Shown piece after piece: positions 1 to 64,000 of a stretch of 64,000 nt of DNA. The notes under the pieces were generated by a model, which searched no databases, was not told the DNA's origin, and worked only from the letters and a program-made list of their open reading frames with translations. A program made the position numbers and the translations under genes. Within the stretch, counting starts at the first letter, position 1. The number at the start of each line of letters is the position of its first letter. The stretch covers positions 68,608 to 132,607 of the forward strand of contig JAHIRD010000141.1 in assembly GCA_018818835.1 (NCBI GenBank), written 5' to 3'. This stretch comes from Pseudomonadota bacterium (GTDB lineage: Bacteria > Desulfobacterota > Desulfobacteria > Desulfobacterales > Desulfolunaceae).

Positions 1-975
1 GGTGCAGTATGTGATCACATGTTTTCCGTCCGCTTCAATCATCCGTTTGGATTTCCAGGCCTCACCAAGCTCAGGGTTGACAAACCCGGCCCCTCCGCCT
101 TCACCGCAACAAAGGGTTTTGATGCCGGAATGGGGCATTTCAGAAAGAATGCAGCCCGTCCGGGTTGCCAAAGCCCTGACCGTGCCATGAACATGGGGAT
201 CATGCCGCAGGACACAGGGATCGTGAACGGTGAAGGTTGTGTCGGAGGGGATGTTTAACGCCTCACCATCCAAGCATTCATAGATCGAGACAATATCAAA
301 GCCTCCAAGATATGTTTTGAAGACCTTAAAGCAGTTCGGGCAGGCCACAATGATTCTGTTTACACCGTTTTCCGAAAGATAGGTCTTCATCTCGCCGAGC
401 ATGTCGGAAAAATATGTCTGGCGTCCAAGATCGTGGGATGGCTTGCAGCAGCAATCCAGAACAATGCCGGTTGACGGGTCTGATTGTCTCAGATAATCAT
501 ACAGTTCAAGGGTGATTCCCGGCCGTGTGCCGGTGAGGCCGCATCCCGGGAAAAAAACAGTGTTGCCCTGTTCAGGCAGGCTGTAGAACGAAAAAAATGG
601 TGACGTCCCCCGCTTCTCATACGCCATCAGCGGATTATGGGATTTCAGCGGGGCAAGGCCAAGGCTCACGGCCTGTCGCCGCATGTCAAGAAAAAGGTCA
701 GCCGGGGTCAGATGTTCAGGGCATACCGATCCGCACAGGCCGCACAGACTGCATTCAAAGGCGGACAGGAGATATTCCCCGCCAGCCAACAGGACATTGC
801 CTGCGATGGTTTTCGGTACGCCGTATCTTTGAAGAAACACGCATTCTTTCCGGCAGATTCCACAGCCGGTGCATGCGTCACGCATACTCAAGGCAGCAAC
901 ATCAAGGCGTGGATGGTGTGTTTCCATATCCGAGGAGATCGTTGTTTTTTCCGCTTGAGGCATGTTTAGTTTCAT
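1..975 (-). CDS. CCG-domain Fe-S oxidoreductase (HdrD/GlpC/GlcF-like), 3' end outside window
   Basis: The reverse strand is open from an ATG at 975 to the window edge (325 codons), so the C-terminus is missing. Two [4Fe-4S] ferredoxin motifs lie near residues 35-45 (CTGCGICRKEC) and 74-85 (CSLCGLCGSVCP). The first CCG module follows (PGCGL, then DCCCKPSHD, then ACPNC), and the second begins with HDPC and LCCGEGGG and is cut off. This layout is typical of soluble HdrD/GlpC/GlcF-type subunits that pass electrons to quinones, disulfides or a partner dehydrogenase. An in-frame stop just upstream limits the start to 975 or the in-frame ATG at 963; no strong Shine-Dalgarno is visible. The partner enzyme lies outside the window, so the substrate cannot be inferred. 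It is not adjacent to the Hdr operon at 22-31 kb. Confidence 0.85.
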   Translation of the reverse strand, partial: MKLNMPQAEKTTISSDMETHHPRLDVAALSMRDACTGCGICRKECVFLQRYGVPKTIAGNVLLAGGEYLLSAFECSLCGLCGSVCPEHLTPADLFLDMRRQAVSLGLAPLKSHNPLMAYEKRGTSPFFSFYSLPEQGNTVFFPGCGLTGTRPGITLELYDYLRQSDPSTGIVLDCCCKPSHDLGRQTYFSDMLGEMKTYLSENGVNRIIVACPNCFKVFKTYLGGFDIVSIYECLDGEALNIPSDTTFTVHDPCVLRHDPHVHGTVRALATRTGCILSEMPHSGIKTLCCGEGGGAGFVNPELGEAWKSKRMIEADGKHVITYCT

Positions 976-990
976 CTTGTGGCTCGTCTC

Positions 991-1029
991 AATGTCCAAT
1001 TATTATTGTTTTCATCATATTGGGACATT
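991..1029. promoter_or_regulatory. Inverted repeat upstream of the Fe-S oxidoreductase
   Basis: AATGTCCAAT (991-1000) and ATTGGGACATT (1019-1029) form an imperfect inverted repeat with one extra base. It lies 16-54 nt upstream of the start codon at 975, where an operator or leader hairpin would be expected. No regulator is assigned. Confidence 0.35.
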
Positions 1030-1093
1030 GGTTACAAACTGATTAAACAGGGTCTGGTATAATAATCTGTTTTTTATTAAAGGACTTAAAATA

Positions 1094-1108
1094 TGATATA
1101 TTATATCA
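1094..1108. promoter_or_regulatory. AT-rich perfect palindrome TGATATA-T-TATATCA
   Basis: A 7-bp perfect inverted repeat around a single central base, 119 nt upstream of the iron-sulfur oxidoreductase start. The shape fits a dimeric helix-turn-helix operator, but no family is assigned and chance is possible in AT-rich DNA. Confidence 0.25.
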
Positions 1109-1199
1109 ATATGTCAAATCGGAAATAAGAATATTCTTATGTCATTCCATCGAGATTTACGATTAGGGATAACCCCACCATTCGTGTCGCCAGCCGCAA

Positions 1200-1560
1200 A
1201 TGTTCCTATGCAAAATAACGTGCATCTTATCCTTGATCAACGGGAATCATACTCTTGCCGTTAAAATTGATGGTAGTCTATGGGCATGGGGGCCGTGTGC
1301 CCACGGTCAGCTCGGCAACGGGTCTTCATCAGGTCAGGTGCTGTCGCCTGTGGAAATAGAGCCCGGAACAGCATGGACATGTGTTGCAGCAGGGGACCAC
1401 TTCTGCCTCGGTTTAAAACAGGACATTTCATATGCATGGGGCGACAATGGCTACGGCCAACTCGGCGTCGGGGGCACGGATGATTCAGATGTTCCATTGC
1501 ACGTAGAACTTTATTAAATCATACACGCATGGCAGGCCACAAACGTCATGGGGCTTACCA
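1200..1560 (+). pseudogene. RCC1-repeat protein remnant
   Basis: An open frame at 1200-1517 encodes about one and a half RCC1 (regulator of chromosome condensation type, beta-propeller) repeats. Diagnostic pieces are DGSLWAWG, HGQLGNG, AAGDHFCLGL, YAWGDNGYGQLG. RCC1 propellers normally have about seven such repeats in several hundred residues, so this 105-codon piece lacks both ends. After the stop at 1515-1517 another frame continues with HAWQATNV, which resembles the opening of a further repeat and suggests a frameshift. There is no signal peptide and no convincing ribosome binding site. Best read as a decayed gene fragment. Nothing recognisable follows up to 1778. Confidence 0.6.
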
Positions 1561-1778
1561 ATCAGCCCCGCTGGCCACGTCACGGAATAGTTTATCATAA
1601 TTCGACTCGTTCAACCTCTCTTTCTGAAAAAGGGATGCGTTACCAGGGACCGGAGCCTGGGAAGGGGGTTGAGGCCTTTTTACCAAGACAAGAGTATAAA
1701 TGGGTGGCTTTTTTATGGATTTTACTTTAAAATAAAAAGAATTGGGGGATTTTGAATACTAACTATTGGGAGGAAATT

Positions 1779-1970
1779 ATGATTATTACTTTGACAGACA
1801 ACGGGGGACGGCGTCTGGAAGGTGACAGGCGGTTGCTGGTGGAAGAAAACTACAGCCCCGAAAGACGATCGGGCCTGGACCGGCGGGTTGAAGGTGACCG
1901 CAGGAAAGAAAAGAAACAATCCGGAACCACCAGCGAACGTCGAACGATTTACGAACTATTAAGTGCATGA
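1779..1970 (+). CDS. Small arginine-rich protein with repeated (D/E)RR motifs
   Basis: A 63-residue protein starting at an ATG preceded by GGGAGGAAATT, a good Shine-Dalgarno. The sequence is built on a repeated basic motif: GRRLEGDRR, PERRSGLDRR, VEGDRRKEKK, SERRTIYE. Small proteins with such DRR/ERR repeats are common in deltaproteobacteria, but I know of no established function. The repeats suggest nucleic-acid or anionic-surface binding, which is inference. It is a monocistronic gene with its own terminator directly downstream. Confidence 0.6.
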   Translation: MIITLTDNGGRRLEGDRRLLVEENYSPERRSGLDRRVEGDRRKEKKQSGTTSERRTIYELLSA

Positions 1971-1997
1971 TTTTTTGATCAGCCTATGAATGATCCG

Positions 1998-2026
1998 GGC
2001 TCCGGCTTTTCATGCCGGAGCCTTTT
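1998..2026 (+). terminator. Intrinsic terminator of the small RR-rich gene
   Basis: GGCTCCGGC (1998-2006) pairs perfectly with GCCGGAGCC (2014-2022) around a 7-nt loop and is followed by TTTT. It lies 28 nt after the stop codon at 1970. Confidence 0.8.
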
Positions 2027-2149
2027 ACCTATTTCCTCTCCTTTGACGTCTCGTCTTTTGCCTGAATGTTGCCCATTAAAATCCATCGGTCACGTCCGGC
2101 TGATTTTCAATGATACCGAAAATTCTTTGGCAAGGAGACGACGATTTAT

Positions 2150-2371
2150 ATGAATTATTTTTTCCAAAATAAACGGGAATGGGTTAATGCTCTGGTGATG
2201 GGATGCCCTTTTGGTCAAGCTCTGCCGGATTGTCCCTTGACAGCCATACGCAAAGAGTCCCCTACCATAAGATTCAAGCAGATCAAATCCCTGACCGACG
2301 TCGCTATCAACGTCATGATTGCATATCATAAGGACTGTTTGGGGGCCCGGGAAAGGGAGCTTCTTAAATAG
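2150..2371 (+). CDS. Small conserved Cys-containing protein, function unknown
   Basis: A 73-residue protein with AAGGAG about 13 nt before the ATG. It contains CPFGQALPDCPL followed by a helical segment and a final HKDCLGARE. The pattern CPFG...DCPL...HxxCL...RE recurs in small cytosolic proteins of deltaproteobacteria, and the conserved cysteines and histidine could bind a metal (inference). No signal peptide and no membrane segment. No function is assigned. Confidence 0.55.
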   Translation: MNYFFQNKREWVNALVMGCPFGQALPDCPLTAIRKESPTIRFKQIKSLTDVAINVMIAYHKDCLGARERELLK

Positions 2372-2421
2372 TTCCTATCCATAAACTCCATTGATGGACA
2401 CTGAATAACCTAAAATGATTA

Positions 2422-3228
2422 TCAGATATCCGGCAGCGCTTCTTTGACCAGTTCAATGACTCTCTCCAGGGGAATTCGTTCATGGGTTTTGGCAACAAAA
2501 CCGGTTTTATGAGTGAACTTGATGTCCGGGTTGCCTTCCAGTTTGGAAAAGTTGACTTCCGGAACATTGTCGAAGCGGCACATTTTCCATCCTTTACCCC
2601 GGCTGTCATGGGTGATGAGGACCGCAGCAGGGTCATTCATTGTGTCGTTGTATTCCTGTGACCCGGTAGAATCATCGGTATGGCCGATGACGATCAACTT
2701 GTTTTTCAACGTGACTTTTTTACATTTTCCCCAGAATTTGAACCGTGCAGCCATCCCCGACGCTTTTTTGATCATGCTGATTCCAAACCTTCGCATCAGG
2801 TCAATGGATGATGCGGGATCTGCGGCAAAGAGGTCAAGATACCACTCCTCAAAGGGGCTGTAGGTGATCCGTAAACGGCTGGTACCCAGTTCGGCCCCTG
2901 TCTTTGCAGGTCCGAACCGGTCGATTTTGTCTTTGAAATCGAACCAGGGAAGGGTCCGCAGTTCCCGGGTCAAGTCCAGATAATCAGATACCAAAACAAA
3001 ACTCGCAGAATGATTGATGTCCTGATGGTGGTCGAAATTTTTTAAATGGGGTTCCAGACGTTCGCCAATGTCAACCACCCAGATATCCGGATTATCAAGC
3101 TCCTCCAGTGATGGCTCCCGACGTTCGATGTAAAACGTGGTGTCCGGCGAGGTTGCGAGAATCAGTGAAATGGCAAAAAACTCGTCAAAGTGCGCAGACC
3201 CGGGATGGGTGATGATCAACGTGCCCAA
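2422..3228 (-). CDS. MYG1/UPF0160-family phosphoesterase-like protein
   Basis: A 268-residue protein. The N-terminus has the MYG1-type metal site THPGSAHFDEFFA (residues 7-19) and, further on, VDIGERLEPHLKNFDHHQD, matching the family pattern of a DxG strand followed by the DHH motif. MYG1 proteins are DHH-related nucleases; the eukaryotic member processes RNA in nucleus and mitochondria. Most family members are somewhat longer, about 290-370 residues, so this is a short version. It stands alone between divergent and convergent neighbours, so context gives no clue to its substrate. Confidence 0.7.
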   Translation of the reverse strand: MGTLIITHPGSAHFDEFFAISLILATSPDTTFYIERREPSLEELDNPDIWVVDIGERLEPHLKNFDHHQDINHSASFVLVSDYLDLTRELRTLPWFDFKDKIDRFGPAKTGAELGTSRLRITYSPFEEWYLDLFAADPASSIDLMRRFGISMIKKASGMAARFKFWGKCKKVTLKNKLIVIGHTDDSTGSQEYNDTMNDPAAVLITHDSRGKGWKMCRFDNVPEVNFSKLEGNPDIKFTHKTGFVAKTHERIPLERVIELVKEALPDI

Positions 3229-3461
3229 AAAAGACCTCCCATAATCGGATAATAATGAAAAGACGTAAAATCGACCTAATCGAAAGAAAAAAAGAAAAAG
3301 GTTAAGTATCAGAATGAGCCGAGATATTCAAACGGATTTTTTTATTTTTTTATCGTGTGACTTCCTATGAAAAGCAAACGTACCCGTGTTCGGATGTTTG
3401 ACATTAAACCCGGTTTAAGGTATGTAAGTTTTTCTTTTAATTTAAGATGCAGGAGAAGGGC

Positions 3462-3953
3462 ATGGGCATTATATCAAACATTTTTACGAGCAGAAAAAAG
3501 AAGTTGCACCGAAAAATTGACATGGCCATCGATCAGGTCAAGCATGGCACTTACAATATCCTGTTCATGCGATATCTTGAACGATTCGACCGCGATTTTT
3601 CGGGACATCTTGCCGCTGCAGTCACCAATGCCCTTTTCGCGGAAAAGCCCCTGGGAAAAGATGCCCAGGGTTTTCTTGAAAAGAATCGAAAAGAAGTGGA
3701 ATCCGAGACCCTTTTACTGAAAGGCGATGACGAGATCGGGTTTCTTGTGGCCGATGCGGTCCAGATCCGGTCCATGATTGTGTTTGCTGTCCAGAAATCA
3801 GGGACCTACGATCTGAATTTTGGAAAATCCCTTGAACTATTAAGAAAGCTGGATTTGCTTAAAAAGCCGGAAGAGGTTACCAAACCCGGATTGTTTATCG
3901 TCAAAGCTGACAAGTATTTTAAAGCGACACTCAAAAAAGTGAAATATCTGTAA
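3462..3953 (+). CDS. Hypothetical protein, about 163 aa
   Basis: I do not recognise a family. The start at 3462 (MGIISNIF) is chosen because AGGAG at 3450-3454 lies at good spacing before it; an in-frame ATG at 3447 would place the ribosome site inside the gene. The protein is soluble and largely alpha-helical, rich in lysine, with a run of basic residues at the N-terminus (SRKKKLHRK). There is no signal peptide and no cysteine motif. A dispersed repeat begins four bases after its stop codon. Confidence 0.6.
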   Translation: MGIISNIFTSRKKKLHRKIDMAIDQVKHGTYNILFMRYLERFDRDFSGHLAAAVTNALFAEKPLGKDAQGFLEKNRKEVESETLLLKGDDEIGFLVADAVQIRSMIVFAVQKSGTYDLNFGKSLELLRKLDLLKKPEEVTKPGLFIVKADKYFKATLKKVKYL

Positions 3954-3956
3954 TAT

Positions 3957-4060
3957 TGATGGCATCGTAAAAAGACTCATAAGCGGCCTTATAGTGTTTA
4001 GCCGGACGTTCGACATACGCATCATGTATGCCGTGCCGTAACCCAGGCCAAACGTTATCA
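3957..4060 (+). repeat. Dispersed intergenic repeat, copy 1 (about 104 bp)
   Basis: It begins TGATGGCATCGTAAAAAG and continues through GTGTTTAGCCGGACGTTCGACATAC to CCAGGCCAAACG. Most of it aligns with the reverse complement of 13769-13868 (copy 2), and the first 18 bases recur at 31268 (copy 3). The inner part (about 3993-4053) is itself an imperfect inverted repeat, TGTTTAGCCGG... with ...CCAGGCCAAAC. As in copy 2 it starts immediately after a stop codon. Confidence 0.75.
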
Positions 4061-4110
4061 CAAGGAGATATGAACATGGATGATTACCGTTCAAAAAGCT
4101 GGTGGCTTGA

Positions 4111-4263
4111 ATCCCTATTCCCAAAGGGGCAAAAGGAGACAGGATAGATACTATCCTTTCAGGTGCCTTGAGGCAACTCGCCGATTCGGGACGATTGGAA
4201 ACGTTGTATGAAAAAGTCCATGGCCCTTATGTAAAATGGCAACCGGCAGATATGGGTTGGTGA
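4111..4263 (+). pseudogene. C-terminal remnant of a solute-binding protein
   Basis: The reading frame ending in TGA at 4261-4263 encodes PIPKGAKGDRIDTILSGALRQ and ends LYEKVHGPYVKWQPADMGW. That resembles the tail of family 3 periplasmic binding proteins, where a final helix of the form L..aL..L..sGrl..iyeKw is usual. It has a stop codon at 4108-4110 and no start of its own, and a neighbouring frame (MDDYRSKSWWLESLFPKGQK) looks like the preceding piece after a frameshift. The rest of 4061-4363 shows nothing else. Confidence 0.45.
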
Positions 4264-4363
4264 TTGTAACTCAAATGGCTTCATCTACTGTGCTTGGCCA
4301 GAGGATTCACGCCTGACCAAGGCTACTTTTAACGAAGGCATCACGCATAATCAGGGACGGGTA

Positions 4364-5194
4364 CTAATCACCGCACTGATCGCAGGGAACCCCGTCTTCG
4401 GGATGCCATAGCGCCATCCATTCGCCGTCCCATCTGGCTTTATAGAATTTCCCTGAAACGTAAAACCAGGTTTTGAGAAATTTCTCCAGGGGAACAGCCT
4501 GAATTCCTGAATGGTTTTTCAAGGAATCAACATAATAAACCATGGTATTATCGGGGCTGAATCCGATCAGAGTGACATAATGTCCCATGAAGGGGATGGA
4601 GCTTTCAAGGTGTATCACAACAGGGATATCGTTCGTGAGAAGGTGTTTGCGGATATAAGTGAGCCGTTCAAGCCTGGCCTTAGATTCCCTGATTCCGGTA
4701 TGTGAGGAACACACATAGGCATGATAGAGCGGTGCATTGTTTTTGGGGGAGAGGTAAAGATCAGCCGTTTTTTTTAAAAGAGACCAGCTTGAACCTGTCC
4801 CGTAAGGTTGAAGAAATTTTCCAAAGGCTGATTCATCGATATACATGGGTTTTTCCCGGTTTATATTCCGGATTTCCACGGGTTTATCTTCACAGGCTTT
4901 TTGGGAGGGGCGTTTATGGTAATAGGCCCCGTAATCCTTATAATAACTGATGATATGATACACGGAAGCCGGTCCGCAGTAACCTGAGCCGTCAATGGGC
5001 GCAACCCAGTCCCACCTTTGGGTATTTTCGTAGGGTTGACGAATGTTACCATGCCGGATGAATGGTTGTGTCGAAATGATGCTTTCTGTGGGCTTTTGGG
5101 AACCATTGCCCAGGTTACGGCAGCTTGAACCAAGGCACAGAAAAGATATCATTCCGATGACACATGCAAGGTAGATGGACTGTTTTGTTTTCAT
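4364..5194 (-). CDS. Exported C39-like cysteine peptidase
   Basis: A 276-residue protein from the ATG at 5194; longer in-frame starts run into the upstream gene. The N-terminus is a secretion signal (KQSIYLACVIGMISFLCLG) ending near Cys25, but the lipobox LGSSC is non-canonical, so lipid anchoring is uncertain. The papain-like C39 fold is shown by the Cys motif DGSGYCGPASVYHIISYY (Cys73), the His motif MGHYVTLIGF and the following Asp in YYVDSL. Such proteins cleave Gly-Gly leader peptides or peptidoglycan-linked peptides; the substrate here is unknown. It follows the glycosidase-like gene by 10 nt, so the two are probably cotranscribed. Confidence 0.7.
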   Translation of the reverse strand: MKTKQSIYLACVIGMISFLCLGSSCRNLGNGSQKPTESIISTQPFIRHGNIRQPYENTQRWDWVAPIDGSGYCGPASVYHIISYYKDYGAYYHKRPSQKACEDKPVEIRNINREKPMYIDESAFGKFLQPYGTGSSWSLLKKTADLYLSPKNNAPLYHAYVCSSHTGIRESKARLERLTYIRKHLLTNDIPVVIHLESSIPFMGHYVTLIGFSPDNTMVYYVDSLKNHSGIQAVPLEKFLKTWFYVSGKFYKARWDGEWMALWHPEDGVPCDQCGD

Positions 5195-5204
5195 AATGTC
5201 TGCT

Positions 5205-6032
5205 TTACTGTTTTTGACGTGCAAAGGAGTTATCCCATACATCCAGGGCTTGTTTTGCCCCGAAATTTTCATTCATTAAACCGAGGGTTGTGAACAAGGA
5301 AAGGTTATCAGGTATGGGCAGGGGCAAGCTGCTGATATCGATGTCGGCAAAAAGGGTTTGTATGACGGCTTTGGCGCTGATGCTGTCAAGAAGGTCCGCC
5401 TGGAGGGCAATGTACCTGGCCTGGGTATCCTGGGAGGATGTAATGGCGCCGACACTGTTGCTGATCCAGCCTCCTTCCACAACCATGGCAGGCAACGATA
5501 TGCCAGCCAGAAGGCGGCTGTAATAATCGTCCGGGATATCGTCGGGTTGAGCAAAACCAAAGTAGGGGTAGGATGATAGACCCAGGGCCTGTGCAAAGGG
5601 AAAATCAACAATATCCGTATCAATCCCTTCAAAGGTTCCATCCCCGCCCAATACGCCCCAGGCTGTTTCAACCTGGACACTGATCAGAATGGGTGCTGTT
5701 GCATGAATGGCCTCAAGATCCCCGGCCGCGTCATTTGCTGCCTGGACCACCGCCGTATAGACATTGGCGGGTGCTATCTTCCGAATCAGGTTTGTCTCGG
5801 ATGCCAGGCCGATATAGTCGGGTTCCAGTAATTGGACAAAGGCTGTTACATAATCACGGTAAAGCTGCTGTATGGCTGTCTCGGTGATGCTGCGCCCAAG
5901 AGCGCGTAATTGGGGGGGCTCTTCTCCCCGGGATAAGCCATCCGTGAGATCCGCCATAAAAAAAAGGCGCAACCCTTTACTTCGCATATACGCTACCAGA
6001 GGGACTTTATCGCGGTTATTGTTTGCCATCAT
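5205..6032 (-). CDS. TIM-barrel glycoside hydrolase-like protein lacking its N-terminal part
   Basis: A 275-residue protein whose ATG overlaps the cysQ stop (ATGA), so it is probably translated by coupling. TIM-barrel features are the strand LRLFFMADLTDG, LLEPDYIGLASETN with a candidate acid/base Glu, LGLSSYPYFGFAQPDD, and MVVEGGWISNS with a candidate nucleophile Glu. This pattern is like GH53/GH5-type clan A enzymes. Families of this type have one or two more beta-alpha units and usually a signal peptide at the N-terminus. Both are missing, as if the 5' part had been lost and the rest joined to cysQ. It could be an inactive or cytosolic relic. Confidence 0.55.
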   Translation of the reverse strand: MMANNNRDKVPLVAYMRSKGLRLFFMADLTDGLSRGEEPPQLRALGRSITETAIQQLYRDYVTAFVQLLEPDYIGLASETNLIRKIAPANVYTAVVQAANDAAGDLEAIHATAPILISVQVETAWGVLGGDGTFEGIDTDIVDFPFAQALGLSSYPYFGFAQPDDIPDDYYSRLLAGISLPAMVVEGGWISNSVGAITSSQDTQARYIALQADLLDSISAKAVIQTLFADIDISSLPLPIPDNLSLFTTLGLMNENFGAKQALDVWDNSFARQKQ

Positions 6033-6850
6033 CTTCCTTGAACAATAAACCAGGGGTTCAACAAATTTTCCTTATTATAAGAAAGGGGAGACTCAGTGCC
6101 GTATTGTTTGACCAAAAGGCCACTGCCTTCGGCAATGGCCTGACCTGCCGCGGTATCCCACTCCATGGTGGGGCCGAGTCTTGGATAGATATCGGCTTTC
6201 CCTTCGGCAACCAGACACAGTTTCAAAGAACTGCCCGCAGAGATGAATTCCACGGGGTCGTATTCTGTTTTTTTCTTTTCAACAAAGGCTAAAAGTTCAG
6301 GGGTGGCGTGGGAGCGGCTGCCCACGATGGTATAGGGCCTTTTGTCGCTGAATTCTCTGACTGGGGCACGTAGAGGCAGTTTTGACGAGACGTTGATCAG
6401 GTTGTCCAGGTCCATGGTTTTGGGAAGTTCTGATTCCGGCAGCATGTATGTGTAAGCACCTGTGCTTTGGGAAGAAAAATAAAGAATGTTTTTTACAGGG
6501 ACATAAATGACACCCAGCACAGGTCTGTGATGGTCTATCAACGCAATATTGACCGTAAATTCCCCGTTTTTTTTGATAAATTCTTTGGTTCCGTCCAGGG
6601 GGTCCACGAGCCAGAATGTATCCCAGTTTTTTCTTTCCGAATAGGGAATGTTTCGTCCCTCTTCACTTAATATTGGAAGACTGAAACCCGACAGGGCCCT
6701 TTCAATAACCGCATGTGCACGCTTGTCAGCCAGGGTCAAGGGGGAGTCGTCTTTTTTGTGTTCAATGTCGAAATCGGTCTGATATACTTCAAGGATTTCC
6801 TGGCCGGCTTCAATGGCCGCGTGGATGACTGCAAGCAGATACCTTGTCAT
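6029..6850 (-). CDS. cysQ: 3'(2'),5'-bisphosphate nucleotidase CysQ
   Basis: A 273-residue inositol-monophosphatase-fold enzyme that hydrolyses 3'-phosphoadenosine 5'-phosphate (PAP) to AMP, removing a by-product of sulfate assimilation and sulfotransferases. The Mg/Li-binding motifs are present: LSEEG near residue 61, WLVDPLDGTKEF (residues about 80-91) and, near the C-terminus, EWDTAAGQAIAEG. The length is normal for CysQ. It heads a minus-strand group with the glycosidase-like gene, which it overlaps by 4 nt. Confidence 0.9.
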   Translation of the reverse strand: MTRYLLAVIHAAIEAGQEILEVYQTDFDIEHKKDDSPLTLADKRAHAVIERALSGFSLPILSEEGRNIPYSERKNWDTFWLVDPLDGTKEFIKKNGEFTVNIALIDHHRPVLGVIYVPVKNILYFSSQSTGAYTYMLPESELPKTMDLDNLINVSSKLPLRAPVREFSDKRPYTIVGSRSHATPELLAFVEKKKTEYDPVEFISAGSSLKLCLVAEGKADIYPRLGPTMEWDTAAGQAIAEGSGLLVKQYGTESPLSYNKENLLNPWFIVQGR

Positions 6851-7042
6851 GATTCAAAACTCCTTTAGACACGTGACGGGGCATGGTTTTTATGCCAGCC
6901 TGTGTATTCAATGTTGATTATGTGACCATTTTTCACCTATGATAGATAAAACAATTTTTCTGTCCTGTCTGCAAGGTTTTTACTTTTTTTTCATCAATTA
7001 CCTTAATGAGGTGTTTGGCACAACAAAGCCGGTCAGCAAACA

Positions 7043-8998
7043 ATGAACTTATTTTCGAAAAAGAAGACGTACACGTATGGTGTGATGATTTTTGGTGTGA
7101 TGGTTCTCCTGTGGTCCTGCGCGGGCCATGGGACCTATTTCCGTGAACGCTGGTGGAATTTTTTTGAGAGGGCCACGGCCTATGAAGACCAGGGCCTTTA
7201 TGACCAGGCCCTGGCCGATTTGGGCAAGGCCATTTCACAGAGAAGCGAAGACCAGCGCATGGCCAGGACCTACGGCATGCATTTCATCGATTATTTTCCC
7301 CATAGGGAACGGGGTATCATTTATTATCATCAGGGTTATCCGGATAAGGCCGAGGAGGAACTTGAACTTTCTATCGGTCAATATCCGTCGGCCAAGGCCC
7401 GGTATTTTTTGGATTTGGTCAGGAAAGACAGGGTTACTGCATCGGGCCTGGGCCAGGCCCCCCCCGTACTGAGCCTGGATAATTCAGAATCGACGATCTG
7501 GACCCGGTCCGATCCGGTTCGTATCTCGGGGACGGCCCGTGACCCAGCCTTTGTTTCACAGATTTATATCGGAAATGAACGAATTTTCCAGGAGGGCACA
7601 GAAAAGGAAATTTCATTTTCAAGGGATCTGAACCTTGCCCATGGCTACCACCGAATAGTTGTTTCTGCCATGAATCTGGCCGGTCAGAAAAGTCAGAATA
7701 TTCTGACCATCCATGTGGACCGCAAAGGGCCTCTTTTGGTGATGGATGCTCCTGAAAAAGAGCCCCAGGGGATTCGTATCCGTGGAACGGCCGTTGACCG
7801 TGCCGGTGTTGAAAGCCTTTTTGCAAATGGTGTCAAGGTTCCCATTCCTCTTGCCCCACAGACTGATTTCAACGTCCTTCTGGCTCTGGGCACACCGTCT
7901 CTTTCTCTGGAAAGTCGTGACTGTCTTGGTAATCAAACCCGTGTGGAAATTCCTCTTGAACGTCTTGTTGCAACGCAGCAAGAGCCCCTGCTGCTGGCCG
8001 CCAACAGCACCTGGCCCGGCGGATCTGCCGGGAATAAGGATCGCAAAACACCGGAAATCCATATTCGAGACTGGAACGAACGTCAGGTGGTTTTTCTTGC
8101 TAAAATCTACCTGGATGGAATGGTCCAGGATGGAGGCGGGATAGGCTCCTTGACCATTAACGGCGAAGAAATACTCGAACGTTCAGGGGTTCTGGTGGCC
8201 TTCAACCAATTTATTGAACTGGCCCAGGGTGAGAACAGAATACGAGTGGAAGCCAGGGATTTCAGCGGTAACAGATCCAGCCGGGAGATTGTTATCGAGC
8301 GCAGGGTCCCGTCGGTCCTTCAGCTCAAGGAGCGGATGAGTCTGACCGTGTTTCCCTTTGAGCACAAGGGCACTGTCATATCTCAAACCATGGACTTTCA
8401 GAGTCATGTGATCTCTGCCCTGATCCGTGAAAATCGTTTCAGGGTGGTGGACCGGGACTATCTGGAACGGATCATGGAAGAACAGAACATCAGCCAGAGC
8501 GGTCTGGTTGATTCAAGCACCTGTCTTGCCATCGGCAAACTGGCCTCGGCACAGGCCATGGTGGCAGGAACACTGGTGGAGAGTAGGGATGGTTATGAGA
8601 TCGTTTCCCGGGTCGTGGACACGGAAACATCGGAAATTCTTGCCATGGTGGATGTGTTCAGCGATAAAAAAGACAGGGAGGTTTACCGACAGCTGGCCTG
8701 GGGTCTGGCCTCAAAAATTCATCGTGAATTTCCCCTTTCAGAGGGACGGGTACTGGATCACCAGGGGAATACCCTTATCACGGATCTGGGAGAACAGGAG
8801 ATCAAACTGTCACGCAGACTTCTGGTCTACCAAACAAATACCCGTGTCTCTAAAGGATATGGGCCTATTCCGGGTGAGGATTACCGTATACTTGGGCGGG
8901 CCCGGGTGACCCGGGTGGGTCAGGAAACCTCTTTGGCTGTACTTGTGAGTGATATTCCCCAGGAGAGTGGGCGGGATGAACGCGTGATTGCAGAATAG
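7043..8998 (+). CDS. TPR / Ig-like / FlgO-CsgG-like lipoprotein
   Basis: A 651-residue protein with a lipoprotein signal ending LLWSC. Domains in order: TPR-like helices (residues about 35-125, ATAYEDQGLYDQALADLGKAI and a second unit), two or three Ig-like beta modules (about 150-420, marked by GTARD, RGTAVDRAGV, VEARDFSGN), then a FlgO/CsgG-like domain from about residue 433 (TVFPFEHKG, RFRVVDRDYLERIMEEQN, SAQAMVAGTL). FlgO/CsgG domains form periplasmic ring or scaffold proteins. It starts an apparent four-gene operon with a sigma factor 17 nt downstream. The FlgO-like domain is shared with the CHAT protein at the end of the operon (NIS-SGLVD here, NISTSNLAD there), so the two probably act together in the envelope (inference). 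Confidence 0.75.
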   Translation: MNLFSKKKTYTYGVMIFGVMVLLWSCAGHGTYFRERWWNFFERATAYEDQGLYDQALADLGKAISQRSEDQRMARTYGMHFIDYFPHRERGIIYYHQGYPDKAEEELELSIGQYPSAKARYFLDLVRKDRVTASGLGQAPPVLSLDNSESTIWTRSDPVRISGTARDPAFVSQIYIGNERIFQEGTEKEISFSRDLNLAHGYHRIVVSAMNLAGQKSQNILTIHVDRKGPLLVMDAPEKEPQGIRIRGTAVDRAGVESLFANGVKVPIPLAPQTDFNVLLALGTPSLSLESRDCLGNQTRVEIPLERLVATQQEPLLLAANSTWPGGSAGNKDRKTPEIHIRDWNERQVVFLAKIYLDGMVQDGGGIGSLTINGEEILERSGVLVAFNQFIELAQGENRIRVEARDFSGNRSSREIVIERRVPSVLQLKERMSLTVFPFEHKGTVISQTMDFQSHVISALIRENRFRVVDRDYLERIMEEQNISQSGLVDSSTCLAIGKLASAQAMVAGTLVESRDGYEIVSRVVDTETSEILAMVDVFSDKKDREVYRQLAWGLASKIHREFPLSEGRVLDHQGNTLITDLGEQEIKLSRRLLVYQTNTRVSKGYGPIPGEDYRILGRARVTRVGQETSLAVLVSDIPQESGRDERVIAE

Positions 8999-9015
8999 TC
9001 TGCGATAGGGTACGG

Positions 9016-9630
9016 ATGAGTGAACTGACGGACAAGGAGATTATTGAGGGCTGTATCACGGGGGACAGCGCGATCCGGGAGTTATTTGTGCGCCGTTTTT
9101 CCAATCTGGTCTATGTGACAATCCAGGGTGTGTTCAAAGTTCGGCAGAAATCCATGGTCCGGGATGATCTTGATGATCTACACAACAGTGTTTTTGTCAG
9201 TTTGTTTGAAAAAAATTGCCGAAAACTTTCCCAATATGAAGGGCGCAACGGGTGCTCACTGGCATCCTGGGTCAGGATGATCTCTGTCCGTAAGGTTCTC
9301 GATCATTTCCGCAAACATAACCATGGTGTGATTTTAAGTGACGACGTTGAATCCTTGGATTTTTTGTCAGATGTCATTGAAAACGGACCCTCGCCTCTGG
9401 AGCATCTTGAGTCACATGAACGAAGAAAATTGCTTGAAACGGCCATGGAAAAGCTTCTTCCCAGGGACAGCCTGGTCATTCGTCTGCATTATTTTGATGA
9501 ATTGCCCCTTGACCAAGTGGCCCGTATGATGAATGTGAGTCCCAATACCCTTTATTCTTTGAAAAGCAGGGCCATCCATCGATTGATAAACCTGATAGGA
9601 ATGGACCATGAAAATAAAATTAATTCGTGA
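9016..9630 (+). CDS. ECF-type sigma-70 family RNA polymerase sigma factor
   Basis: A 204-residue protein with a region 2-like core (LFVRRFSNLVY... DDLHNSVFVSLFEKN... SLASWVRMISVRKVLDHFRK) and a region 4 helix-turn-helix (LPRDSLVIRLHYFDELPLDQVARMMNVSPNTLYSLKSRA). No region 1.1 or 3 is present, as expected for an extracytoplasmic-function sigma. AGGG lies before the start. It follows the FlgO-like lipoprotein by 17 nt and precedes a zinc-finger protein, the usual sigma/anti-sigma order. It probably directs transcription in response to an envelope or cytosolic signal; the target promoters are not evident. Confidence 0.85.
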   Translation: MSELTDKEIIEGCITGDSAIRELFVRRFSNLVYVTIQGVFKVRQKSMVRDDLDDLHNSVFVSLFEKNCRKLSQYEGRNGCSLASWVRMISVRKVLDHFRKHNHGVILSDDVESLDFLSDVIENGPSPLEHLESHERRKLLETAMEKLLPRDSLVIRLHYFDELPLDQVARMMNVSPNTLYSLKSRAIHRLINLIGMDHENKINS

Positions 9631-9775
9631 GGCTGTGCAAGGAATCATGGTTTTTTTTCGTCTATGTTATTGAGGGTGACGTGAAATGATGATGAGGTCA
9701 GCCATCCGTCGATTTTTTACCAGTTTATCAACGAACCATGGAAAACCAAAAAAATGAGTACGGGAAAAATTGAAC

Positions 9776-10432
9776 ATGAAATCACAATGTCCGAGTGAGG
9801 AATTCCTGAATGATTATCTGGAAGGGCGCCTGCCAACAGACGCTTGTATGGGTGTGGAAACCCACCTGGCCCAGTGCGACCATTGCCGGGACGTGATTTC
9901 AGTGTATGACAGCCTCCGGGATCTTGAAGGGGCCCCGGACATGATGCCTGTTCCCGAAAGTCTGACACAGAAGGCCATCGTGTCCGTGAAAAAAATGGAA
10001 ACAAGCCCTTTGTCCCGGCAGATCAGTCGGGCTGTTCGAACTGTCAGTGAACGTGTCCGTTTGTTTGGGCGGCATATGGAATGGTTTCTTGCGGGTGATC
10101 CGGTGCTTGTCCGGAACGGCGCACGTGCATCCAGCCAGGATGTGGTCACGGTGATCAAGGTCCTCAAAGGAATGGATGCGTCCATTGAAATTGAAAAATG
10201 CGGAGAGGCAAAAGCCTGTCTGCGGGTTGATATGTTCAGCAGTCAGACGCCGGTTCCGTCGGTCAGAGTCGCCCTGTTTCAGGGCCAGAGGGAGGTCGCA
10301 TCCTTCCAGGCCGCAGGAAAACCCGCTTTGTTTGAGGATATCCCCTTTGGTCCCTATGTGCTTGCTTTTTCAAGAAAGGGAGAACACATCGGGGAGTATG
10401 TCTTTGAAATCCGGGAATCCCACCATGGATAA
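9776..10432 (+). CDS. Zinc-finger (zf-HC2) anti-sigma factor with C-terminal beta domain
   Basis: A 218-residue protein; ATG 9776 is preferred over the TTG at 9770. Residues 1-45 carry the zinc-dependent anti-sigma motif HxxxCxxC (HLAQCDHC, His30, Cys34, Cys37) after a helix containing FLNDYLEGRL. The C-terminal half (about 140-215) is predicted beta-rich, resembling an Ig/Cna-B-like module (VRVALFQG, LFEDIPFGPYVLAF). No membrane segment is visible, so unlike most anti-sigmas it appears cytosolic. Its stop overlaps the start of the CHAT gene by 8 nt. It should bind and hold the ECF sigma encoded just upstream; release could depend on zinc redox state or proteolysis (inference). Confidence 0.75.
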   Translation: MKSQCPSEEFLNDYLEGRLPTDACMGVETHLAQCDHCRDVISVYDSLRDLEGAPDMMPVPESLTQKAIVSVKKMETSPLSRQISRAVRTVSERVRLFGRHMEWFLAGDPVLVRNGARASSQDVVTVIKVLKGMDASIEIEKCGEAKACLRVDMFSSQTPVPSVRVALFQGQREVASFQAAGKPALFEDIPFGPYVLAFSRKGEHIGEYVFEIRESHHG

Positions 10433-12947
10433 GAATAACCATCACCGTTCTCCTGAAAGTACAGCCCTTCTCCATCTGGATGTGGGTATGGACGGGGATA
10501 ACATCAGGATAAGCGCTTTTGAGCAGAAGGCCGGTGAGGTGATGACCACCCGGTACTATGAAAATCTTCAGGGTTTTCTGCCCACCATGGAAGAGAGAAT
10601 CAGACAAACGGTGGACACCCTGAATAGGGCCAATAAGCGGGGACGTCTGACGCCGGAATTACTGAACAAGCTCAAAGGGGTGGGGCAATTGCTCCGGGAT
10701 GAGCTTTTGACATTGTCAGTTAAGAAGACCCTTGAGGAAAGCCAGGCCGAGCATCTGGTCCTCAGTCTTGATGAAAAATTAATCCATATCCCCTGGGAAC
10801 TGCTTCACGACGGGAAACAGTTTCTGTGCCAGCGGTTCAGCATGGGGCGGATTGTGAAAACCCGCAACAGACTTGTGAAAAACGAGTCACGGCCCCAGGC
10901 TTACCCCATGGATATGCTTATATTGGCTGATCCGGTGTCCGATCTTCCCTCGGCCTATATGGAGGGCATTGTCATTCGGGATTTATTGGAAAACCATCCT
11001 GATATGATCCGGGTGAGCTTCAGATCCGGGAATATTCCCCTTGCTCTGGTCAAAGAAAAGATCCGTTCTTTTGATATGGTCCATTTTGCCGGGCATTCTG
11101 ATTATCATGGAAATAATCCCGAAAACAGCGGATGGCGTTTTCAAAAAGGGGGTCTCACGGCCAAGGATGTCATGACCATGGCCGGGACAGCCCATATGCC
11201 CTCCCTTGTGTTTTCCAATGCCTGCCAATCGGGTAGGTCTAAGGCCTGGAGCCAGGACGCGGATTATCAGGAAGGCCTTTTCGGGCTGGCTGACGCCTTT
11301 ATCTACGCCGGGGTGAGGCATTATATCGGAACGTTCTGGGATATTCTGGATGAGCCGGGCAAACATTTTGCCCAGACCTTTTACCAGGGTCTTATGACCG
11401 GAGCTTCCATCGGCTCGGCTCTTAAACAAGCCCGTTCGGAGCTGGTGACACGATACGGTGAGGAAACCATTGTCTGGGCCAGCTATCTTTTGTATGGGGA
11501 TCCCAGCACATGTTATGTCGAACCCTCTATGAAAACACAGTGGGACATCCCATCCCAAATATCTGAGACTCATCACATATCCCTGGGTGCCCAAGGTGTC
11601 CGGGCCCCGGAAGATGTGATCGAATTTTCTACAGGTGGTACCCCACGAAAAAGGACATGGCGCCCATGGCTTCTTGCCCTTCTTATCATGGGGGTGCTGG
11701 GGACGGGGGCCTATGGTGTTATAAGGTCCAACAGAATTCAGTCTCTGGAAGCAACGGTCCTGGGCCGCTACCGGGCCGGAGAGTTTGCCCTGGCCCTTGA
11801 CCAGTGTGAGGCACTGATTGAAAAAGCACCCATGCGTTCCCTGGCCCACCTGATTTCCGGAAATATCCATTTTTCCCAAGGCGATATGGACCGGGCAGGT
11901 GACGAATTTGAAACGATTCTGAACAATGCGGATGCAGATAAACACACCCGAGCCCAAGCCCTGATGGGGCTGGGAAGGATATTCTCCCTTTCCCAAAAAA
12001 AAGATTCGGCCCTGTCCTATTATCGGGCCGCCTCGGATCTGGAACCCTTGAACTGGGAACCTTTTTTTTATCAGGCTGTTCTTCTGGAGCAACAAGGCCG
12101 TTACGCTGAGGCTGGAGAGCTGGTGGAAAGGGCCAGTCGTCTGGATCCTGATCAGCCGGATCTTCGCATGTTTGCACAGGGACTGCCCCATTCCATAAAT
12201 CCTGAATCTGAGAGTAAACGTAAGTTGCGCATCAGCCAGATGATTAATGATCTCAAGGTACGTCAGACGAACCAGGGGACCTCGGAAAAAACGACGACCG
12301 ATTCCTGGACGTCCCGACCCCTGACGATTTGGATAAGGGATCTGGTGATCCAGGGATTCAGCCAGCGCGAAGGGCTGGACCGCCTGGTAATCAGCGGCCT
12401 AAACCTTTATCTTTTGCAAGGCCCCCCAGGTATGATTGTTGTGGAGAGAAATATACTTGAAGCGGTTCTGGATGAATTGAACATCAGTACGTCGAATCTG
12501 GCTGATCCAACCAGCCCCTTGAATCTGGGCCACTTGATGGCTGCCCGCTTTATCCTTGCAGGTCGCATGACTTGTTCGGCTGGGTCCATTCTCATCAGCC
12601 TCAGACTTATTGAGACCGAAAGCGGCAGGATCGTCTGTGTTCTCAATGAAACCTACGACAGAAACGCCAGTGCAGATATGATGAGCCGTGATCTTGGGCA
12701 GAAATTACAGAACGTCGTGGCAGGTCAGTTTCCTCTGAGGGGCCGTATTGTCACGGTCACGGGCAACCGGGTCACACTCAATATTGGACTGAATCAGGGC
12801 GTGATTGCAGGGCAGCGGTTCAAAACCATGGCCGAATCCCCCATGGAAGCCCTTGTTGTTGATGTTAATACAAACCAGAGCATCGCCCAGCTTAACGTGT
12901 CCCATCCCCCATTGGATCCGGGCACTCCCATGGAGCTGGTTCCTTGA
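10425..12947 (+). CDS. Membrane-anchored CHAT protease with TPRs and a FlgO-like C-terminal domain
   Basis: An 840-residue protein; the start at 10425 overlaps the end of the anti-sigma gene. Residues about 1-370 form a CHAT (caspase-like) domain: LIHIPWELLHDG, the His motif VHFAGHSDYHG (His224) and the Cys motif SNACQSG (Cys267) give an intact catalytic dyad. One membrane segment lies near 415-435 (WLLALLIMGVLGTGAYGVI). TPR-like repeats follow (about 440-590), and a FlgO/CsgG-like domain covers about 620-840 (MIVVERNILEAVLDELNIS, AARFILAGRM). One pass would put the protease in the cytosol beside sigma and anti-sigma, and the TPR/FlgO part in the periplasm. This suggests proteolytic control of the sigma factor by an envelope signal (inference). 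Confidence 0.8.
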   Translation: MDKNNHHRSPESTALLHLDVGMDGDNIRISAFEQKAGEVMTTRYYENLQGFLPTMEERIRQTVDTLNRANKRGRLTPELLNKLKGVGQLLRDELLTLSVKKTLEESQAEHLVLSLDEKLIHIPWELLHDGKQFLCQRFSMGRIVKTRNRLVKNESRPQAYPMDMLILADPVSDLPSAYMEGIVIRDLLENHPDMIRVSFRSGNIPLALVKEKIRSFDMVHFAGHSDYHGNNPENSGWRFQKGGLTAKDVMTMAGTAHMPSLVFSNACQSGRSKAWSQDADYQEGLFGLADAFIYAGVRHYIGTFWDILDEPGKHFAQTFYQGLMTGASIGSALKQARSELVTRYGEETIVWASYLLYGDPSTCYVEPSMKTQWDIPSQISETHHISLGAQGVRAPEDVIEFSTGGTPRKRTWRPWLLALLIMGVLGTGAYGVIRSNRIQSLEATVLGRYRAGEFALALDQCEALIEKAPMRSLAHLISGNIHFSQGDMDRAGDEFETILNNADADKHTRAQALMGLGRIFSLSQKKDSALSYYRAASDLEPLNWEPFFYQAVLLEQQGRYAEAGELVERASRLDPDQPDLRMFAQGLPHSINPESESKRKLRISQMINDLKVRQTNQGTSEKTTTDSWTSRPLTIWIRDLVIQGFSQREGLDRLVISGLNLYLLQGPPGMIVVERNILEAVLDELNISTSNLADPTSPLNLGHLMAARFILAGRMTCSAGSILISLRLIETESGRIVCVLNETYDRNASADMMSRDLGQKLQNVVAGQFPLRGRIVTVTGNRVTLNIGLNQGVIAGQRFKTMAESPMEALVVDVNTNQSIAQLNVSHPPLDPGTPMELVP

Positions 12948-13060
12948 ATTTTTAAACAGAACGGATTGGGACCTATAAAACCTATAAGTCCTATGACCAT
13001 ACAAGGCCAATCCCCAATGGTTGCGGTAGGCGTTTGTTTGAATGAAATGATCGCCTATAT

Positions 13061-13420
13061 CTATGGCGTTTGCATGCCTTCGGCGTTTACGACCCCACGG
13101 CTTTGGTCATCCATTGTGACCTTGGCTGTTTCAGGCTCGAACGCATATCCTTCTTTTGAGAAATGGACACTCAGGATTTCACCGTTTTTGGACTTATTTA
13201 AAAAAGATTTCATCTGGTATTTACCATCCTGATCCGTGTAGGCGGTGAACAATCGATTCCCTTTGGTGCCTGCAAGACCATTGTCCGATGAATAAATACT
13301 GACCATGACACCTTCAATGCCTTCTCCTGTGGTTGTGTCGGTCACTGTTCCGCTGATATCACAGGCTGTGAGTAAAAAAAGACAAAGAATTATTCCCGGG
13401 ATAACCTGTTTCATGCTCAT
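13061..13420 (-). CDS. Small lipoprotein with carboxypeptidase-regulatory-like domain
   Basis: A 119-residue lipoprotein with signal IPGIILCLFLLTAC (lipobox LTAC, Cys20), so it should be anchored in the envelope. The mature part is a single CarboxypepD_reg/Cna-B-like beta sandwich: ISGTVTDTTTGEGIEGVMVSI, then YTDQDGKYQMKSF and KEGYAFEPETAKV. Such domains serve as stalks or ligand-binding modules. GAAAGGAT precedes the first ATG, and a consensus-like promoter lies upstream (13517-13545). It converges on the CHAT gene with about 110 nt between, so a link to that cassette is possible but not shown. Confidence 0.7.
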   Translation of the reverse strand: MSMKQVIPGIILCLFLLTACDISGTVTDTTTGEGIEGVMVSIYSSDNGLAGTKGNRLFTAYTDQDGKYQMKSFLNKSKNGEILSVHFSKEGYAFEPETAKVTMDDQSRGVVNAEGMQTP

Positions 13421-13516
13421 GTGTCTATCCTTTCAAAAAGTCCCGGCCAAGCTCTACATCCGCACGGGGAGAGATTTGATCCGCAAGCTATATATGTAAA
13501 GTGCTTATAATTAATG

Positions 13517-13545
13517 TATATAATTTGTCATTCAAGAATTGTCAA
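13517..13545 (-). promoter_or_regulatory. Sigma-70-type promoter of the small lipoprotein
   Basis: On the reverse strand TTGACA (13545-13540) is followed after exactly 17 nt by TATATA (13522-13517). This predicts a leader of roughly 90 nt before the ATG at 13420. The remaining 13546-13768 shows no gene. Confidence 0.6.
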
Positions 13546-13768
13546 TACTTCTGAATTGAAAAAAGCACCCCATGAAGGTGCCCGTGTCAGTGGGGACGGG
13601 GGGGGCGGTATAAGCGCTAAGTAAAAAAAACGTTGATTCTGATAGCGATTTCGATCCCGAAGGAACGAAATCCCAACAAATGGATGCACTGGACGCTCAT
13701 TCTTCGCGCAAGTGATTCTTGGTGTTCTGCAGGTCCGGATGGATATGGAAAAAGGTCCATGGGCAATG

Positions 13769-13868
13769 CATCGTGTTTGGTCGGGGTTACGACATACTCG
13801 AAAGGTATATCGAACGTCCGGCCAAACACGATAACGCCGCATATGGGACTTTTTATGACGCCATCAAA
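13769..13868 (-). repeat. Dispersed intergenic repeat, copy 2 (inverted relative to copy 1)
   Basis: Read on the reverse strand it begins TTGATGGCGTCATAAAAAG, passes through GTGTTTGGCCGGACGTTCGATATAC and ends CCGACCAAACACGATG, matching copy 1 at 3957-4060 over most of its length. The two halves of the inner part (TGTTTGGCCGG..ATATAC and GTATGTCG..CCAAACA) form an imperfect long hairpin. It starts right at the stop codon of the SDR gene, as copy 1 does after its gene. Confidence 0.75.
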
Positions 13869-13869
13869 A

Positions 13870-14775
13870 TTACATGATCCCTGAAAGATAGGTGAAACTT
13901 TCCATCAGGCTTGAAAGGGGTTTGGTGTTTTCAAGACCGGAAATAGTATCCCAGTGTTCCATAATTTCTTCGGGAAGGATTTCACGTTTGCCGTCACCTA
14001 AAACCATGCCGGATGAACACAGAATCTCCGTGCGGCTGAACCACCCTCCGGCACAGTTGAAAATCATTTTGTTGTCTTTATTCTGCTCGGAGCAGAGATA
14101 CAGAACCAGGGGGGCAATAAACTCGGGTTTCAGCTTCTCAAGGACTTCTTGAGGCATGAGGTTTTCCGTCATACGGGATGCGGCAATGGGAGCAATGCAG
14201 TTGCATGAGATGTTATATTTGGCCCCTTCCACAAAGATACTGTTCATCAGGCCCACCAGAGCCATCTTGGCCGAGCCGTAGTTGCACTGGCCAAAATTCC
14301 CATAGAGGCCTGCACCCGATGAGGTGTTGACAATTCGTCCGTAGCCTTTTTCCTTCATCACGGCAAAGGCTGGTTGGGTGACGCAGAAGGCGCCTTTAAG
14401 ATGGACGGCAATGACCGCATCCCAGTCATCCTCGGTGATTTTAAGAATGCTTTTATCCCGGATGATTCCGGCATTATTGACCAGGACATCAACGGTACCG
14501 AATTGGTCCAGAGCTGTTTTGACGATATTTTCTCCCCCTTGCCGGGATGCCACCGAGTCATGATTGGCCACGGCAATGCCTCCGGCATCTATGATTTCCT
14601 TGACCACAAGATCAGCCGCTGCCGCATTCTGGCCGGACCCGTCCAGGGCTCCTCCCGGATCATTCACCACCACTTTGGCGCCTCTTTTTGCAAATTCAAG
14701 GGCATAACATTTTCCAAGTCCTGACCCGGCTCCGGTGATAACCACGACTCTATTGTCAAATTTGATTTTGGACAT
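13870..14775 (-). CDS. Short-chain dehydrogenase/reductase (HSD17B4/FabG-like)
   Basis: A 301-residue SDR. The Rossmann motif is TGAGSGLGKCYA (residues about 15-26), followed by DVLVNNAGI, the catalytic Ser region NTSSGAGLYG and YGSAK with the active Tyr and Lys. The N-terminal part, VVVNDPGGALDGSG, is characteristic of the 3-hydroxyacyl-CoA dehydrogenase portion of peroxisomal-type multifunctional enzymes. The C-terminal tail of about 60 residues is an extension seen in that group. It lies 85 nt after phaC on the same strand, so a role in supplying or recycling 3-hydroxyacyl-CoA for PHA is likely (inference). Confidence 0.8.
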   Translation of the reverse strand: MSKIKFDNRVVVITGAGSGLGKCYALEFAKRGAKVVVNDPGGALDGSGQNAAAADLVVKEIIDAGGIAVANHDSVASRQGGENIVKTALDQFGTVDVLVNNAGIIRDKSILKITEDDWDAVIAVHLKGAFCVTQPAFAVMKEKGYGRIVNTSSGAGLYGNFGQCNYGSAKMALVGLMNSIFVEGAKYNISCNCIAPIAASRMTENLMPQEVLEKLKPEFIAPLVLYLCSEQNKDNKMIFNCAGGWFSRTEILCSSGMVLGDGKREILPEEIMEHWDTISGLENTKPLSSLMESFTYLSGIM

Positions 14776-14860
14776 GTAAACCTCAACTGATTGTCTAAAG
14801 TGTTATTTTAATGGAACCCTGGGGCTCATTACTAATAAGGTTAATTGTTAAGGAAATAGA

Positions 14861-16732
14861 TCATGACTTTCCCTGTTTGTCAATAATCTGTGTGAGGCCA
14901 CTGCGGCTGGGCTTTTTACACGAGCAGTTTTCCCGACACTTGTATTGTTTTTCAAGGCTTTGTTTGACATAGCTCCCCGGTGCGTCTTCAATGGCTTTCA
15001 AGGGACCTTTCCCCGGCGTCCGCGGAGTCACACGATCCCCTGCAAAGGCCAGATTCCATTCATGCCAGTTCGGCCACCAGGAGCCCGCCTCACGAGTCGC
15101 GGTTACCAACCATTCGTCAGGATCCTCGGGCAAAAGGTCCGATGATTTGTAACTGTATTTGTTCTTGGACGGTGGATTTGCCACACCGGCAACATGGCCG
15201 GAACCACCCAGTACAAAGCGGGTTGGGCCCGAATGGAGTCGTGCACCCCTATATGCCCCCTTCCAGAGAACGATGTGATCATCTTCTGTGGACAGAAAGT
15301 AGGAGGGCGTCTTGATGTCGGAAATGGAGATGGGGACTCCGTTCATGGAAATACCTTTGGGATCTTTCAGCCGGTTTTCAATATAGGTGTTGTTCAGATA
15401 GAAACTGTACATTCTGGCCGGAAGATTTGTGGAATCGGAATTCCAGTACAGTATGTCAAAAGGTACAGGTTCCTTGCCTTTCAGATAGTTGTTCACGGCA
15501 TAGGACCAGATCAGGTCCGTGGGCCTGAGCATGTTGAATGTCTTGGCCAGATGTCGTCCATCCAGGTAACCCACGTTGTTCACATCCGCGACGATATGTT
15601 CGACCTGTTCCTCGTCCAGAAAAATGCCCAGATCACCAGGATAGGAAAAGTCGATGAGGGTGGCCATGTACGTGAGGGATGCAAAACGGTCTTCACCCTT
15701 TGCCGCCAGATATGCTGCCGTGCATGAAAGAAGGGTCCCACCGGTGCAATATCCAATGGCCGAAACCTTGGGCTGTTTGGTGATTTTTTTGATCACATCA
15801 AGGACGTCAATATGCCCCTCGCACATGTAATCATCGAAGGTTTTATTCGCATGTTGCCGGTTCGGGTTGACCCAGGAGATCATAAATACCGTGTATCCCT
15901 GGTCAACAAGCCACTTGACCAGGGAGCTTGTCTCGTTGATATCCAGGATATAGAATTTATTGATCCAAGGGGGAGAGATAAGGACAGGGGTTGCAAACAC
16001 GTTTTCTGTGGTGGGTGTATACTGAATCAGCTGGACCAGATCATTCTGGAACACCACCTTTCCGGGCGTGGTGGCAAGGTTTTTTCCGACTTCAAAGGAC
16101 TGGGTGGCCGTCATTTTGATGGAGAGACTTCCATCATGGCAATCCACATCATTTAAAAAATTATCCATGCCTTCAAGAATATTTCCCCCACCGGTTTCAA
16201 GGGTGAGTTTTAACAGTTCTGGGTTTGTGGCCAGATAATTGGACGGAGAGGCTGCCTCAAGAAGTTGTTTTGTAAAAAACTCAACCCGTTTTTTCTTTTT
16301 TTCATCAAGGCCTTTTACCTGTGAAACAGCCTGGGTGATATTCCGGGCCGAAATCAGGTAGGAGTCCCGGATAAATTCGAAGAAGGGATTTTTTCCCCAC
16401 TCATCACTTCTGAATCGTTTGTCGGTTAAGGCTTCGGGCACCCCTTCTTCTTCGCTGTCTATGCCCATGAGCTTTCGGCCGAACCGGTCGGATAGCTTCA
16501 ATAGATCACGCATGTATTCCTGCTGGGATGATAAAAGGGTCTGGGTATCACCGGCAAGTTTCATCATCATCTCACCAAAATCGGACATCAGTGAGATGTC
16601 TTTTTTATAATCATGCTCCCGGGGTGATCTGGACAAAGCAGACATCACGGATTTTTGTTTGTCTGAAAATTTAATCATTAATTCGGATAATTTGTTAAGA
16701 TTAAACTCCTGGGTGTCTTTATCTTTGGCCAT
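14861..16732 (-). CDS. phaC: Poly(3-hydroxyalkanoate) synthase, class I-like
   Basis: A 623-residue PHA polymerase that joins 3-hydroxyacyl-CoA units into storage polyester at the granule surface. The lipase-like box is GYCTGG with nucleophile Cys329. Other hallmarks are ATPVLISPPWINKFYILD, SWVNPNRQH, LYWNSDSTNLPA, and GSGHVAGVANPP with the catalytic His. The N-terminal 150 residues are helical and more variable, as in class I enzymes. GGGAGGAAC precedes the ATG. It is followed by the SDR and lies downstream of three phasin genes on the same strand, each phasin apparently with its own stop signal. Confidence 0.9.
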   Translation of the reverse strand: MAKDKDTQEFNLNKLSELMIKFSDKQKSVMSALSRSPREHDYKKDISLMSDFGEMMMKLAGDTQTLLSSQQEYMRDLLKLSDRFGRKLMGIDSEEEGVPEALTDKRFRSDEWGKNPFFEFIRDSYLISARNITQAVSQVKGLDEKKKKRVEFFTKQLLEAASPSNYLATNPELLKLTLETGGGNILEGMDNFLNDVDCHDGSLSIKMTATQSFEVGKNLATTPGKVVFQNDLVQLIQYTPTTENVFATPVLISPPWINKFYILDINETSSLVKWLVDQGYTVFMISWVNPNRQHANKTFDDYMCEGHIDVLDVIKKITKQPKVSAIGYCTGGTLLSCTAAYLAAKGEDRFASLTYMATLIDFSYPGDLGIFLDEEQVEHIVADVNNVGYLDGRHLAKTFNMLRPTDLIWSYAVNNYLKGKEPVPFDILYWNSDSTNLPARMYSFYLNNTYIENRLKDPKGISMNGVPISISDIKTPSYFLSTEDDHIVLWKGAYRGARLHSGPTRFVLGGSGHVAGVANPPSKNKYSYKSSDLLPEDPDEWLVTATREAGSWWPNWHEWNLAFAGDRVTPRTPGKGPLKAIEDAPGSYVKQSLEKQYKCRENCSCKKPSRSGLTQIIDKQGKS

Positions 16733-17060
16733 ACACGTTCCTCCCGTATTCGTAAAGGGACAAAATCAGGGCTGCCTATCCGTAGTGCTGCATGGCATAC
16801 AGGCAAAATAAAGGAGACGCCGAGATTTCAAGCCCTCGTTTTCCAATGATGTGATTGTGAACGTTTAAATAATATTACAAGACGTTGTTACTAACGTTTA
16901 AACAGCTTACCGCAAACACTGTTAAAAACCAAACAGAAAAAATGACATCCTGTTTGTTGATTATTTAGGGGCCGGTGGCTTTGACTAACACACCGGCCCC
17001 GTGATTATCTCATGGAGATCAGCTTTTAAGGCAGGTGTATCGGTATATTTTATGTCTGTC
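16733..17060. other. Gene-free stretch between phaC and the first phasin
   Basis: About 330 nt without a coding frame. It holds a strong hairpin, GGGGCCGGTG (16968-16977) with CACCGGCCCC (16991-17000), which probably ends transcription from the phasin gene at 17061 although no clear T-run follows on either strand. The AT-rich part near 16860-16940 with repeated ACGTTTAAA (two copies) presumably contains the phaC promoter. Confidence 0.4.
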
Positions 17061-17327
17061 CTATGAAGTCATTGAATCCATAAATGATTTAATACGTTCA
17101 TGATTGTTCAGCAACGCGTGTCTGGCGCTTTCCTGTGTGTTTTTGACAAGCTGCAACCAGCTTTTCATCAGGGATTTCCCTTCGTCGGGTATGAGCGAAT
17201 TCTGCTTAAATGCCGTTTCTATGTAACTTTCGGCCTGATTCTGGAGGACCACAAGTGAATTGAATGCATTTTCAAAACCCGCTTTGTTGTAGACCATGAT
17301 ATTCTTGATTATGGGTGTGTGTTTCAT
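17061..17327 (-). CDS. Mini-phasin (PHA granule protein) 1
   Basis: An 88-residue, wholly helical protein with AAGGAT before the ATG. It is homologous to the two proteins encoded at 17444-17707 and 17834-18124: all share an N-terminal FENAFNSL / F..TYNYF / FETIFEA region and a centre of the form xxIPxxGKxLxxxWxxxxxxxxxxxR. Phasins coat PHA granules through amphipathic helices. The size is well below the usual 110-190 residues, but three copies beside phaC make the role likely. Confidence 0.7.
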   Translation of the reverse strand: MKHTPIIKNIMVYNKAGFENAFNSLVVLQNQAESYIETAFKQNSLIPDEGKSLMKSWLQLVKNTQESARHALLNNHERIKSFMDSMTS

Positions 17328-17376
17328 GATTAATATCCTTTATTTCTTGTTGGTTAAATTCCAGCAGGAATCACTA

Positions 17377-17421
17377 AAAAAACCCGAAATTCGTTATTAT
17401 GCGAATCCCGGGTCGTTTTTT
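17377..17421 (-). terminator. Terminator between phasins 1 and 2
   Basis: CCCGAAATTCG and CGAATCCCGGG form an 11-bp stem with two mismatches, flanked by a long A-run on the left and a T-run on the right. It can stop transcription in both directions. On the reverse strand it follows the phasin gene ending at 17444. Confidence 0.65.
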
Positions 17422-17443
17422 ATTTCATGTATCCGCTTTGGAA

Positions 17444-17707
17444 CTATGCGGTGGTGCCAAGATAGGTCTCAATGCCCTGGTATCCTTCGTCGGCGTATTT
17501 TTTCAGCGCTTCTCTTCCGCTACGGGCAGTGTCTGCCCATTGTTTGTAAAGCTCTTTGGCTGGCCCGGGGATAAACGCAGTCCCTTCTACAAAGGCGTTG
17601 ACCTTCTGCTCCGCCTGCTCCTGAATTTTTGTGAAGTAGTTGTATGTTTTTTCAAAGTTTTCCTTTTGAAATCCGACGGCTTTGACGAACAGTTCTTTGG
17701 GTTCCAT
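17444..17707 (-). CDS. Mini-phasin (PHA granule protein) 2
   Basis: An 87-residue helical protein with AAGGAG before the ATG. Core motif: FIPGPAKELYKQW followed by GREALKKYADEGYQGIETYL, aligned with the neighbouring phasins. The N-terminus, FVKAVGFQKENFEKTYNYF, is amphipathic. Individual terminators on both sides suggest it is transcribed from its own promoter, allowing strong granule-protein expression (inference). Confidence 0.7.
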   Translation of the reverse strand: MEPKELFVKAVGFQKENFEKTYNYFTKIQEQAEQKVNAFVEGTAFIPGPAKELYKQWADTARSGREALKKYADEGYQGIETYLGTTA

Positions 17708-17757
17708 GGCGTTTCTCCTTATATGTGTTATGACCGTGTTATTCGTATACTATTTAG

Positions 17758-17826
17758 AAAAACCCGGGGTTGTCGCGATTACCTGCTTTTATTTTTTTCA
17801 ATCCCTTAAAAAAAACCACCCCGGGT
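17758..17826 (-). terminator. Terminator after phasin 3
   Basis: Read on the reverse strand ACCCGGGG (17826-17819) can pair with CCCCGGGT (17769-17762), followed by TTTTT. The loop is long (about 49 nt) and contains its own T-run, so the fold is plausible rather than certain. Confidence 0.45.
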
Positions 17827-17833
17827 ATCTGGT

Positions 17834-18124
17834 TTAAGCAGCTGGAAAAAGTGCTTCAAGGCGCTCATACCCCTTGATTACATTATCCCTCAGGCCTGCT
17901 CTGGCTTTCTTGCCGGCCTCAATCCAGGTTTTTGCAAGGGCCCTGCCCTGCTCAGGAATAAACTCTGCGTGTTCAAGGGCTTGGCCTGTGTAGTCCTCAA
18001 CCTTTGCCTGCACTTTATCAGTCGCTTCAAAAATGGTTTCAAATCCTTTACGGTTATATTCAAAAGCGCGTTTGATAAAATCGTTTTTGTTTGTGTTTGT
18101 TTTGTTCGTATCTGTTTTTTTCAT
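17834..18124 (-). CDS. Mini-phasin (PHA granule protein) 3
   Basis: A 96-residue helical protein. The ATG at 18124 (MKKTDTNKTNTNKNDF) has AAGGAG at ideal spacing; the longer frame to 18184 has none. After a hydrophilic Thr/Asn/Lys lead comes the phasin core, FEYNRKGFETIFEATDKVQA and FIPEQGRALAKTWIEAGKKA. It is the most upstream of the three paralogues and faces the divergent PhaC-like gene at 18552 across a regulatory-looking gap. Confidence 0.7.
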   Translation of the reverse strand: MKKTDTNKTNTNKNDFIKRAFEYNRKGFETIFEATDKVQAKVEDYTGQALEHAEFIPEQGRALAKTWIEAGKKARAGLRDNVIKGYERLEALFPAA

Positions 18125-18292
18125 GTCAAATCTCCTTTGTGTGATGTGTCTTTCTCTTGAACATAAGTTAAGGCAGGAGAGCAAACTGTCAAGAAAATAT
18201 TTTTGCGTTGCAACAATAATTTGTGCGGATGCCGTAAAATTAAATAGTAATAACTATCTTAAATTATTTAGTTTAAGTAAAATAAGACCGTC

Positions 18293-18333
18293 TTAAAAAT
18301 TAATTTATGGTGCGTTGCGTTAAAAATTAATTT
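18293..18333. promoter_or_regulatory. Direct repeat in the divergent phasin / PhaC-like control region
   Basis: TTAAAAATTAATTT occurs at 18293-18306 and again at 18320-18333. The gap 18125-18551 (427 nt) is otherwise gene-free and also contains ATAGTAATAACTAT (palindrome) and TGCGTTGCA near 18204. These are candidate binding sites for a regulator of granule genes; no consensus is matched with confidence. Confidence 0.35.
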
Positions 18334-18551
18334 GCAAAATATGTTTACAAACAGAAAAAAAGGCCATAATTTTATGTTAATCCCTTAAATAAGCATTGCC
18401 TGGCCGTTTTCTGCTTTATGGCATGGCGCCGGTTGGTTTTTAGCTGACTGATGTCTCTGTCCATGAACAGAGATTCCAATTTCCCGTAATGAACCTTTAT
18501 GACCGTTCGTTGGGGGAATGCAGTAACGTTTTTATTTAAAAGGGGGTATGA

Positions 18552-19610
18552 ATGGTTTTTGATTACAAAGAGGTTCTCAAGTATTGTTCCGAGCTGATGA
18601 TCACCGAAAGGCCGGAGTGGATTTCAGAGCATGAGGTCATTGTCGAAGATACGGCCTACAGGATGCTTGGTTTTAACACGGAAAACAGGACGGACAAGGT
18701 GCCGGTGTTGATTATCCCGCCCCAGGCTGGCCATCACTCTTGCATCGCTGACTTTGGTTCTCCTGAACAAAGTCTCGTAAATACATGCATCCGTCAAACA
18801 GAGAACGTTGTCTATGCCCTGGAGTGGAAAAACTCCATGCGTAGAAAAGAAACCATTGATGACATGGTGCTTTACCTGGATGTCTGCGTGGAAAATGCAG
18901 GGGGACGGGCTCATTTGATAGGACTCTGCCAGGGTGGCTGGCTTGCCACAATCTATGCCGCGATTTATCCTGAAAAAGTTGCATCGCTTTTGATTGGTGC
19001 TGCCCCCATTGATTTCAGGGCCGGGAAAAGTAAGGTCCATGATTTTGTGGACCGCATCCCCATGAAAGGCTATGAATGGATGGTCAAGACAGGGGGCGGT
19101 TTTCTGCGGGGTGATGTGATGCTCAGCGGATGGAAACTGACCAGCCCCTATGAACGCTATGTTCAGGATTATGTGAACCTCTGGGAAAGCATCCAGGATG
19201 ATAAAAAACTGGAACGGTCGAAAAAATTCAGAACCTGGTATGAATACACCCAGAATATATCCGGAACGTGGTACTTGCAGGCCGTTCGTGAGTTGTTCAA
19301 GAAAAACAAACTGATCACCGGAAAACTGAGAATCCTTCACAGAAATGTCAATCTCGCGAGGATCAGTTGTCCGGTTGCCATGATTGCCGGTGAAAAAGAT
19401 GATATTACACCCTATGAACAGGTTTATGCCCTTGCTGATTATGTCAGCACGGAAAAGAAGAACATGTTCAAGCGGATCATACCCAAGTCCGGTCATATTG
19501 GCGTATTTATGAGGACAGATTCCCAGCCCCACTGGGCTGATGCTCTGACATTCGTTACTCAGAGGATACCTGAACCGTCAAGGGGTTTGCGGGACGCTGT
19601 TGCTGCCTGA
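18552..19610 (+). CDS. PhaC-like alpha/beta hydrolase with Cys nucleophile
   Basis: A 352-residue alpha/beta-hydrolase related to PHA synthases but much shorter than phaC. The nucleophile elbow is GLCQGGW (Cys126); Asp284 (GEKDDITP) and His315 (KSGHIGVF) complete a Cys-Asp-His triad as in PHA polymerases. The strand VPVLIIPPQAGHHS and the YALEWKNS segment match the synthase family layout. Without the helical N-domain it could be a PhaC-type catalytic subunit, an intracellular depolymerase or an acyltransferase. It is divergent from the phasins and has its own terminator. An AAAAGGGGG tract precedes the start. Confidence 0.7.
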   Translation: MVFDYKEVLKYCSELMITERPEWISEHEVIVEDTAYRMLGFNTENRTDKVPVLIIPPQAGHHSCIADFGSPEQSLVNTCIRQTENVVYALEWKNSMRRKETIDDMVLYLDVCVENAGGRAHLIGLCQGGWLATIYAAIYPEKVASLLIGAAPIDFRAGKSKVHDFVDRIPMKGYEWMVKTGGGFLRGDVMLSGWKLTSPYERYVQDYVNLWESIQDDKKLERSKKFRTWYEYTQNISGTWYLQAVRELFKKNKLITGKLRILHRNVNLARISCPVAMIAGEKDDITPYEQVYALADYVSTEKKNMFKRIIPKSGHIGVFMRTDSQPHWADALTFVTQRIPEPSRGLRDAVAA

Positions 19611-19616
19611 TCAGAC

Positions 19617-19656
19617 AAGGCCGGGTCCACAATTGACTCGTGGCCCGGCCTTTTTT
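19617..19656. terminator. Bidirectional terminator between PhaC-like gene and chemoreceptor
   Basis: AAGGCCGGG(T)CCAC and GTGGCCCGGCCTT form a long GC-rich stem followed by TTTTTTA. It lies between two convergent genes and serves at least the plus-strand gene. Confidence 0.8.
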
Positions 19657-21760
19657 ATAGTTTGAATTTGGAGAGTTGTTCGTTTAATAATTCGGATATG
19701 GACAAGAGGTTTCGGGCACCTTCATCTACCTTTGCACTGTTTTGGGAAATATCGTCGGCCCTTGTATTGACTCCCTCCATTTGTGAGGTAATGACCTGGG
19801 ATGACTCGGAACTCTTGGCCACGCCCTTGTTTACATCAGAAACACCACTGGATACCTGGGCGATATTTTTTGCAATCTCGCGGGTGGTCACGGATTGTTC
19901 TTCCACAGCCCCTGCTATGGAAAAAACGATTTCATTGACCGAGTTGATGACTTGGGAAATATCGCTCATATCATGGACAGTTTCTTCGGTGGAGTTTTGG
20001 ATGCCGTTGATTCTTTCCTTGATTTCCTGGGTGGCTTCTGCTGTTTGACGGGCAAGGGCCTTGATTTCGTTGGCAACCACTGCAAATCCTTTTCCTGCTT
20101 CTCCGGCCCGGGCCGATTCTATGGTGGCGTTCAGGGCAAGGAGATTGATTTGTTCGGAAATTTCTGTGATCACTTCCGTGACTTTGTCGATGTCCTTGGC
20201 TGAAGAGCCCAGTTTGGCAATTTTTTCAGAAGCGTTTTTGGATGTGGTTACGGCACTTTGGGCAATCTGGCGTGCTTCTTCCGATTTTTGGGCAACTTCC
20301 TTGACACTGGCCGCCATTTCATCGGCTGCCATGGATACCTGGTTTACGGTATTTGCTGTCAGGTCGCATCCGGAGGAGACCTCGCTTAGCTCTTGGCTTG
20401 TCACTGAGGCTTGGCCGGACACATGGACAGTGTTCTGCCGAAGTTCGATAATGCCCGTATTCATGTGTCTCGAAAGTTCTGAGAAGTGAAGGGACGAGGC
20501 CCGGACCTCCTGGGATTTTTCCACGATGCTTTTGATGATCAGGTAGAGTTTGTCCGTGAACGTGTTGAATCGGTGAGCAAAATCGCCCACTTCATCTTCG
20601 CTGGTGATGGCAAGACGAGTTGTCAGATCGCCTTCTCCCTCGGCCAGGTCGCGAAGCACATCCGCCGCACGTGTGATGGATTTTGAGGTGGCAAGGACAT
20701 TGGTCAAACCCAGGGTCAGGCCTACTGAAAATCCCACGATGATAAAAAAACCACTCCAGATATAGAATGCATCATATCGGTTCAGACGGTACTTGAGATA
20801 GGATAGTGTTCCGATGATTTCCGTCTTGCCCAAGGGAGCCCATGAGATGACCCGCTCATTGACATTCTCATAAAGAGATCCCGGACTCCCAGAGCCAAAA
20901 CCAGTGGCGAGATCCTTTTGGAGCCCTTCCCAGCGGGGGATATCCAGGGTTTCTCCTTGGGATCCGGCAAGCAACTTTCCGGACGGATCGACGATGAAAA
21001 ACAGCCGATCCGGGTAATCTGCTTCCATGGATTTGATGATGGACGTTTCATTTTTGGTTTGATCTATGGTCGTGAGTTGGTTGACGATGGCTTTTAGAAA
21101 GTGGGCATCCCCATATTTTATTTCTTCAATGGTCTGGTTTACTCCTGTATAAAACCCAGCAAAGCCAAGCCAAATGGCAAGGCCGATGGACAATGCGATA
21201 AAGCAACTCACCAGTTTGGGATAGATATTGATCCGGGTGGCAGTGTACTCAAGGCTTCGTTTGGAAATCTGGCCGACAATATATTCGGTGCTTTTACCCA
21301 TGATCAGGTTGATTGTACCCAGCACCATAAAGGGGCAGGCAATGGCACCGGCCAGGCAGGCTCCCCATATGCTGAATGAGGATATGTTGCCGATGCCATA
21401 AGCCCGATACACAAAAAAATTACAGAGGGCCGCTGCGAATATGAACAGACAGTACATAATGGAAATTCTCAGGGGAAAGGCGCTGTTGTTTTTTGCAAGG
21501 GTGATCAGTTGGTCATCGTTACAGGACGAACCGCCAATGATCTGGGTGAGGACACGTCCCAGTGGCTTGTACATGAGGCTTAGAATGAGGGACTGCATGG
21601 CCAGTAATAAAAGCCAGATAAAGACAGCCCAGATCATAAATGTCACCTTCTGCTCGGGTGTCGTTGACATGCAGTAGAATACTGAGACAATGGGGCCTGC
21701 TGGCTGGACCAGCCACAGGGCAGTCAAAGCCAACAATAAACGGGATAAGGTGTTTTTCAT
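19655..21760 (-). CDS. Methyl-accepting chemotaxis protein
   Basis: A 701-residue transmembrane chemoreceptor from ATG 21760 (a TTG at 21766 is possible). The first 200 residues hold several hydrophobic helices, followed by a periplasmic Cache-like segment (about 210-320, [19 protein letters not shown]), another membrane helix, and a HAMP linker ([22 protein letters not shown]). The C-terminal signalling helix contains the conserved hairpin [20 protein letters not shown] and [11 protein letters not shown]. It signals through CheW/CheA; no chemotaxis genes are adjacent. The extra N-terminal membrane helices are more than the usual two. Confidence 0.85.
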
Positions 21761-21963
21761 AAGCAACCATCCTGTAATGAATTAAAAAACATTTTTGGGG
21801 GGTGGAAATCAACAGAAAATAAAATCGGAAGGTCCGTTTTTTTCATTTTTGGGTAAATTGTTTTTTGAAGTGGTTGATTTTATTGGGACTATTGAAATGT
21901 TTAGTTTTTATTATAGCAGGCGATAAATGAGTTGGCAAGGGGGAAAGTGGGGGGGGGCTGGGG

Positions 21964-22030
21964 TGGACGAACACGGACACACACGGACTGGCACACACGG
22001 ACTGACACGGACGAGCACGAATGTCCGTGT
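21964..22030. repeat. Short degenerate CACGGAC repeat string
   Basis: At least five imperfect copies of (A)CACGGAC(T/A), then GTCCGTGTC in the opposite sense, flanked by G-runs. It lies ten bases after the stop codon of the minus-strand HdrD-like gene. A related GTCCAC string is found at 27826-27892 after another gene of the same operon. Confidence 0.6.
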
Positions 22031-22039
22031 CGGGGGGGG

Positions 22040-23251
22040 TTAGTCCATGATCAGGGCTTCTGCGACGATTTCCCAGAGGTATTTTACGGGGATATCCATG
22101 TTATTCTCGGCCAGGGCTTGTTTGATCTGGCCGTGGCAGCTGTGGCAGGGCAGGACGATCAACTCGGGGTTGACTCGTTTGATCTGCTCGATTTTTTTTC
22201 GGGAATAATGGGAGCGGACCTCCTTATAGGGGGTCAGCATGGTACCGCCGCCTCCACCACAGCAATAGCCGTTGGCGCCAGCCGGATAAAGATCGACCCA
22301 GTTGGAGACGAACTGGGACAGAATCCATCGGGGCTCTTCATAATATCCATGGCCGAATTTTTCTTCGGACTTCCTGCCGTAGTTGCAGGGATCATGGTAG
22401 GCGATTTTCATGGTGAACAGGTTTTTGTCAAGTGTGATTCTGCCCGACGAGATATAGGTGACCAGAAGATCAAACACCGTGAATGCCTTATGCTTTTCGA
22501 AAAACTCAGGAAACCATTTTTCCAACCCTGACCGGGTTGCCATGTATGCGTGTCCTCATTCGGGATACATCAGATGTTCTATTCTGAGGGTATCCATGTG
22601 GTCAACAATGCGCCCCACAATGATCTTCATGGCTTCATCATCGCCGGAGAACAGACCCCAATTCACCCCTTCCCAATTTTCGGATGTCATGGTGAAATCT
22701 TCTTTGGCAGCATGGAAAATTTTCCACCAGTGAACAAGATCTTCGTTTTGGGTGTTGACCAGTTTGTTGTGAAGGGTGTGCAGAAGGCTGGCGCCTTTTT
22801 TGTCAATGGGGGGGACAAAATCCTCAAACCCTTCCTCTTCGGCCATTTCCTCAGCAACATCTCCAATGATGAAGGTGAAATCCTCACCGGGAAGGCCGAT
22901 GTTGTTGCCTGTTTCCAGGCAGAGCTCGACGCCTTTGTGTATCTGGCCGGGTACCTTGTCCCGGTCTACTTGGCCCCTTATATCCCTTATTATGTTGATG
23001 ATATTAATGCCCATGGGGCAGGCATGTTCGCATTTTCCACACATGGTGCATAGCCAGGGAAGCTTGGAGTCGATCAGTTCCTGGTCCCGGTTTTCCAGAA
23101 CCATGCGCACGATCTTGCGCGGATCAAACCCCTCCATGCCCGTGATGGGGCATCCGGCGGAACAGGTACCGCAGGCCATACAGGTCTCAGGTTTTATGCC
23201 CGAGGGTCGAAGGGGGGCATGGGATTTGATTGTGTCAGTGGGTTCATTCAT
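22040..23251 (-). CDS. HdrD/HdrC-like Fe-S oxidoreductase, probable selenoprotein (UGA = Sec)
   Basis: Two consecutive open frames on the reverse strand (23251-22556 and 22543-22040) lie in the same frame, separated only by TGA and four codons. Read through, they give one 403-residue protein with the architecture of HdrD/DsrK-type subunits. Two [4Fe-4S] motifs come first (CMACGTCSAGCP, CTMCGKCEHACP), then the CCG site MYPE-Sec-GHAYMATR, then DPCNYG, GYCCGGGGG and PCHSC. In relatives the UGA position is the Cys of (P/G)ECGHA, a ligand of the catalytic iron-sulfur cluster. The UGA is followed by a SECIS-like hairpin. It is the last gene of the Hdr operon, 33 nt after the double-HdrA gene. Conventional gene callers would report two broken halves. 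Confidence 0.85.
22523..22558 (-). promoter_or_regulatory. In-frame UGA with bacterial SECIS element
   Basis: On the reverse strand the UGA (22558-22556) is followed by 16 nt and then CAACCC-GGUCA-GGGUUG, a perfect 6-bp stem with GGUC in the apical loop (22539-22523). Loop sequence and distance match what SelB recognises in the E. coli fdhF element. Confidence 0.85.
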
Positions 23252-23284
23252 CAGAGTTGTCCTGGTTTATAGAGTTATACCTTC

Positions 23285-26227
23285 TCATGGGCATGCTTCA
23301 TTCAAAAAGAATTCAATGGAATCCATGATTCCTTTTTCCTCAAATTGTCCCATCATGATGCTGCTGTTGGGGCAGAGGCTGGCACAGGCACCGCAACCTT
23401 GACATGATACGGAATCCACCATGATTTTGCCGTTTTCTTCATCCAGGTAACGTGCCTGGTAAGGACATTCCGGAATACAGGCCTGGCACCTTGAGCAGAG
23501 ACTGTGGCGGACCCTGGCCGTGACTTGGGGTGTTTCAAGGAAGGGCCTCCCAAGAATTCGTAATGCCCGCATGGCTGCGGAAATTCCTTCGTCCATGGCT
23601 TCCTGGAAACCCAAGGGAGCCCGTGCAAGACCGCAGACAAAGATGCCTTCCCGGCCAGAATCCACGGGTCGCCATTTGCTGTTGGCCTCTTTGAGAAAAC
23701 CGTCCTGTGTTGTGTTGATATGGAAAATTTTGCTGATAATTTGGTTATCTGTGGGCACAATCCCCGTGGATAAAACGAGGAGGTCGGGGGCGAGTTGCAC
23801 ATCCTCCTGCAGTACCGGATCAAACCCTGTGACGTGGATCGTTTGATTGTTCACGGCCACCTGGGGTTTCTTATGCAGATCAAAGGGGATGAATAAAATC
23901 CCTGCCTGGCGGGCCCGGGTGTATATTTTTTCAGACTCGCCATAGCTCATCATATCCCGATAGAATATATGAATGGATGCAGAAGGGTTTGCCTCTTTGA
24001 TGGCGATGGCGTTTAAAAGGGCCTTTGTGCAACAGATGCGGCTGCAGTAATTGCGCGGTTCTTCACGTGTTCCGGCACACTGGATCATCACGACCTTTGA
24101 AAAATCAAGGGGGTTCAGGGTTTTGTCTCCAAGCCCCTTTGCCAGATCGAACACTGAAAGAATTCCGTTGTGTTGCGATGCACAATAATCCAGGGTTTGG
24201 GCTTGACCACCCCCCGTAGCCACAATGGCCGCACCGTGGGGAATCTTCTGTTCCACGGCGTTGGGGGTCGTGATGGTGGCCGTAAATACACCGGCAAGAC
24301 CCTGGTGCCGGGTCAAACAGGTGGCGGGATGAACGCGGATTTTCGGGTGGTTTGTCACCGAGGATAACAGTTTGTCCAGGCTGTTTTTTTCAGGGCCAGG
24401 GCTGAAATGAATCCCGTTGCCACCGAGTTGTGATTCTTTGTCCAAAAGATCCACGTCAATGCCTGCCGAGGCAAGGCAGAACGCGGCAGAAAGCCCGGCC
24501 GGACCTCCGCCCACGACCAAGGCACTGGGGGTCACGGTACGTTTTTCCCTGTATACCGGAAGTGTAAGGTTCAGACTATTCACGGTGCTTTTGATCTGGG
24601 AAAGAAGGGATTGGGTCTGTTCGTTTTTTGTCTTCCCGGTCACGTGGGACCGCATGTCCAGAGTCTTGAAGAACCCGTCGGGAAGCTGTGCATCCCTGGC
24701 CAGTGCTTTGATTTTATGATCGAATAAAAAGGGATTGCAGGCTGCGATGACCACCCGGTTGGCCTGGCTCGAAGTCAAGGCGGTTCCTATGGATTCAAAA
24801 CCTGCGGCCCCGCAGGCCTGTTCAAGTTTAAGAATTTGGGGTGCTCCGGGCATGGCAGAGAGATGGCTTTCAATAAGATCCAGGTCCAGGTCATTGGACA
24901 AGTTATTCCCACACTGGCAGAGTACCAGAAGGGGCATGGCTTTTTTGGATAGACGCTGGGTATCAAAAATCCGCTGTTCAGGGGTATGGGGAGGCCCCCC
25001 CAAGGCCATGGCTTTTCCCGCAGCCACGTCCGCTGCCACCAGGGATTCCCCGATGTCCTTGAAATCAAAGGTGTCACTCAGGGCGAATACACCCTCATTT
25101 TGGTAAAAGTCCGGATGGGTAAGACCTGTTTTCTTGCCTGTGGAAAGGACCACCAGATCGACGGTTTCTTCCATGTACATCCCCTTGTCATTGACATAGG
25201 AGATTTTCATGCCGTCTGTGTTTTCACAGGGCTCTACACTGTGGACCCTGCATCGTATAAAACGAAGGCCGTGGCTTGTTTCAGCCTGGTCCTTGTATCT
25301 CTGGAAGTCTCTGCCAAAGGTTCGCATGTCCATGTAAAAGATCGAGACTGTCAGATCATCATGGCTTTTTTCACAGGCCATCACCGCTTCTTTGACCGCA
25401 AACATGCAGCAGACACTGGAACAGTGATCGGCATTTTCCATAAGATTCCTGGACCCCACGCACTGGAGAAAGGCCATGCGTTTGATGGGTTTATTGTCCG
25501 AGGGCCGGAACAGCTGCCCCTTGGACGGTCCGCTGCTGCTCATGATTCGTTCAAGACCCTTTGAGGTGACCACATTGGGTAAAACGCCAAAGCCGTAAAG
25601 ATCAGATTGGGCAGGATCATACTGGCCCGAACCCGTGGCCAGGATCACGGCATTCACCGGGTTGAATTCGAGTTTCCGTGCCTCTCCGTCCAGGTTGATG
25701 GCGGACACGGGGCAGGCTTTGACACATTCCCCACACCGGGTGCAAACGGAAAAATCAATGATTCTGTGATTGGGAATCTGATGGGGGACAGGCAAAAACA
25801 CGGCTTTTCGCGTGGAATACCCTTCGTTGAACCCGTCAGGAACAGATACCGGACATACCGATTCACAAGAACCACATGCCATACATTTTAGAGGATCAAT
25901 CCCGGTGTGCTGTTTTTCAACGACCACCGACAACTGACCGGCAGGTCCCTTGACCGAAACAATTTCCGCCGAGGGGATAAAGGTCACGTGGTCATGGAAT
26001 ATCCCTTTTCGAAGGCAGAACTGTGGGCCCTTGTCCCTGTCAATCATGGGCAGAAGGGTGCACATGCCGCAGTGGTTGTCAGGGAACTGGTGATCAAGCT
26101 GGCTTAATATACCTCCGGAAGAGGGGGCCTTGTCCAAAAGCACCACCCTGTGTCCCAGCTCGGCCAGATCAAAGGCCGCCCGGATCCCGCTGATGCCTGC
26201 TCCTGCAATGACCGTATGAATATTCAT
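23285..26227 (-). CDS. Double HdrA-like flavin/Fe-S protein
   Basis: About 980 residues; start 26227 (MNIHTVIAGAG), with 26242 possible. It is two HdrA-like units in tandem. The first has an FAD site (AGAGISGIRAAFDLAELG), HCGMCTLLPMIDRD, and ferredoxin motifs CMACGSCESVCP and CTRCGECVKACP. A HdrA N-terminal-type linker (LLVLCQCGNNL, AACNPFLFD) leads to a second FAD site (VGGGPAGLSAAFCLASAG), and two C-terminal clusters follow (CSRCQACIPECP, CQGCGACASLCP). HdrA carries the flavin that splits electron pairs in flavin-based bifurcation. The duplication recalls QmoA and QmoB joined in one chain. It lies between the FrhB-like gene and the HdrD-like selenoprotein, which is probably its direct partner. 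Confidence 0.8.
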   Translation of the reverse strand: MNIHTVIAGAGISGIRAAFDLAELGHRVVLLDKAPSSGGILSQLDHQFPDNHCGMCTLLPMIDRDKGPQFCLRKGIFHDHVTFIPSAEIVSVKGPAGQLSVVVEKQHTGIDPLKCMACGSCESVCPVSVPDGFNEGYSTRKAVFLPVPHQIPNHRIIDFSVCTRCGECVKACPVSAINLDGEARKLEFNPVNAVILATGSGQYDPAQSDLYGFGVLPNVVTSKGLERIMSSSGPSKGQLFRPSDNKPIKRMAFLQCVGSRNLMENADHCSSVCCMFAVKEAVMACEKSHDDLTVSIFYMDMRTFGRDFQRYKDQAETSHGLRFIRCRVHSVEPCENTDGMKISYVNDKGMYMEETVDLVVLSTGKKTGLTHPDFYQNEGVFALSDTFDFKDIGESLVAADVAAGKAMALGGPPHTPEQRIFDTQRLSKKAMPLLVLCQCGNNLSNDLDLDLIESHLSAMPGAPQILKLEQACGAAGFESIGTALTSSQANRVVIAACNPFLFDHKIKALARDAQLPDGFFKTLDMRSHVTGKTKNEQTQSLLSQIKSTVNSLNLTLPVYREKRTVTPSALVVGGGPAGLSAAFCLASAGIDVDLLDKESQLGGNGIHFSPGPEKNSLDKLLSSVTNHPKIRVHPATCLTRHQGLAGVFTATITTPNAVEQKIPHGAAIVATGGGQAQTLDYCASQHNGILSVFDLAKGLGDKTLNPLDFSKVVMIQCAGTREEPRNYCSRICCTKALLNAIAIKEANPSASIHIFYRDMMSYGESEKIYTRARQAGILFIPFDLHKKPQVAVNNQTIHVTGFDPVLQEDVQLAPDLLVLSTGIVPTDNQIISKIFHINTTQDGFLKEANSKWRPVDSGREGIFVCGLARAPLGFQEAMDEGISAAMRALRILGRPFLETPQVTARVRHSLCSRCQACIPECPYQARYLDEENGKIMVDSVSCQGCGACASLCPNSSIMMGQFEEKGIMDSIEFFLNEACP

Positions 26228-26261
26228 CGTGTTCAATCCCATACCCCTTTGCTTTAAAACG

Positions 26262-27359
26262 CTAGTCCCCACGTTTCCCGTTCCTGACAACCAGCTGGGG
26301 AATGGGCTCTGTCACATCCCGTCCCGGCGTGTAATTGAAAAAGGCCTGTGTCTTTTCCGATACGGTGCGGAACATATCCGCAACCTGAATATCCGATGGG
26401 CAGACGCTGCTGCACTGACCACAGCCCACACAGGCATGGCCGATGTGAGACAATCGGGTTAAATGGAACATGCTGGTGTCCGTGGGCATTTTCACGGCTC
26501 CCCGCCTTGTGGCCCGTTCAAGAAGAAGCTCGGGCGGGTGGGCAAAGACGTCCGTTAAGAATACGCATTCCTTGCAATAGCAGACCGGACAGGCTGTCCG
26601 GCAGTTGTAACAGTTCAGGCACCGGCCAATAAAGGTCTGAAAACCGTCTATGGTGCTCATCTGTAAGGCTGTGGCATCAAACAGTTCTTTTTTTGATAGG
26701 CTTCGTTTGTCTGCGAGGGCCGCGATATCCTGTTTCCTTTTTGGCAGATCGTCACCTTTTTTGAAACCCAGAGATTCGAGCAGAGCTTTCCCTTTGTCCG
26801 TCAGGGCTTCGAACCCCATGTGTCCCGGCTCGGCCCCAAGGGTACACAGGGTGATATCCGCGTTTTCAGGAAGAAAGTCATTGCAGGTTGAGCAGGTGGT
26901 TGTGATCTTGCCCTGAAGTTCAGGGCTGCTGAGAAAACGCTCGGTGATACCGGGGCCTGTTTTGGCTTCATCGGAAAAAATCTTGTTTTCCATGCGCCCC
27001 AGACAGTCCATGCTTATGATGATGGCATTCTCAAGGGAACACTGGTTTAACTTGACCAGTTCGATAAGGGCACGAATTTCACAGGGCCTAAGGACCAGAA
27101 CCACGGTTTTTCCGCTGGGGCTCCGGGTCAGGGCCGATGCCTGGCGGGCGCTGCTGACAGGGGCCACAGGCGCAAGGGGATCCACGCCCTCCATGCGGTC
27201 AGGATCCGTGAAAAGGGTGGGCATGGGCACGTCTGACCAGGGATTGGACGCAAGAACCAGAACCGCATCAGCCAGTTTTTTGCCCAGAAGCTCCTGGAGC
27301 ATGGATCGGACTGTTTGAACTATGCCTTGGTCCGGCGAATTTAAAGGGTACATCATCAT
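26262..27359 (-). CDS. FrhB/FdhB-like iron-sulfur flavoprotein subunit
   Basis: A 365-residue protein of the coenzyme F420 hydrogenase/dehydrogenase beta-subunit type. Visible are LVLRPCEIRALIELVKLNQC and ISMDCLGRMEN, characteristic of the family core, and TTCSTCNDF. The cysteine-rich CLNCYNCRTACPVCYCKECVF and a final ferredoxin motif, CVGCGQCSSVCP, follow. FrhB-type subunits bind FAD and exchange hydride with F420 or another two-electron carrier. GAGGT precedes the ATG. Its place between mvhD and the double HdrA suggests it feeds or drains electrons from the Hdr complex; the carrier (F420, NAD(P)H, formate) cannot be told from sequence. Confidence 0.75.
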   Translation of the reverse strand: MMMYPLNSPDQGIVQTVRSMLQELLGKKLADAVLVLASNPWSDVPMPTLFTDPDRMEGVDPLAPVAPVSSARQASALTRSPSGKTVVLVLRPCEIRALIELVKLNQCSLENAIIISMDCLGRMENKIFSDEAKTGPGITERFLSSPELQGKITTTCSTCNDFLPENADITLCTLGAEPGHMGFEALTDKGKALLESLGFKKGDDLPKRKQDIAALADKRSLSKKELFDATALQMSTIDGFQTFIGRCLNCYNCRTACPVCYCKECVFLTDVFAHPPELLLERATRRGAVKMPTDTSMFHLTRLSHIGHACVGCGQCSSVCPSDIQVADMFRTVSEKTQAFFNYTPGRDVTEPIPQLVVRNGKRGD

Positions 27360-27373
27360 GGCTTACCTCATCT

Positions 27374-27796
27374 CTAAAGGATCATACGATCCGCAACCTG
27401 GCTGGGTCCCAGGGCCGTGATGCGTTCGACAAACGCAGTCATGTTATGCTGGAATTCCGGGCCTTCGCTGGCGCCGATCCACTGAAGCGCAAGTCTGTCC
27501 GGTTCAAAACCGAATTGGGATAGGAGATTTCGTGTCCCGCCGATGCGCTTTTCCGCCTTGATGTTGCCGTCTATATAATGACAGTCCCCGGGATGGCACC
27601 CACCGATAAATACCCCGTCCGCACCGTCTAAAAAGGCCTTCAAGATATATTTCTGGTCGATCATGCCCGTGCACATCAGCCGAATCATCCGGATTTCCGC
27701 CGGATACGACAGCCGGGATGTTCCTGCCAGATCCGCCGCAGTATACGTACACCAGTTGCAGACCAGAGCAACAATTTTAGGTTTATATTCAGACAT
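27374..27796 (-). CDS. mvhD: MvhD/FlpD-family [2Fe-2S] electron-transfer subunit
   Basis: A 140-residue protein; the start at 27796 has GAGGGGAGTT in front. It shows the family cysteines VCNWCTY, MCTGMID and GGCHPGDCHY. MvhD carries a [2Fe-2S] cluster and links HdrA to a hydrogenase or other electron input. Here no hydrogenase is encoded nearby, and the next gene is FrhB-like, so the input is probably that subunit. It sits 15 nt before the FrhB-like gene. Confidence 0.85.
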   Translation of the reverse strand: MSEYKPKIVALVCNWCTYTAADLAGTSRLSYPAEIRMIRLMCTGMIDQKYILKAFLDGADGVFIGGCHPGDCHYIDGNIKAEKRIGGTRNLLSQFGFEPDRLALQWIGASEGPEFQHNMTAFVERITALGPSQVADRMIL

Positions 27797-27825
27797 AACT
27801 CCCCTCATTTTTTATTGTGACCTGT

Positions 27826-27892
27826 CCACACCGTCCACCTGTCCACACTGTCCACTTAAGTCCACTCCCGTCCACCCGTCCACTTAACTCCA
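27826..27892. repeat. GTCCAC-type short repeat string
   Basis: Seven or more imperfect copies of (T)GTCCAC with variable 3-6 nt between, filling the gap between hdrA (ends 27901) and mvhD (starts 27796). The period is irregular, so this is slippage-prone simple sequence rather than a CRISPR. Compare 21964-22030. Confidence 0.65.
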
Positions 27893-27900
27893 CAAAAAAA

Positions 27901-29874
27901 TCATACCAATCTCTCCAACTCCCCCATAATCTGCCGATCCGTAAAATGATCCACTGATGCCGAACTCGAAGGACAGGTGGCAGCACAACTGCCGCAGCCT
28001 TTGCACAAGGCTTCGTTGACCACGGCCACCCGCCTTGCCTCATCAAATCCAATGGCTGAATAGGCACAGGCGCCGATGCAGCTTTTACAGCCAATGCACA
28101 GGTCAGGATCTATATGGGAAATTTCAGCCTGGGTGGTGACCATGCCTCGAGAAAGCAGGGCGATGGCTTCACCGGCAGCACCCATGGCCTGGGCCACGGT
28201 ATCCGGGATATCTTTGGGCCCCTGGCAGCAGCCGGCCAGGAAAATGCCGTTCATGGGAGTGGAAACCGGTGCCAGCTTGGCATGGAGTTCGGTAAACCAT
28301 CCGTCCCCGTCCCTGGATACGCCCAGGAGCCTGCCCAGGTCTTCTGCACCCGGTGCCGGTTCAAGGCCCACGCTAAGAATCACCATGTCCACGGGTAGCC
28401 GAACCGTCCTTCGGGTCAGGGTGCTTTCCGCCACAACGGTCAGTCTCCCTTTGTCATTGGGGTCATCGGTCATGTCCGTGATTTCTGCAACCCGTCCCCT
28501 TACAAAACGAACCCCTTCTTCCTGGACCCGGTTGTAGAATTCTTCGTAGAGTTTGCCCGGAGACCGGACATCAATATAAAATTCCCAGACCTCGGCCCCG
28601 GTTTTTTCCCGGAGAAGATGGGCAAATTTCATGGAGTACATGCAGCAGACCCTGGAACAGTATTTCTTGTGGCGAACATCCCTGGAGCCCACGCAATGGA
28701 CAATGGCCACCCGTTCGGGAATTTGGCCGTTTTTCATCACCATTTTGCCCGAGGTGGGGCCGGTGGCGTTGTTCAGACGCTCGAACTCCAGGCTGGTGTA
28801 AACTTCCGGGAAACGGCCGTATCCGTAAGGTTCCAGATGTGTGGGGTTAACAGCCTGAAAACCCGTGGCTGCAATGATGGCACCCACGTCAAGGGTCAGG
28901 AATTCGGGTTTCTGTTCAAAGTCAATGGCCTTGGTTTCACAGAATTTGGCACAGGCGCCGCATTTTTTGTTTTTGCCAAGAACGATGCAGTTTACAGCAT
29001 CAATGACCGGCACATTGGGCACGGCCTGGGGAAAGGGCGTGAAGATGGCTGTTCGGAAACTCAAGCCTTCGTTGAATTCGCTGCTTATTTTTTTAGACGG
29101 GCATTTTTCCATGCAGGTGCCGCAACCCGTGCATTTTTCCATGTCCACATACCGGGGCTTCTTTTTTACCGTGACCTGGAAATTTCCGATAAACCCTTCC
29201 ACCTTTTCTACCTCGCTGTAGGTATGAAGGGTGATATTGGGGTGCTGAAGCACATCCACCATTTTGGGAGTCATGATGCAGGCCGCACAATCCAGGGTGG
29301 GAAAGGTTTTGTCAAACTTGGCCATGTGCCCGCCAATGGAGGGCTCCCTTTCCACGAGATAAACCTGATACCCCGCATTGGCACAGGTCAGGGCCGACTG
29401 CATGCCTGCAATGCCTCCGCCCACCACCAGCATGGATTTTATAACCGGGACCTCCCGGGTGGAAAGGGGCTGATGAAAGAAAACCCGGGACACGGCCGCG
29501 GCGGTGAGGGCTTTGGCTTTTTCCGTGGCATCCATGGAATCGTGTGTGACCCAGGAGACCTGCTCGCGCACATTGGCCATTTGAAAATAATACGGATTCA
29601 GACCGGCACTTTTCACGGCGTTCCGAAATGTTTTTTCATGCATGCGGGGAGAGCAGGATGCCACCACCACACGATTCAACCCCAATGATTTGATATCGTT
29701 GATGATCATATCCTGGCCCGGATTGGAGCACATGAATTTGTAATCCCTGGCCACAACCACATGGGCCAGTGTTCCTGCATGGGCCGCCACATCTTCCACG
29801 TTGACTTTGGGGGCGATGTTCATCCCGCAGTGGCAGACGTAGACTCCGATTCTGGGTTTTGTTTGATCGCTCAT
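27901..29874 (-). CDS. hdrA: Heterodisulfide reductase subunit HdrA
   Basis: A 657-residue HdrA. It has the N-terminal domain (YVCHCGMNIA, KFMCSNPGQDMI), an FAD Rossmann motif (VVGGGIAGMQSALTCANAG), DCAACIMTPKMVDV, an inserted ferredoxin motif (CTGCGTCMEKCP), the HdrA signature GCCQGPKDIPDTVAQA, and two C-terminal [4Fe-4S] motifs (CIGCKSCIGACA, CKGCGSCAATCP). HdrA holds the bifurcating flavin in the cytosol. It overlaps hdrB by 4 nt and is followed by mvhD, the standard HdrA partner. Confidence 0.92.
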   Translation of the reverse strand: MSDQTKPRIGVYVCHCGMNIAPKVNVEDVAAHAGTLAHVVVARDYKFMCSNPGQDMIINDIKSLGLNRVVVASCSPRMHEKTFRNAVKSAGLNPYYFQMANVREQVSWVTHDSMDATEKAKALTAAAVSRVFFHQPLSTREVPVIKSMLVVGGGIAGMQSALTCANAGYQVYLVEREPSIGGHMAKFDKTFPTLDCAACIMTPKMVDVLQHPNITLHTYSEVEKVEGFIGNFQVTVKKKPRYVDMEKCTGCGTCMEKCPSKKISSEFNEGLSFRTAIFTPFPQAVPNVPVIDAVNCIVLGKNKKCGACAKFCETKAIDFEQKPEFLTLDVGAIIAATGFQAVNPTHLEPYGYGRFPEVYTSLEFERLNNATGPTSGKMVMKNGQIPERVAIVHCVGSRDVRHKKYCSRVCCMYSMKFAHLLREKTGAEVWEFYIDVRSPGKLYEEFYNRVQEEGVRFVRGRVAEITDMTDDPNDKGRLTVVAESTLTRRTVRLPVDMVILSVGLEPAPGAEDLGRLLGVSRDGDGWFTELHAKLAPVSTPMNGIFLAGCCQGPKDIPDTVAQAMGAAGEAIALLSRGMVTTQAEISHIDPDLCIGCKSCIGACAYSAIGFDEARRVAVVNEALCKGCGSCAATCPSSSASVDHFTDRQIMGELERLV

Positions 29875-30704
29875 GGCCGGGATATTACCTTTTCTGCTGA
29901 GACAAGAAGTTTGTTCATTCCCAGAGACGTGGCGGAAAGACCCAGGGCCAGACCCGCAAGCTGGGTGAAATAGGTGACGGGAATCCTGGGTGTAAGGTCA
30001 CCTGTCTGGGCCTGGTCCAGGTTGAACTGGCACAAGGGGCAGATGGTGGTGATGATCTGGGCGCCTTTGTCTGAGATTTCCCGGATAATACGGGCAGACA
30101 GATTCCGGCATTCATCTTTGTAAATCACTGCATGGGATGCCCCGCAGCACTGGGTTCGAGCCGAATGATCCGTGACGGCGAATCCGATTCTTTCAAGGAA
30201 GGTTTCCAGAATCTCCGGGTATCCGCCCTTGTCCAGAAACTGGTGGGGACGGGTCAGCTGGCATCCGTAATAGGCCCCCACAGACAGACTGCGGTAACGT
30301 TCGCTGGGGGCATCGGGCATGGCCTTGGTCAGGATTTCGAACAGATGCCGGATTTTGGGTATGCGGTCAAGGGTAAGCCCCAGGGCTTGGAGGACATCCT
30401 TTGTTTTTATAAAGAGTTCAGCGTCTTCGTTAAGGAGACGGGCAGCTTTGCCCAAGGTGGCGTAACAGGCATTGCACCCGGTGACGATTTCCTCAAACCC
30501 CATGGCCTGGGTCAGGGCGAAATGTCGGGCAGCCAGGGCTGTGGCACGGAGTTTGTTCTCTCCGAACATAACTGTTGCGCCGCAACAATTCCAGTCAGGG
30601 ATGACCACAAGCTCAATGCCCAGCTTTTGGCATACCGCTTCGGTGGATTCTTTGTACCCGGCTGTTGATGCATAGGAGCATCCGGGATAAAAACAGATCC
30701 TCAT
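29871..30704 (-). CDS. hdrB: Heterodisulfide reductase subunit HdrB
   Basis: A 277-residue protein with two complete CCG modules: YPGCSYAS, DWNCCGAT and CNACY; then YYGCQLTRP, TQCCGASH and CPLCQ. These bind the two non-cubane [4Fe-4S] clusters that reduce disulfide substrates. In sulfate reducers the physiological disulfide is not settled (DsrC-trisulfide is a candidate). The start overlaps the hdrC stop, and the stop overlaps the hdrA start (both ATGA), so the three are translationally coupled. Confidence 0.9.
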   Translation of the reverse strand: MRICFYPGCSYASTAGYKESTEAVCQKLGIELVVIPDWNCCGATVMFGENKLRATALAARHFALTQAMGFEEIVTGCNACYATLGKAARLLNEDAELFIKTKDVLQALGLTLDRIPKIRHLFEILTKAMPDAPSERYRSLSVGAYYGCQLTRPHQFLDKGGYPEILETFLERIGFAVTDHSARTQCCGASHAVIYKDECRNLSARIIREISDKGAQIITTICPLCQFNLDQAQTGDLTPRIPVTYFTQLAGLALGLSATSLGMNKLLVSAEKVISRP

Positions 30705-31249
30705 GCCTTGTCCTCCGATTTTTCAGTGAGTTCAAAAAGACGGGCAAAGGATTCGGGGTCTGAAACGGACAGGGCTTTGGGCTCAAGGCGTTTTCGGAGT
30801 ATCATCTTAACCGCCAGGGGGATATTTTTCAAGGCATCCAGAGGGTGCTTGACTCCGTATAGGGCCATCACATAGGACTCGGTGATTCGTCCTTTGGCTT
30901 TGATGATTCGGGAAAAGGCCCGGTACATGTCGGGCATTTTCTGGTTTTTGGGAGCCGTCCGTTTTCGGGTGATGATTTCCTTGAAGGCGTACATCAGATC
31001 CGTGACCGGAATTTCTTTGGGGCATCGGACCATACAGGCGTAGCAGGACACGCAGAACCAGGGCGTATTGGATTTAAGGGCCATGTCGTATTCACCTTCA
31101 CGGATCAGGGCGAACAACTCCCTTGGGGCATGGTCCATCTGATCAGACAAAGGACAGGAGCCGCTGCAGGTTCCGCATTGAATGCATGCGTTGATGGTTG
31201 CAATATCGGAAATGCTTGTAAACGGGTTCGGCTTGCTGGCCTTATTCAT
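30701..31249 (-). CDS. hdrC: Heterodisulfide reductase subunit HdrC
   Basis: A 182-residue soluble protein with two [4Fe-4S] motifs, CIQCGTCSGSCP (residues about 21-32) and CVSCYACMVRCP, relaying electrons between HdrA and HdrB. ATGAGGTT precedes the ATG. It is the first gene of the operon that runs to 22040. A hairpin repeat lies in the 64-nt gap to the PocR-domain gene upstream. Confidence 0.9.
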   Translation of the reverse strand: MNKASKPNPFTSISDIATINACIQCGTCSGSCPLSDQMDHAPRELFALIREGEYDMALKSNTPWFCVSCYACMVRCPKEIPVTDLMYAFKEIITRKRTAPKNQKMPDMYRAFSRIIKAKGRITESYVMALYGVKHPLDALKNIPLAVKMILRKRLEPKALSVSDPESFARLFELTEKSEDKA

Positions 31250-31267
31250 AACCTCATGCCTTTATTT

Positions 31268-31316
31268 TGATGGCATCGTAAAAAGTCCCATACGTCGACT
31301 TTTTGCGAGTTCATCA
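31268..31316 (+). repeat. Dispersed repeat, copy 3 (short hairpin form)
   Basis: TGATGGCATCGTAAAAAGTC (31268-31287) and GACTTTTTGCGAGTTCATCA (31297-31316) form an imperfect 20-bp inverted repeat around CCATACGTC. The left arm is nearly identical to the start of copies 1 and 2. The right end overlaps the stop codon of the PocR-domain gene. Confidence 0.75.
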
Positions 31317-31820
31317 TTTTGTGTAAGCGGTCACGATGGCGTCAATACGATTTTTGATGAAACGAGCCACGTCCCACGCTTTTTCTTCGGATAAGACCGG
31401 AATGCTTTTGGCCAATTCTTCAATTTTATCTTCATCCATGTCCAGGGTTTTGCTTACAAGAAAGCTTTCCACCTCTTCACCGTCCATCAAGAGACCACAG
31501 CCACCGGCAGCACCCAGAAACGTGTCCCCTAAAAAAATGGGTACCACGATTTTGACAAGACCGGCATCGCAGGCTTCCACCACAGGTTCACGGCTGCTTT
31601 CAGCGTCCCCGGCTATATTCTGGTGGGCTGATGAGCAGATAAAGGTCTGCCCTTTGGGGATGGCTTTGATTTCAGGGCAGAGGGCATTGGGCCAGGTGGT
31701 GGTCCGGGTGATGCTGACTCCTTTTGTATCATAGATGGTCGGATTTAAGCCGGATTGTTCATGGATTTGTTGTTCGAGTTCGATCCATTTCTCAATGGGA
31801 AGAATATCAGTCAGTTTCAT
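31314..31820 (-). CDS. PocR-type sensory domain protein
   Basis: A 168-residue single-domain protein; the start at 31820 (MKLTDILP) has GGAGGTG in front. It shows the PocR domain cysteine pattern: LCPEIKAIPKG, FICSSAHQN, VEACDAGLVKIVVPI and GAAGGCGLL. PocR domains are PAS-related ligand or redox sensors usually fused to regulators; here no output domain is present. It is directly upstream of hdrC on the same strand, so it may sense the metabolite or redox state that sets Hdr expression, or work as a subunit (inference). Confidence 0.75.
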   Translation of the reverse strand: MKLTDILPIEKWIELEQQIHEQSGLNPTIYDTKGVSITRTTTWPNALCPEIKAIPKGQTFICSSAHQNIAGDAESSREPVVEACDAGLVKIVVPIFLGDTFLGAAGGCGLLMDGEEVESFLVSKTLDMDEDKIEELAKSIPVLSEEKAWDVARFIKNRIDAIVTAYTK

Positions 31821-32054
31821 TTGCACCTCCAAAAAAACATAAAACACCCTGTGGCTCCGGTCACGGTATATATAAAATCAGGTGATGTAAGATCCAAGGT
31901 AAAGGAAAACCATTAGCATGCATGGGGGCGATTCTTCAAGAAACTTTTTGGAATTCCCATGTTTTATACCTGACAGCTATGGTATGAATTACAAGGGTTT
32001 CAGAACTTATTCCCTTTTAAGAACAAGTCTATGGTTGACCGGGGAAGGATATAT

Positions 32055-32075
32055 ATGGAAAAATACGGCTTATGA
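32055..32075 (+). other. Six-codon leader frame overlapping the next start
   Basis: ATG at 32055 follows GGGGAAGGA at good spacing and encodes MEKYGL before TGA at 32073-32075. That stop overlaps the ATG (32072) of the presenilin-like gene. The arrangement would couple the translation of the membrane protease to this leader. Confidence 0.35.
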
Positions 32076-33037
32076 TGAAATGGAAAAAGGCGGTTACCGT
32101 CCTGGATATAAACATATTACCGGCATGTGTGCCCTTTATGGCCATGTACCTGATCTGGTGCGTCATGTCGGCTGTGGCCATGCAAATGGGCGGTTATTTT
32201 GTCCATGCACCTTATTTCCAAACACTGATTCTGCCCTTGTTCGTTCTGGTTTATATTTTTCTGGCTTTGTTTATCACCCAGCTTTTTATGGTTTATGTGA
32301 ACGACTGGCTTGATGAGATTCCCATCCTCAGGCCGATGATGTTCGCCATCTGCGGGGGGCTTGGTTTTTTTGTCTATATGGTGATGCGTCATGGGACCGT
32401 CAAGGGGGTTTGGATCACAAGCCTGGGCACGGCGAACCTGATTGTCTTTGCCTGTCTTGTCGCATCCTGGATGATTCATCCCCTGAAGCGGCCGTCAGAA
32501 TTGGTCCCTTTGTGCAGTGTGGTGGCATTGACCGATCTGTTCAGTGTCTTTGCAGGCCCCACCCGGCATCTGGTGGAATGCATCACGGCCTATTACGAAA
32601 AAGGAATGCAGGGCCCACCCCCTTTGGCGGATTATATTCTGGTGAAAATCAGCGTACCCGGTTTCAATGCAGCCATGCCGCTTTTCGGTGTTTCGGACTG
32701 GATTATTCTTGTGTTTCTTTCCTCGGCCCTGACGAAATTCGGATTCAGTGACAATCTGGCAGGAAAAAGTATTTTGGCCATGAAAAAAAATAATCGGCTT
32801 ACACTGTATCTTCCCGCAGCAGCCCTGGGACTCATGGTGTCCATTGTGGGAGCACAGGTGAGTGGTATGTTTTTGCCGGCTCTGCCTTTTGTGGTCATCT
32901 GTTTTATGGCTTATGCCCTGATTCGTTACCCCCAGATAAGGGATTTGAATAAACGGGAATGGCTTATTATGTCGGTCTTTTCTCTGGCTATGATCCTCCT
33001 TTTGGCTGTGGGATTGCTTATTAAATCAAATGGATAG
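32072..33037 (+). CDS. Presenilin-like intramembrane aspartyl protease
   Basis: A 321-residue protein of about nine membrane helices. Three features match the GxGD/presenilin family in order. A helix ends ALTDLFSVFAGPTRHLVE (Asp155), close to YDLVAVL..GPLRMLVE of human presenilin-1. The next conserved helix has FGVSDWIILVFLSSAL (Asp209) in place of GLGD. FLPALPFVV (269-272) matches the PAL motif. The spacing between the two Asp (54 residues) is like that of archaeal presenilin homologues, without the large eukaryotic loop. Such enzymes cut membrane-spanning segments of other proteins. It heads a plus-strand cluster of envelope genes that also encodes an S2P-like protease. Confidence 0.65.
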   Translation: MMKWKKAVTVLDINILPACVPFMAMYLIWCVMSAVAMQMGGYFVHAPYFQTLILPLFVLVYIFLALFITQLFMVYVNDWLDEIPILRPMMFAICGGLGFFVYMVMRHGTVKGVWITSLGTANLIVFACLVASWMIHPLKRPSELVPLCSVVALTDLFSVFAGPTRHLVECITAYYEKGMQGPPPLADYILVKISVPGFNAAMPLFGVSDWIILVFLSSALTKFGFSDNLAGKSILAMKKNNRLTLYLPAAALGLMVSIVGAQVSGMFLPALPFVVICFMAYALIRYPQIRDLNKREWLIMSVFSLAMILLLAVGLLIKSNG

Positions 33038-33103
33038 GGAACGATTGTCCAAGCCGAAAAGAAATGCCTAATCTCTCGAAGAGTGTCATGGAGCCAATTT
33101 TTT

Positions 33104-33679
33104 ATGAAAAAAAAACTCGTCATCAAACTCTTTATTTTCATGGTTGTGCTTGCCTGTGCAGGGCCTTTCATAATGAAGGACCAGGAGGGGCGTCCTCTGA
33201 TGACCATCGACCGGATAAAAATTCCCCGGTGTTCCTTTCAAATAAGCGACCTGATGTTCTGGAAAAATAATTCAGCCCCGCCACCCAAAGCAGAGAGGGA
33301 AATCCTTTCTCCGGACAGCATCGTACCGGGTAAGGGTCAGGAGGTGGTTAAAATATACACGTTTAAAGATGATCAAGGGGTGTCACATTTCACGGACCAG
33401 GAACCGGTCCGGGACGATTATCAGGTCATTTACCTTCCGGTGAGCAAGAAGGAGAAAAAGGGCGGTCTGGCCAAGATCAAGGACACACTCACCGGCCTGA
33501 CAAAAACAAGCAAAAGCTCAACGCCCGCAACAACTCCTGAGACAAAAACTGGCCCTGGCTTTACGATTCCTCTTCCAGGTCCCTATTCCGAGGCAGGCCA
33601 TGCTCTGGAAGACGCCAAAGCCTTAAAAACACAGGTTGAAGAGACTTACAAGGAACGCGAGAAGATGATGAACGAATAA
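33104..33679 (+). CDS. DUF4124-like membrane-anchored protein
   Basis: A 191-residue protein. ATG 33104 (MKKKLVIKLFIFMVVLACAG) has GGAG upstream; a GTG at 33083 is less likely. One N-terminal signal or anchor helix is followed by a DUF4124-like segment, VVKIYTFKDDQGVSHFTDQEP (residues about 75-95), a motif seen in periplasmic proteins. A Lys-rich stretch, a Thr/Ser/Pro-rich linker (TPATTPETK) and a helical charged tail complete it. It probably lies in the periplasm. It lies between the presenilin-like and beta-barrel genes and could be a substrate of the proteases (inference). Confidence 0.55.
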   Translation: MKKKLVIKLFIFMVVLACAGPFIMKDQEGRPLMTIDRIKIPRCSFQISDLMFWKNNSAPPPKAEREILSPDSIVPGKGQEVVKIYTFKDDQGVSHFTDQEPVRDDYQVIYLPVSKKEKKGGLAKIKDTLTGLTKTSKSSTPATTPETKTGPGFTIPLPGPYSEAGHALEDAKALKTQVEETYKEREKMMNE

Positions 33680-33799
33680 GGTGCTGTAGGTTTTTTGTTT
33701 GTCAAGGCCATCAAAATTTCATAGGATTGCATCCATTGTCTTGTCATGGGGCGTTTTTTCTTGGTGTTTTTAGGAGTCAATATCACAGGGGGGGAGACA

Positions 33800-34372
33800 G
33801 TGAGCTTTATTATCAAACGTCTTGCGGGATTTTTTTTTGTTTTTTTAATGGCCGGTCCATGTTGGTCACAAGGGACGGTTTACGGTGTGGGCTTTGGGGC
33901 CACTGAAGACGGGACTGCCCTTTATTTTCCGGTGAAAATGAATCAATGGATGGTTGAACCCTTTGTGTCTTATGAGACAACCAAGCAAACCGATCAAATC
34001 ACAGGTACGGATTACTCAGGCACCAGTGAAACAAAGGAAATTGCCCTTGGGATGGGGTTTTACTATATTCCGGCCTTAAACGAATACGTCAACCTGGTCT
34101 GCGGTGCCCAGATTGTTTACGTCGATGTTCAGGACAAGACCACGGATTCAACCGGAACGATTTTTGGTGATTTTTCAATGACCGGTTTTGAATTCGCCCC
34201 AACACTGGGGATTGAATATAATTTCAACGAGCATCTTTCCCTGGGAGCCTACCTCCGTTATGCCATCCAACGTGTGTCCGGTGATTATACAAGTGATACG
34301 AACCAGGAGTTTGAACGGGACGTGGACTCGTCATCGACCCAGACCGAGTTGATTGCCAAATACTATTTTTAA
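33800..34372 (+). CDS. Small outer-membrane beta-barrel protein
   Basis: A 190-residue protein. GTG 33800 is chosen since GGGGGAGACA lies just before it and it starts a clean signal peptide (FIIKRLAGFFFVFLMAGPCWS). The mature part alternates hydrophobic and polar residues with aromatic belts and ends in AKYYF, the terminal Phe expected for BAM-inserted barrels. Strand-like pieces are GTVYGVGFGA, EPFVSYET, GMGFYYIP, FAPTLGIEYNF and SLGAYLRYAI. About eight strands would fit an OmpW/OmpA-size barrel. No ligand is predicted. Confidence 0.65.
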   Translation: MSFIIKRLAGFFFVFLMAGPCWSQGTVYGVGFGATEDGTALYFPVKMNQWMVEPFVSYETTKQTDQITGTDYSGTSETKEIALGMGFYYIPALNEYVNLVCGAQIVYVDVQDKTTDSTGTIFGDFSMTGFEFAPTLGIEYNFNEHLSLGAYLRYAIQRVSGDYTSDTNQEFERDVDSSSTQTELIAKYYF

Positions 34373-34443
34373 AAAGAGATGGCCTTTTTCCATAGCCATC
34401 CGCTGACTGAACATTGCGTTTTTCAAAATAAGAGAAGGTCACT

Positions 34444-35235
34444 ATGAATTTGCCAGGAGAAAACATGGATTCGGATGGGAAAAAGACAAGCACCTTCAAA
34501 AAATGGTGGGGGCTGGCACTTCCTTTTGTTTTTCTGCTGGGCAAAGCCAAATGGCTGCTGGCCCTATTGAAACTCAGCAAATTGAGTACTCTTCTGACCA
34601 TGCTTATAGCTGTCTGGGCCTATGCACAGTTATGGGGTGCCCCTTTCGCCCTTGGATTTGTTTGTTTGATTTACATCCATGAAATGGGTCATATGCTCAT
34701 GATGCGTAAAATGGGAATTAAAGCGGGAGCACCCTTGTTCATTCCTTTTGTTGGGGCTGTGATCGCCATGAAGGAACTGCCGAAAAATGCTTGGGTGGAA
34801 AGCCTTGTGGCCTTGGGGGGGCCCTTGTTGGGAACCCTGGGGGCTGCGGTCAGTCTTGTCATCGCAGAATATACAAAATCCAATCTCTGGTATGCCCTGG
34901 CGTCCACGGGTTTTTTGATCAATTTGTTCAATATGCTTCCGGTGTCTCCCTTGGACGGAGGTCGCATTACCGGAGTGATCAGCCGGTGGTTCTGGCTTCC
35001 TGGATTCGGACTTGGTTTTCTGCTTTTTTTGAAAACCCATTCTCCCATTCTTTTTTTAATCCTCTTGCTGGGTTGTTTGTCCCTTTTTAGATCGGCCAGC
35101 AAGCAGAATGCCACATATTATGATATACCTGCCCCCCAACGAATGGGGGTGGCAGCGGTTTATTTTACGCTGTTGTTTCTCATGGCCGCGGGGATGTGGT
35201 TTGCGGATCAGCCTCTTAAAGGGCTGATTGCATAA
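34444..35235 (+). CDS. M50 (site-2-protease-like) membrane metalloprotease
   Basis: A 263-residue integral membrane protein with the zinc motif HEMGH (His79, Glu80, His83) in a helix, a GGP turn (LVALGGPLLG), and the third ligand in NMLPVSPLDGGR (Asp171). There are about six membrane helices and no PDZ domain, so it is a minimal S2P type. The family cleaves membrane-embedded regulators or peptides. It is 71 nt after the beta-barrel gene and in the same cluster as the presenilin-like protease, giving two mechanistically different intramembrane proteases within 3.2 kb. Confidence 0.85.
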   Translation: MNLPGENMDSDGKKTSTFKKWWGLALPFVFLLGKAKWLLALLKLSKLSTLLTMLIAVWAYAQLWGAPFALGFVCLIYIHEMGHMLMMRKMGIKAGAPLFIPFVGAVIAMKELPKNAWVESLVALGGPLLGTLGAAVSLVIAEYTKSNLWYALASTGFLINLFNMLPVSPLDGGRITGVISRWFWLPGFGLGFLLFLKTHSPILFLILLLGCLSLFRSASKQNATYYDIPAPQRMGVAAVYFTLLFLMAAGMWFADQPLKGLIA

Positions 35236-35275
35236 CTGATGTCCATTGGACGGACACGAAAGACGTAAGGATACC

Positions 35276-35689
35276 ATGGTCGTCGAATCATTGTTTTCAT
35301 ACGGCACCCTCCAGGACCCTATGGTTCAAACGGCTCTTTTGGGGAAAATTCTTCCTTTTCAAAAAGCATGGATTCTCAATTGGGGCCTGTACATGGGTGC
35401 GGATGGCTATCTTTTTGTCAAGCCCCTCTTGGGAGCAAGGGTGCAAGGAAGGATTCTTGCATTGGCCACGGCTGATCTTGCCCTGATTGATCTCTGGGAA
35501 AATTGTGATGTATACAGCCGTGAGTCCTGCAAGGCCTTTTCGGATGAAACATCTTTTAACGACGTCTGGCTTTATACCCGTAGAGCAGCCCAGGGGGAAA
35601 TATTCAGTGGTCAGGGTTTTCATGGGAAAACACGGGGTGAGCTAATGGAGGATATCCGGGCTCACATGAAAACCCTTGGACAGGCATGA
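35276..35689 (+). CDS. Gamma-glutamylcyclotransferase/AIG2-like protein
   Basis: A 137-residue protein from ATG 35276 with TAAGGAT in front. The family signature FSYGTLQDPMVQ is at residues 6-17, and VQGRILALATADLALIDLWEN carries the second conserved part, where the catalytic Glu is expected. GGCT-like proteins remove gamma-glutamyl groups from amines or peptides. It is 40 nt after the M50 gene and probably cotranscribed. Confidence 0.75.
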   Translation: MVVESLFSYGTLQDPMVQTALLGKILPFQKAWILNWGLYMGADGYLFVKPLLGARVQGRILALATADLALIDLWENCDVYSRESCKAFSDETSFNDVWLYTRRAAQGEIFSGQGFHGKTRGELMEDIRAHMKTLGQA

Positions 35690-35838
35690 ACCACAGTTAT
35701 AAAAATAATCAGCATTATAAAATAATGAATTAATGCATCATTTCCTTGACAAAAAGGGACAGATGACGTTAACGTAATCGTTACTATTTCAAGGTATAAA
35801 AAATTATCCATTAAAACTTAAGATGATTCTATTTGACG

Positions 35839-35890
35839 GTCTTGTGATCTCCTTCGCTTGGGGGGGGTGGGGGTTCACAAGACTGTTTTT
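35839..35890 (+). terminator. Terminator-like hairpin after the envelope cluster
   Basis: GTCTTGTGA (35839-35847) pairs with TCACAAGAC (35875-35883), followed by TGTTTTTTT. The loop is 27 nt. It lies 150 nt after the last gene of the cluster. The rest of 35690-36177 shows no gene. Confidence 0.6.
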
Positions 35891-36177
35891 TTGGTGGAAT
35901 GCATCCCTTTCAAGAATCCCAGCAGTTGTGCGGTCTTCTAAAAATTCAATTTTTTAAAATTTATGGTTGAAAAAATAAAATGTATGTCCTATGGTGTGGT
36001 TCCTTAAAGATGAACCATTGTCTTTTGTTGCATTAATTGTGATACTTGTTGAGTGTGTTGAGCGACATGAAATTTTTTCATGAGAACAGGAATACCCCCC
36101 AGCTGGAAGCATTCTTGCCCGGCCCCAAGGGTATGACTATTTGCTTAAATATTTAAAATGACAATTAAATAGTGTCC

Positions 36178-36310
36178 ATCCATAGAGTGTATCAGATCCG
36201 CCCAAGGTCGGTAAACATGGTGAAGGAGCGAGGACGATGGCACCTCACCACCGATTTTGTGAATCCGGCATCGCCGTCCGGGAGCCTTTGATACAATTCA
36301 AACCATGGAT
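36178..36310 (+). ncRNA. Candidate structured leader RNA of the giant lipoprotein gene
   Basis: By hand-folding, an outer stem TGTATCA (36188-36194)/TGATACA (36289-36295), extended by ATCCAT/ATGGAT, encloses an inner stem TCGG..TGGTGAAGG / CCTCACCACCGA (36208-36226 with 36243-36254). Bases GGACG-ATG in the inner loop (36232-36239) can pair with CATCGCCGTCC (36269-36279), which would be a pseudoknot. It does not match a riboswitch consensus I recognise. It ends about 37 nt before the start codon at 36347. Confidence 0.35.
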
Positions 36311-36346
36311 ACTTAATTAACGTTTAACCCATTGATGGAGACATGT

Positions 36347-39300
36347 ATGCCAAACAGAAAACGATTCGTGGTTTGGGTATTTTTTTTATTGGTTTTGTTT
36401 GCCGCCTGCGGCCAAATGGTTGAGGAAAATGAACCCACAGACGGTCTTAACCAGACCGGATTCCAGAACAACGGTTCAGATAAGGAGTTTCCGGATTTTG
36501 CACTGACCGAGATTTTCACGGGGTGGGGCGGCCTTGAAGAAATGTGGGACAGCATTGAAACCAAGGGGTATAACACGCGTTTTACCAAGACGGTGGATGA
36601 CTTTACCGATGATTTCATCACCTTTGCCAAGGTGGGCTCCCGGGTATTGGGAGATCCATCCAGAGCCGTGATACTGCTTGCCGGAACCGATGCTGCAGGT
36701 CTTTTGGATACACTTATCGATTCTGAAGAAAATTACCCGCTCAGGGATAATGAAAACAGTGAAGGCCATTATTTCAAAGGAGACGGCCAGGAGTATATGT
36801 CCGGATTTTATGCCTTTCTCGATGAAATTTATAAAGATGGGGAAGATCCGGGAAGCAAGGATATGGTTAGTGTGAACCACAAGATCATGACCCGCCTGAT
36901 CGATAAAAAGGATTCCGAGAAGATACATGCCGATATGGAAGAGTTGATCGAAGATATCCTTGATGACGATTTTAAAGATGATTTTATCGATGTAACAACG
37001 TTTCTGGGAAAGCTTCTGGCCCGGGCCGATTATCCCCAGACCGATGAAAACGGTGAAAGTCTTGGAATCGGTAATGGTGTTCAGGGAACAATCGACCTCT
37101 TTAAATGGTATAATCGCATGGAAAAGAACCCCTTGACCCGTTCCATCCTCCGTACACAGGTCAACGAGCTTGTTTCCATGTTCGATCCGTCTGAAGACTC
37201 CCTCAACAAAATCAAAATAAGGAAGCTTCTTACAAATATTGAAGATTATTTCACGGCCCAGGGATCTGTCTACAGCGACCCTGATCCCGCAAATATTTAT
37301 CATTGTGATAATGATGATATTTACGCCGATGCTGAACTTGGGAACACCATCCGCGAGCTTTTTCCATCTAATATTCAGCTGTTAATGCGATCCGATCGTC
37401 CCCATTCCCTTATCGCGGATAAAGGGGAAGAGTCGGTTTATCTTTTACGAAAAATGGTTGAAAATCTAAAGAATCTTGAATTTGATCCTGAAACAGCGAA
37501 TATTGAAAAATCCATCAACAATTTGATGCAATACGATTCATATGGTCGTGATCGAACCGATCCCACATCCGGGGCACATCCCACCTCCCATCTTGAAAAT
37601 CTGGTTTTTTTGACCCATGTGACCAGCAATCTGGGCTGGCAGGACAGAGACATTGATAAAATTGATGATACAAAGCCGGAAGTGGGTGAAAACATACCTG
37701 TTGTCGCAGATTCGGAAGTGTCAGACAGGGATGATGCCAGGTATCTGCACGGCCATGGTTCCTATACCGGCCGTTTGTCATTGAACGACTCCCTGTTCAG
37801 TATAAAGACCCATAAAACCATGAACTCCCTGGGTATGTTTGATATTGGTTTTAATGACAGCGATGGCGATGACATTTACCGAAGCCGGAGTCCATTTACA
37901 CAGGCCACGAGCGCCAGCTATAAGTTCTTTTTCAACCAGAACTACGATGTTCTCCAGTGCCTTGCCCCGCCCTGTCTTGGTGATGTGGGATCACCGGTGG
38001 GTGGTAACCCCACGGGCCAGGCTTATGATGAAAATGATATGAATGCCTTCAGAGCTTATTCTCCGGATGGCCTCAATGAAAATCAACTGGCGGCATGGAC
38101 CCTTGGGCTTATTGTCCGGGCGTGTTTTAACGGTGAGGGGCCCTATTTTTATGCGGATCCGTCAGCCCCCAGTTTCATGAGCGGTGCCAAATCCTGGGTT
38201 ACTTATCTGCGGCCCAACGGGAAGGTTTATGCCTATGTGAACAAGAGTGATATGAATGCCTGGGAATATGCCTATCCGGCAGAGGAGGGTGAACCTGAAG
38301 ATCCAGATGGATTGATCGTTGCAGGGAAAAATCAACGGTACAACCGATACAAAGATCAGTGGCAGTCCGATTATTATATGGCCCATTATCTTGAAGAGAG
38401 AGATGAAGGGGGAGAGACGGTTATCCATGACGTTTACAAAACCGTTGATAACAGTTCAGGTCAACTTGAAATGGTGGATGTGACATCTGAAAACGGCTAT
38501 GCGGCCGGTCGATTGAATTACCGGGAAGCCATTGATGAAAACGACCCCAACCGTGCTTGCTCAAGCCCTGAGGAAGCTCTTTTCAGAAATTACCAATGGT
38601 TTATGACTGAAAAGAAAATGGTGCTCATCATTCCCTTAAAAATTGATCTGGAGGGAACCGAAGCTACTATTTTCCAGGTCATGGAAGGCAATGGTCTTGT
38701 GGGCCTCTCAAAATTGAGAAAATTCAAGGCCAATCACTATTGGGCCAAAGCAGGATCCAACGGGGAATCTTTTATTCCCGGTGACTTCAGAATTGAAGTT
38801 GTCTCTTCCAGTAATGATCCGAGCAATGTTCTTTCCGCAGCCAAAGTCTATAATAAGACCCTGGATTGTGGTCATGCCACTCCCTCGGTGGTGGGCAGAA
38901 ACATTCAGGTGCTCAGCAGGTTGGGCTTTCCTCGGTATACAGGTTTGACGGTCAGGGCCGATGGGATAAGCGATTCCGAACTGGGATCCAAAGAATTTGA
39001 TGTCGGGGATAACAGTATCTGGAATGAGCGATGTGAGGTTCTTCCTCCTTTTCTCGCATTGGTTTCAGCCATGAGGGAGTATACCCCTGATTATGAAAAT
39101 TACGAAAATCCCTTGAAAAAAGGTATACGGTCGTTTGTGGAAGGCACCTCGCCCCTTCTGAAGCCTCTGATTTATTACCAAAAAGCTCATGGTGGGCATC
39201 CTTACGAAACATGGAAGCCCAGAGTATACGGCTCTCAGGCCCCCGGGCCCTCGGATTCCTGGGCTGATTATGCAGGGGATGATTTTCTGCGATCATCTGC

Positions 39301-40435
39301 TGATTTTCATGACAGGGAGGACCTTAAGGCCACTGCCTGGGACGGGACTGATCTTGAAAAACAATACTATCTTCCCGCTGTGGAAAAAAGCCTGCTCAAT
39401 GTTCTAATTGACAGTGATATCAAGGCTGACCCCGATCCTCAGGAAGGCTTTAAAAATACACGCATGGATGGACTCCTTCCTCTTGCCATGGAGAACCACT
39501 CCACCACAGAGCTTCTCAAGGCCCTTCTCAGTGATGTGAATGATTCGGATTTGCTTTACGGAGCCTTAGAGCAGATGGCTGCCATGATGAAAGTTACAAA
39601 GGGCCGGATGACAGAAATAAATGAAACAAATGTAAAAAACATTGACTTTCCCTCATGGTTCTTTGTAAAGGGATTAGACACAGGGTTTTATGGTGAGTTT
39701 ACGAATTTTTCAGGCATGCGTGATGAAGATGTTGTTCTTGACAGAGGCATCGACCGGTTGATCGGTCATGATTTTGTTGATGATACCCATGATGGATACG
39801 GCATTGCACAGTATGTTGATGAACAGGAAAATGAAGACTGGGAGGACTTGTACGATACTCTGGATCTTCTGGAAGATCATCTCTATGCGGGGAGCACGTC
39901 CATTGATCCGAGTCCCTATAGTCTGGTTTCAAGTTCACTGGATATGAATGACGCCATCTTCGCTCGTCAGCGTCTGTACACAGATTCTGAAATCAGTGGT
40001 CTTATCTACGGACTTGGAAAATTGATGACCCACTATGATGCATCGGCTGACAGATGGATCAACCAGGGTGAAGAGGGATTTGACGATCTCTTGAATATCC
40101 TCAGAGTCAGGTTGCCCGTCATTCATGAACTGATAAAGGATGAAAATGGTTTTTCCGGGGATCATTACCGGTCAGCCCTTAAAATCAACTGTGACATGCT
40201 CAAAGAAGATGGTGCCGTTGAATTTTTAGTCACCACCATGGAAACCAAAGTCAACTGGGAACAGTTGATGGCTGATTCTGCGGCTTTCCTGAAAGACGAG
40301 CTGGTAACGGAAGACAGGCCCTTGTGGTCAAGCTTTTCTGACCTTCTTAGCGATTTGGCAACGGCCGTGGGAAATTCCCGGGACGGCAGTTTGATTGAAT
40401 CGGTTTACGAGGATTACGGATTTCAGAGAAACTGA
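36347..40435 (+). CDS. Giant lipoprotein of unknown function (1362 aa)
   Basis: I do not recognise a family. The ATG at 36347 has GGAG eight bases before it and opens a lipoprotein signal (KRFVVWVFFLLVLFAACG), so the mature protein starts at a lipidated Cys. The rest is acidic, rich in Asp, Glu, Asn and Tyr, with no membrane segment and no evident internal repeat. Aromatic, Gly-containing stretches such as YLHGHGSYTGRLSLNDSLF suggest a beta-rich middle; the ends look helical (LLDTLIDSEE; LLNILRVRLPVIHELIKDE). It is followed by a FadL-type porin gene 160 nt downstream, so the two may form an outer-membrane unit (inference). Confidence 0.8.
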   Translation: MPNRKRFVVWVFFLLVLFAACGQMVEENEPTDGLNQTGFQNNGSDKEFPDFALTEIFTGWGGLEEMWDSIETKGYNTRFTKTVDDFTDDFITFAKVGSRVLGDPSRAVILLAGTDAAGLLDTLIDSEENYPLRDNENSEGHYFKGDGQEYMSGFYAFLDEIYKDGEDPGSKDMVSVNHKIMTRLIDKKDSEKIHADMEELIEDILDDDFKDDFIDVTTFLGKLLARADYPQTDENGESLGIGNGVQGTIDLFKWYNRMEKNPLTRSILRTQVNELVSMFDPSEDSLNKIKIRKLLTNIEDYFTAQGSVYSDPDPANIYHCDNDDIYADAELGNTIRELFPSNIQLLMRSDRPHSLIADKGEESVYLLRKMVENLKNLEFDPETANIEKSINNLMQYDSYGRDRTDPTSGAHPTSHLENLVFLTHVTSNLGWQDRDIDKIDDTKPEVGENIPVVADSEVSDRDDARYLHGHGSYTGRLSLNDSLFSIKTHKTMNSLGMFDIGFNDSDGDDIYRSRSPFTQATSASYKFFFNQNYDVLQCLAPPCLGDVGSPVGGNPTGQAYDENDMNAFRAYSPDGLNENQLAAWTLGLIVRACFNGEGPYFYADPSAPSFMSGAKSWVTYLRPNGKVYAYVNKSDMNAWEYAYPAEEGEPEDPDGLIVAGKNQRYNRYKDQWQSDYYMAHYLEERDEGGETVIHDVYKTVDNSSGQLEMVDVTSENGYAAGRLNYREAIDENDPNRACSSPEEALFRNYQWFMTEKKMVLIIPLKIDLEGTEATIFQVMEGNGLVGLSKLRKFKANHYWAKAGSNGESFIPGDFRIEVVSSSNDPSNVLSAAKVYNKTLDCGHATPSVVGRNIQVLSRLGFPRYTGLTVRADGISDSELGSKEFDVGDNSIWNERCEVLPPFLALVSAMREYTPDYENYENPLKKGIRSFVEGTSPLLKPLIYYQKAHGGHPYETWKPRVYGSQAPGPSDSWADYAGDDFLRSSADFHDREDLKATAWDGTDLEKQYYLPAVEKSLLNVLIDSDIKADPDPQEGFKNTRMDGLLPLAMENHSTTELLKALLSDVNDSDLLYGALEQMAAMMKVTKGRMTEINETNVKNIDFPSWFFVKGLDTGFYGEFTNFSGMRDEDVVLDRGIDRLIGHDFVDDTHDGYGIAQYVDEQENEDWEDLYDTLDLLEDHLYAGSTSIDPSPYSLVSSSLDMNDAIFARQRLYTDSEISGLIYGLGKLMTHYDASADRWINQGEEGFDDLLNILRVRLPVIHELIKDENGFSGDHYRSALKINCDMLKEDGAVEFLVTTMETKVNWEQLMADSAAFLKDELVTEDRPLWSSFSDLLSDLATAVGNSRDGSLIESVYEDYGFQRN

Positions 40436-40595
40436 TTGGTGTTGTTTTCCTGTTGACACCATAACATTGGCAGGGGTAAAACCCTGCCTGATTAAGAGAG
40501 TATTCACCCTGATTGCATGTCGAAACTGGCACTCATTGGCACGGACACTAGTGAAAATTTACGAATAAAAACCTTAACACATGCTGGAGCTCTTT

Positions 40596-41936
40596 ATGAA
40601 AAAACACTACCTGTTAATCTTAGCGACTCTTTGTTTGTTTGTGATGGTATCTTCATCCTTTGCATCCAACTATGGAGATTCCTACGGATATTCAACCAAG
40701 GGGATGAGCCTGGGCAACGCCATGAGCGCCAGGGTGGATGACTGGTCTTCAGTCTACTACAATCTGGCGGGCCTTGGTAAAACCCGTGGACTTGAAAATG
40801 GGAAAAATCAAATCGGCCTTGCTTACCAGGGCAATATGCCCGTGTTTGACATTGACATCAGCCGGGCTGACGGTGACGGCAATGCTCTGTCCACAGGCGG
40901 AGACCAGGACCTTGAAACCGGAACCCTTATCCTTGGGCTGGCACTGGATGCCAATATTCTCATGAATATGCCCTCCTTTATTTCATCGGCCCGTCTGGGC
41001 GTGGGTGTTACCATCAATGATGACATGACCGCAGTGAAAATAAACGATCTGGATCCCCGGACACACAATTTCATGCGTTATGGCCGTGAAGCCCAGCGCT
41101 TGGAAGTGCTTAGCGGTATGGGTTTCGGTTTTATGGATGACCTTTTTGGCTTTGGTTTAGGCATCAATTCAGGCTTTGGTGGAGATGGTGTGGTTATCCT
41201 TGAAGATATCGATTTGGACACAGAGGCCCAGAGCCCACGTGGACAAGCCAAGATGGATATGACCCTTGAACCGAACCTTCTTTTCGGAATGTATTTCAGT
41301 CCTGGAAAGATGATTGAATCTCTTGAAGGTCTTGATTTCGGGTTTACCTTCCGTGATGAAACCATTCTTGATATCTATCCCTTTGAAACCACAGGCGTAA
41401 CCAATGTGGGGGCCTTTCCGTTGAACATGATGCTGGCCCTTAACGATTATTTTCAGCCAAGAATGTATGTTCTTGGGGCATCCTATGCCACAGAGACCTG
41501 GACCCTGTCCTTTGATCTGGAATACCAGGAATGGTCAGGATTCAAAATGTCCGATCCCATGACAGAAAATTTTCAGGCCGATCTGGTTGAGTTCGACGAT
41601 ATTTTTATTCCCAGGGTTGGGCTGGAAACAAAGATCAACCCCTGGTTGAATCTACTGTTCGGTTACTACTACCAGCCTTCCTTTGTTCCGGATGAAGCCG
41701 TGGCAGGTGTTATGAATTATCTTGATAATGATAAACATGTTGCATCGGCAGGTCTGACATTGGATGTTTCCGAAATTCTTCCGATCAAAGGCCACACGGA
41801 ATTATGTTTGGGCTATCAACTGCAGTATCTGGTGGACCGTGATGTTACCAAGACAGCCCCAACCAGTTTTAATCCCGATTATTCCTATGGCGGCACCTGC
41901 CATACGGTAATGATGGAACTAAATATCAACTTGTAA
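40596..41936 (+). CDS. FadL/OmpP1-family outer-membrane porin
   Basis: A 446-residue protein from ATG 40596 with GGAG before it. The signal peptide (LLILATLCLFVMVSSSFA) is followed by SNYGDSYGYSTKGMSLGNAMSARVDDWSSVYYNLAGLG, in which GMSLGNAMSA..DDWSSVYYNLAGL is the N-terminal plug motif of FadL proteins that take up hydrophobic compounds. Later segments show barrel strands (LGVGVTINDDMTAVKI, ASYATETWTLSFDLEYQEW, LLFGYYYQPSF) and the final strand ends in NINL. It probably imports fatty acids or aromatic hydrocarbons, with the lipoprotein before it as partner. Confidence 0.85.
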   Translation: MKKHYLLILATLCLFVMVSSSFASNYGDSYGYSTKGMSLGNAMSARVDDWSSVYYNLAGLGKTRGLENGKNQIGLAYQGNMPVFDIDISRADGDGNALSTGGDQDLETGTLILGLALDANILMNMPSFISSARLGVGVTINDDMTAVKINDLDPRTHNFMRYGREAQRLEVLSGMGFGFMDDLFGFGLGINSGFGGDGVVILEDIDLDTEAQSPRGQAKMDMTLEPNLLFGMYFSPGKMIESLEGLDFGFTFRDETILDIYPFETTGVTNVGAFPLNMMLALNDYFQPRMYVLGASYATETWTLSFDLEYQEWSGFKMSDPMTENFQADLVEFDDIFIPRVGLETKINPWLNLLFGYYYQPSFVPDEAVAGVMNYLDNDKHVASAGLTLDVSEILPIKGHTELCLGYQLQYLVDRDVTKTAPTSFNPDYSYGGTCHTVMMELNINL

Positions 41937-41964
41937 TACGTCACGACCACGAAGATTGTGAACC

Positions 41965-42018
41965 AATGCCGCTTTGCCTCTCCCCCTCGGGGAGAAGGCC
42001 ATGCGGCATTTTTATTTT
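41965..42018 (+). terminator. Intrinsic terminator after the FadL gene
   Basis: AATGCCGC (41965-41972) pairs with GCGGCATT (42003-42010), with an inner stem GCCTCTCCCC / GGGGAGAAGGC, followed by TTTATTTT. It lies 29 nt after the stop codon. Confidence 0.85.
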
Positions 42019-42149
42019 AAACGGGAAATGGCCGCTGTCGAGATGCAAGCAAGGGCACGACGCATCGTGCCCCGGACCGCTGGAGTGTGGTGGAAGAGAG
42101 TGCGGATGCCATGTTGTATTATTTGCCTGACCCCTGTTTTCGGTTTTTA

Positions 42150-42480
42150 TTTTACCATAGAGAACACAGAGGGCCAAAGAGTTCATCTGCGGTCATTGTT
42201 GGCTCATCCCAAAATGCATGTTTGGGGGCTCCGGCAGGGATAATCTTTTGCCCTTCTTCGTGCTCTTCGTATCTTGTGGTTAAACCGTTTTTATATTTCG
42301 TTTCCCGGCAAAGCCTGGAAACTTAAATTTTTTTCACCATGAAGGTTATGAAGTTTAGGCTGGAGATGTTTTTTTTTCATGAGCTTCATGTTCTTCATGG
42401 TAAACTTGTTTTTCTTTTTATAAACCACCCGTTCACTACGATCACTGAAGAACACGAAGAGCACGAAGAAAAACAAAGAA
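42150..42480. repeat. Nested inverted-repeat element in a 690-nt gene-free stretch
   Basis: TTCTTCGTGCTCTTCGT (42254-42270) is perfectly inverted at 42454-42470, and GTGGTTAA near 42276 with TTAAACCAC-like bases near 42421 extends the arms. Inside, ACCATGAAG-N3-ATGAAG (from 42336) is inverted near 42384-42402. To the left, ACCATAGAGAACACAGAG (about 42155) is a third repeat of similar make-up. There is no transposase. The remainder of 42019-42632 shows no gene. Confidence 0.7.
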
Positions 42481-42632
42481 TATTAGACAGTTATTGGATT
42501 AAGGTTTTAACTTCCAGCATAAAAAACTAAATTTTACGAGATAGTAGCACGAATAGACATTCAAATTCCCAGCAACCCCACAAAATCCTCACCCCATCGT
42601 AGAATTGACAACCGTGTACCCGTTGTCCGTGT

Positions 42633-43388
42633 TTAATGAAAATACTTGGCGTTGATTTTATCCATGGTCCCGTCTTTGTCCATGGTCTGCCTGATCAAGC
42701 CCAGCATCCGGACAAAGGCCGCTTTGTCTTTGATCCGGTCGGCGGTAAGGCTAAGAGCGATATAAAGTCCTTTATTCGGAAGAACAGGGACGGGGAGCTG
42801 AACGATATCATGCTGAATGCCAAGCTCCAGAATATTGGGCCGGATCAGGCGGGCGCTTGAGATATAACAATCCACACGCCCGGACATGAGTTTCTTTAGA
42901 TTCATGTCGCAGGACAGGGCCTCTTCAAGAATTATTTTCTTATTTTTCACAGCTTGGTCAAATTCATTTGAGACAAAAAATCCCGATTGATTGGCGACTT
43001 TCTTCCCGTAAAGATCGTTCACGCCGTTGAAGGGGAATTCATGGCCTTTTTTGACAAAAAGATGGTACGTGGCCACATGAATGGGTGTTTCGCAGTAGAG
43101 AAGGTGGGCCTTGCGTTCCTCCTTATAGTAGATCATAAAGGTTCCGTCCACCGCACCATTGATCAGATAATGCCATGATCGTTTAAACGGCAGAAGTTCA
43201 ACCTTGACTGTGTACCCTGCCCGTTGCATCATTTCCATAAATATATCATAATCATAGCCTTTTATAACCCCATTTTCCTCATAAGAAAATGGCGCAGCAT
43301 CATCCAGGCCCGCAAAATAAAGTTCGTCAGATGCAAAACACGTTGATGAAATCATCCACAGTAAAACAAAGGGTAAAGCCCATCGCAT
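42633..43388 (-). CDS. Periplasmic solute-binding protein, family 3
   Basis: A 251-residue protein with signal peptide MRWALPFVLLWMISSTCFA. It has the family 3 pattern: APFSYEENGVIKGYDYDIFMEMMQRAGY, WHYLINGAVDGTFMIYY, GKKVANQSGFFVSNEFDQ and a final helix KINAKYF. Family 3 proteins bind amino acids or related polar solutes for ABC importers or sensor kinases. No permease or ATPase gene is next to it, so it may act as a sensor input or serve a distant transporter. Confidence 0.8.
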   Translation of the reverse strand: MRWALPFVLLWMISSTCFASDELYFAGLDDAAPFSYEENGVIKGYDYDIFMEMMQRAGYTVKVELLPFKRSWHYLINGAVDGTFMIYYKEERKAHLLYCETPIHVATYHLFVKKGHEFPFNGVNDLYGKKVANQSGFFVSNEFDQAVKNKKIILEEALSCDMNLKKLMSGRVDCYISSARLIRPNILELGIQHDIVQLPVPVLPNKGLYIALSLTADRIKDKAAFVRMLGLIRQTMDKDGTMDKINAKYFH

Positions 43389-43630
43389 GGTTGAATCCTT
43401 AGTGTTTTATTAAAGGGGGGGTAGGGAATAGTGACATCCCGTACGTTCAGATATGAGGCCAACATGTAACAAAACCGAAAGAATTACTAATTATTATGAC
43501 GTATCACCGCATGTTTGGCAAGTTTTTTGAATAACCATGTATCATTCAAGAATAAATTTTCCGCTGGTTTTGGGAGCCTGGGAAACAAGATTATAAAAAT
43601 CAGGCCATGGCAACACTGTAATCGTCACGC

Positions 43631-44401
43631 TTACTTCAAAGATTGTTTTTTGATCCGTTTGATTTCGCTTATAGCCTGATCGGAAATCTCGCTGTCGGGT
43701 TTGATGCGGCTTACCTCTTCAAAGGCTTCGATGGCTTGTTCAAACTGGTGATTGGCATGGTAAGCTTGGCCAAGATCAAAGTAGAGCTGGGGAAAGGGTG
43801 GGGATTTATCGGTGGCTTTTTCAAAATACTGTATGGCCAGATCATGTTTACCCATTTTCTGATATGACAGGCCCAGGCCGCGGAGGGCCATAACAAAACC
43901 GTGCTGAATTTTCAGGGCTTTGTTGAAATATTCTATGGCTGTTTTATAGTCGTGTTTGTTGTAGTAGGCCCAGCCCAGATTGTACATGGGGTAGTGGGGG
44001 GTTGCGTACAAGAGGTTTTCATTGAGTTCTTTGAATATGGCAATGGCTTCGTCCCATTTCTCGTCAAGAAGATAGGCCGAGCCAAGGTTGTTTTTTCCGG
44101 GTGCGAATTCGGGTTCAAGCTCCAGGGCTTTTTTGAAATGCTTAATAGCCGTATCAAATTTACTTTTTGCCACATAGACTTTCCCCAGATCATCGTGGAG
44201 AAGATAGTCATCTCCATAGGTTGCTTCAGCCTGAAGGAGGTATTTCAAGGCTCCGGAATAATCTCCCTTTGACATGTATGCTTCTGCCACACGGCGGGTA
44301 TCCTGGCTTTGTTTTATGGCTTTTTGTTTGTTTGAGCAGCCAGAATAAATCAATACGAAAGAAAATAAAATAAAAACAAACGACCATCTGTTGATCTTCA
44401 T
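43631..44401 (-). CDS. TPR-repeat lipoprotein
   Basis: A 256-residue lipoprotein with lipobox YSGC (Cys22) and six TPR units, among them AEAYMSKGDYSGALKYLLQAE, LGKVYVAKSKFDTAIKHFKKAL, NLGWAYYNKHDYKTAIEYFNKAL and LGQAYHANHQFEQAIEAFEEV. The size and make-up resemble PilF/PilW-type pilotins that assist type IV pilus secretin assembly. No pilus gene is in the window, so the partner is not known. Confidence 0.8.
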   Translation of the reverse strand: MKINRWSFVFILFSFVLIYSGCSNKQKAIKQSQDTRRVAEAYMSKGDYSGALKYLLQAEATYGDDYLLHDDLGKVYVAKSKFDTAIKHFKKALELEPEFAPGKNNLGSAYLLDEKWDEAIAIFKELNENLLYATPHYPMYNLGWAYYNKHDYKTAIEYFNKALKIQHGFVMALRGLGLSYQKMGKHDLAIQYFEKATDKSPPFPQLYFDLGQAYHANHQFEQAIEAFEEVSRIKPDSEISDQAISEIKRIKKQSLK

Positions 44402-44536
44402 GAGACAATTCCCAAAATTATTAAGCGTTTAATGCAAGTCATCATCATACCTGCATACGGGCAACGAAGTCAATATGAATAGAAAAAATCAGCCTGTTGT
44501 CCAGGTTCATGAGCCTTTGATTCGGAATCAACGACC

Positions 44537-46045
44537 CTATGGGTGATGTTTTTCCAGGTTCAGCAGTTTTGCAATTTCATGGGATATGCGTTCAACATAG
44601 TGCGAAAGTTCTTTCCCTTCCAGCGGTTTTTCCGGTGTTGGGACATTTGTTAAATCACTGGGATGGACAAGCCTGGGGTGGTTTATCAGGTCTTCCCGGG
44701 GCGTGATTTCAAACTCTTTGGGGAAACGGTTTTCAAAATACATGTCCTGAAAGCCAGAAAATTTAAGGGCATGGGCTGTGGAGTCCACAATGGCCGTTGC
44801 CTGTTTGTCAACGATTCCAAGGGCAACCGCTTTGGCAAGTCCGGCCAGGCTCTCCCCCCCCTGGGTGCAAGCGATATGGCCATTTCTGTTGGCCAGAAGT
44901 TCCCAGTCCATGATCTCCTGCTCGGAGACCTCCACAACAAAGACGTTCTTTTTGTTGGACAAAGCATTGTATTTTTCAACACGGTTGATGACCCGGGGCA
45001 TGGAAACCGGGTTTCCAATCATGGCGGCCTGGGCCACGCTGGGCCTTACATTAACAGGCACAAAGCGACGTTTGTCTTTGTCCGGCTCAAGGTAATAACG
45101 AAATACAGGATTGGCATGATTGGACTGGACACCGATGATCTGGGGAAGATGGTCAATGATGCCTGCCTCGAAAAATTTCATGAAGCCGCTCATCACGGCA
45201 GTGATGTTCCCGGCATTGCCGATGGGGACAACCACCACCTTGGATTGCATGTCGTATTCAAAATCCTGTGCGATTTCATAGGAATAAGACTCCTGGCCAA
45301 GGATGCGCCAGGCATTTTTAGAATTGAGAAGGGCCACGGGGTACTTGGCGGACAATTCTTCAACCACCTTCATGCAATCATCAAATACACCGGGGATTTC
45401 AAACACCTGTGCGCCACTTCCCAGGGGTTGGGACAACTGCTGGGGCGTGACTTTTTTACTGGGAAGAATCACAGCCGATTTGATATGGGGCTGCAAATAG
45501 GACGCGTAAAGGGCAGCTGCGGCAGAGGTGTCACCTGTGGATGCACAGATGGCCAGCACATCCGAAACGTAGCCTTTTTGAATCAGAAAGTTGATGTAAC
45601 TCAAGGCACTGGCCATGCCCCGGTCCTTGAACGATGCACTGGGGTTCTGGCCATCATTTTTATAAAAAAACCGGATTTTGGCTTTGTCCTGAAGAAACGC
45701 GTTGGCCTCAACAATCGGAGTATGGCCTTCTCCAAGATAAACAATAGAATCAAGGGGCACCACCGGGCCAATGAATTCATGGTAACGGTAAATGCCTTTC
45801 AGGGCAGGAATGGTAAGCATTTTCCGGTAATCGAAAATTTTACGCCACAATTTTCCGGTGATCTTCGAGATCCTCTCGGGCTTATTGTCCTTGAGCAGAA
45901 GGACCTGGCCACAATCCGGACAGACATAGAGAAGGCGGCTGATGCCGAATTCAGCCTCGCATCCGAGGCAGGTATAGACAAGCTCCCCCTGGTCAGAGGG
46001 AATCACGTGGTCTTTTATATCCTGGGGGAAATCTGATGTTTTCAT
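44537..46045 (-). CDS. thrC: Threonine synthase
   Basis: A 502-residue PLP enzyme converting O-phosphohomoserine to threonine. It has an N-terminal zinc-ribbon ([16 protein letters not shown]), then [11 protein letters not shown], the PLP-lysine motif [14 protein letters not shown] and the phosphate-binding loop [30 protein letters not shown] and [18 protein letters not shown] complete the core. Its ATG overlaps the serS stop by 4 nt, so the two are coupled. Confidence 0.92.
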
Positions 46046-47316
46046 AATTCTATCCTTGTAAGGCCTCCCATATAGGGGACAAGCGCGTCCGGAATGATGA
46101 CGGATCCGTCTTCCTGCTGATAATTTTCGAGAATGGCGGCCAGGGTCCGGCCCACAGCCAGACCAGAGCCATTTAATGTATGAACAAGCTCGGTGCCTTT
46201 CTGCCCTTTTTTCTTGAAGCGGATGGACGCGCGACGGGCCTGGAAGTCTTCAAAATTGCTGCAGGAAGAAATTTCCCGGTAGCACCCTTGACCCGGCATC
46301 CAGACTTCCAGGTCATAGGTTTTTGCAGAGGAAAAGCCCATATCACCCGTGCAGAGGGCCAGAACCTGATAAGCCAGTCCCAGCTCTTTGAGGATTGTTT
46401 CCGCATCCTTTGTGAGTGATTCAAGTTCATCATAGGAATGTTCAGGGTTAACGAGTTTGACCAATTCCACCTTGTTGAACTGATGCTGCCGGATCAGGCC
46501 ACGGGTATCCTTTCCGTAGGAGCCGGCTTCGGACCTGAAACAGGGGGTGCACGCCACAAATTTAACAGGCAGGTCGTCCTCGCTTAAAATTTCCTTCTGG
46601 AAGATGTTGGTCACAGGAACTTCAGCTGTCGGGATAAGATAATAGTCCAGTCCCTCCAATTTAAAAAGGTCCTCTTCGAATTTGGGAAGCTGGCCCGTGC
46701 AGGTCATGGAGTTTTTGTTCACGATAAACGGGGGCAGTATTTCTTTATATCCGTGCCTTTCCGTATGGATATCCAGCATGAAATTGATCAGGGCACGTTC
46801 AAGTCGGGCTCCTTTCCCAAGATAAAGGGGAAATCTGGCGCCAGTGATTTTGGCTGCCCGTTCAAAATCCAGGATTTTGAGGTTTTCTCCGATATCCCAG
46901 TGTGCCTTGACCTCAAAATCAAAGACAGGCGGTTTGCCCACCGTGCGAAGGACTTTATTATCGGTTTCATTTTTCCCCAGGGGCACAGAGCTGTGGGGAA
47001 TGTTGGGCAAGGTCATCAATACCTGACTGACGGCCTCTTCATTTCCCGAAAGCTCTTTTTCAAGATCCTTGATCTGGCCGGATACATCGCGCATCTCAAG
47101 AATATGGGCCTCGGCATTTTCACCGTTTTTTTTCATGGTGGCGATCAACTGGGAAACCACGTTTCGTTTATGCTGAAGTTCCTCAAGACTCAGAAGAATT
47201 TCCCGTCGTTTGGTTTCACACCGGATAAAGGTAGCAAGGTCCGCTTTTCCCCCCCTGTTTAAGAGGGCTTCCTGAATAATTGATAAATTTTTTCGAACAT
47301 ACTTGATTTCAAGCAT
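46042..47316 (-). CDS. serS: Seryl-tRNA synthetase
   Basis: A 424-residue class II synthetase; start 47316 ([18 protein letters not shown]) gives the standard length, while the frame further upstream is not conserved in kind. The N-terminal coiled-coil arm (about 30-110) is visible, as are motif 2 ([21 protein letters not shown]) and motif 3 ([20 protein letters not shown]). It charges tRNA-Ser and, in the Sec pathway, tRNA-Sec, relevant to the selenoprotein in this window. It is followed by thrC. Confidence 0.95.
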
Positions 47317-47543
47317 AACAATACCTATATTGCTTGTGATAATTGTAAGAATTTTGAAATGATTGCAGAAAGCAAGAAAAAGGCGAAAATGTATGGCCTT
47401 ATAACCCCGCTGCAAAACCTGATTTTTTTAGCATGGGGCCTGTTTTTAGTCAATGATTATTGTAAGTTGAATTAAATCGATGATTTCGTTTCGAGTCTCA
47501 GGGCTGAGCCTGACCTAATAAAAGACACTCCGGAGAATTTAAG

Positions 47544-48131
47544 ATGGATGATGTGAAAGAAAAAAAACGTGAACTGGTCAATGAGATTGTTGAGAAAATA
47601 GAATCTTTTCCAGAAGAGGATCGAAAAAAGATGCAGGCAGCTGTTGAAGAAAGGCTGTTCGATTTTGCAAATTTCATAGAATCAAAAATCGCCCTGCTTT
47701 ATCTCCGGAGGCACTGTGAAGTTGATACGGAAAATATCATTAAGGAGAGTTTGAAAAAGGGAAAGAAAATTGTCCTCCCCCTGATTGACCGGGAAAATAA
47801 CAAGACGACATTATACAAGATTGAAAACCTCAAGGAAGATCTGAGAAAGGGGGCAGATGATACCCTGGAACCTAATCCGGATCACTGCAAGGCTGTTCCC
47901 CCCGAGCAAATCGATATCGCCATTGTGCCGGGGTTGGCATTTGATGAAAAGGGCGGACGTATAGGCATTGTTGATAACTTTTATGACAAGTTTATTGCAC
48001 GCTTGCCCATGACCACACGGAAGGTGGCCATTGCCTTTGAAGCTCAGGTGATTTCACAGGTTCCAGCGGACTCCAGAAGTAAATACATCGATATCATCGT
48101 GACGAACAAGCGAACCATCTATAAAATATGA
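47544..48131 (+). CDS. 5-formyltetrahydrofolate cyclo-ligase
   Basis: A 195-residue protein with GGAG before the ATG. Family marks are IALLYLRRHCEVDTENII, KGKKIVLPLID, IDIAIVPGLAFDEKGGRIG and AIAFEAQVISQVPADS. It converts 5-formyl-THF to 5,10-methenyl-THF with ATP. The region before it does not show a recognisable 6S RNA although that RNA often adjoins this gene in other bacteria. Confidence 0.85.
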   Translation: MDDVKEKKRELVNEIVEKIESFPEEDRKKMQAAVEERLFDFANFIESKIALLYLRRHCEVDTENIIKESLKKGKKIVLPLIDRENNKTTLYKIENLKEDLRKGADDTLEPNPDHCKAVPPEQIDIAIVPGLAFDEKGGRIGIVDNFYDKFIARLPMTTRKVAIAFEAQVISQVPADSRSKYIDIIVTNKRTIYKI

Positions 48132-48158
48132 CAACCGGGGTTCCATGGGGTGTGTTGC

Positions 48159-49184
48159 TTATCGGAAGATACTCGATGGAATCCTGGGGTTTAAAACAGT
48201 CTCGAGACGCATCAGGTCTTCGTCTTTTCCCACAGCAATAACCGTATCCCCTGCCTTGAAGATGGTTTCAAAGGAGGGGTTGAAAAGCATTTCCCCGTTT
48301 TCCTTTTTAATGGCAATGATAATAAGATTGTATTTCTGACGGATGCCCGTGTCTTTGAGCATAATGTTGACCAAGGGTGAGGAATCCTTCACCGGCAGCT
48401 CCTCCATCTGGATATCCTTATGCTTTCGGGTCAGGGCAATATCCAGAAAGTTGGTTACGGTGGGACGTAGAATTTTAAAGGCCATATTGGCAGCCCCCAT
48501 ATCATAGGGAGATTCGACCATGTTGGCACCTGCCGCCCGTAATTTGGATTCGGATTCCTTGTAACTGGAACGTGCCATGATAAAGATTTTCGGGTTGAGC
48601 TGGCGGGCTGTAAGGACCAGGAAGACATTGGCCGTATCAGTGGCAAGGGCAGCAACCAGGCATTTGGCCTTCTGGATTCCCGCTTTTAACAGACAACTTT
48701 CCGATGAGGCATCATCAATGAGATAAAGTCGTTTGTCTTCCTCAAGAATGGGGACCATTTTTTCATCTTGCTCGATGACAATCAGGTCGAGGGGATTGTT
48801 GACGGTCAACTGGTGGCAAAGTACCCTGCCGATCCGGCCATAACCGCAAACGATGTAATGATCTTTCAGGTGATTAATTTTTTTGTCCAACTTCCTTCTC
48901 CCCAGTATAAGCCTGATTTGTCCTTCGACCATGAATTGCACAAAGGCGCCCATAACATAAATAAAAAAACCCCCGCCGATGAAGATCAGGACGATGGTAA
49001 ATATCTGGCCACTTTTCCCAATGGGGTGCACCTCACCAAAACCAATGGTGGTCAGGGTGATGATGGTCATAAAGATCGAGTCCATGAAATTCCAGCCTTC
49101 GATATACATATAACCCAGGCTGCCCATGGTAATGATCAGAAAAAGGATGGTCAGAGAAATGACGAACTGCTTGGTTCCGGTCAA
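48159..49184 (-). CDS. Potassium channel with RCK (TrkA-N/TrkA-C) domains
   Basis: A 341-residue protein. Two membrane helices flank the pore loop TLTTIGFGEVHP, a selectivity filter TIGFG close to the usual T(V/I)G(Y/F)G. Then come the NAD-binding TrkA-N domain (HYIVCGYGRIGRVLCHQL, residues about 108-230) and a TrkA-C domain (about 255-335). It resembles MthK/Kch channels gated by cytosolic ligand. It converges on the folate gene with only 27 nt between. Confidence 0.88.
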   Translation of the reverse strand: MTGTKQFVISLTILFLIITMGSLGYMYIEGWNFMDSIFMTIITLTTIGFGEVHPIGKSGQIFTIVLIFIGGGFFIYVMGAFVQFMVEGQIRLILGRRKLDKKINHLKDHYIVCGYGRIGRVLCHQLTVNNPLDLIVIEQDEKMVPILEEDKRLYLIDDASSESCLLKAGIQKAKCLVAALATDTANVFLVLTARQLNPKIFIMARSSYKESESKLRAAGANMVESPYDMGAANMAFKILRPTVTNFLDIALTRKHKDIQMEELPVKDSSPLVNIMLKDTGIRQKYNLIIIAIKKENGEMLFNPSFETIFKAGDTVIAVGKDEDLMRLETVLNPRIPSSIFR

Positions 49185-49340
49185 AGTGTGTGCCCATAAA
49201 AAGTGAAAAAATTGTGTGGTAATAACAAAAATAATGCTATTTTACTAAAAAAAAAGGATTTATCAAACATAAAGTGCTATAAATCTCCCTTTATTCCTAA
49301 TTGATGACCCAAATGACCATGAGTTGACAGGAACTCCACC

Positions 49341-50000
49341 ATGAACATTGCTGAGAAACGGTATAAACGATTGAGGGATGAGATGGTTCAAGCCCAGATA
49401 GAAGCCCGTGGCATTTCTGATCTGTTGGTGCTCAAAGCCATGCGAACGGTTCCTCGACATCTTTTTGTGATTGAGGCCATGATGGACCAGGCCTATATGG
49501 ATTATCCCCTGCCCATAGGAGAACAACAGACCATTTCCCAACCCTTTATTGTGGCCGAGATGACCCAGGCCCTTCATCTTTCTTCCCATGACCGGGTCCT
49601 TGAAATCGGTACGGGTTCAGGATATCAGGCGGCTGTTCTTGGGGAAATCGTGTCCAAGGTGTACACCATTGAGAGAAAACATTCACTGTTTGTTCGAACA
49701 CGGCGTTTGTTCGATCAGCTTAAATATTATAATATCGTGACCCGCTATACGGATGGCACCACCGGCTGGAAAGAAGAATCACCCTTTGATGCCATCATTG
49801 TCACGGCAGGGTCGCCGACTATCCCTGAGGCGCTTCTGGAACAATTGGGGGTGGGCGGCCGTATGGTGATTCCCGTGGGGGACCAGCACTCCCAGGATTT
49901 GATGCGGATTGTCAGGCATGAGGATGGCTTTGAAAAGGAAAGTCTTGGGCGGTGCCGTTTTGTGAAGCTCATCGGTGAGCATGGCTGGGGAGACGAATGA
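49341..50000 (+). CDS. pcm: Protein-L-isoaspartate O-methyltransferase
   Basis: A 219-residue SAM enzyme repairing isoaspartyl residues in aged proteins. It shows the Pcm marks MRTVPRHLFV, PLPIGEQQTISQPFIVAEMT, the SAM site VLEIGTGSGYQAAVLGE and DAIIVTAGSPTIPEALLEQL. AGGAA precedes the ATG, and the stop overlaps the following gene start (ATGA). Confidence 0.93.
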   Translation: MNIAEKRYKRLRDEMVQAQIEARGISDLLVLKAMRTVPRHLFVIEAMMDQAYMDYPLPIGEQQTISQPFIVAEMTQALHLSSHDRVLEIGTGSGYQAAVLGEIVSKVYTIERKHSLFVRTRRLFDQLKYYNIVTRYTDGTTGWKEESPFDAIIVTAGSPTIPEALLEQLGVGGRMVIPVGDQHSQDLMRIVRHEDGFEKESLGRCRFVKLIGEHGWGDE

Positions 50001-50581
50001 TGTTAAAAAAAATGTACGATTGGGTGCTTCACTGGGCGGAAACCCCTTATGGTTCATGGGCTTTGTTTATCCTTGCCTTTTGCGAAAGCTCGTTTTTTCC
50101 TATTCCTCCGGATGTTCTTTTAATTGCGCTGGCTGTGGGCCTGCCGTCCAAAGCCTTCCGTTTTGCACTGATCTGTTCGGCCGGTTCTCTTCTGGGGGGC
50201 TGTTTCGGTTATCTGATCGGCTGGCAGTTCATGAGCAGCATAGGGATGAAGATCATCGACCTTTATGGCCTCCATGGGCATTTTGAAATGATTCGGGAAA
50301 AATTCAACATCTACAATGCCTGGATTGTATTTACAGCCGGGTTCACCCCCATACCCTACAAGCTGATCACCATTTCTGCCGGAGCCTTCAAGGTTAATTT
50401 TCTTGTGTTTTTCATTGCTTCGGCTGTGTCACGGTCTGCCCGTTTTTTTCTGGTGTCGGCCTTGATCTACAAATTTGGGCCCCAGATCAGGACGTTTATC
50501 GACAAACACTTCAACCGCCTGGCTGTGGCGTTTACTGTTCTTTTGATTTGCGGGTTTGTGGTGTTTAAATATCTCATTTAA
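49997..50581 (+). CDS. DedA/VTT-family membrane protein (YqaA-like)
   Basis: A 194-residue protein of about five membrane helices. It contains ALFILAFCESSFFPIPPDVLL (the E..FFPIPPD entry motif of the family), GSLLGGCFGYLIGW, and FTAGFTPIPYKLITISAGAF, the second conserved loop. DedA/VTT proteins are proposed to flip lipids such as undecaprenyl phosphate or phosphatidylethanolamine. It is translationally coupled to pcm and ends overlapping the convergent LysR gene by 4 nt. Confidence 0.85.
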   Translation: MMLKKMYDWVLHWAETPYGSWALFILAFCESSFFPIPPDVLLIALAVGLPSKAFRFALICSAGSLLGGCFGYLIGWQFMSSIGMKIIDLYGLHGHFEMIREKFNIYNAWIVFTAGFTPIPYKLITISAGAFKVNFLVFFIASAVSRSARFFLVSALIYKFGPQIRTFIDKHFNRLAVAFTVLLICGFVVFKYLI

Positions 50582-51468
50582 ATTGTTGTTTTTAGAAAGT
50601 CCACGAAACTCTTGCACAGGGGGGATGGGGTCTTGGCTTTATGCATGGTCAGATAAAAATGACGGGTCAAATCTATTCCTTCGATGCTCAATGCCTTTAA
50701 CGAACCGTTTTTCAGATCATCTTCCACGGCCAATGGGGATAAAACGGAAACGCCGATGCCGCTTTTCACTCCCTGGCGGACTGCTGCCGTGTTTCCCATG
50801 GTTGCTACAATGCGTAAGATAGATGCATCAAAACCCGAATCCATAAGGCTCTGGGTCAAGGATTTCAATGTGCCGGAGCCATGTTCCCTGCCGATGAAGG
50901 GTTCGTCCTTGAGCATTGACGGATCAATGCTTTTACGGTTTTTCCAGGGATGATCTCCGGGGATGATCAGGCTGAGCTCATCTTTGATCAGGGGCTCTTG
51001 CATCAGGTTTTTGTCGTTGTTTGGGGCACCAACAAGACCGACTTCGATCTGGCCATCTAAAATCGATGCAATGATTTTATCCGTATCACTGATTTCAAGG
51101 GCCATGGTGACGTCGGGAAACTGGGCCAGGAACTTGCCGATGACCTGGGGAAGAATGTAGCCTCCGGGAATGGTGCTGCCACCGATCACCAGGTGCCCAC
51201 GCGTTTTTCCCTTGAACTGGGACAGTGCTGTTTCGGTTTCATCCCTGAGGGATAAAAGCCGTTTTGCATAACCGTATAGAAGCTCCCCTGCTTTGGTGGG
51301 AAGGGCCTCTTTGCCCAGGCGGTCAATGAGACGGCAATCAAAATGTTCTTCAAGATCTTTGATATGACTGCTGACTGTGGGCTGGGACAGGTGGATGGCC
51401 GACCCTGCTTTTGAAAAACTTTTCAGTTCAACGACTTTGGTGAAGATGTTAAGTTGCCAGAGATCCAT
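50578..51468 (-). CDS. LysR-family transcriptional regulator
   Basis: A 296-residue regulator; start 51468 (MDLWQLNIFTKVVELKSFSKAG) places the helix-turn-helix at the N-terminus as the family needs (SKAGSAIHLSQPTVSSHIKDLEEHF). The effector domain begins near residue 90 (GHLVIGGSTIPGGYILPQVIGKF) and is of the CysB/CbbR-type fold; the subgroup resembles CysL. The gene it controls is not evident: both neighbours read towards it or away without a shared divergent promoter. Confidence 0.88.
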   Translation of the reverse strand: MDLWQLNIFTKVVELKSFSKAGSAIHLSQPTVSSHIKDLEEHFDCRLIDRLGKEALPTKAGELLYGYAKRLLSLRDETETALSQFKGKTRGHLVIGGSTIPGGYILPQVIGKFLAQFPDVTMALEISDTDKIIASILDGQIEVGLVGAPNNDKNLMQEPLIKDELSLIIPGDHPWKNRKSIDPSMLKDEPFIGREHGSGTLKSLTQSLMDSGFDASILRIVATMGNTAAVRQGVKSGIGVSVLSPLAVEDDLKNGSLKALSIEGIDLTRHFYLTMHKAKTPSPLCKSFVDFLKTTI

Positions 51469-51491
51469 AGGACACCATCCTGTTTTAAGTC

Positions 51492-51980
51492 TTAAACGGT
51501 TTTTATGAATTTTTCTTTGAGCTTTTTTTCCACAAAAGGGGGCACCAGCCCATGGATATTTCCGCCAAAGCTGGCCAGCTCCTTGATGCCCGATGAACTG
51601 GTGAAAATCCATCTCAGACCTGTCATCAAAAAGACGGTCTGGATGTCCCTGTTCAGGCGCCGGTTGAACATGGCCATCTGGAATTCGTTCTCAAAATCCG
51701 ATACAGCCCGCATGCCTCTTAAAATGGCCTGGGCGTTTTGTTTGACAGCATAGTCAATGATCAATCCCTCAAAGGATGTGATCTCAACCCGATCAAAATC
51801 CTTCAGGCTTTCACGGATGAGCTCAAGGCGTTCATCCACAGAAAACAGGGGCTTTTTGCTCTTGTTGTTCAAGATGGAAATGACGACTTTATCGAAAATT
51901 TTAAGACCCCGTTCCACCACATCCACGTGGCCGTAAGTTAATGGGTCGAATGTCCCAGGATAAATGGCAATACCGGACAT
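51492..51980 (-). CDS. coaD: Phosphopantetheine adenylyltransferase
   Basis: A 162-residue nucleotidyltransferase making dephospho-CoA. The T/HxGH motif is YPGTFDPLTYGHVD, followed by RGMRAVSDFENEFQMA and the ISSS-type FTSSSGIKELASFGG near the end. Length is standard. It follows rsmD, the common rsmD-coaD order. Confidence 0.95.
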   Translation of the reverse strand: MSGIAIYPGTFDPLTYGHVDVVERGLKIFDKVVISILNNKSKKPLFSVDERLELIRESLKDFDRVEITSFEGLIIDYAVKQNAQAILRGMRAVSDFENEFQMAMFNRRLNRDIQTVFLMTGLRWIFTSSSGIKELASFGGNIHGLVPPFVEKKLKEKFIKTV

Positions 51981-52111
51981 GGGTTATTCCTTATTTGAAT
52001 TAATGTTAAGCCCCAATGATAATATCAATAATACAATGAAATCAGCCCTATCACAGTTTGGTGGAATGAGATAGGGATTTTTTTATAAACAAATGAAATC
52101 AAAACACCCGT

Positions 52112-52672
52112 TTAATCGGATGGTCCAAAAAAGAGGAAACTGACCTGTGTTTTACCGTAGCGTCTCTGGTCCGTCAGGGTAAACAACTCAGGAAGGGCAC
52201 CCAAGGGATCTGTCAGGGCATGTTCACAGACAAGGCAGGCCCCGTTTTCAAGCAACCCTGAGGCGCTTAAACCCACGAGGGTATCAGAGATCATATTCAT
52301 ACCGTATGGCGGGTCCATGAAAACAAGATCAAAGGCTTGCCCTTTTCCATGGATGCCCGCAAGATTCCGGGAGATATCTAAGGAAAGGACCTGGCTGCAA
52401 TGGTCCATGGCACAGGCGCTGATGTTTTTTTTGATTACGGCAAGGGCGTCTTTGTGATTGTCCACGAAAACACAACGTTGAGCACCTCGGCTTAAGGCTT
52501 CCAGGCCAAGGGCTCCGGTTCCTGCATACAGATCCAGTACCCGGGTCATTCGGACCTGTGTGGAAAGAATATTGAAGATGGATTCTCTCAAACGATCTGA
52601 CGTGGGCCGGGTCGTCATTCCGGGGACGGATAAAATGGTTTTTCGTTTGAGAGTCCCGGCAATGATTCTCAA
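52112..52672 (-). CDS. rsmD: 16S rRNA (guanine966-N2)-methyltransferase RsmD
   Basis: A 186-residue SAM methyltransferase. The start is a TTG at 52672, placed 7 nt after AGGAG, giving the conserved N-terminus RIIAGTLKRKTI and TRPTSDRLRESIFNIL. The SAM site is VLDLYAGTGALGLEALSRGA, and the base-flipping motif is DPPYG. It lies between ntrX and coaD. Confidence 0.92.
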   Translation of the reverse strand: MRIIAGTLKRKTILSVPGMTTRPTSDRLRESIFNILSTQVRMTRVLDLYAGTGALGLEALSRGAQRCVFVDNHKDALAVIKKNISACAMDHCSQVLSLDISRNLAGIHGKGQAFDLVFMDPPYGMNMISDTLVGLSASGLLENGACLVCEHALTDPLGALPELFTLTDQRRYGKTQVSFLFFGPSD

Positions 52673-52697
52673 AACACGGCTCCTGGTTTCTTGTCGA

Positions 52698-54050
52698 TCA
52701 TTGTTTTCTCATCATTTTAATCACATAGCTTTTGCTGATACCCAGGGCTTTGGCAGTCTTTTCCGGGTCATTCCCGTGGCTTTTCAATTTGGTTTTTATG
52801 AATTCTTTTTCAAATTCTTCACGGGCATCCTTGAGATTATTGAATTCATGAAAAGGCGCAAGGACATCTTCCGTATCCTGGCTGATGTCGATATTGTAAG
52901 GTGCAGGAATGTCCGAGGCATTAATCACGTCCGATTTGACGGTGACGACCATACGCTCCAGAAGGTTTTTAAGCTCCCTGACATTCCCTGGCCAGAGAGC
53001 CTTTGTCAGAATGTCCAAGGCTTCAGGGCTCAGGGATTTTATTTGTCCTCCGGTGTTTTCCGCCCATTTTTTCAAAAAGGTATTGATCAGAAGGGGCAGA
53101 TCGTCCAATCGTTCCCGCAAGGGAGGAACCCTGATGGGAATCACATTCAACCTGAAATAAAGATCTTCACGAAAGCCACCGGTTTCGATTTCCTTTTCCA
53201 GATTTTTATTTGTGGCGGCAATGATCCTCACATTCACGTCATGGACACGGTTTCCTCCAAGGCGGCTGAATTTCTGCTCCTGGAGAACCTGGAGGATTTT
53301 AGACTGGTTTTTAAGGCTCATGTCACCTATTTCATCCAGAAAAAGGGTCCCTCCATCAGCCAGTTCGAATTTTCCGATGTTTTTGCTGGTGGCTTGGGGA
53401 ATGGCGCCTTTTTCATGGCCAAATAATTCGCTTTCAAAAAGACGGTCCGGAATGGCAGCGCAGTTTACCGTGATCATGGATTTATCCGAACGGCTGCTGA
53501 ACTGATGAATGGTCCGTGCCACAAGCTCTTTGCCTGTTCCGTTTTCACCACTGATCAGGATGCATGAATCACTGGGCGCTGCAATGGCGATTTGCTGGTT
53601 CAGAGACTGGATGGGAAGGCTGATGCCGTCAATGGAATTTTTTGAAATCATCTTGGTCCGAAGGTAGCGGTTTTCTTCTTCAAGACGTCTGAAATTCAGA
53701 GCATTGCTGATGGCCACAATGACCTTGTCAATGGAAATGGGTTTTTCTATAAAGTTGAAGGCGCCATGTTTTGTAGCAGTCACGGCGGTTTCGATGGTAC
53801 CGTGGCCCGAAATCATGATCACAGGTAGTCTCGGATGACTTTTTTTAATTTCCTTGAGTGTTTCAATGCCATCAATGCCGGGCATCCATATATCCAAAAG
53901 CACAAGGTCCGGGAATTCGGTTTCAATGGTTTTCAGACATTCGTATCCGTTGGCGGCGGTGATGACCTCAAACCCCTCATCGGTCAGAAGACCTTTCAGG
54001 GCATTCAAAATGGAGGGTTCATCATCAACAATCAACAGTGTGGGGAACAT
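52698..54050 (-). CDS. ntrX: NtrC/NtrX-family response regulator with degenerate GAFTGA loop
   Basis: A 450-residue protein: receiver domain with phospho-acceptor Asp53 (LLDIWMPG), AAA+ domain with Walker A GENGTGK (168-174) and Walker B TLFLDEIGD, and a C-terminal helix-turn-helix (PEKTAKALGISKSYVIKMM). The sigma-54-contacting loop, normally GAFTGA, reads GAIPQA (215-220), so remodelling of sigma-54 polymerase is doubtful even though the ATPase motifs look intact. AAGGAG precedes the ATG. It lies 45 nt after the NtrY-like kinase gene, its probable partner. Confidence 0.88.
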   Translation of the reverse strand: MFPTLLIVDDEPSILNALKGLLTDEGFEVITAANGYECLKTIETEFPDLVLLDIWMPGIDGIETLKEIKKSHPRLPVIMISGHGTIETAVTATKHGAFNFIEKPISIDKVIVAISNALNFRRLEEENRYLRTKMISKNSIDGISLPIQSLNQQIAIAAPSDSCILISGENGTGKELVARTIHQFSSRSDKSMITVNCAAIPDRLFESELFGHEKGAIPQATSKNIGKFELADGGTLFLDEIGDMSLKNQSKILQVLQEQKFSRLGGNRVHDVNVRIIAATNKNLEKEIETGGFREDLYFRLNVIPIRVPPLRERLDDLPLLINTFLKKWAENTGGQIKSLSPEALDILTKALWPGNVRELKNLLERMVVTVKSDVINASDIPAPYNIDISQDTEDVLAPFHEFNNLKDAREEFEKEFIKTKLKSHGNDPEKTAKALGISKSYVIKMMRKQ

Positions 54051-54095
54051 ATGTGTTTCTCCTTTGGTCTTATTTTCAGGGAAAAATCCAATATA

Positions 54096-56327
54096 TTATG
54101 ATACTGGAAATTCAATGACAAAGCGAGTCCCCTTTGGTTTATTGTCAAAGACACGGATGCTTCCGTTGTGATCAGCAACAATGGAATTCACAATGGCAAG
54201 CCCCAGTCCGGTTCCGGATTTCTTGGTGGAAAAATAGGGCTCAAAAAGCCGTGATTTGATATTGCTGTGGATTCCAGGGCCGTTATCTGCAACTTCCAGG
54301 ATCACGATATCTTTGATTTTGTTATGGCTCATGGAAATTTTGATTTCCCCTTTTTTATTGAGGACTGAAATGGCGTTGTCCAGAAGATTGATCATGGCCT
54401 GTTTAACCTGCTGGCGATCGATGTTCAGCAAGGGAATTTCCGGTTCACGCAGAATACTGAAGGTGATATGGTGATGGCTTTCCTTGTATAAAGACACGGA
54501 TTCTTCAATGATCACAGGGAGGTCACAGGGCGCCGGATTTGAGGTGGGGAAACGGGCAAAGGTGGAAAAGGCGTTGACCAGATTCCGGATCAGATCCACA
54601 TGGTCGATGATGGTCCGGGTGCATTCATCGAAAATCGGATCCTTGACCTGGGAGGAATAACGTCGTTTCAGCCGTTCCGCAGACAGTGCAATGGGCGTGA
54701 GGGGGTTTTTGACCTCATGGGCGATACGCCTTGCCACTTCCCGCCAGGCCGCAATGCGCTGGGCCTTTTCAAGTTCTGTCAGATCATCGAACACAATGAC
54801 CACACCCATGGAATTTTCATTGTCATCTTTCAGGGCATTGGAATGGACCATAAAGCTCCGAAGTTTGTTGTCCACATTGAGGCTCAATGGGAAATCCACA
54901 CCGGTTGTCGAGTATTCAAGCTTTTCGGCGATTTCTTCAGCCTTACCCAGCTGGCGTTCATCCAGGAGTTCTTTGTAGTTTTTCTTGAGGACATACTCGG
55001 CTTTGATGCCCAGCATGCGTTCGGCCGATTTGTTGAGGGTGGCGATGTATCCCCAGGGATCCAGGGAAATGACTCCGGCCGACACGTTTTGAAGAACGAT
55101 TTCCATGTATTGACGACGTTCTTCGATCTCAAGATTCTGCTCCCTGAGCATGCGGGCGGATAGGGCCAGCTGCTCCCGGCTGATGGATAAGTCATGGGTC
55201 ATTTTATTGAATGAATTGACGAGGCTTCCGATTTCATCATCCGAGGACATGGTGATGTTGAAACTCAAGTCCCCTTCGGCAACGCGCCGGGTCCCTTCGG
55301 CCAGCTCCATGATGGGAATGGTGATGGATTTGGCCAGATAAAAGGCGAACCAGATCGCACAAAACACCACCAGAAGAGCCACAATGGAAAGGGCGATGAA
55401 ATAGGAAATCTGGATGGGCCTTTTCATCAGCTTGATCTGTTGATATTCTTCAAAGCCCCGGGAGATGGAGGCCATGCTTTCACTCATGCCCGGGGGGATA
55501 AGAACGGAAATCACAACAAACCCTTTGAGATTGGCCCGTGACTCCCCAAAGGGAACTGTGCCGATGGAGCGAACAAGCTCACCTTGGGGGACATGTTCCG
55601 TATAGGTCTGGATTTGGGTAGGCTGGGCCTCTTTTTGGAGCTCATTGGCAGAAATGGGGGATAAAATGGCCCGTTCGATGTCCTCGCTGGCCGAATAGGT
55701 GATTCGGTTGGAGTTGATATCATAGACTTCGATGGCGCTGAGGTTAAAGGCCCTTTGACTGACCAGGATGTAGTGCTTGAACGGTGTTTCGTTTTCAGGG
55801 CTCAGATAATTTTTCTTGTCAATCTGATAGGAGATACGTTCCAAAAAGAATCGATTGTTCTCTTCCATATAGGTGTAGAGCTGCCTACCGATGGACAGGG
55901 AATTGTCAAGGGCTTGTTCCACCGGAGCGTTAAACCAGAAGTCCAGGCTGGTGGAGATGAACTGGATGGAAAAATAGAAGAGAACCGTGGTGGGAAGCAG
56001 GGACAGGGTAATAAAGCCCACCAGGAGTTTGGTTCTGAGCTTGGCTCCCATGACTCCGTGTTTCCGGTCATAATACAGTTTGACCAGATTGCGAAAGACA
56101 AGGATCAGGAGAAAAAGCAGCAGCATCATGTTGATGTTGATCAGAATGAACATCAAGATGGTGTTTGAAATGGGAAAATCCACACCAAAATTGGTGGTCT
56201 GGGTAATCACATAGGTGATGATGGCCACAGCAATGATGATCATGCCGATGAGGATAAACTCCTTTTTACGGCGTTTCCTTTCAAGGTCAGGCAGAGCGGG
56301 TGTTTTGCTGTCCAGATTTGTGTCCAT
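54096..56327 (-). CDS. ntrY: NtrY-like sensor histidine kinase
   Basis: A 743-residue kinase. Two membrane helices come first and a third pair borders a periplasmic segment (about 110-290). Then follow a HAMP domain (ITIPIMELAEGTRRVAEGDLSFNI), a PAS domain (NVSAGVISLDPWGYIATLNKSAERML), the phospho-acceptor box ARRIAHEVKNPLTPIALSAERL and the ATP site (LLDNAISVL, VADNGPGIHSN, SGTGLGLAIVNSI). The arrangement is that of NtrY, sensing nitrogen or redox status. It is directly upstream of ntrX. Confidence 0.9.
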   Translation of the reverse strand: MDTNLDSKTPALPDLERKRRKKEFILIGMIIIAVAIITYVITQTTNFGVDFPISNTILMFILININMMLLLFLLILVFRNLVKLYYDRKHGVMGAKLRTKLLVGFITLSLLPTTVLFYFSIQFISTSLDFWFNAPVEQALDNSLSIGRQLYTYMEENNRFFLERISYQIDKKNYLSPENETPFKHYILVSQRAFNLSAIEVYDINSNRITYSASEDIERAILSPISANELQKEAQPTQIQTYTEHVPQGELVRSIGTVPFGESRANLKGFVVISVLIPPGMSESMASISRGFEEYQQIKLMKRPIQISYFIALSIVALLVVFCAIWFAFYLAKSITIPIMELAEGTRRVAEGDLSFNITMSSDDEIGSLVNSFNKMTHDLSISREQLALSARMLREQNLEIEERRQYMEIVLQNVSAGVISLDPWGYIATLNKSAERMLGIKAEYVLKKNYKELLDERQLGKAEEIAEKLEYSTTGVDFPLSLNVDNKLRSFMVHSNALKDDNENSMGVVIVFDDLTELEKAQRIAAWREVARRIAHEVKNPLTPIALSAERLKRRYSSQVKDPIFDECTRTIIDHVDLIRNLVNAFSTFARFPTSNPAPCDLPVIIEESVSLYKESHHHITFSILREPEIPLLNIDRQQVKQAMINLLDNAISVLNKKGEIKISMSHNKIKDIVILEVADNGPGIHSNIKSRLFEPYFSTKKSGTGLGLAIVNSIVADHNGSIRVFDNKPKGTRFVIEFPVS

Positions 56328-56347
56328 GTGCTTTCAAACAGGGGGTA

Positions 56348-56917
56348 TCAGTAAATTAAATCGACAAAGGTCCACTTGGTTTCAAACTTCCAGGAATTAC
56401 GAAAAAAAAGAACATATTTCAGATAACTGGGTCGAGAGATTTTTTTCAGTCTGCCTTTGGCAGCGATCCGATAGCGTTCGCCCTTTTCAAGACGGTCCAG
56501 GGGAAGAAGGGGAATGCCTTCAATCCGGGTCATCAGTAATATGGCCTCTTCAAGAGATTTGACCGTCTGGGGCTCAGAAGATTTCCAGGACCGGGTAATG
56601 ATATAATCTTTTTTAAGGGTGTCGAATTTGATCGTGTGAGTAAGCTCAATCTGGCTGATTTTTTTATCAAGCCAGAAGCTTCGTGCGCGCCGGACGATGA
56701 CGGGAAAGGAAAAAGACAAGGTGACCCCGCTGTTCAACGCAGAAAGGATCTGGTCACCAAAGGCGTTTTCCACCTCCACATACAAGAGGAGCGTGTCTCT
56801 GTTATTGGTGACCGTCATGTTCTTAAGACGGGTATCTTTCCCTGCGAGAAGTGGGCTGGATATAAGCATCAAGACCAGTGTGAAACCAGCGATGCGCCGT
56901 AAAAATGGTCGTGTCAT
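56348..56917 (-). CDS. DUF4390 periplasmic protein
   Basis: A 189-residue protein from ATG 56917 (MTRPFLRRIAGFTLVLMLISSPLLAG), a typical signal peptide. The mature part is beta-rich, with VTNNRDTLLLYVEVENAF, LNSGVTLSFSFPVIVRRARSFW and a closing RPSYLKYVLFF. DUF4390 genes often precede ntrY-like kinase genes, and the same order is found here with 20 nt between; a role as an input partner of the kinase is possible (inference). Confidence 0.75.
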   Translation of the reverse strand: MTRPFLRRIAGFTLVLMLISSPLLAGKDTRLKNMTVTNNRDTLLLYVEVENAFGDQILSALNSGVTLSFSFPVIVRRARSFWLDKKISQIELTHTIKFDTLKKDYIITRSWKSSEPQTVKSLEEAILLMTRIEGIPLLPLDRLEKGERYRIAAKGRLKKISRPSYLKYVLFFRNSWKFETKWTFVDLIY

Positions 56918-56996
56918 ATTAATAATTGTTTCCCCAATTTTTATCGAAATCGGAATTCCGATTCCCCTTAAGGGCCATTTTATAGCCGAGGCGTTC

Positions 56997-57908
56997 TTAA
57001 ATGGCAAGTGATTTTGGCACTTTGGCTTTTGGGGGGGGCTGATTATTAAATTGTTTGGTTTCCCAGCAGTCCTTTCGGGAGACCAATTCATTTAAAAAGG
57101 CATGGTTGAATGCATGGCCGGATTTGAAGGTTTCGATGTGGCCGATGATGGGCATACCCAGAAGTGAAAAATCACCCAGACAGTCCAGGAGCTTATGACG
57201 GACGAATTCATCCTCGAAACGCAACCCTTCCTCGTTGAGAACACTTTCTTCATCAATGGCTATCCCTGTTTCCAGGCTGGCACCCTTGGCCAGGCCGTAA
57301 CGCCTCAGGTGGTCCACTTCCTGAAAAAAACCAAAGGTCCGGGCCATGCATATTTCTTCGGAAAAGGTTTTTTCGGACAAGTCGAATACATAGGTTTGTT
57401 TCCGGATCAGGGGGTGGGCAAATTCAATGGTGCTGCTCAGCTTAAAAAATGGATGGGGTGATGCTTTGACGTATTTCCCGTTTTCTTCAAGGATGATTTC
57501 ACGGGTGATGGTAAAAAAGGTCCTGGGGAATGAAAGTTCCTTAATCCCCGCTTCAAGGATCATGGATGTGAAAAGGGCTGCACTGCCATCCATGATGGGC
57601 ATCTCATAGCCATCAAGCTCCACCACCGCATTGTCGATGGACAAACCCACAAAGCATGCCATCAGGTGCTCAATGGTTGACACGATGGCCCCTTCACTGC
57701 CGATGACCGTGGCCAGGCTTGTATCCACAACCATGTTGAATATGGCGCTGATGGCCGGGCTGTCCGGAAGATCCGTTCGAATAAATTTGATTCCGTGATT
57801 GGGAGGAGCCGGCTTGATGGTCAGATTGACCGTGATTCCTGAATGAACACCGACTCCGGAACAGGAGACAGCTTTGCATAATGTTCGTTGCTGGGTTAAT
57901 AAGGCCAT
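56997..57908 (-). CDS. lpxC: UDP-3-O-acyl-N-acetylglucosamine deacetylase LpxC
   Basis: A 303-residue zinc enzyme, the committed step of lipid A synthesis, which shows that the organism makes lipopolysaccharide. Family marks are GVGVHSGITVNLTIKPA, TIEHLMACFVGLSIDN (zinc His), PIMDGSAALF, RTFGFFQEVD and HKLLDCLGDFSLLG with further zinc ligands, then SGHAFNHAF. The length is normal. Confidence 0.95.
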   Translation of the reverse strand: MALLTQQRTLCKAVSCSGVGVHSGITVNLTIKPAPPNHGIKFIRTDLPDSPAISAIFNMVVDTSLATVIGSEGAIVSTIEHLMACFVGLSIDNAVVELDGYEMPIMDGSAALFTSMILEAGIKELSFPRTFFTITREIILEENGKYVKASPHPFFKLSSTIEFAHPLIRKQTYVFDLSEKTFSEEICMARTFGFFQEVDHLRRYGLAKGASLETGIAIDEESVLNEEGLRFEDEFVRHKLLDCLGDFSLLGMPIIGHIETFKSGHAFNHAFLNELVSRKDCWETKQFNNQPPPKAKVPKSLAI

Positions 57909-58162
57909 ATATTTATCGTCGTTAAACGCTTTCTATTCGAGGTTCACTTCATGTGACAATCATGCTCCGGTGCTGCAAATCAGTCATCCGGATGATCGAT
58001 CCGCCATTATACATAAAATATTGAAAATTGCAAAACACAAAAGGATTGTTCCCTTAACGATGATCTGCTATAGCTGCAAGGTGTGCTTGTCCACGTTACA
58101 GCAAAATCTGATGCGTTGGTGTTTGGTCTGATTTGTCTTCAATGGAAATGATCAGGAGGGAC

Positions 58163-59698
58163 ATGTTGCTTTCAAAGGTAGCCAGCAGTGCGCTGGAGGG
58201 GATTACGGGGCGTCTGGTTGATGTGGAGGTGGATATCCGCTCCGGCTTGCCGGTTTTTACCACGGTGGGTCTGCCCGATGCTGCGGTCAAGGAGAGCCGT
58301 GAACGTGTCCGGGCCGCCATAAGAAATTCCGGCTATGGGTTCCCCGAAGATAGGATCACCGTGAATCTGGCCCCGGCGGACATCAAGAAAGACGGCACCG
58401 GATTTGACCTGCCCATGGCCCTGGGGATTCTGTCCGCCATGGGAATCCTGCCCCCGGAGACGGTTACGCCCTATCTTTTTTTTGGCGAGCTTTCCCTGGA
58501 TGGGCGGCTGAAACCCGTAAAAGGCTCGCTTCCCATGGCCATGGCAGCCAGGGATGCCGGGTTCAAAGGCGTTGTGGTCCCCTTTGACAACCGCATGGAA
58601 ACCGCCGTGGTCAAGGGTCTTTCCGTCTATCCTGTCACGAACCTTTCCCAGGTGGTGGGATTCCTTATGGGCTTTGTCAGCATCGAGCCTGCCCGGGCAG
58701 ATATGAAAGAACTCTTTGAGAAAACAGGCGGTGGGGAATCGGATTTTTCCGAAATCATGGGGCAGGAACATGTGAAACGTGCCCTTGAGATTTCTGCGGC
58801 AGGCTCGCATAATGTCCTGATGACAGGGCCACCCGGCTCAGGGAAAACCATGCTCGCACGGAGTTTTTCATCGATTCTTCCTCCCTTGACCTATGAGGAA
58901 GCCATTGAGACCACAAAGATTTTTTCCGTAGCAGGCCACCTTGCCAAGGACCAGGCTTTGGTCACCACCCGACCGTTCCGGGCCCCCCATCATACCATTT
59001 CCGATGCGGGACTTATCGGAGGCGGGCATCATCCCAGGCCCGGCGAAGTGAGTCTGGCCCACAACGGGATCCTTTTTCTGGACGAACTTCCCGAATTTAA
59101 GAAACATGTGCTGGAAGTGCTCAGGCAGCCCCTGGAAGACAGATTCGTCACCATATCACGGGCCGTCACGTCCCTGACCTTCCCGTCGGGGTTCAGTCTG
59201 GTGGCGGCCATGAACCCCTGTCCCTGCGGGTATCTGACAGACAGCACCCACGCATGCAGCTGCACGCCCAGTCAGGTCGACCGCTACCGGGCCAGGATAT
59301 CCGGCCCCCTTCTGGACCGCATCGATATTCATAGTGATGTCCCGTCGGTTCCCTTCAGGGAGATCAAAAAGGGCCAAGCCGGTGAGTCGTCCATGGTCAT
59401 ACGTAAGCGTGTGATTGCAGCCAGAGACATCCAGACCCGGCGCTTCAGGAATTCGGATATCCACGCCAATGCCCAGATGAACAGTCGGATGATCAATCGG
59501 TTTTGCCATGTTGACAATGAATGCCTGACCCTTCTGGAGCAGGCCATTGCCCGACTGGGCTTATCAGCCAGGGCCTATAACCGGGTCCTTAAAATCTCCC
59601 GGACCATTGCAGATCTTGCCGGTGAACACGAAATCAATCCACAGCATGTGGCCGAGGCTATACAGTATCGGAGCGTTGATCGGAATAATCAGGGATAA
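58163..59698 (+). CDS. comM: YifB/ComM-family Mg-chelatase-like AAA+ ATPase
   Basis: A 511-residue protein. The ATG at 58163 follows AGGAGGGAC directly; upstream in-frame starts at 58133-58148 lack a site. The N-terminal Lon-like domain (VDVEVDIRSGLPVFTTVGLPDAAVKESRERV) is followed by the Walker A GPPGSGKTMLARS (near residue 220), Walker B GILFLDELPEF, a Cys-rich NPCPCGYLTDSTHACSC insert and a C-terminal helical lid (RLGLSARAYNRVLKISRTIADL). ComM is a helicase that promotes branch migration during natural transformation. Confidence 0.92.
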   Translation: MLLSKVASSALEGITGRLVDVEVDIRSGLPVFTTVGLPDAAVKESRERVRAAIRNSGYGFPEDRITVNLAPADIKKDGTGFDLPMALGILSAMGILPPETVTPYLFFGELSLDGRLKPVKGSLPMAMAARDAGFKGVVVPFDNRMETAVVKGLSVYPVTNLSQVVGFLMGFVSIEPARADMKELFEKTGGGESDFSEIMGQEHVKRALEISAAGSHNVLMTGPPGSGKTMLARSFSSILPPLTYEEAIETTKIFSVAGHLAKDQALVTTRPFRAPHHTISDAGLIGGGHHPRPGEVSLAHNGILFLDELPEFKKHVLEVLRQPLEDRFVTISRAVTSLTFPSGFSLVAAMNPCPCGYLTDSTHACSCTPSQVDRYRARISGPLLDRIDIHSDVPSVPFREIKKGQAGESSMVIRKRVIAARDIQTRRFRNSDIHANAQMNSRMINRFCHVDNECLTLLEQAIARLGLSARAYNRVLKISRTIADLAGEHEINPQHVAEAIQYRSVDRNNQG

Positions 59699-59893
59699 AC
59701 GGATCAGCAAACGTTACCCTTGACGACATTAATCTATTTGTCCAGATTTATAAAATCTGGCCCCCGGAGGGCTGCCAGAGGCATATTTTATTCGTGTTCA
59801 GCGATCAGAGGGAGGGCTATGCATGGACAAAACTGATATTTTTTCGTCTGATATCAAAATCCCGACATTGTTGTTCTTTTTTCCTTGGATAAA

Positions 59894-60685
59894 TCACTCG
59901 AATTCAGCGGGTGATCGGGAATCTGCAATGTGGAGTTTGACGCCGGATTCCCGGATGAGTTCTAAAAATTCTTCGGGGGGTGGGCAGTCGGTAAAAAGGT
60001 CACTGACCTCCGAGATATGACCGATGCGGGTCATGGCGCTGCGACCGAATTTGGTATGATCCGCCACAAGAAAAACCTTGCGTGAATTGGCAATGATGGC
60101 CCGTGTGACCTGGACTTCGTTATAGTCGAAATCAATGAGGGTTCCATCCGGGTCAATGCCGGCCACACTGATGATGCCGAAATCCACCTTGAACTGGTTG
60201 ATGAAATCAATGGTTGCTTCGCCGGTGATGCCCAGGTCATGGTTCCGGATGATGCCGCCTGCCATGAAAATTTCAAATTCCCCGTTGACGCTTAAAATTG
60301 AGGCAACATTGATGTTGTTGGTGATCACCCGGATACCTGTTTTGGATAATATGGCGCGGGCCACTTCTTCGGTGGAGGTTCCGATGTCCAGGAACAGGGA
60401 GGCATGATTGGGGATGTGCATGGCAACGTGCTGGGCCACCCGTATTTTCTCTTCCGAACACAGGGAACGCCTCACCGAATAGGTGGTGTTCCGGGCGCTG
60501 GTATTGGGACCGGCTCCACCGTGGTAACGCCTTAACAGTCCGTCCGTACTCAACTGGTTGATGTCCCTGCGGATGGTCTGGGGTGTGACGTTGAAATGCT
60601 GTGACAACCGTTCGATGGCAACATAGCCTTTTTCCTGGACCATATCGAGAATCTGTTTCTGACGGGATGGCAGTTTGTGTTCCAA
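59894..60685 (-). CDS. DeoR/GlpR-family transcriptional regulator
   Basis: About 263 residues if it starts at TTG 60685, which lies 10 nt after AAGGAG and gives the usual short N-terminus (MEHKLPSRQKQILDMVQEKGYV); an ATG at 60757 would add 24 residues. The helix-turn-helix is VAIERLSQHFNVTPQTIRRDINQL, followed by LLRRYHGGA, the DeoR signature. The sensor domain has FLDIGTSTEEVARAIL and VADHTKFGRSAMTRIG, typical of sugar-phosphate binding. It resembles GlpR most (FDYNEVQVTRAIIANSRKV). The glycerol genes are not nearby. Confidence 0.85.
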   Translation of the reverse strand: MEHKLPSRQKQILDMVQEKGYVAIERLSQHFNVTPQTIRRDINQLSTDGLLRRYHGGAGPNTSARNTTYSVRRSLCSEEKIRVAQHVAMHIPNHASLFLDIGTSTEEVARAILSKTGIRVITNNINVASILSVNGEFEIFMAGGIIRNHDLGITGEATIDFINQFKVDFGIISVAGIDPDGTLIDFDYNEVQVTRAIIANSRKVFLVADHTKFGRSAMTRIGHISEVSDLFTDCPPPEEFLELIRESGVKLHIADSRSPAEFE

Positions 60686-60793
60686 TGGGTTTATGCTCCT
60701 TCGATGAGGTTGTGTTCGGATATGAATGTTTTTATCATTGCTATGGCGGTAGCTCAAGGAAAATGTTCGGAAACGATCATGCGGAGGGATCTG

Positions 60794-62947
60794 TTAATCC
60801 AGATTCAAGCCTTGAAGAACAGCCGGGGCAATTCTCCGGGCATAGGATGCGATCAGGGAGGGCTCTGAATAATGATGGTTGACAGCCTCTATGGTTCCCA
60901 GTTCCTTTATTTTCGTCTGGACAAAGGTCTGGGTGGCTTTATTGCTGGGGGACCAGTTTTTTTCCCATGTGTCTGCGCGCTTTTTTTTCTTTTTTTCAGG
61001 GTCAGCCGTCTTTTTATCGGGGTTCCGGGTCTTAGGGGGCGGGCCAGGCACAGGGCCGGGGGCGTCTGAGTGTGCCCTGATAATGTCCATGATGGCGTCA
61101 CCATAGGACGTGATTTTTTGTTGACCTATTCCGGAAATTCCCATCAGGGCCGAAGGGGTTTGTGGTCGTTTTTCTGCCAGTTCCACCAGAGTGCTTTCGT
61201 GGAAAATGACATAGGGCGGGACTTTCTTTTTTGAAGCGGTTTTGGACCGGAACTCCTTGAGGGCCTGGAGCAGGCCCAGGGACGACCCGCTTTGGAGCTG
61301 GGAGGGATCGTAGGTCGAGGGCCATGTCTCTTTGGGACGACGGATAGGGCTCTTTCTTTTGGTTTTTTTCAAAGGTTTCGGATCTTTTTTGAAAAAGATC
61401 TGTGTTTCGTTTTTGAGTATGGGCCAGGAACGCTCGTTGAGTTTGAAACCACCCTGGCTTTCCTGGTCAACCGTCACATAACCACCGGCCACCAGTTGCC
61501 TGAAAATGGACCGCCATTCAGCCTCACTGTGTTCGTTTCCCATGCCGAAGGTTTTAATCAGGTTGTGGCGGAATTTTTTAATGCGTTCATCGTCTTTGCC
61601 CAGAAGCACATCGATCAGATATCCGGCTCCAAAACGTTGACCCGTTCGATAGATGCAGGACAGGGCTTTCTGGGCGGCAATGGTTCCGTCAAAGGTTTCA
61701 ACGTCACCCAGGCAGGTATCACAAAATCCGCAGTCCTCCTGGAGTTTTTCTCCAAAATAGCCTAAAAGGGCACGTCTCCGGCATTCGCTGATCTCGCAGA
61801 AGCCAAGCATGGCGGATAGTTTCTGCTGCTGAATGCGTTTGAATGCATCATTGCCCACAGAGTTTCCCAGCATCTGCCTTAAAAAGACCATGTCACCCAT
61901 ACTGTAAATTAAAAGGGCGTCGGATTTTTTACCGTCCCTTCCGGCCCGGCCTGTTTCCTGGTAATACCCTTCGATGGTTTTGGGAAGGTCCAGGTGGACC
62001 ACAAAACGGACATCGGGCTTGTCAATGCCCATGCCAAAGGCGATGGTGGCCACCATGATGGCGGATTCTTCACCAAGAAAACGGCGCTGGTTTTCCGCCC
62101 GGTCTTCGCTGTTCATCCCGGCGTGATAGGGCATGGCATGGTAGCCTTTTTGCTGTAAAAAGGCGGCCATGGCATCGACTTTTTTCCGGCTCAAGCAATA
62201 GACAATGCCCGAATCACCGGGGTGGTCCGAGTCGAGAAAGTCGGTCAGCTGTTTTTTGATATTGTCTTTGAGGATGATTCTGTAAAAGATATTGGGTCGG
62301 TCGAAACTTGCCACAAACCACCGTGCCTGCTCCATGATCAGTTTTTTGCTGATTTCATTGCGGGTCTGGGGGTCGGCCGTGGCTGTGAGGGCAATACGGG
62401 GTATCCCGGGAAAGCGTTTGAACAGCTGGGACAGCTGCATGTATTCGGGCCGGAAATCATGGCCCCACTGGGACACGCAATGGGCCTCGTCAATGGCAAA
62501 TAAAGAGATGGGGATGCGGCTTAAAAGGTTCTGAAACCCTTCGGTCATCACACGTTCCGGTGCCACGTACAAAAGATCCAGGCCCCCTTTGAGGACGTGC
62601 TGTTCAACTGCTGCAGCCTCCCTGGGCAAAAGGGTTGAATTTAAAAAACCCGCACGAATTCCCAGCTGGAGAAGGGCTGATACCTGGTCCTGCATCAGGG
62701 CGATGAGGGGGGAAATCACGATACCCGTACCGGAGCGCAACAGGGCCGGGATCTGGTAACACATGGATTTACCGCCACCTGTGGGCATGAGCACCAGGGC
62801 GTCACCCCCCTGGATAAGATGGTCAATGATGTCTTTTTGATGGCCCCTGAAGGAATCGTAGCCGAAAAAGTGCTTCAGTACAGACCCGGGGGATTCCAAG
62901 GTGTTTTGTTCGGGGAATGGCCCCTTAGTTTTTGAAGAATATGCCAT
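60794..62947 (-). CDS. recQ: ATP-dependent DNA helicase RecQ
   Basis: A 717-residue RecQ. Helicase motifs: LVLMPTGGGKSMCYQIPA (I), AIDEAHCVSQWGHDFRPEY (II), ALTATA (III), YCLSRKKVDAMA (IV), ATIAFGMGIDKPDVRFVVH (V) and YQETGRAGRDG (VI). The zinc-binding RQC region has CEISECRRRALLGYFGE and CGFCDTC. An HRDC domain (FHESTLVELAEKRPQTPSALMGI) and a basic, Pro/Lys-rich tail of about 100 residues follow. Confidence 0.93.
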   Translation of the reverse strand: MAYSSKTKGPFPEQNTLESPGSVLKHFFGYDSFRGHQKDIIDHLIQGGDALVLMPTGGGKSMCYQIPALLRSGTGIVISPLIALMQDQVSALLQLGIRAGFLNSTLLPREAAAVEQHVLKGGLDLLYVAPERVMTEGFQNLLSRIPISLFAIDEAHCVSQWGHDFRPEYMQLSQLFKRFPGIPRIALTATADPQTRNEISKKLIMEQARWFVASFDRPNIFYRIILKDNIKKQLTDFLDSDHPGDSGIVYCLSRKKVDAMAAFLQQKGYHAMPYHAGMNSEDRAENQRRFLGEESAIMVATIAFGMGIDKPDVRFVVHLDLPKTIEGYYQETGRAGRDGKKSDALLIYSMGDMVFLRQMLGNSVGNDAFKRIQQQKLSAMLGFCEISECRRRALLGYFGEKLQEDCGFCDTCLGDVETFDGTIAAQKALSCIYRTGQRFGAGYLIDVLLGKDDERIKKFRHNLIKTFGMGNEHSEAEWRSIFRQLVAGGYVTVDQESQGGFKLNERSWPILKNETQIFFKKDPKPLKKTKRKSPIRRPKETWPSTYDPSQLQSGSSLGLLQALKEFRSKTASKKKVPPYVIFHESTLVELAEKRPQTPSALMGISGIGQQKITSYGDAIMDIIRAHSDAPGPVPGPPPKTRNPDKKTADPEKKKKKRADTWEKNWSPSNKATQTFVQTKIKELGTIEAVNHHYSEPSLIASYARRIAPAVLQGLNLD

Positions 62948-63075
62948 GGCGCGCTCGGTTAAAAAAGGTGGTCCTTGAACAAATACACGATGTATTCAGG
63001 TACCACAGAGCATGGCAAAATACCAGAGACTGATATAAAAATTCATCAAAGAATGATAATCGGGTTTGCCGAAGG

Positions 63076-64000
63076 TCAGGGCGTGTTTGCCGTCTCCAAA
63101 TCCCGCTGGGTGGCAACCCGGTTCCGGCCCTTTTCCTTGGCCAGATAGAGGGACTTGTCAGACCGATCAATAAGGGCCTCCAGTGTTTCTCCCGGCTCAT
63201 ACATGGCAAGTCCCAGGGAAAGGGTGACCTTGCCCAGCCGAGTTGCTAAGGTCTGGGATTTTAATTCGGACAGATCGAAATAGGATCGGATCTGCTCTGC
63301 CACATGGAGAGCGCCGGCAAAGCCGGTCCGGGGAAGCAGGATCACAAATTCTTCACCCCCAAGCCGGGCCACAAAATCCTGGCCCTTGACCATACTTTTT
63401 ATTTTTTTTGCCACAAATTTTAAAACTTCATCCCCCACCAAATGACCGTGGGTGTCATTGAAATATTTGAAATAATCGATATCAGCCATGATCAAGGCCA
63501 GGGGTTCGGAACGGGTATTCGCATCCCGTATGACCTGTGTTGCCTCCTCCATGAAGGCCTTTCGATTGGCGATACCCGTCAGGGGGTCCTTTGCAGCTTC
63601 TTTTTTGGTGTGTTCGTATTCCTGTTGCAGGGCCTCAAGGTCCTGGGTTGTCTGTTCAAGCTTCTGCTGGATGGTTTTGCCGTATTGGACCAGGGATTTT
63701 GTCTCATCGATAATATCCTGAATGATAACGCCAAGCTTTTCACCGTTTCGATCATCAGAAAGAAGGACCATGGATCGGGAAAGAAGTTTTTCGTAATCCT
63801 CTGTGTGTATGGAAAGCCCCTGGACTTCACTGGCCAGGGTGATGAGAACCATGGTGAGCCCTTCCTGGAGTTTTTTTATTTTGACTTCGTCGTATAGAGC
63901 GCAAAATTTTGAATAAAGAACCTTGTTTTTTTCTTCGGTAAATTGGTCACCATGTTTGAGCATTATATCGATGGTTTCTTTTAACTTTGGGTTTTCACCG
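63076..64000 (-). CDS. Diguanylate cyclase (GGDEF), 5' end outside window
   Basis: The reverse-strand frame is open to the window edge (308 codons in view); an internal ATG at 63963 exists, but the coding continues upstream of it (GENPKLKETIDI), so the true start is probably beyond the edge. A helical N-terminal sensor part is followed by a coiled coil (TIQQKLEQTTQDLEALQQEYEHTKKEA), DPLTGIANRKAF, and the active site RLGGEEFVIL, which forms c-di-GMP. The inhibitory I-site (RxxD five residues upstream) is not conserved (KGQD), so product feedback may be absent. It ends 129 nt before recQ. Confidence 0.88.
   Translation of the reverse strand, partial: GENPKLKETIDIMLKHGDQFTEEKNKVLYSKFCALYDEVKIKKLQEGLTMVLITLASEVQGLSIHTEDYEKLLSRSMVLLSDDRNGEKLGVIIQDIIDETKSLVQYGKTIQQKLEQTTQDLEALQQEYEHTKKEAAKDPLTGIANRKAFMEEATQVIRDANTRSEPLALIMADIDYFKYFNDTHGHLVGDEVLKFVAKKIKSMVKGQDFVARLGGEEFVILLPRTGFAGALHVAEQIRSYFDLSELKSQTLATRLGKVTLSLGLAMYEPGETLEALIDRSDKSLYLAKEKGRNRVATQRDLETANTP

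Follow-up and report, generated by a model that had tools for sequence, protein, structure and literature searches.

How might a membrane-spanning CHAT protein be connected with the ECF sigma factor and the zinc-finger anti-sigma factor encoded beside it? We addressed this question at a four-gene cassette in a window of 64,000 nucleotides (the whole stretch of DNA analysed) belonging to a host genome of 6.75 Mb. CHAT proteases are common in bacteria; to our knowledge, the substrate is known for few of them, and those studied in detail come mostly from phage defence. The cassette offers an apparently CRISPR-free case in which the substrate, the cut site (a single residue) and the output are all predicted from sequence, and its gene set is conserved across several phyla.

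Layout and conservation of the gene set

The cassette consists of four open reading frames on the forward strand, assigned by Pfam matches. The first (7043..8998) encodes an envelope lipoprotein of 651 aa, P0001. It is followed by the ECF sigma factor P0002 (9016..9630; 204 aa; also assigned by NCBIfam) and the zf-HC2 anti-sigma P0003 (9776..10432; 218 aa from the ATG at 9776, with an alternative start at TTG 9770). The last is P0004 (10425..12947), a CHAT protein of 840 aa that the model and hydropathy indicate to be single-pass. Gaps of 17 nt and 145 nt (the latter measured to ATG 9776) and a final 8-nt overlap separate the genes. Both the gene order given in the preliminary description, ending in a CHAT-TM-TPR-CsgG/FlgO protein, and its spacing were recovered from the ORF coordinates. 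The overlapping reading frames of the anti-sigma and CHAT genes fit products that are made together. P0002 matched Sigma70_r4_2 (1e-10, Pfam) and the sigma70-ECF family TIGR02937 (3e-22, NCBIfam), and sigmas of this family may already sit in a described ECF group.

The order lipoprotein, ECF sigma, anti-sigma and CHAT was kept almost throughout an initial set of 20 relatives. P0004 alone as the query of a contig search returned no relatives, single-sequence patterns being too specific. An alignment of CHAT domains used as the query yielded 80 further loci in the species collection, most of which shared both the genes and their arrangement. These loci, three of them from Desulfonema magnum, were labelled Desulfobacterota, Nitrospirota/Thermodesulfovibrionia, Nitrospinia, Omnitrophota, Schekmanbacteria and Planctomycetales. 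Relatives found by sequence were mostly from Desulfobacterota. Full-length relatives of P0004 (39-42% identity) occurred in 5 genomes of the order, a shorter CHAT form without TPRs occurred in many more, and 18 of the 395 genomes in a phylum sample carried the family. At two loci (L085:7989-14874 and L090:7986-15580), three CHAT genes lie in tandem 3' of the anti-sigma gene.

Absence of the joint gene set from relatives had been named beforehand as a finding that would refute the proposed switch, and we checked for it in a neighbourhood survey. We scored distinct CHAT genes with enough flank for the presence of the other genes within 3 kb upstream, using our own profiles of the four families. 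ECF and anti-sigma genes lay close upstream of 54/65 CHAT genes of the family, compared with 0/19 other CHAT genes drawn from the same genomes, a result that strongly supports conservation in relatives. The profiles themselves gave 53/65; the window locus is the 54th, its over-extended ORF having failed the overlap limit. At the other 11 loci one or both genes were not directly upstream, and in at least two of these (L104, L108) they were downstream or divergent. In searches started from the anti-sigma, full-length family members stood well apart from generic zinc-finger anti-sigmas. All newly fetched full-length matches with a continuing contig adjoined a CHAT gene, as did a more distant match (L206); the contig of another (L207) ends inside the anti-sigma. 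No family anti-sigma without a neighbouring CHAT gene was found in this search. The four-gene association is not due to chance.

The CHAT protein and the anti-sigma linker

P0004 matched CHAT (PF12770, 5e-39) and TPR_16 (2e-14) in Pfam, together with weak matches to CsgG (3e-4) and FlgO (0.01). Its CHAT domain (residues 14-370) is followed by a disordered linker (372-414), a transmembrane helix (about 415-433), TPRs (about 454-586) and a C-terminal CsgG/FlgO/FlgT-like region, FlgT being among the Foldseek matches. In an AF2 model (mean pLDDT 85), the helix starting at 413 continues into the TPRs. The catalytic residues said to be intact in the preliminary description were located as His224 in HFAGH (codon 11094..11096) and Cys267 in FSNACQS (codon 11223..11225), and each is present in 88/88 distinct relatives. 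The nearest solved folds of the CHAT domain were separases (Z 25-26), Csx29 (22-25), gingipain R (21.8), DdvA (20.5) and SAVED-CHAT (20.1). Domain, dyad and fold together point to a CHAT/separase-like peptidase of clan CD, with peptidase activity being predicted. Near-invariant Asp309 and Glu180 (87/88 each) are only leads for a predicted S1 pocket.

The family layout of CHAT domain, variable linker and then a single transmembrane helix was found in 84/88 relatives, with the helix at the same place as in P0004 (residues 415-433, at 11667..11723; hydropathy 1.97). Mean net charge beside this helix was +2.3 for the CHAT side versus +0.6 for the opposite side, and in 54/84 proteins the CHAT side was the more positive. 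This bias supports, without proving, a cytosolic protease domain and a periplasmic TPR/FlgO part. A clear transmembrane helix was absent in 19 anti-sigmas, the highest hydropathy (1.6, in L033) being borderline. With the charge bias of the CHAT proteins, this would place the protease and its putative substrate in the same cytosol. A soluble, two-domain anti-sigma is also not the material of usual regulated intramembrane proteolysis.

A class III nucleotidyl cyclase domain is fused N-terminal to CHAT in 32/88 relatives (L031-L034 and 28 of L050-L107), and in at least 16 of these a strict pattern recovers both motifs of the metal site; P0004 of the window has no fused cyclase domain. A crude scan for CRISPR-like spacing also brought up short, regularly spaced tandem repeats just 3' of the CHAT gene at several loci (L032:4175-4691, L096:9834-10143 and L057:10482-10604).

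Where might such a protease cut? The anti-sigma P0003 matched zf-HC2 (1e-6, Pfam); with an HxxxCxxC motif and a gene beside that of the ECF sigma it conforms to the zinc anti-sigma (ZAS) type, and we infer that it binds and inhibits the ECF sigma. In its AF2 model (mean pLDDT 84.6), a helical zinc part extending to residue 106 and an Ig-like beta-sandwich (123-212) are joined by residues 101-118, where alone in the model pLDDT falls under 50. The beta-sandwich gave only generic matches (Z up to 8.5) and nothing informative. The joining segment contains Arg113 (residue 115 from the TTG start; codon 10112..10114) in the context PVLV-R-NG, which conservation and disorder mark as a predicted P1 residue. 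This arginine is kept in 71/72 relatives, on a par with the zinc ligands of HxxxCxxC (H 69/72, C 70/72 and C 70/72; 73 distinct sequences). The segment around it is highly variable. As the sequences of relatives are not independent, we clustered them at 40% identity; the arginine signal was not weakened, the residue being present in 40/40 representatives below 40% identity, while none of the other positions in 76-114 and 116-128 is conserved above 49%. The surrounding context is P-x-P-[VIL]-R-[GS], and linkers containing [VILA]R[GSN] numbered 63/73, compared with a mean of 19 and a maximum of 31 in shuffled linkers.

An invariant arginine in the sole disordered and variable linker has the features that a protease site should show, and separase and gingipain R cleave after Arg. 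We predict that the linker arginine is the site of CHAT cleavage, with the cut falling between R and [GS] of P-[VIL]-R-[GS]; alternatively, its conservation could reflect contact with a partner. A similar motif recurs in the protease itself. Hydrophobic-R-small motifs were found in 57/84 CHAT juxtamembrane linkers, compared with a mean of 20 and a maximum of 32 in shuffles, an excess that suggests self-cleavage or pseudo-substrate control. The candidate site in P0004 is Arg393 (GVRA; codon 11601..11603), in the linker that is disordered in the model.

Envelope partners and the direction of the signal

The envelope side of the cassette begins with P0001, which possesses a signal peptide, the lipobox LWSC (Cys26), TPRs, two Ig-like (Glucodextran_B) regions and a C-terminal CsgG/LpoB/FlgO-like domain. 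A lipobox is present in most P0001 relatives, 33/52 entries matching a strict pattern. In addition, a FadL/TodX-type outer-membrane barrel was encoded beside the cassette at 22/36 loci with ample flanks and at none of the controls, Nitrospirota-type loci having the order ECF, anti-sigma, CHAT, barrel, lipoprotein. The two FlgO-like domains proposed earlier as the sensor are indeed present, but the sensor is likely wider, as the FadL-like barrel is common in relatives. No barrel gene adjoins the window cassette. Its genome encodes a 55% identical barrel elsewhere (C306), where it closes an 1829-aa protein that also carries sortilin/BNR propeller repeats (L159:3237-8726). A comparable propeller-FadL fusion lies next to the cassette in L076:2-4429, and in L033 propeller and barrel are neighbouring genes. 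Barrels and propeller proteins near cassettes suggest that the input concerns outer-membrane or surface proteins. We compared the regions ahead of the operons for a common ECF promoter motif, and likewise cassette and barrel gene within one genome; neither comparison gave a clear motif.

Other genes of this kind were seen in passing. A subtilase with BNR repeats comes after the 1829-aa propeller-FadL gene. At L031:11921-18811 and L047:2171-5635 the cassette has neighbours coding for large proteins of surface type, whose features are Ig/PKD or regulator-propeller repeats, a dockerin and a weak match to a C13 peptidase.

Taking these observations together, we consider it probable that an envelope signal acts through the CHAT protease to have the anti-sigma cut at its linker arginine, freeing the ECF sigma. 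In this pathway, of which sigma binding, cleavage, signal and target genes are presumed parts, the zinc-binding helical domain of the anti-sigma would hold the sigma in the cytosol. On the periplasmic side, the TPR and CsgG/FlgO-like part of the CHAT protein probably contacts the outer-membrane lipoprotein, as well as the FadL-like barrel in many relatives. An envelope signal would lift inhibition of the separase-like protease domain, which would then cut the anti-sigma after the linker arginine, parting the sigma-binding domain from the Ig-like domain. The cut would weaken or destabilise the inhibitor, resulting in release of the sigma. Self-cleavage of the protease in its juxtamembrane linker may occur as well. 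As the zinc-finger domain might keep the sigma after the cut, release may depend on additional degradation, and such a step has also been proposed for CalpT (PMC11417357).

Three other explanations were weighed against this pathway. One concerns the signal and is compatible with the pathway: the CHAT protein would serve mainly as a quality-control sensor monitoring the assembly of FadL-like barrels and of large propeller/Ig proteins at the surface, with sigma release as one of its outputs. The frequency of FadL-like barrels at well-flanked loci, their absence from controls, and the propeller proteins adjoining or fused to such barrels all speak for it. However, neither the window cassette nor many amply flanked loci have an adjacent barrel, and we regard this explanation as possible but doubtful.

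A second explanation reverses the order of events. The sigma/anti-sigma pair would sense the signal directly, for instance through redox at the zinc, and would induce the CHAT protease as a stress or cell-death output that cuts proteins other than the anti-sigma. ECF operons are usually autoregulated, which counts for this order, and CHAT proteins are frequent as effectors in conflict systems. Soluble ZAS anti-sigmas are also often redox sensors (PMC8999054). Nevertheless, the transmembrane helix, periplasmic sensor-like domains and envelope partners of the protease suit an input, the invariant arginine of the anti-sigma linker would be left without a role, and the defence-system models of PADLOC matched only a generic TPR among the cassette proteins. 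We regard the reverse order as unlikely. Binding without cutting, in which the arginine docks in the CHAT active site or elsewhere and the signal alters the complex, is more improbable still: an invariant arginine could be a docking residue and Csx30 binds Csx29 independently of activation (PMC10028731), but a mere scaffold would not need the fully conserved His and Cys.

Comparison with other protease-linked ECF sigma systems

Cleavage of ECF anti-sigmas by related proteases is known from CRISPR systems (PMC10028731, PMC11417357). Like the Csx29/Csx30/CASP-sigma system, the cassette encodes a CHAT protease of separase-like fold together with an ECF sigma, and like Csx30 its sigma inhibitor has two domains on a flexible linker (PMC10028731). 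By contrast, Csx29 is soluble, carries N-terminal TPRs and a pseudo-CHAT domain, and is switched on by Cas7-11 and RNA (PMC10028731), whereas here the CHAT domain is N-terminal and tethered to the membrane, the predicted sensors are periplasmic, and the presumed inhibitor is of the zf-HC2 type. The Csx29 cut lies in a loop in which no residue is essential (PMC10028731), in contrast to the invariant linker arginine here. The parallel with Csx29 drawn in the preliminary description is supported for mechanism and fold; it does not extend to membership of the type III-E system. P0002 scored 32 bits against the type III-E CASP-sigma model NF041236, below the curated cut-off of 100, and P0004 does not have the type III-E protease layout of N-terminal TPRs and C-terminal CHAT in a soluble protein. 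Among the four cassette proteins, Pfam and PADLOC gave no match to a cas family.

The DdvS/DdvA system of Myxococcus xanthus likewise combines an ECF sigma, a zinc-finger anti-sigma and CHAT (Z 20.5; PDB 8rot, 8rw5). In DdvA, however, zinc finger and CHAT form one transmembrane polypeptide, whereas here they are encoded by separate, overlapping genes; DdvS controls a phage-defence island (PMC12288465). In CalpL/CalpT/CalpS, protease cutting of an anti-sigma also leads to release of an ECF sigma, but CalpL is a Lon-type protease switched on by a CRISPR-made cyclic nucleotide (PMC11417357) and the protease here is of the CHAT type. CHAT proteins have been reported in the gene neighbourhood of ECF54 sigmas, a group described as lacking an anti-sigma (PMC8999054), while a zf-HC2 anti-sigma is a constant member here. 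EACC2-caspase systems, too, couple a caspase-fold protease to an ECF sigma; as far as the portion of that account consulted goes, they involve EACC2 and DUF1822 domains, and neither a FlgO-like lipoprotein nor a zf-HC2 anti-sigma is mentioned there (PMC8195603). Our literature search found no paper joining FlgO with a CHAT domain.

These comparisons suggest that the cassette is a new CRISPR-free, membrane-spanning form of protease-released ECF sigmas, the cleavage being predicted. In Fec-type cell-surface signalling and in RseA/RpoE, an envelope signal reaches the ECF sigma via proteolysis of the anti-sigma. The anti-sigma of those pathways is a membrane-spanning protein that site-1/site-2 proteases cleave; here it is soluble. 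If our reading is right, it adds a further route from the envelope to ECF sigmas besides intramembrane proteolysis and TonB-type surface signalling. More tentatively, and with somewhat less than even confidence, we propose that the family represents a widespread, unnamed class of receptor-proteases, caspase-like inside and with a sensor outside. About one-third would be cyclase-fused, and the class would be wired to a FadL-like barrel and a lipoprotein and free an ECF sigma by an arginine cut in a soluble anti-sigma. If so, CRISPR-linked protease/sigma systems could have arisen by capture of an envelope pathway of this kind, which would be a possible setting for the origin of those modules.

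A genome from the family to which the window belongs holds a second, apparently separate CHAT/ECF/anti-sigma arrangement (L209:4053-8577), where a different TPR-CHAT gene lies ahead of both a weakly matching ECF gene and one for a zinc-finger protein that contains a TM-like segment. Elsewhere in the window, two neighbouring ORFs (36332-40435, 1367 aa; 40581-41936, 451 aa) have no Pfam match at 1e-4, and a short ORF at 1200-1517 carries RCC1 repeats only, perhaps as a remnant of a larger propeller gene.
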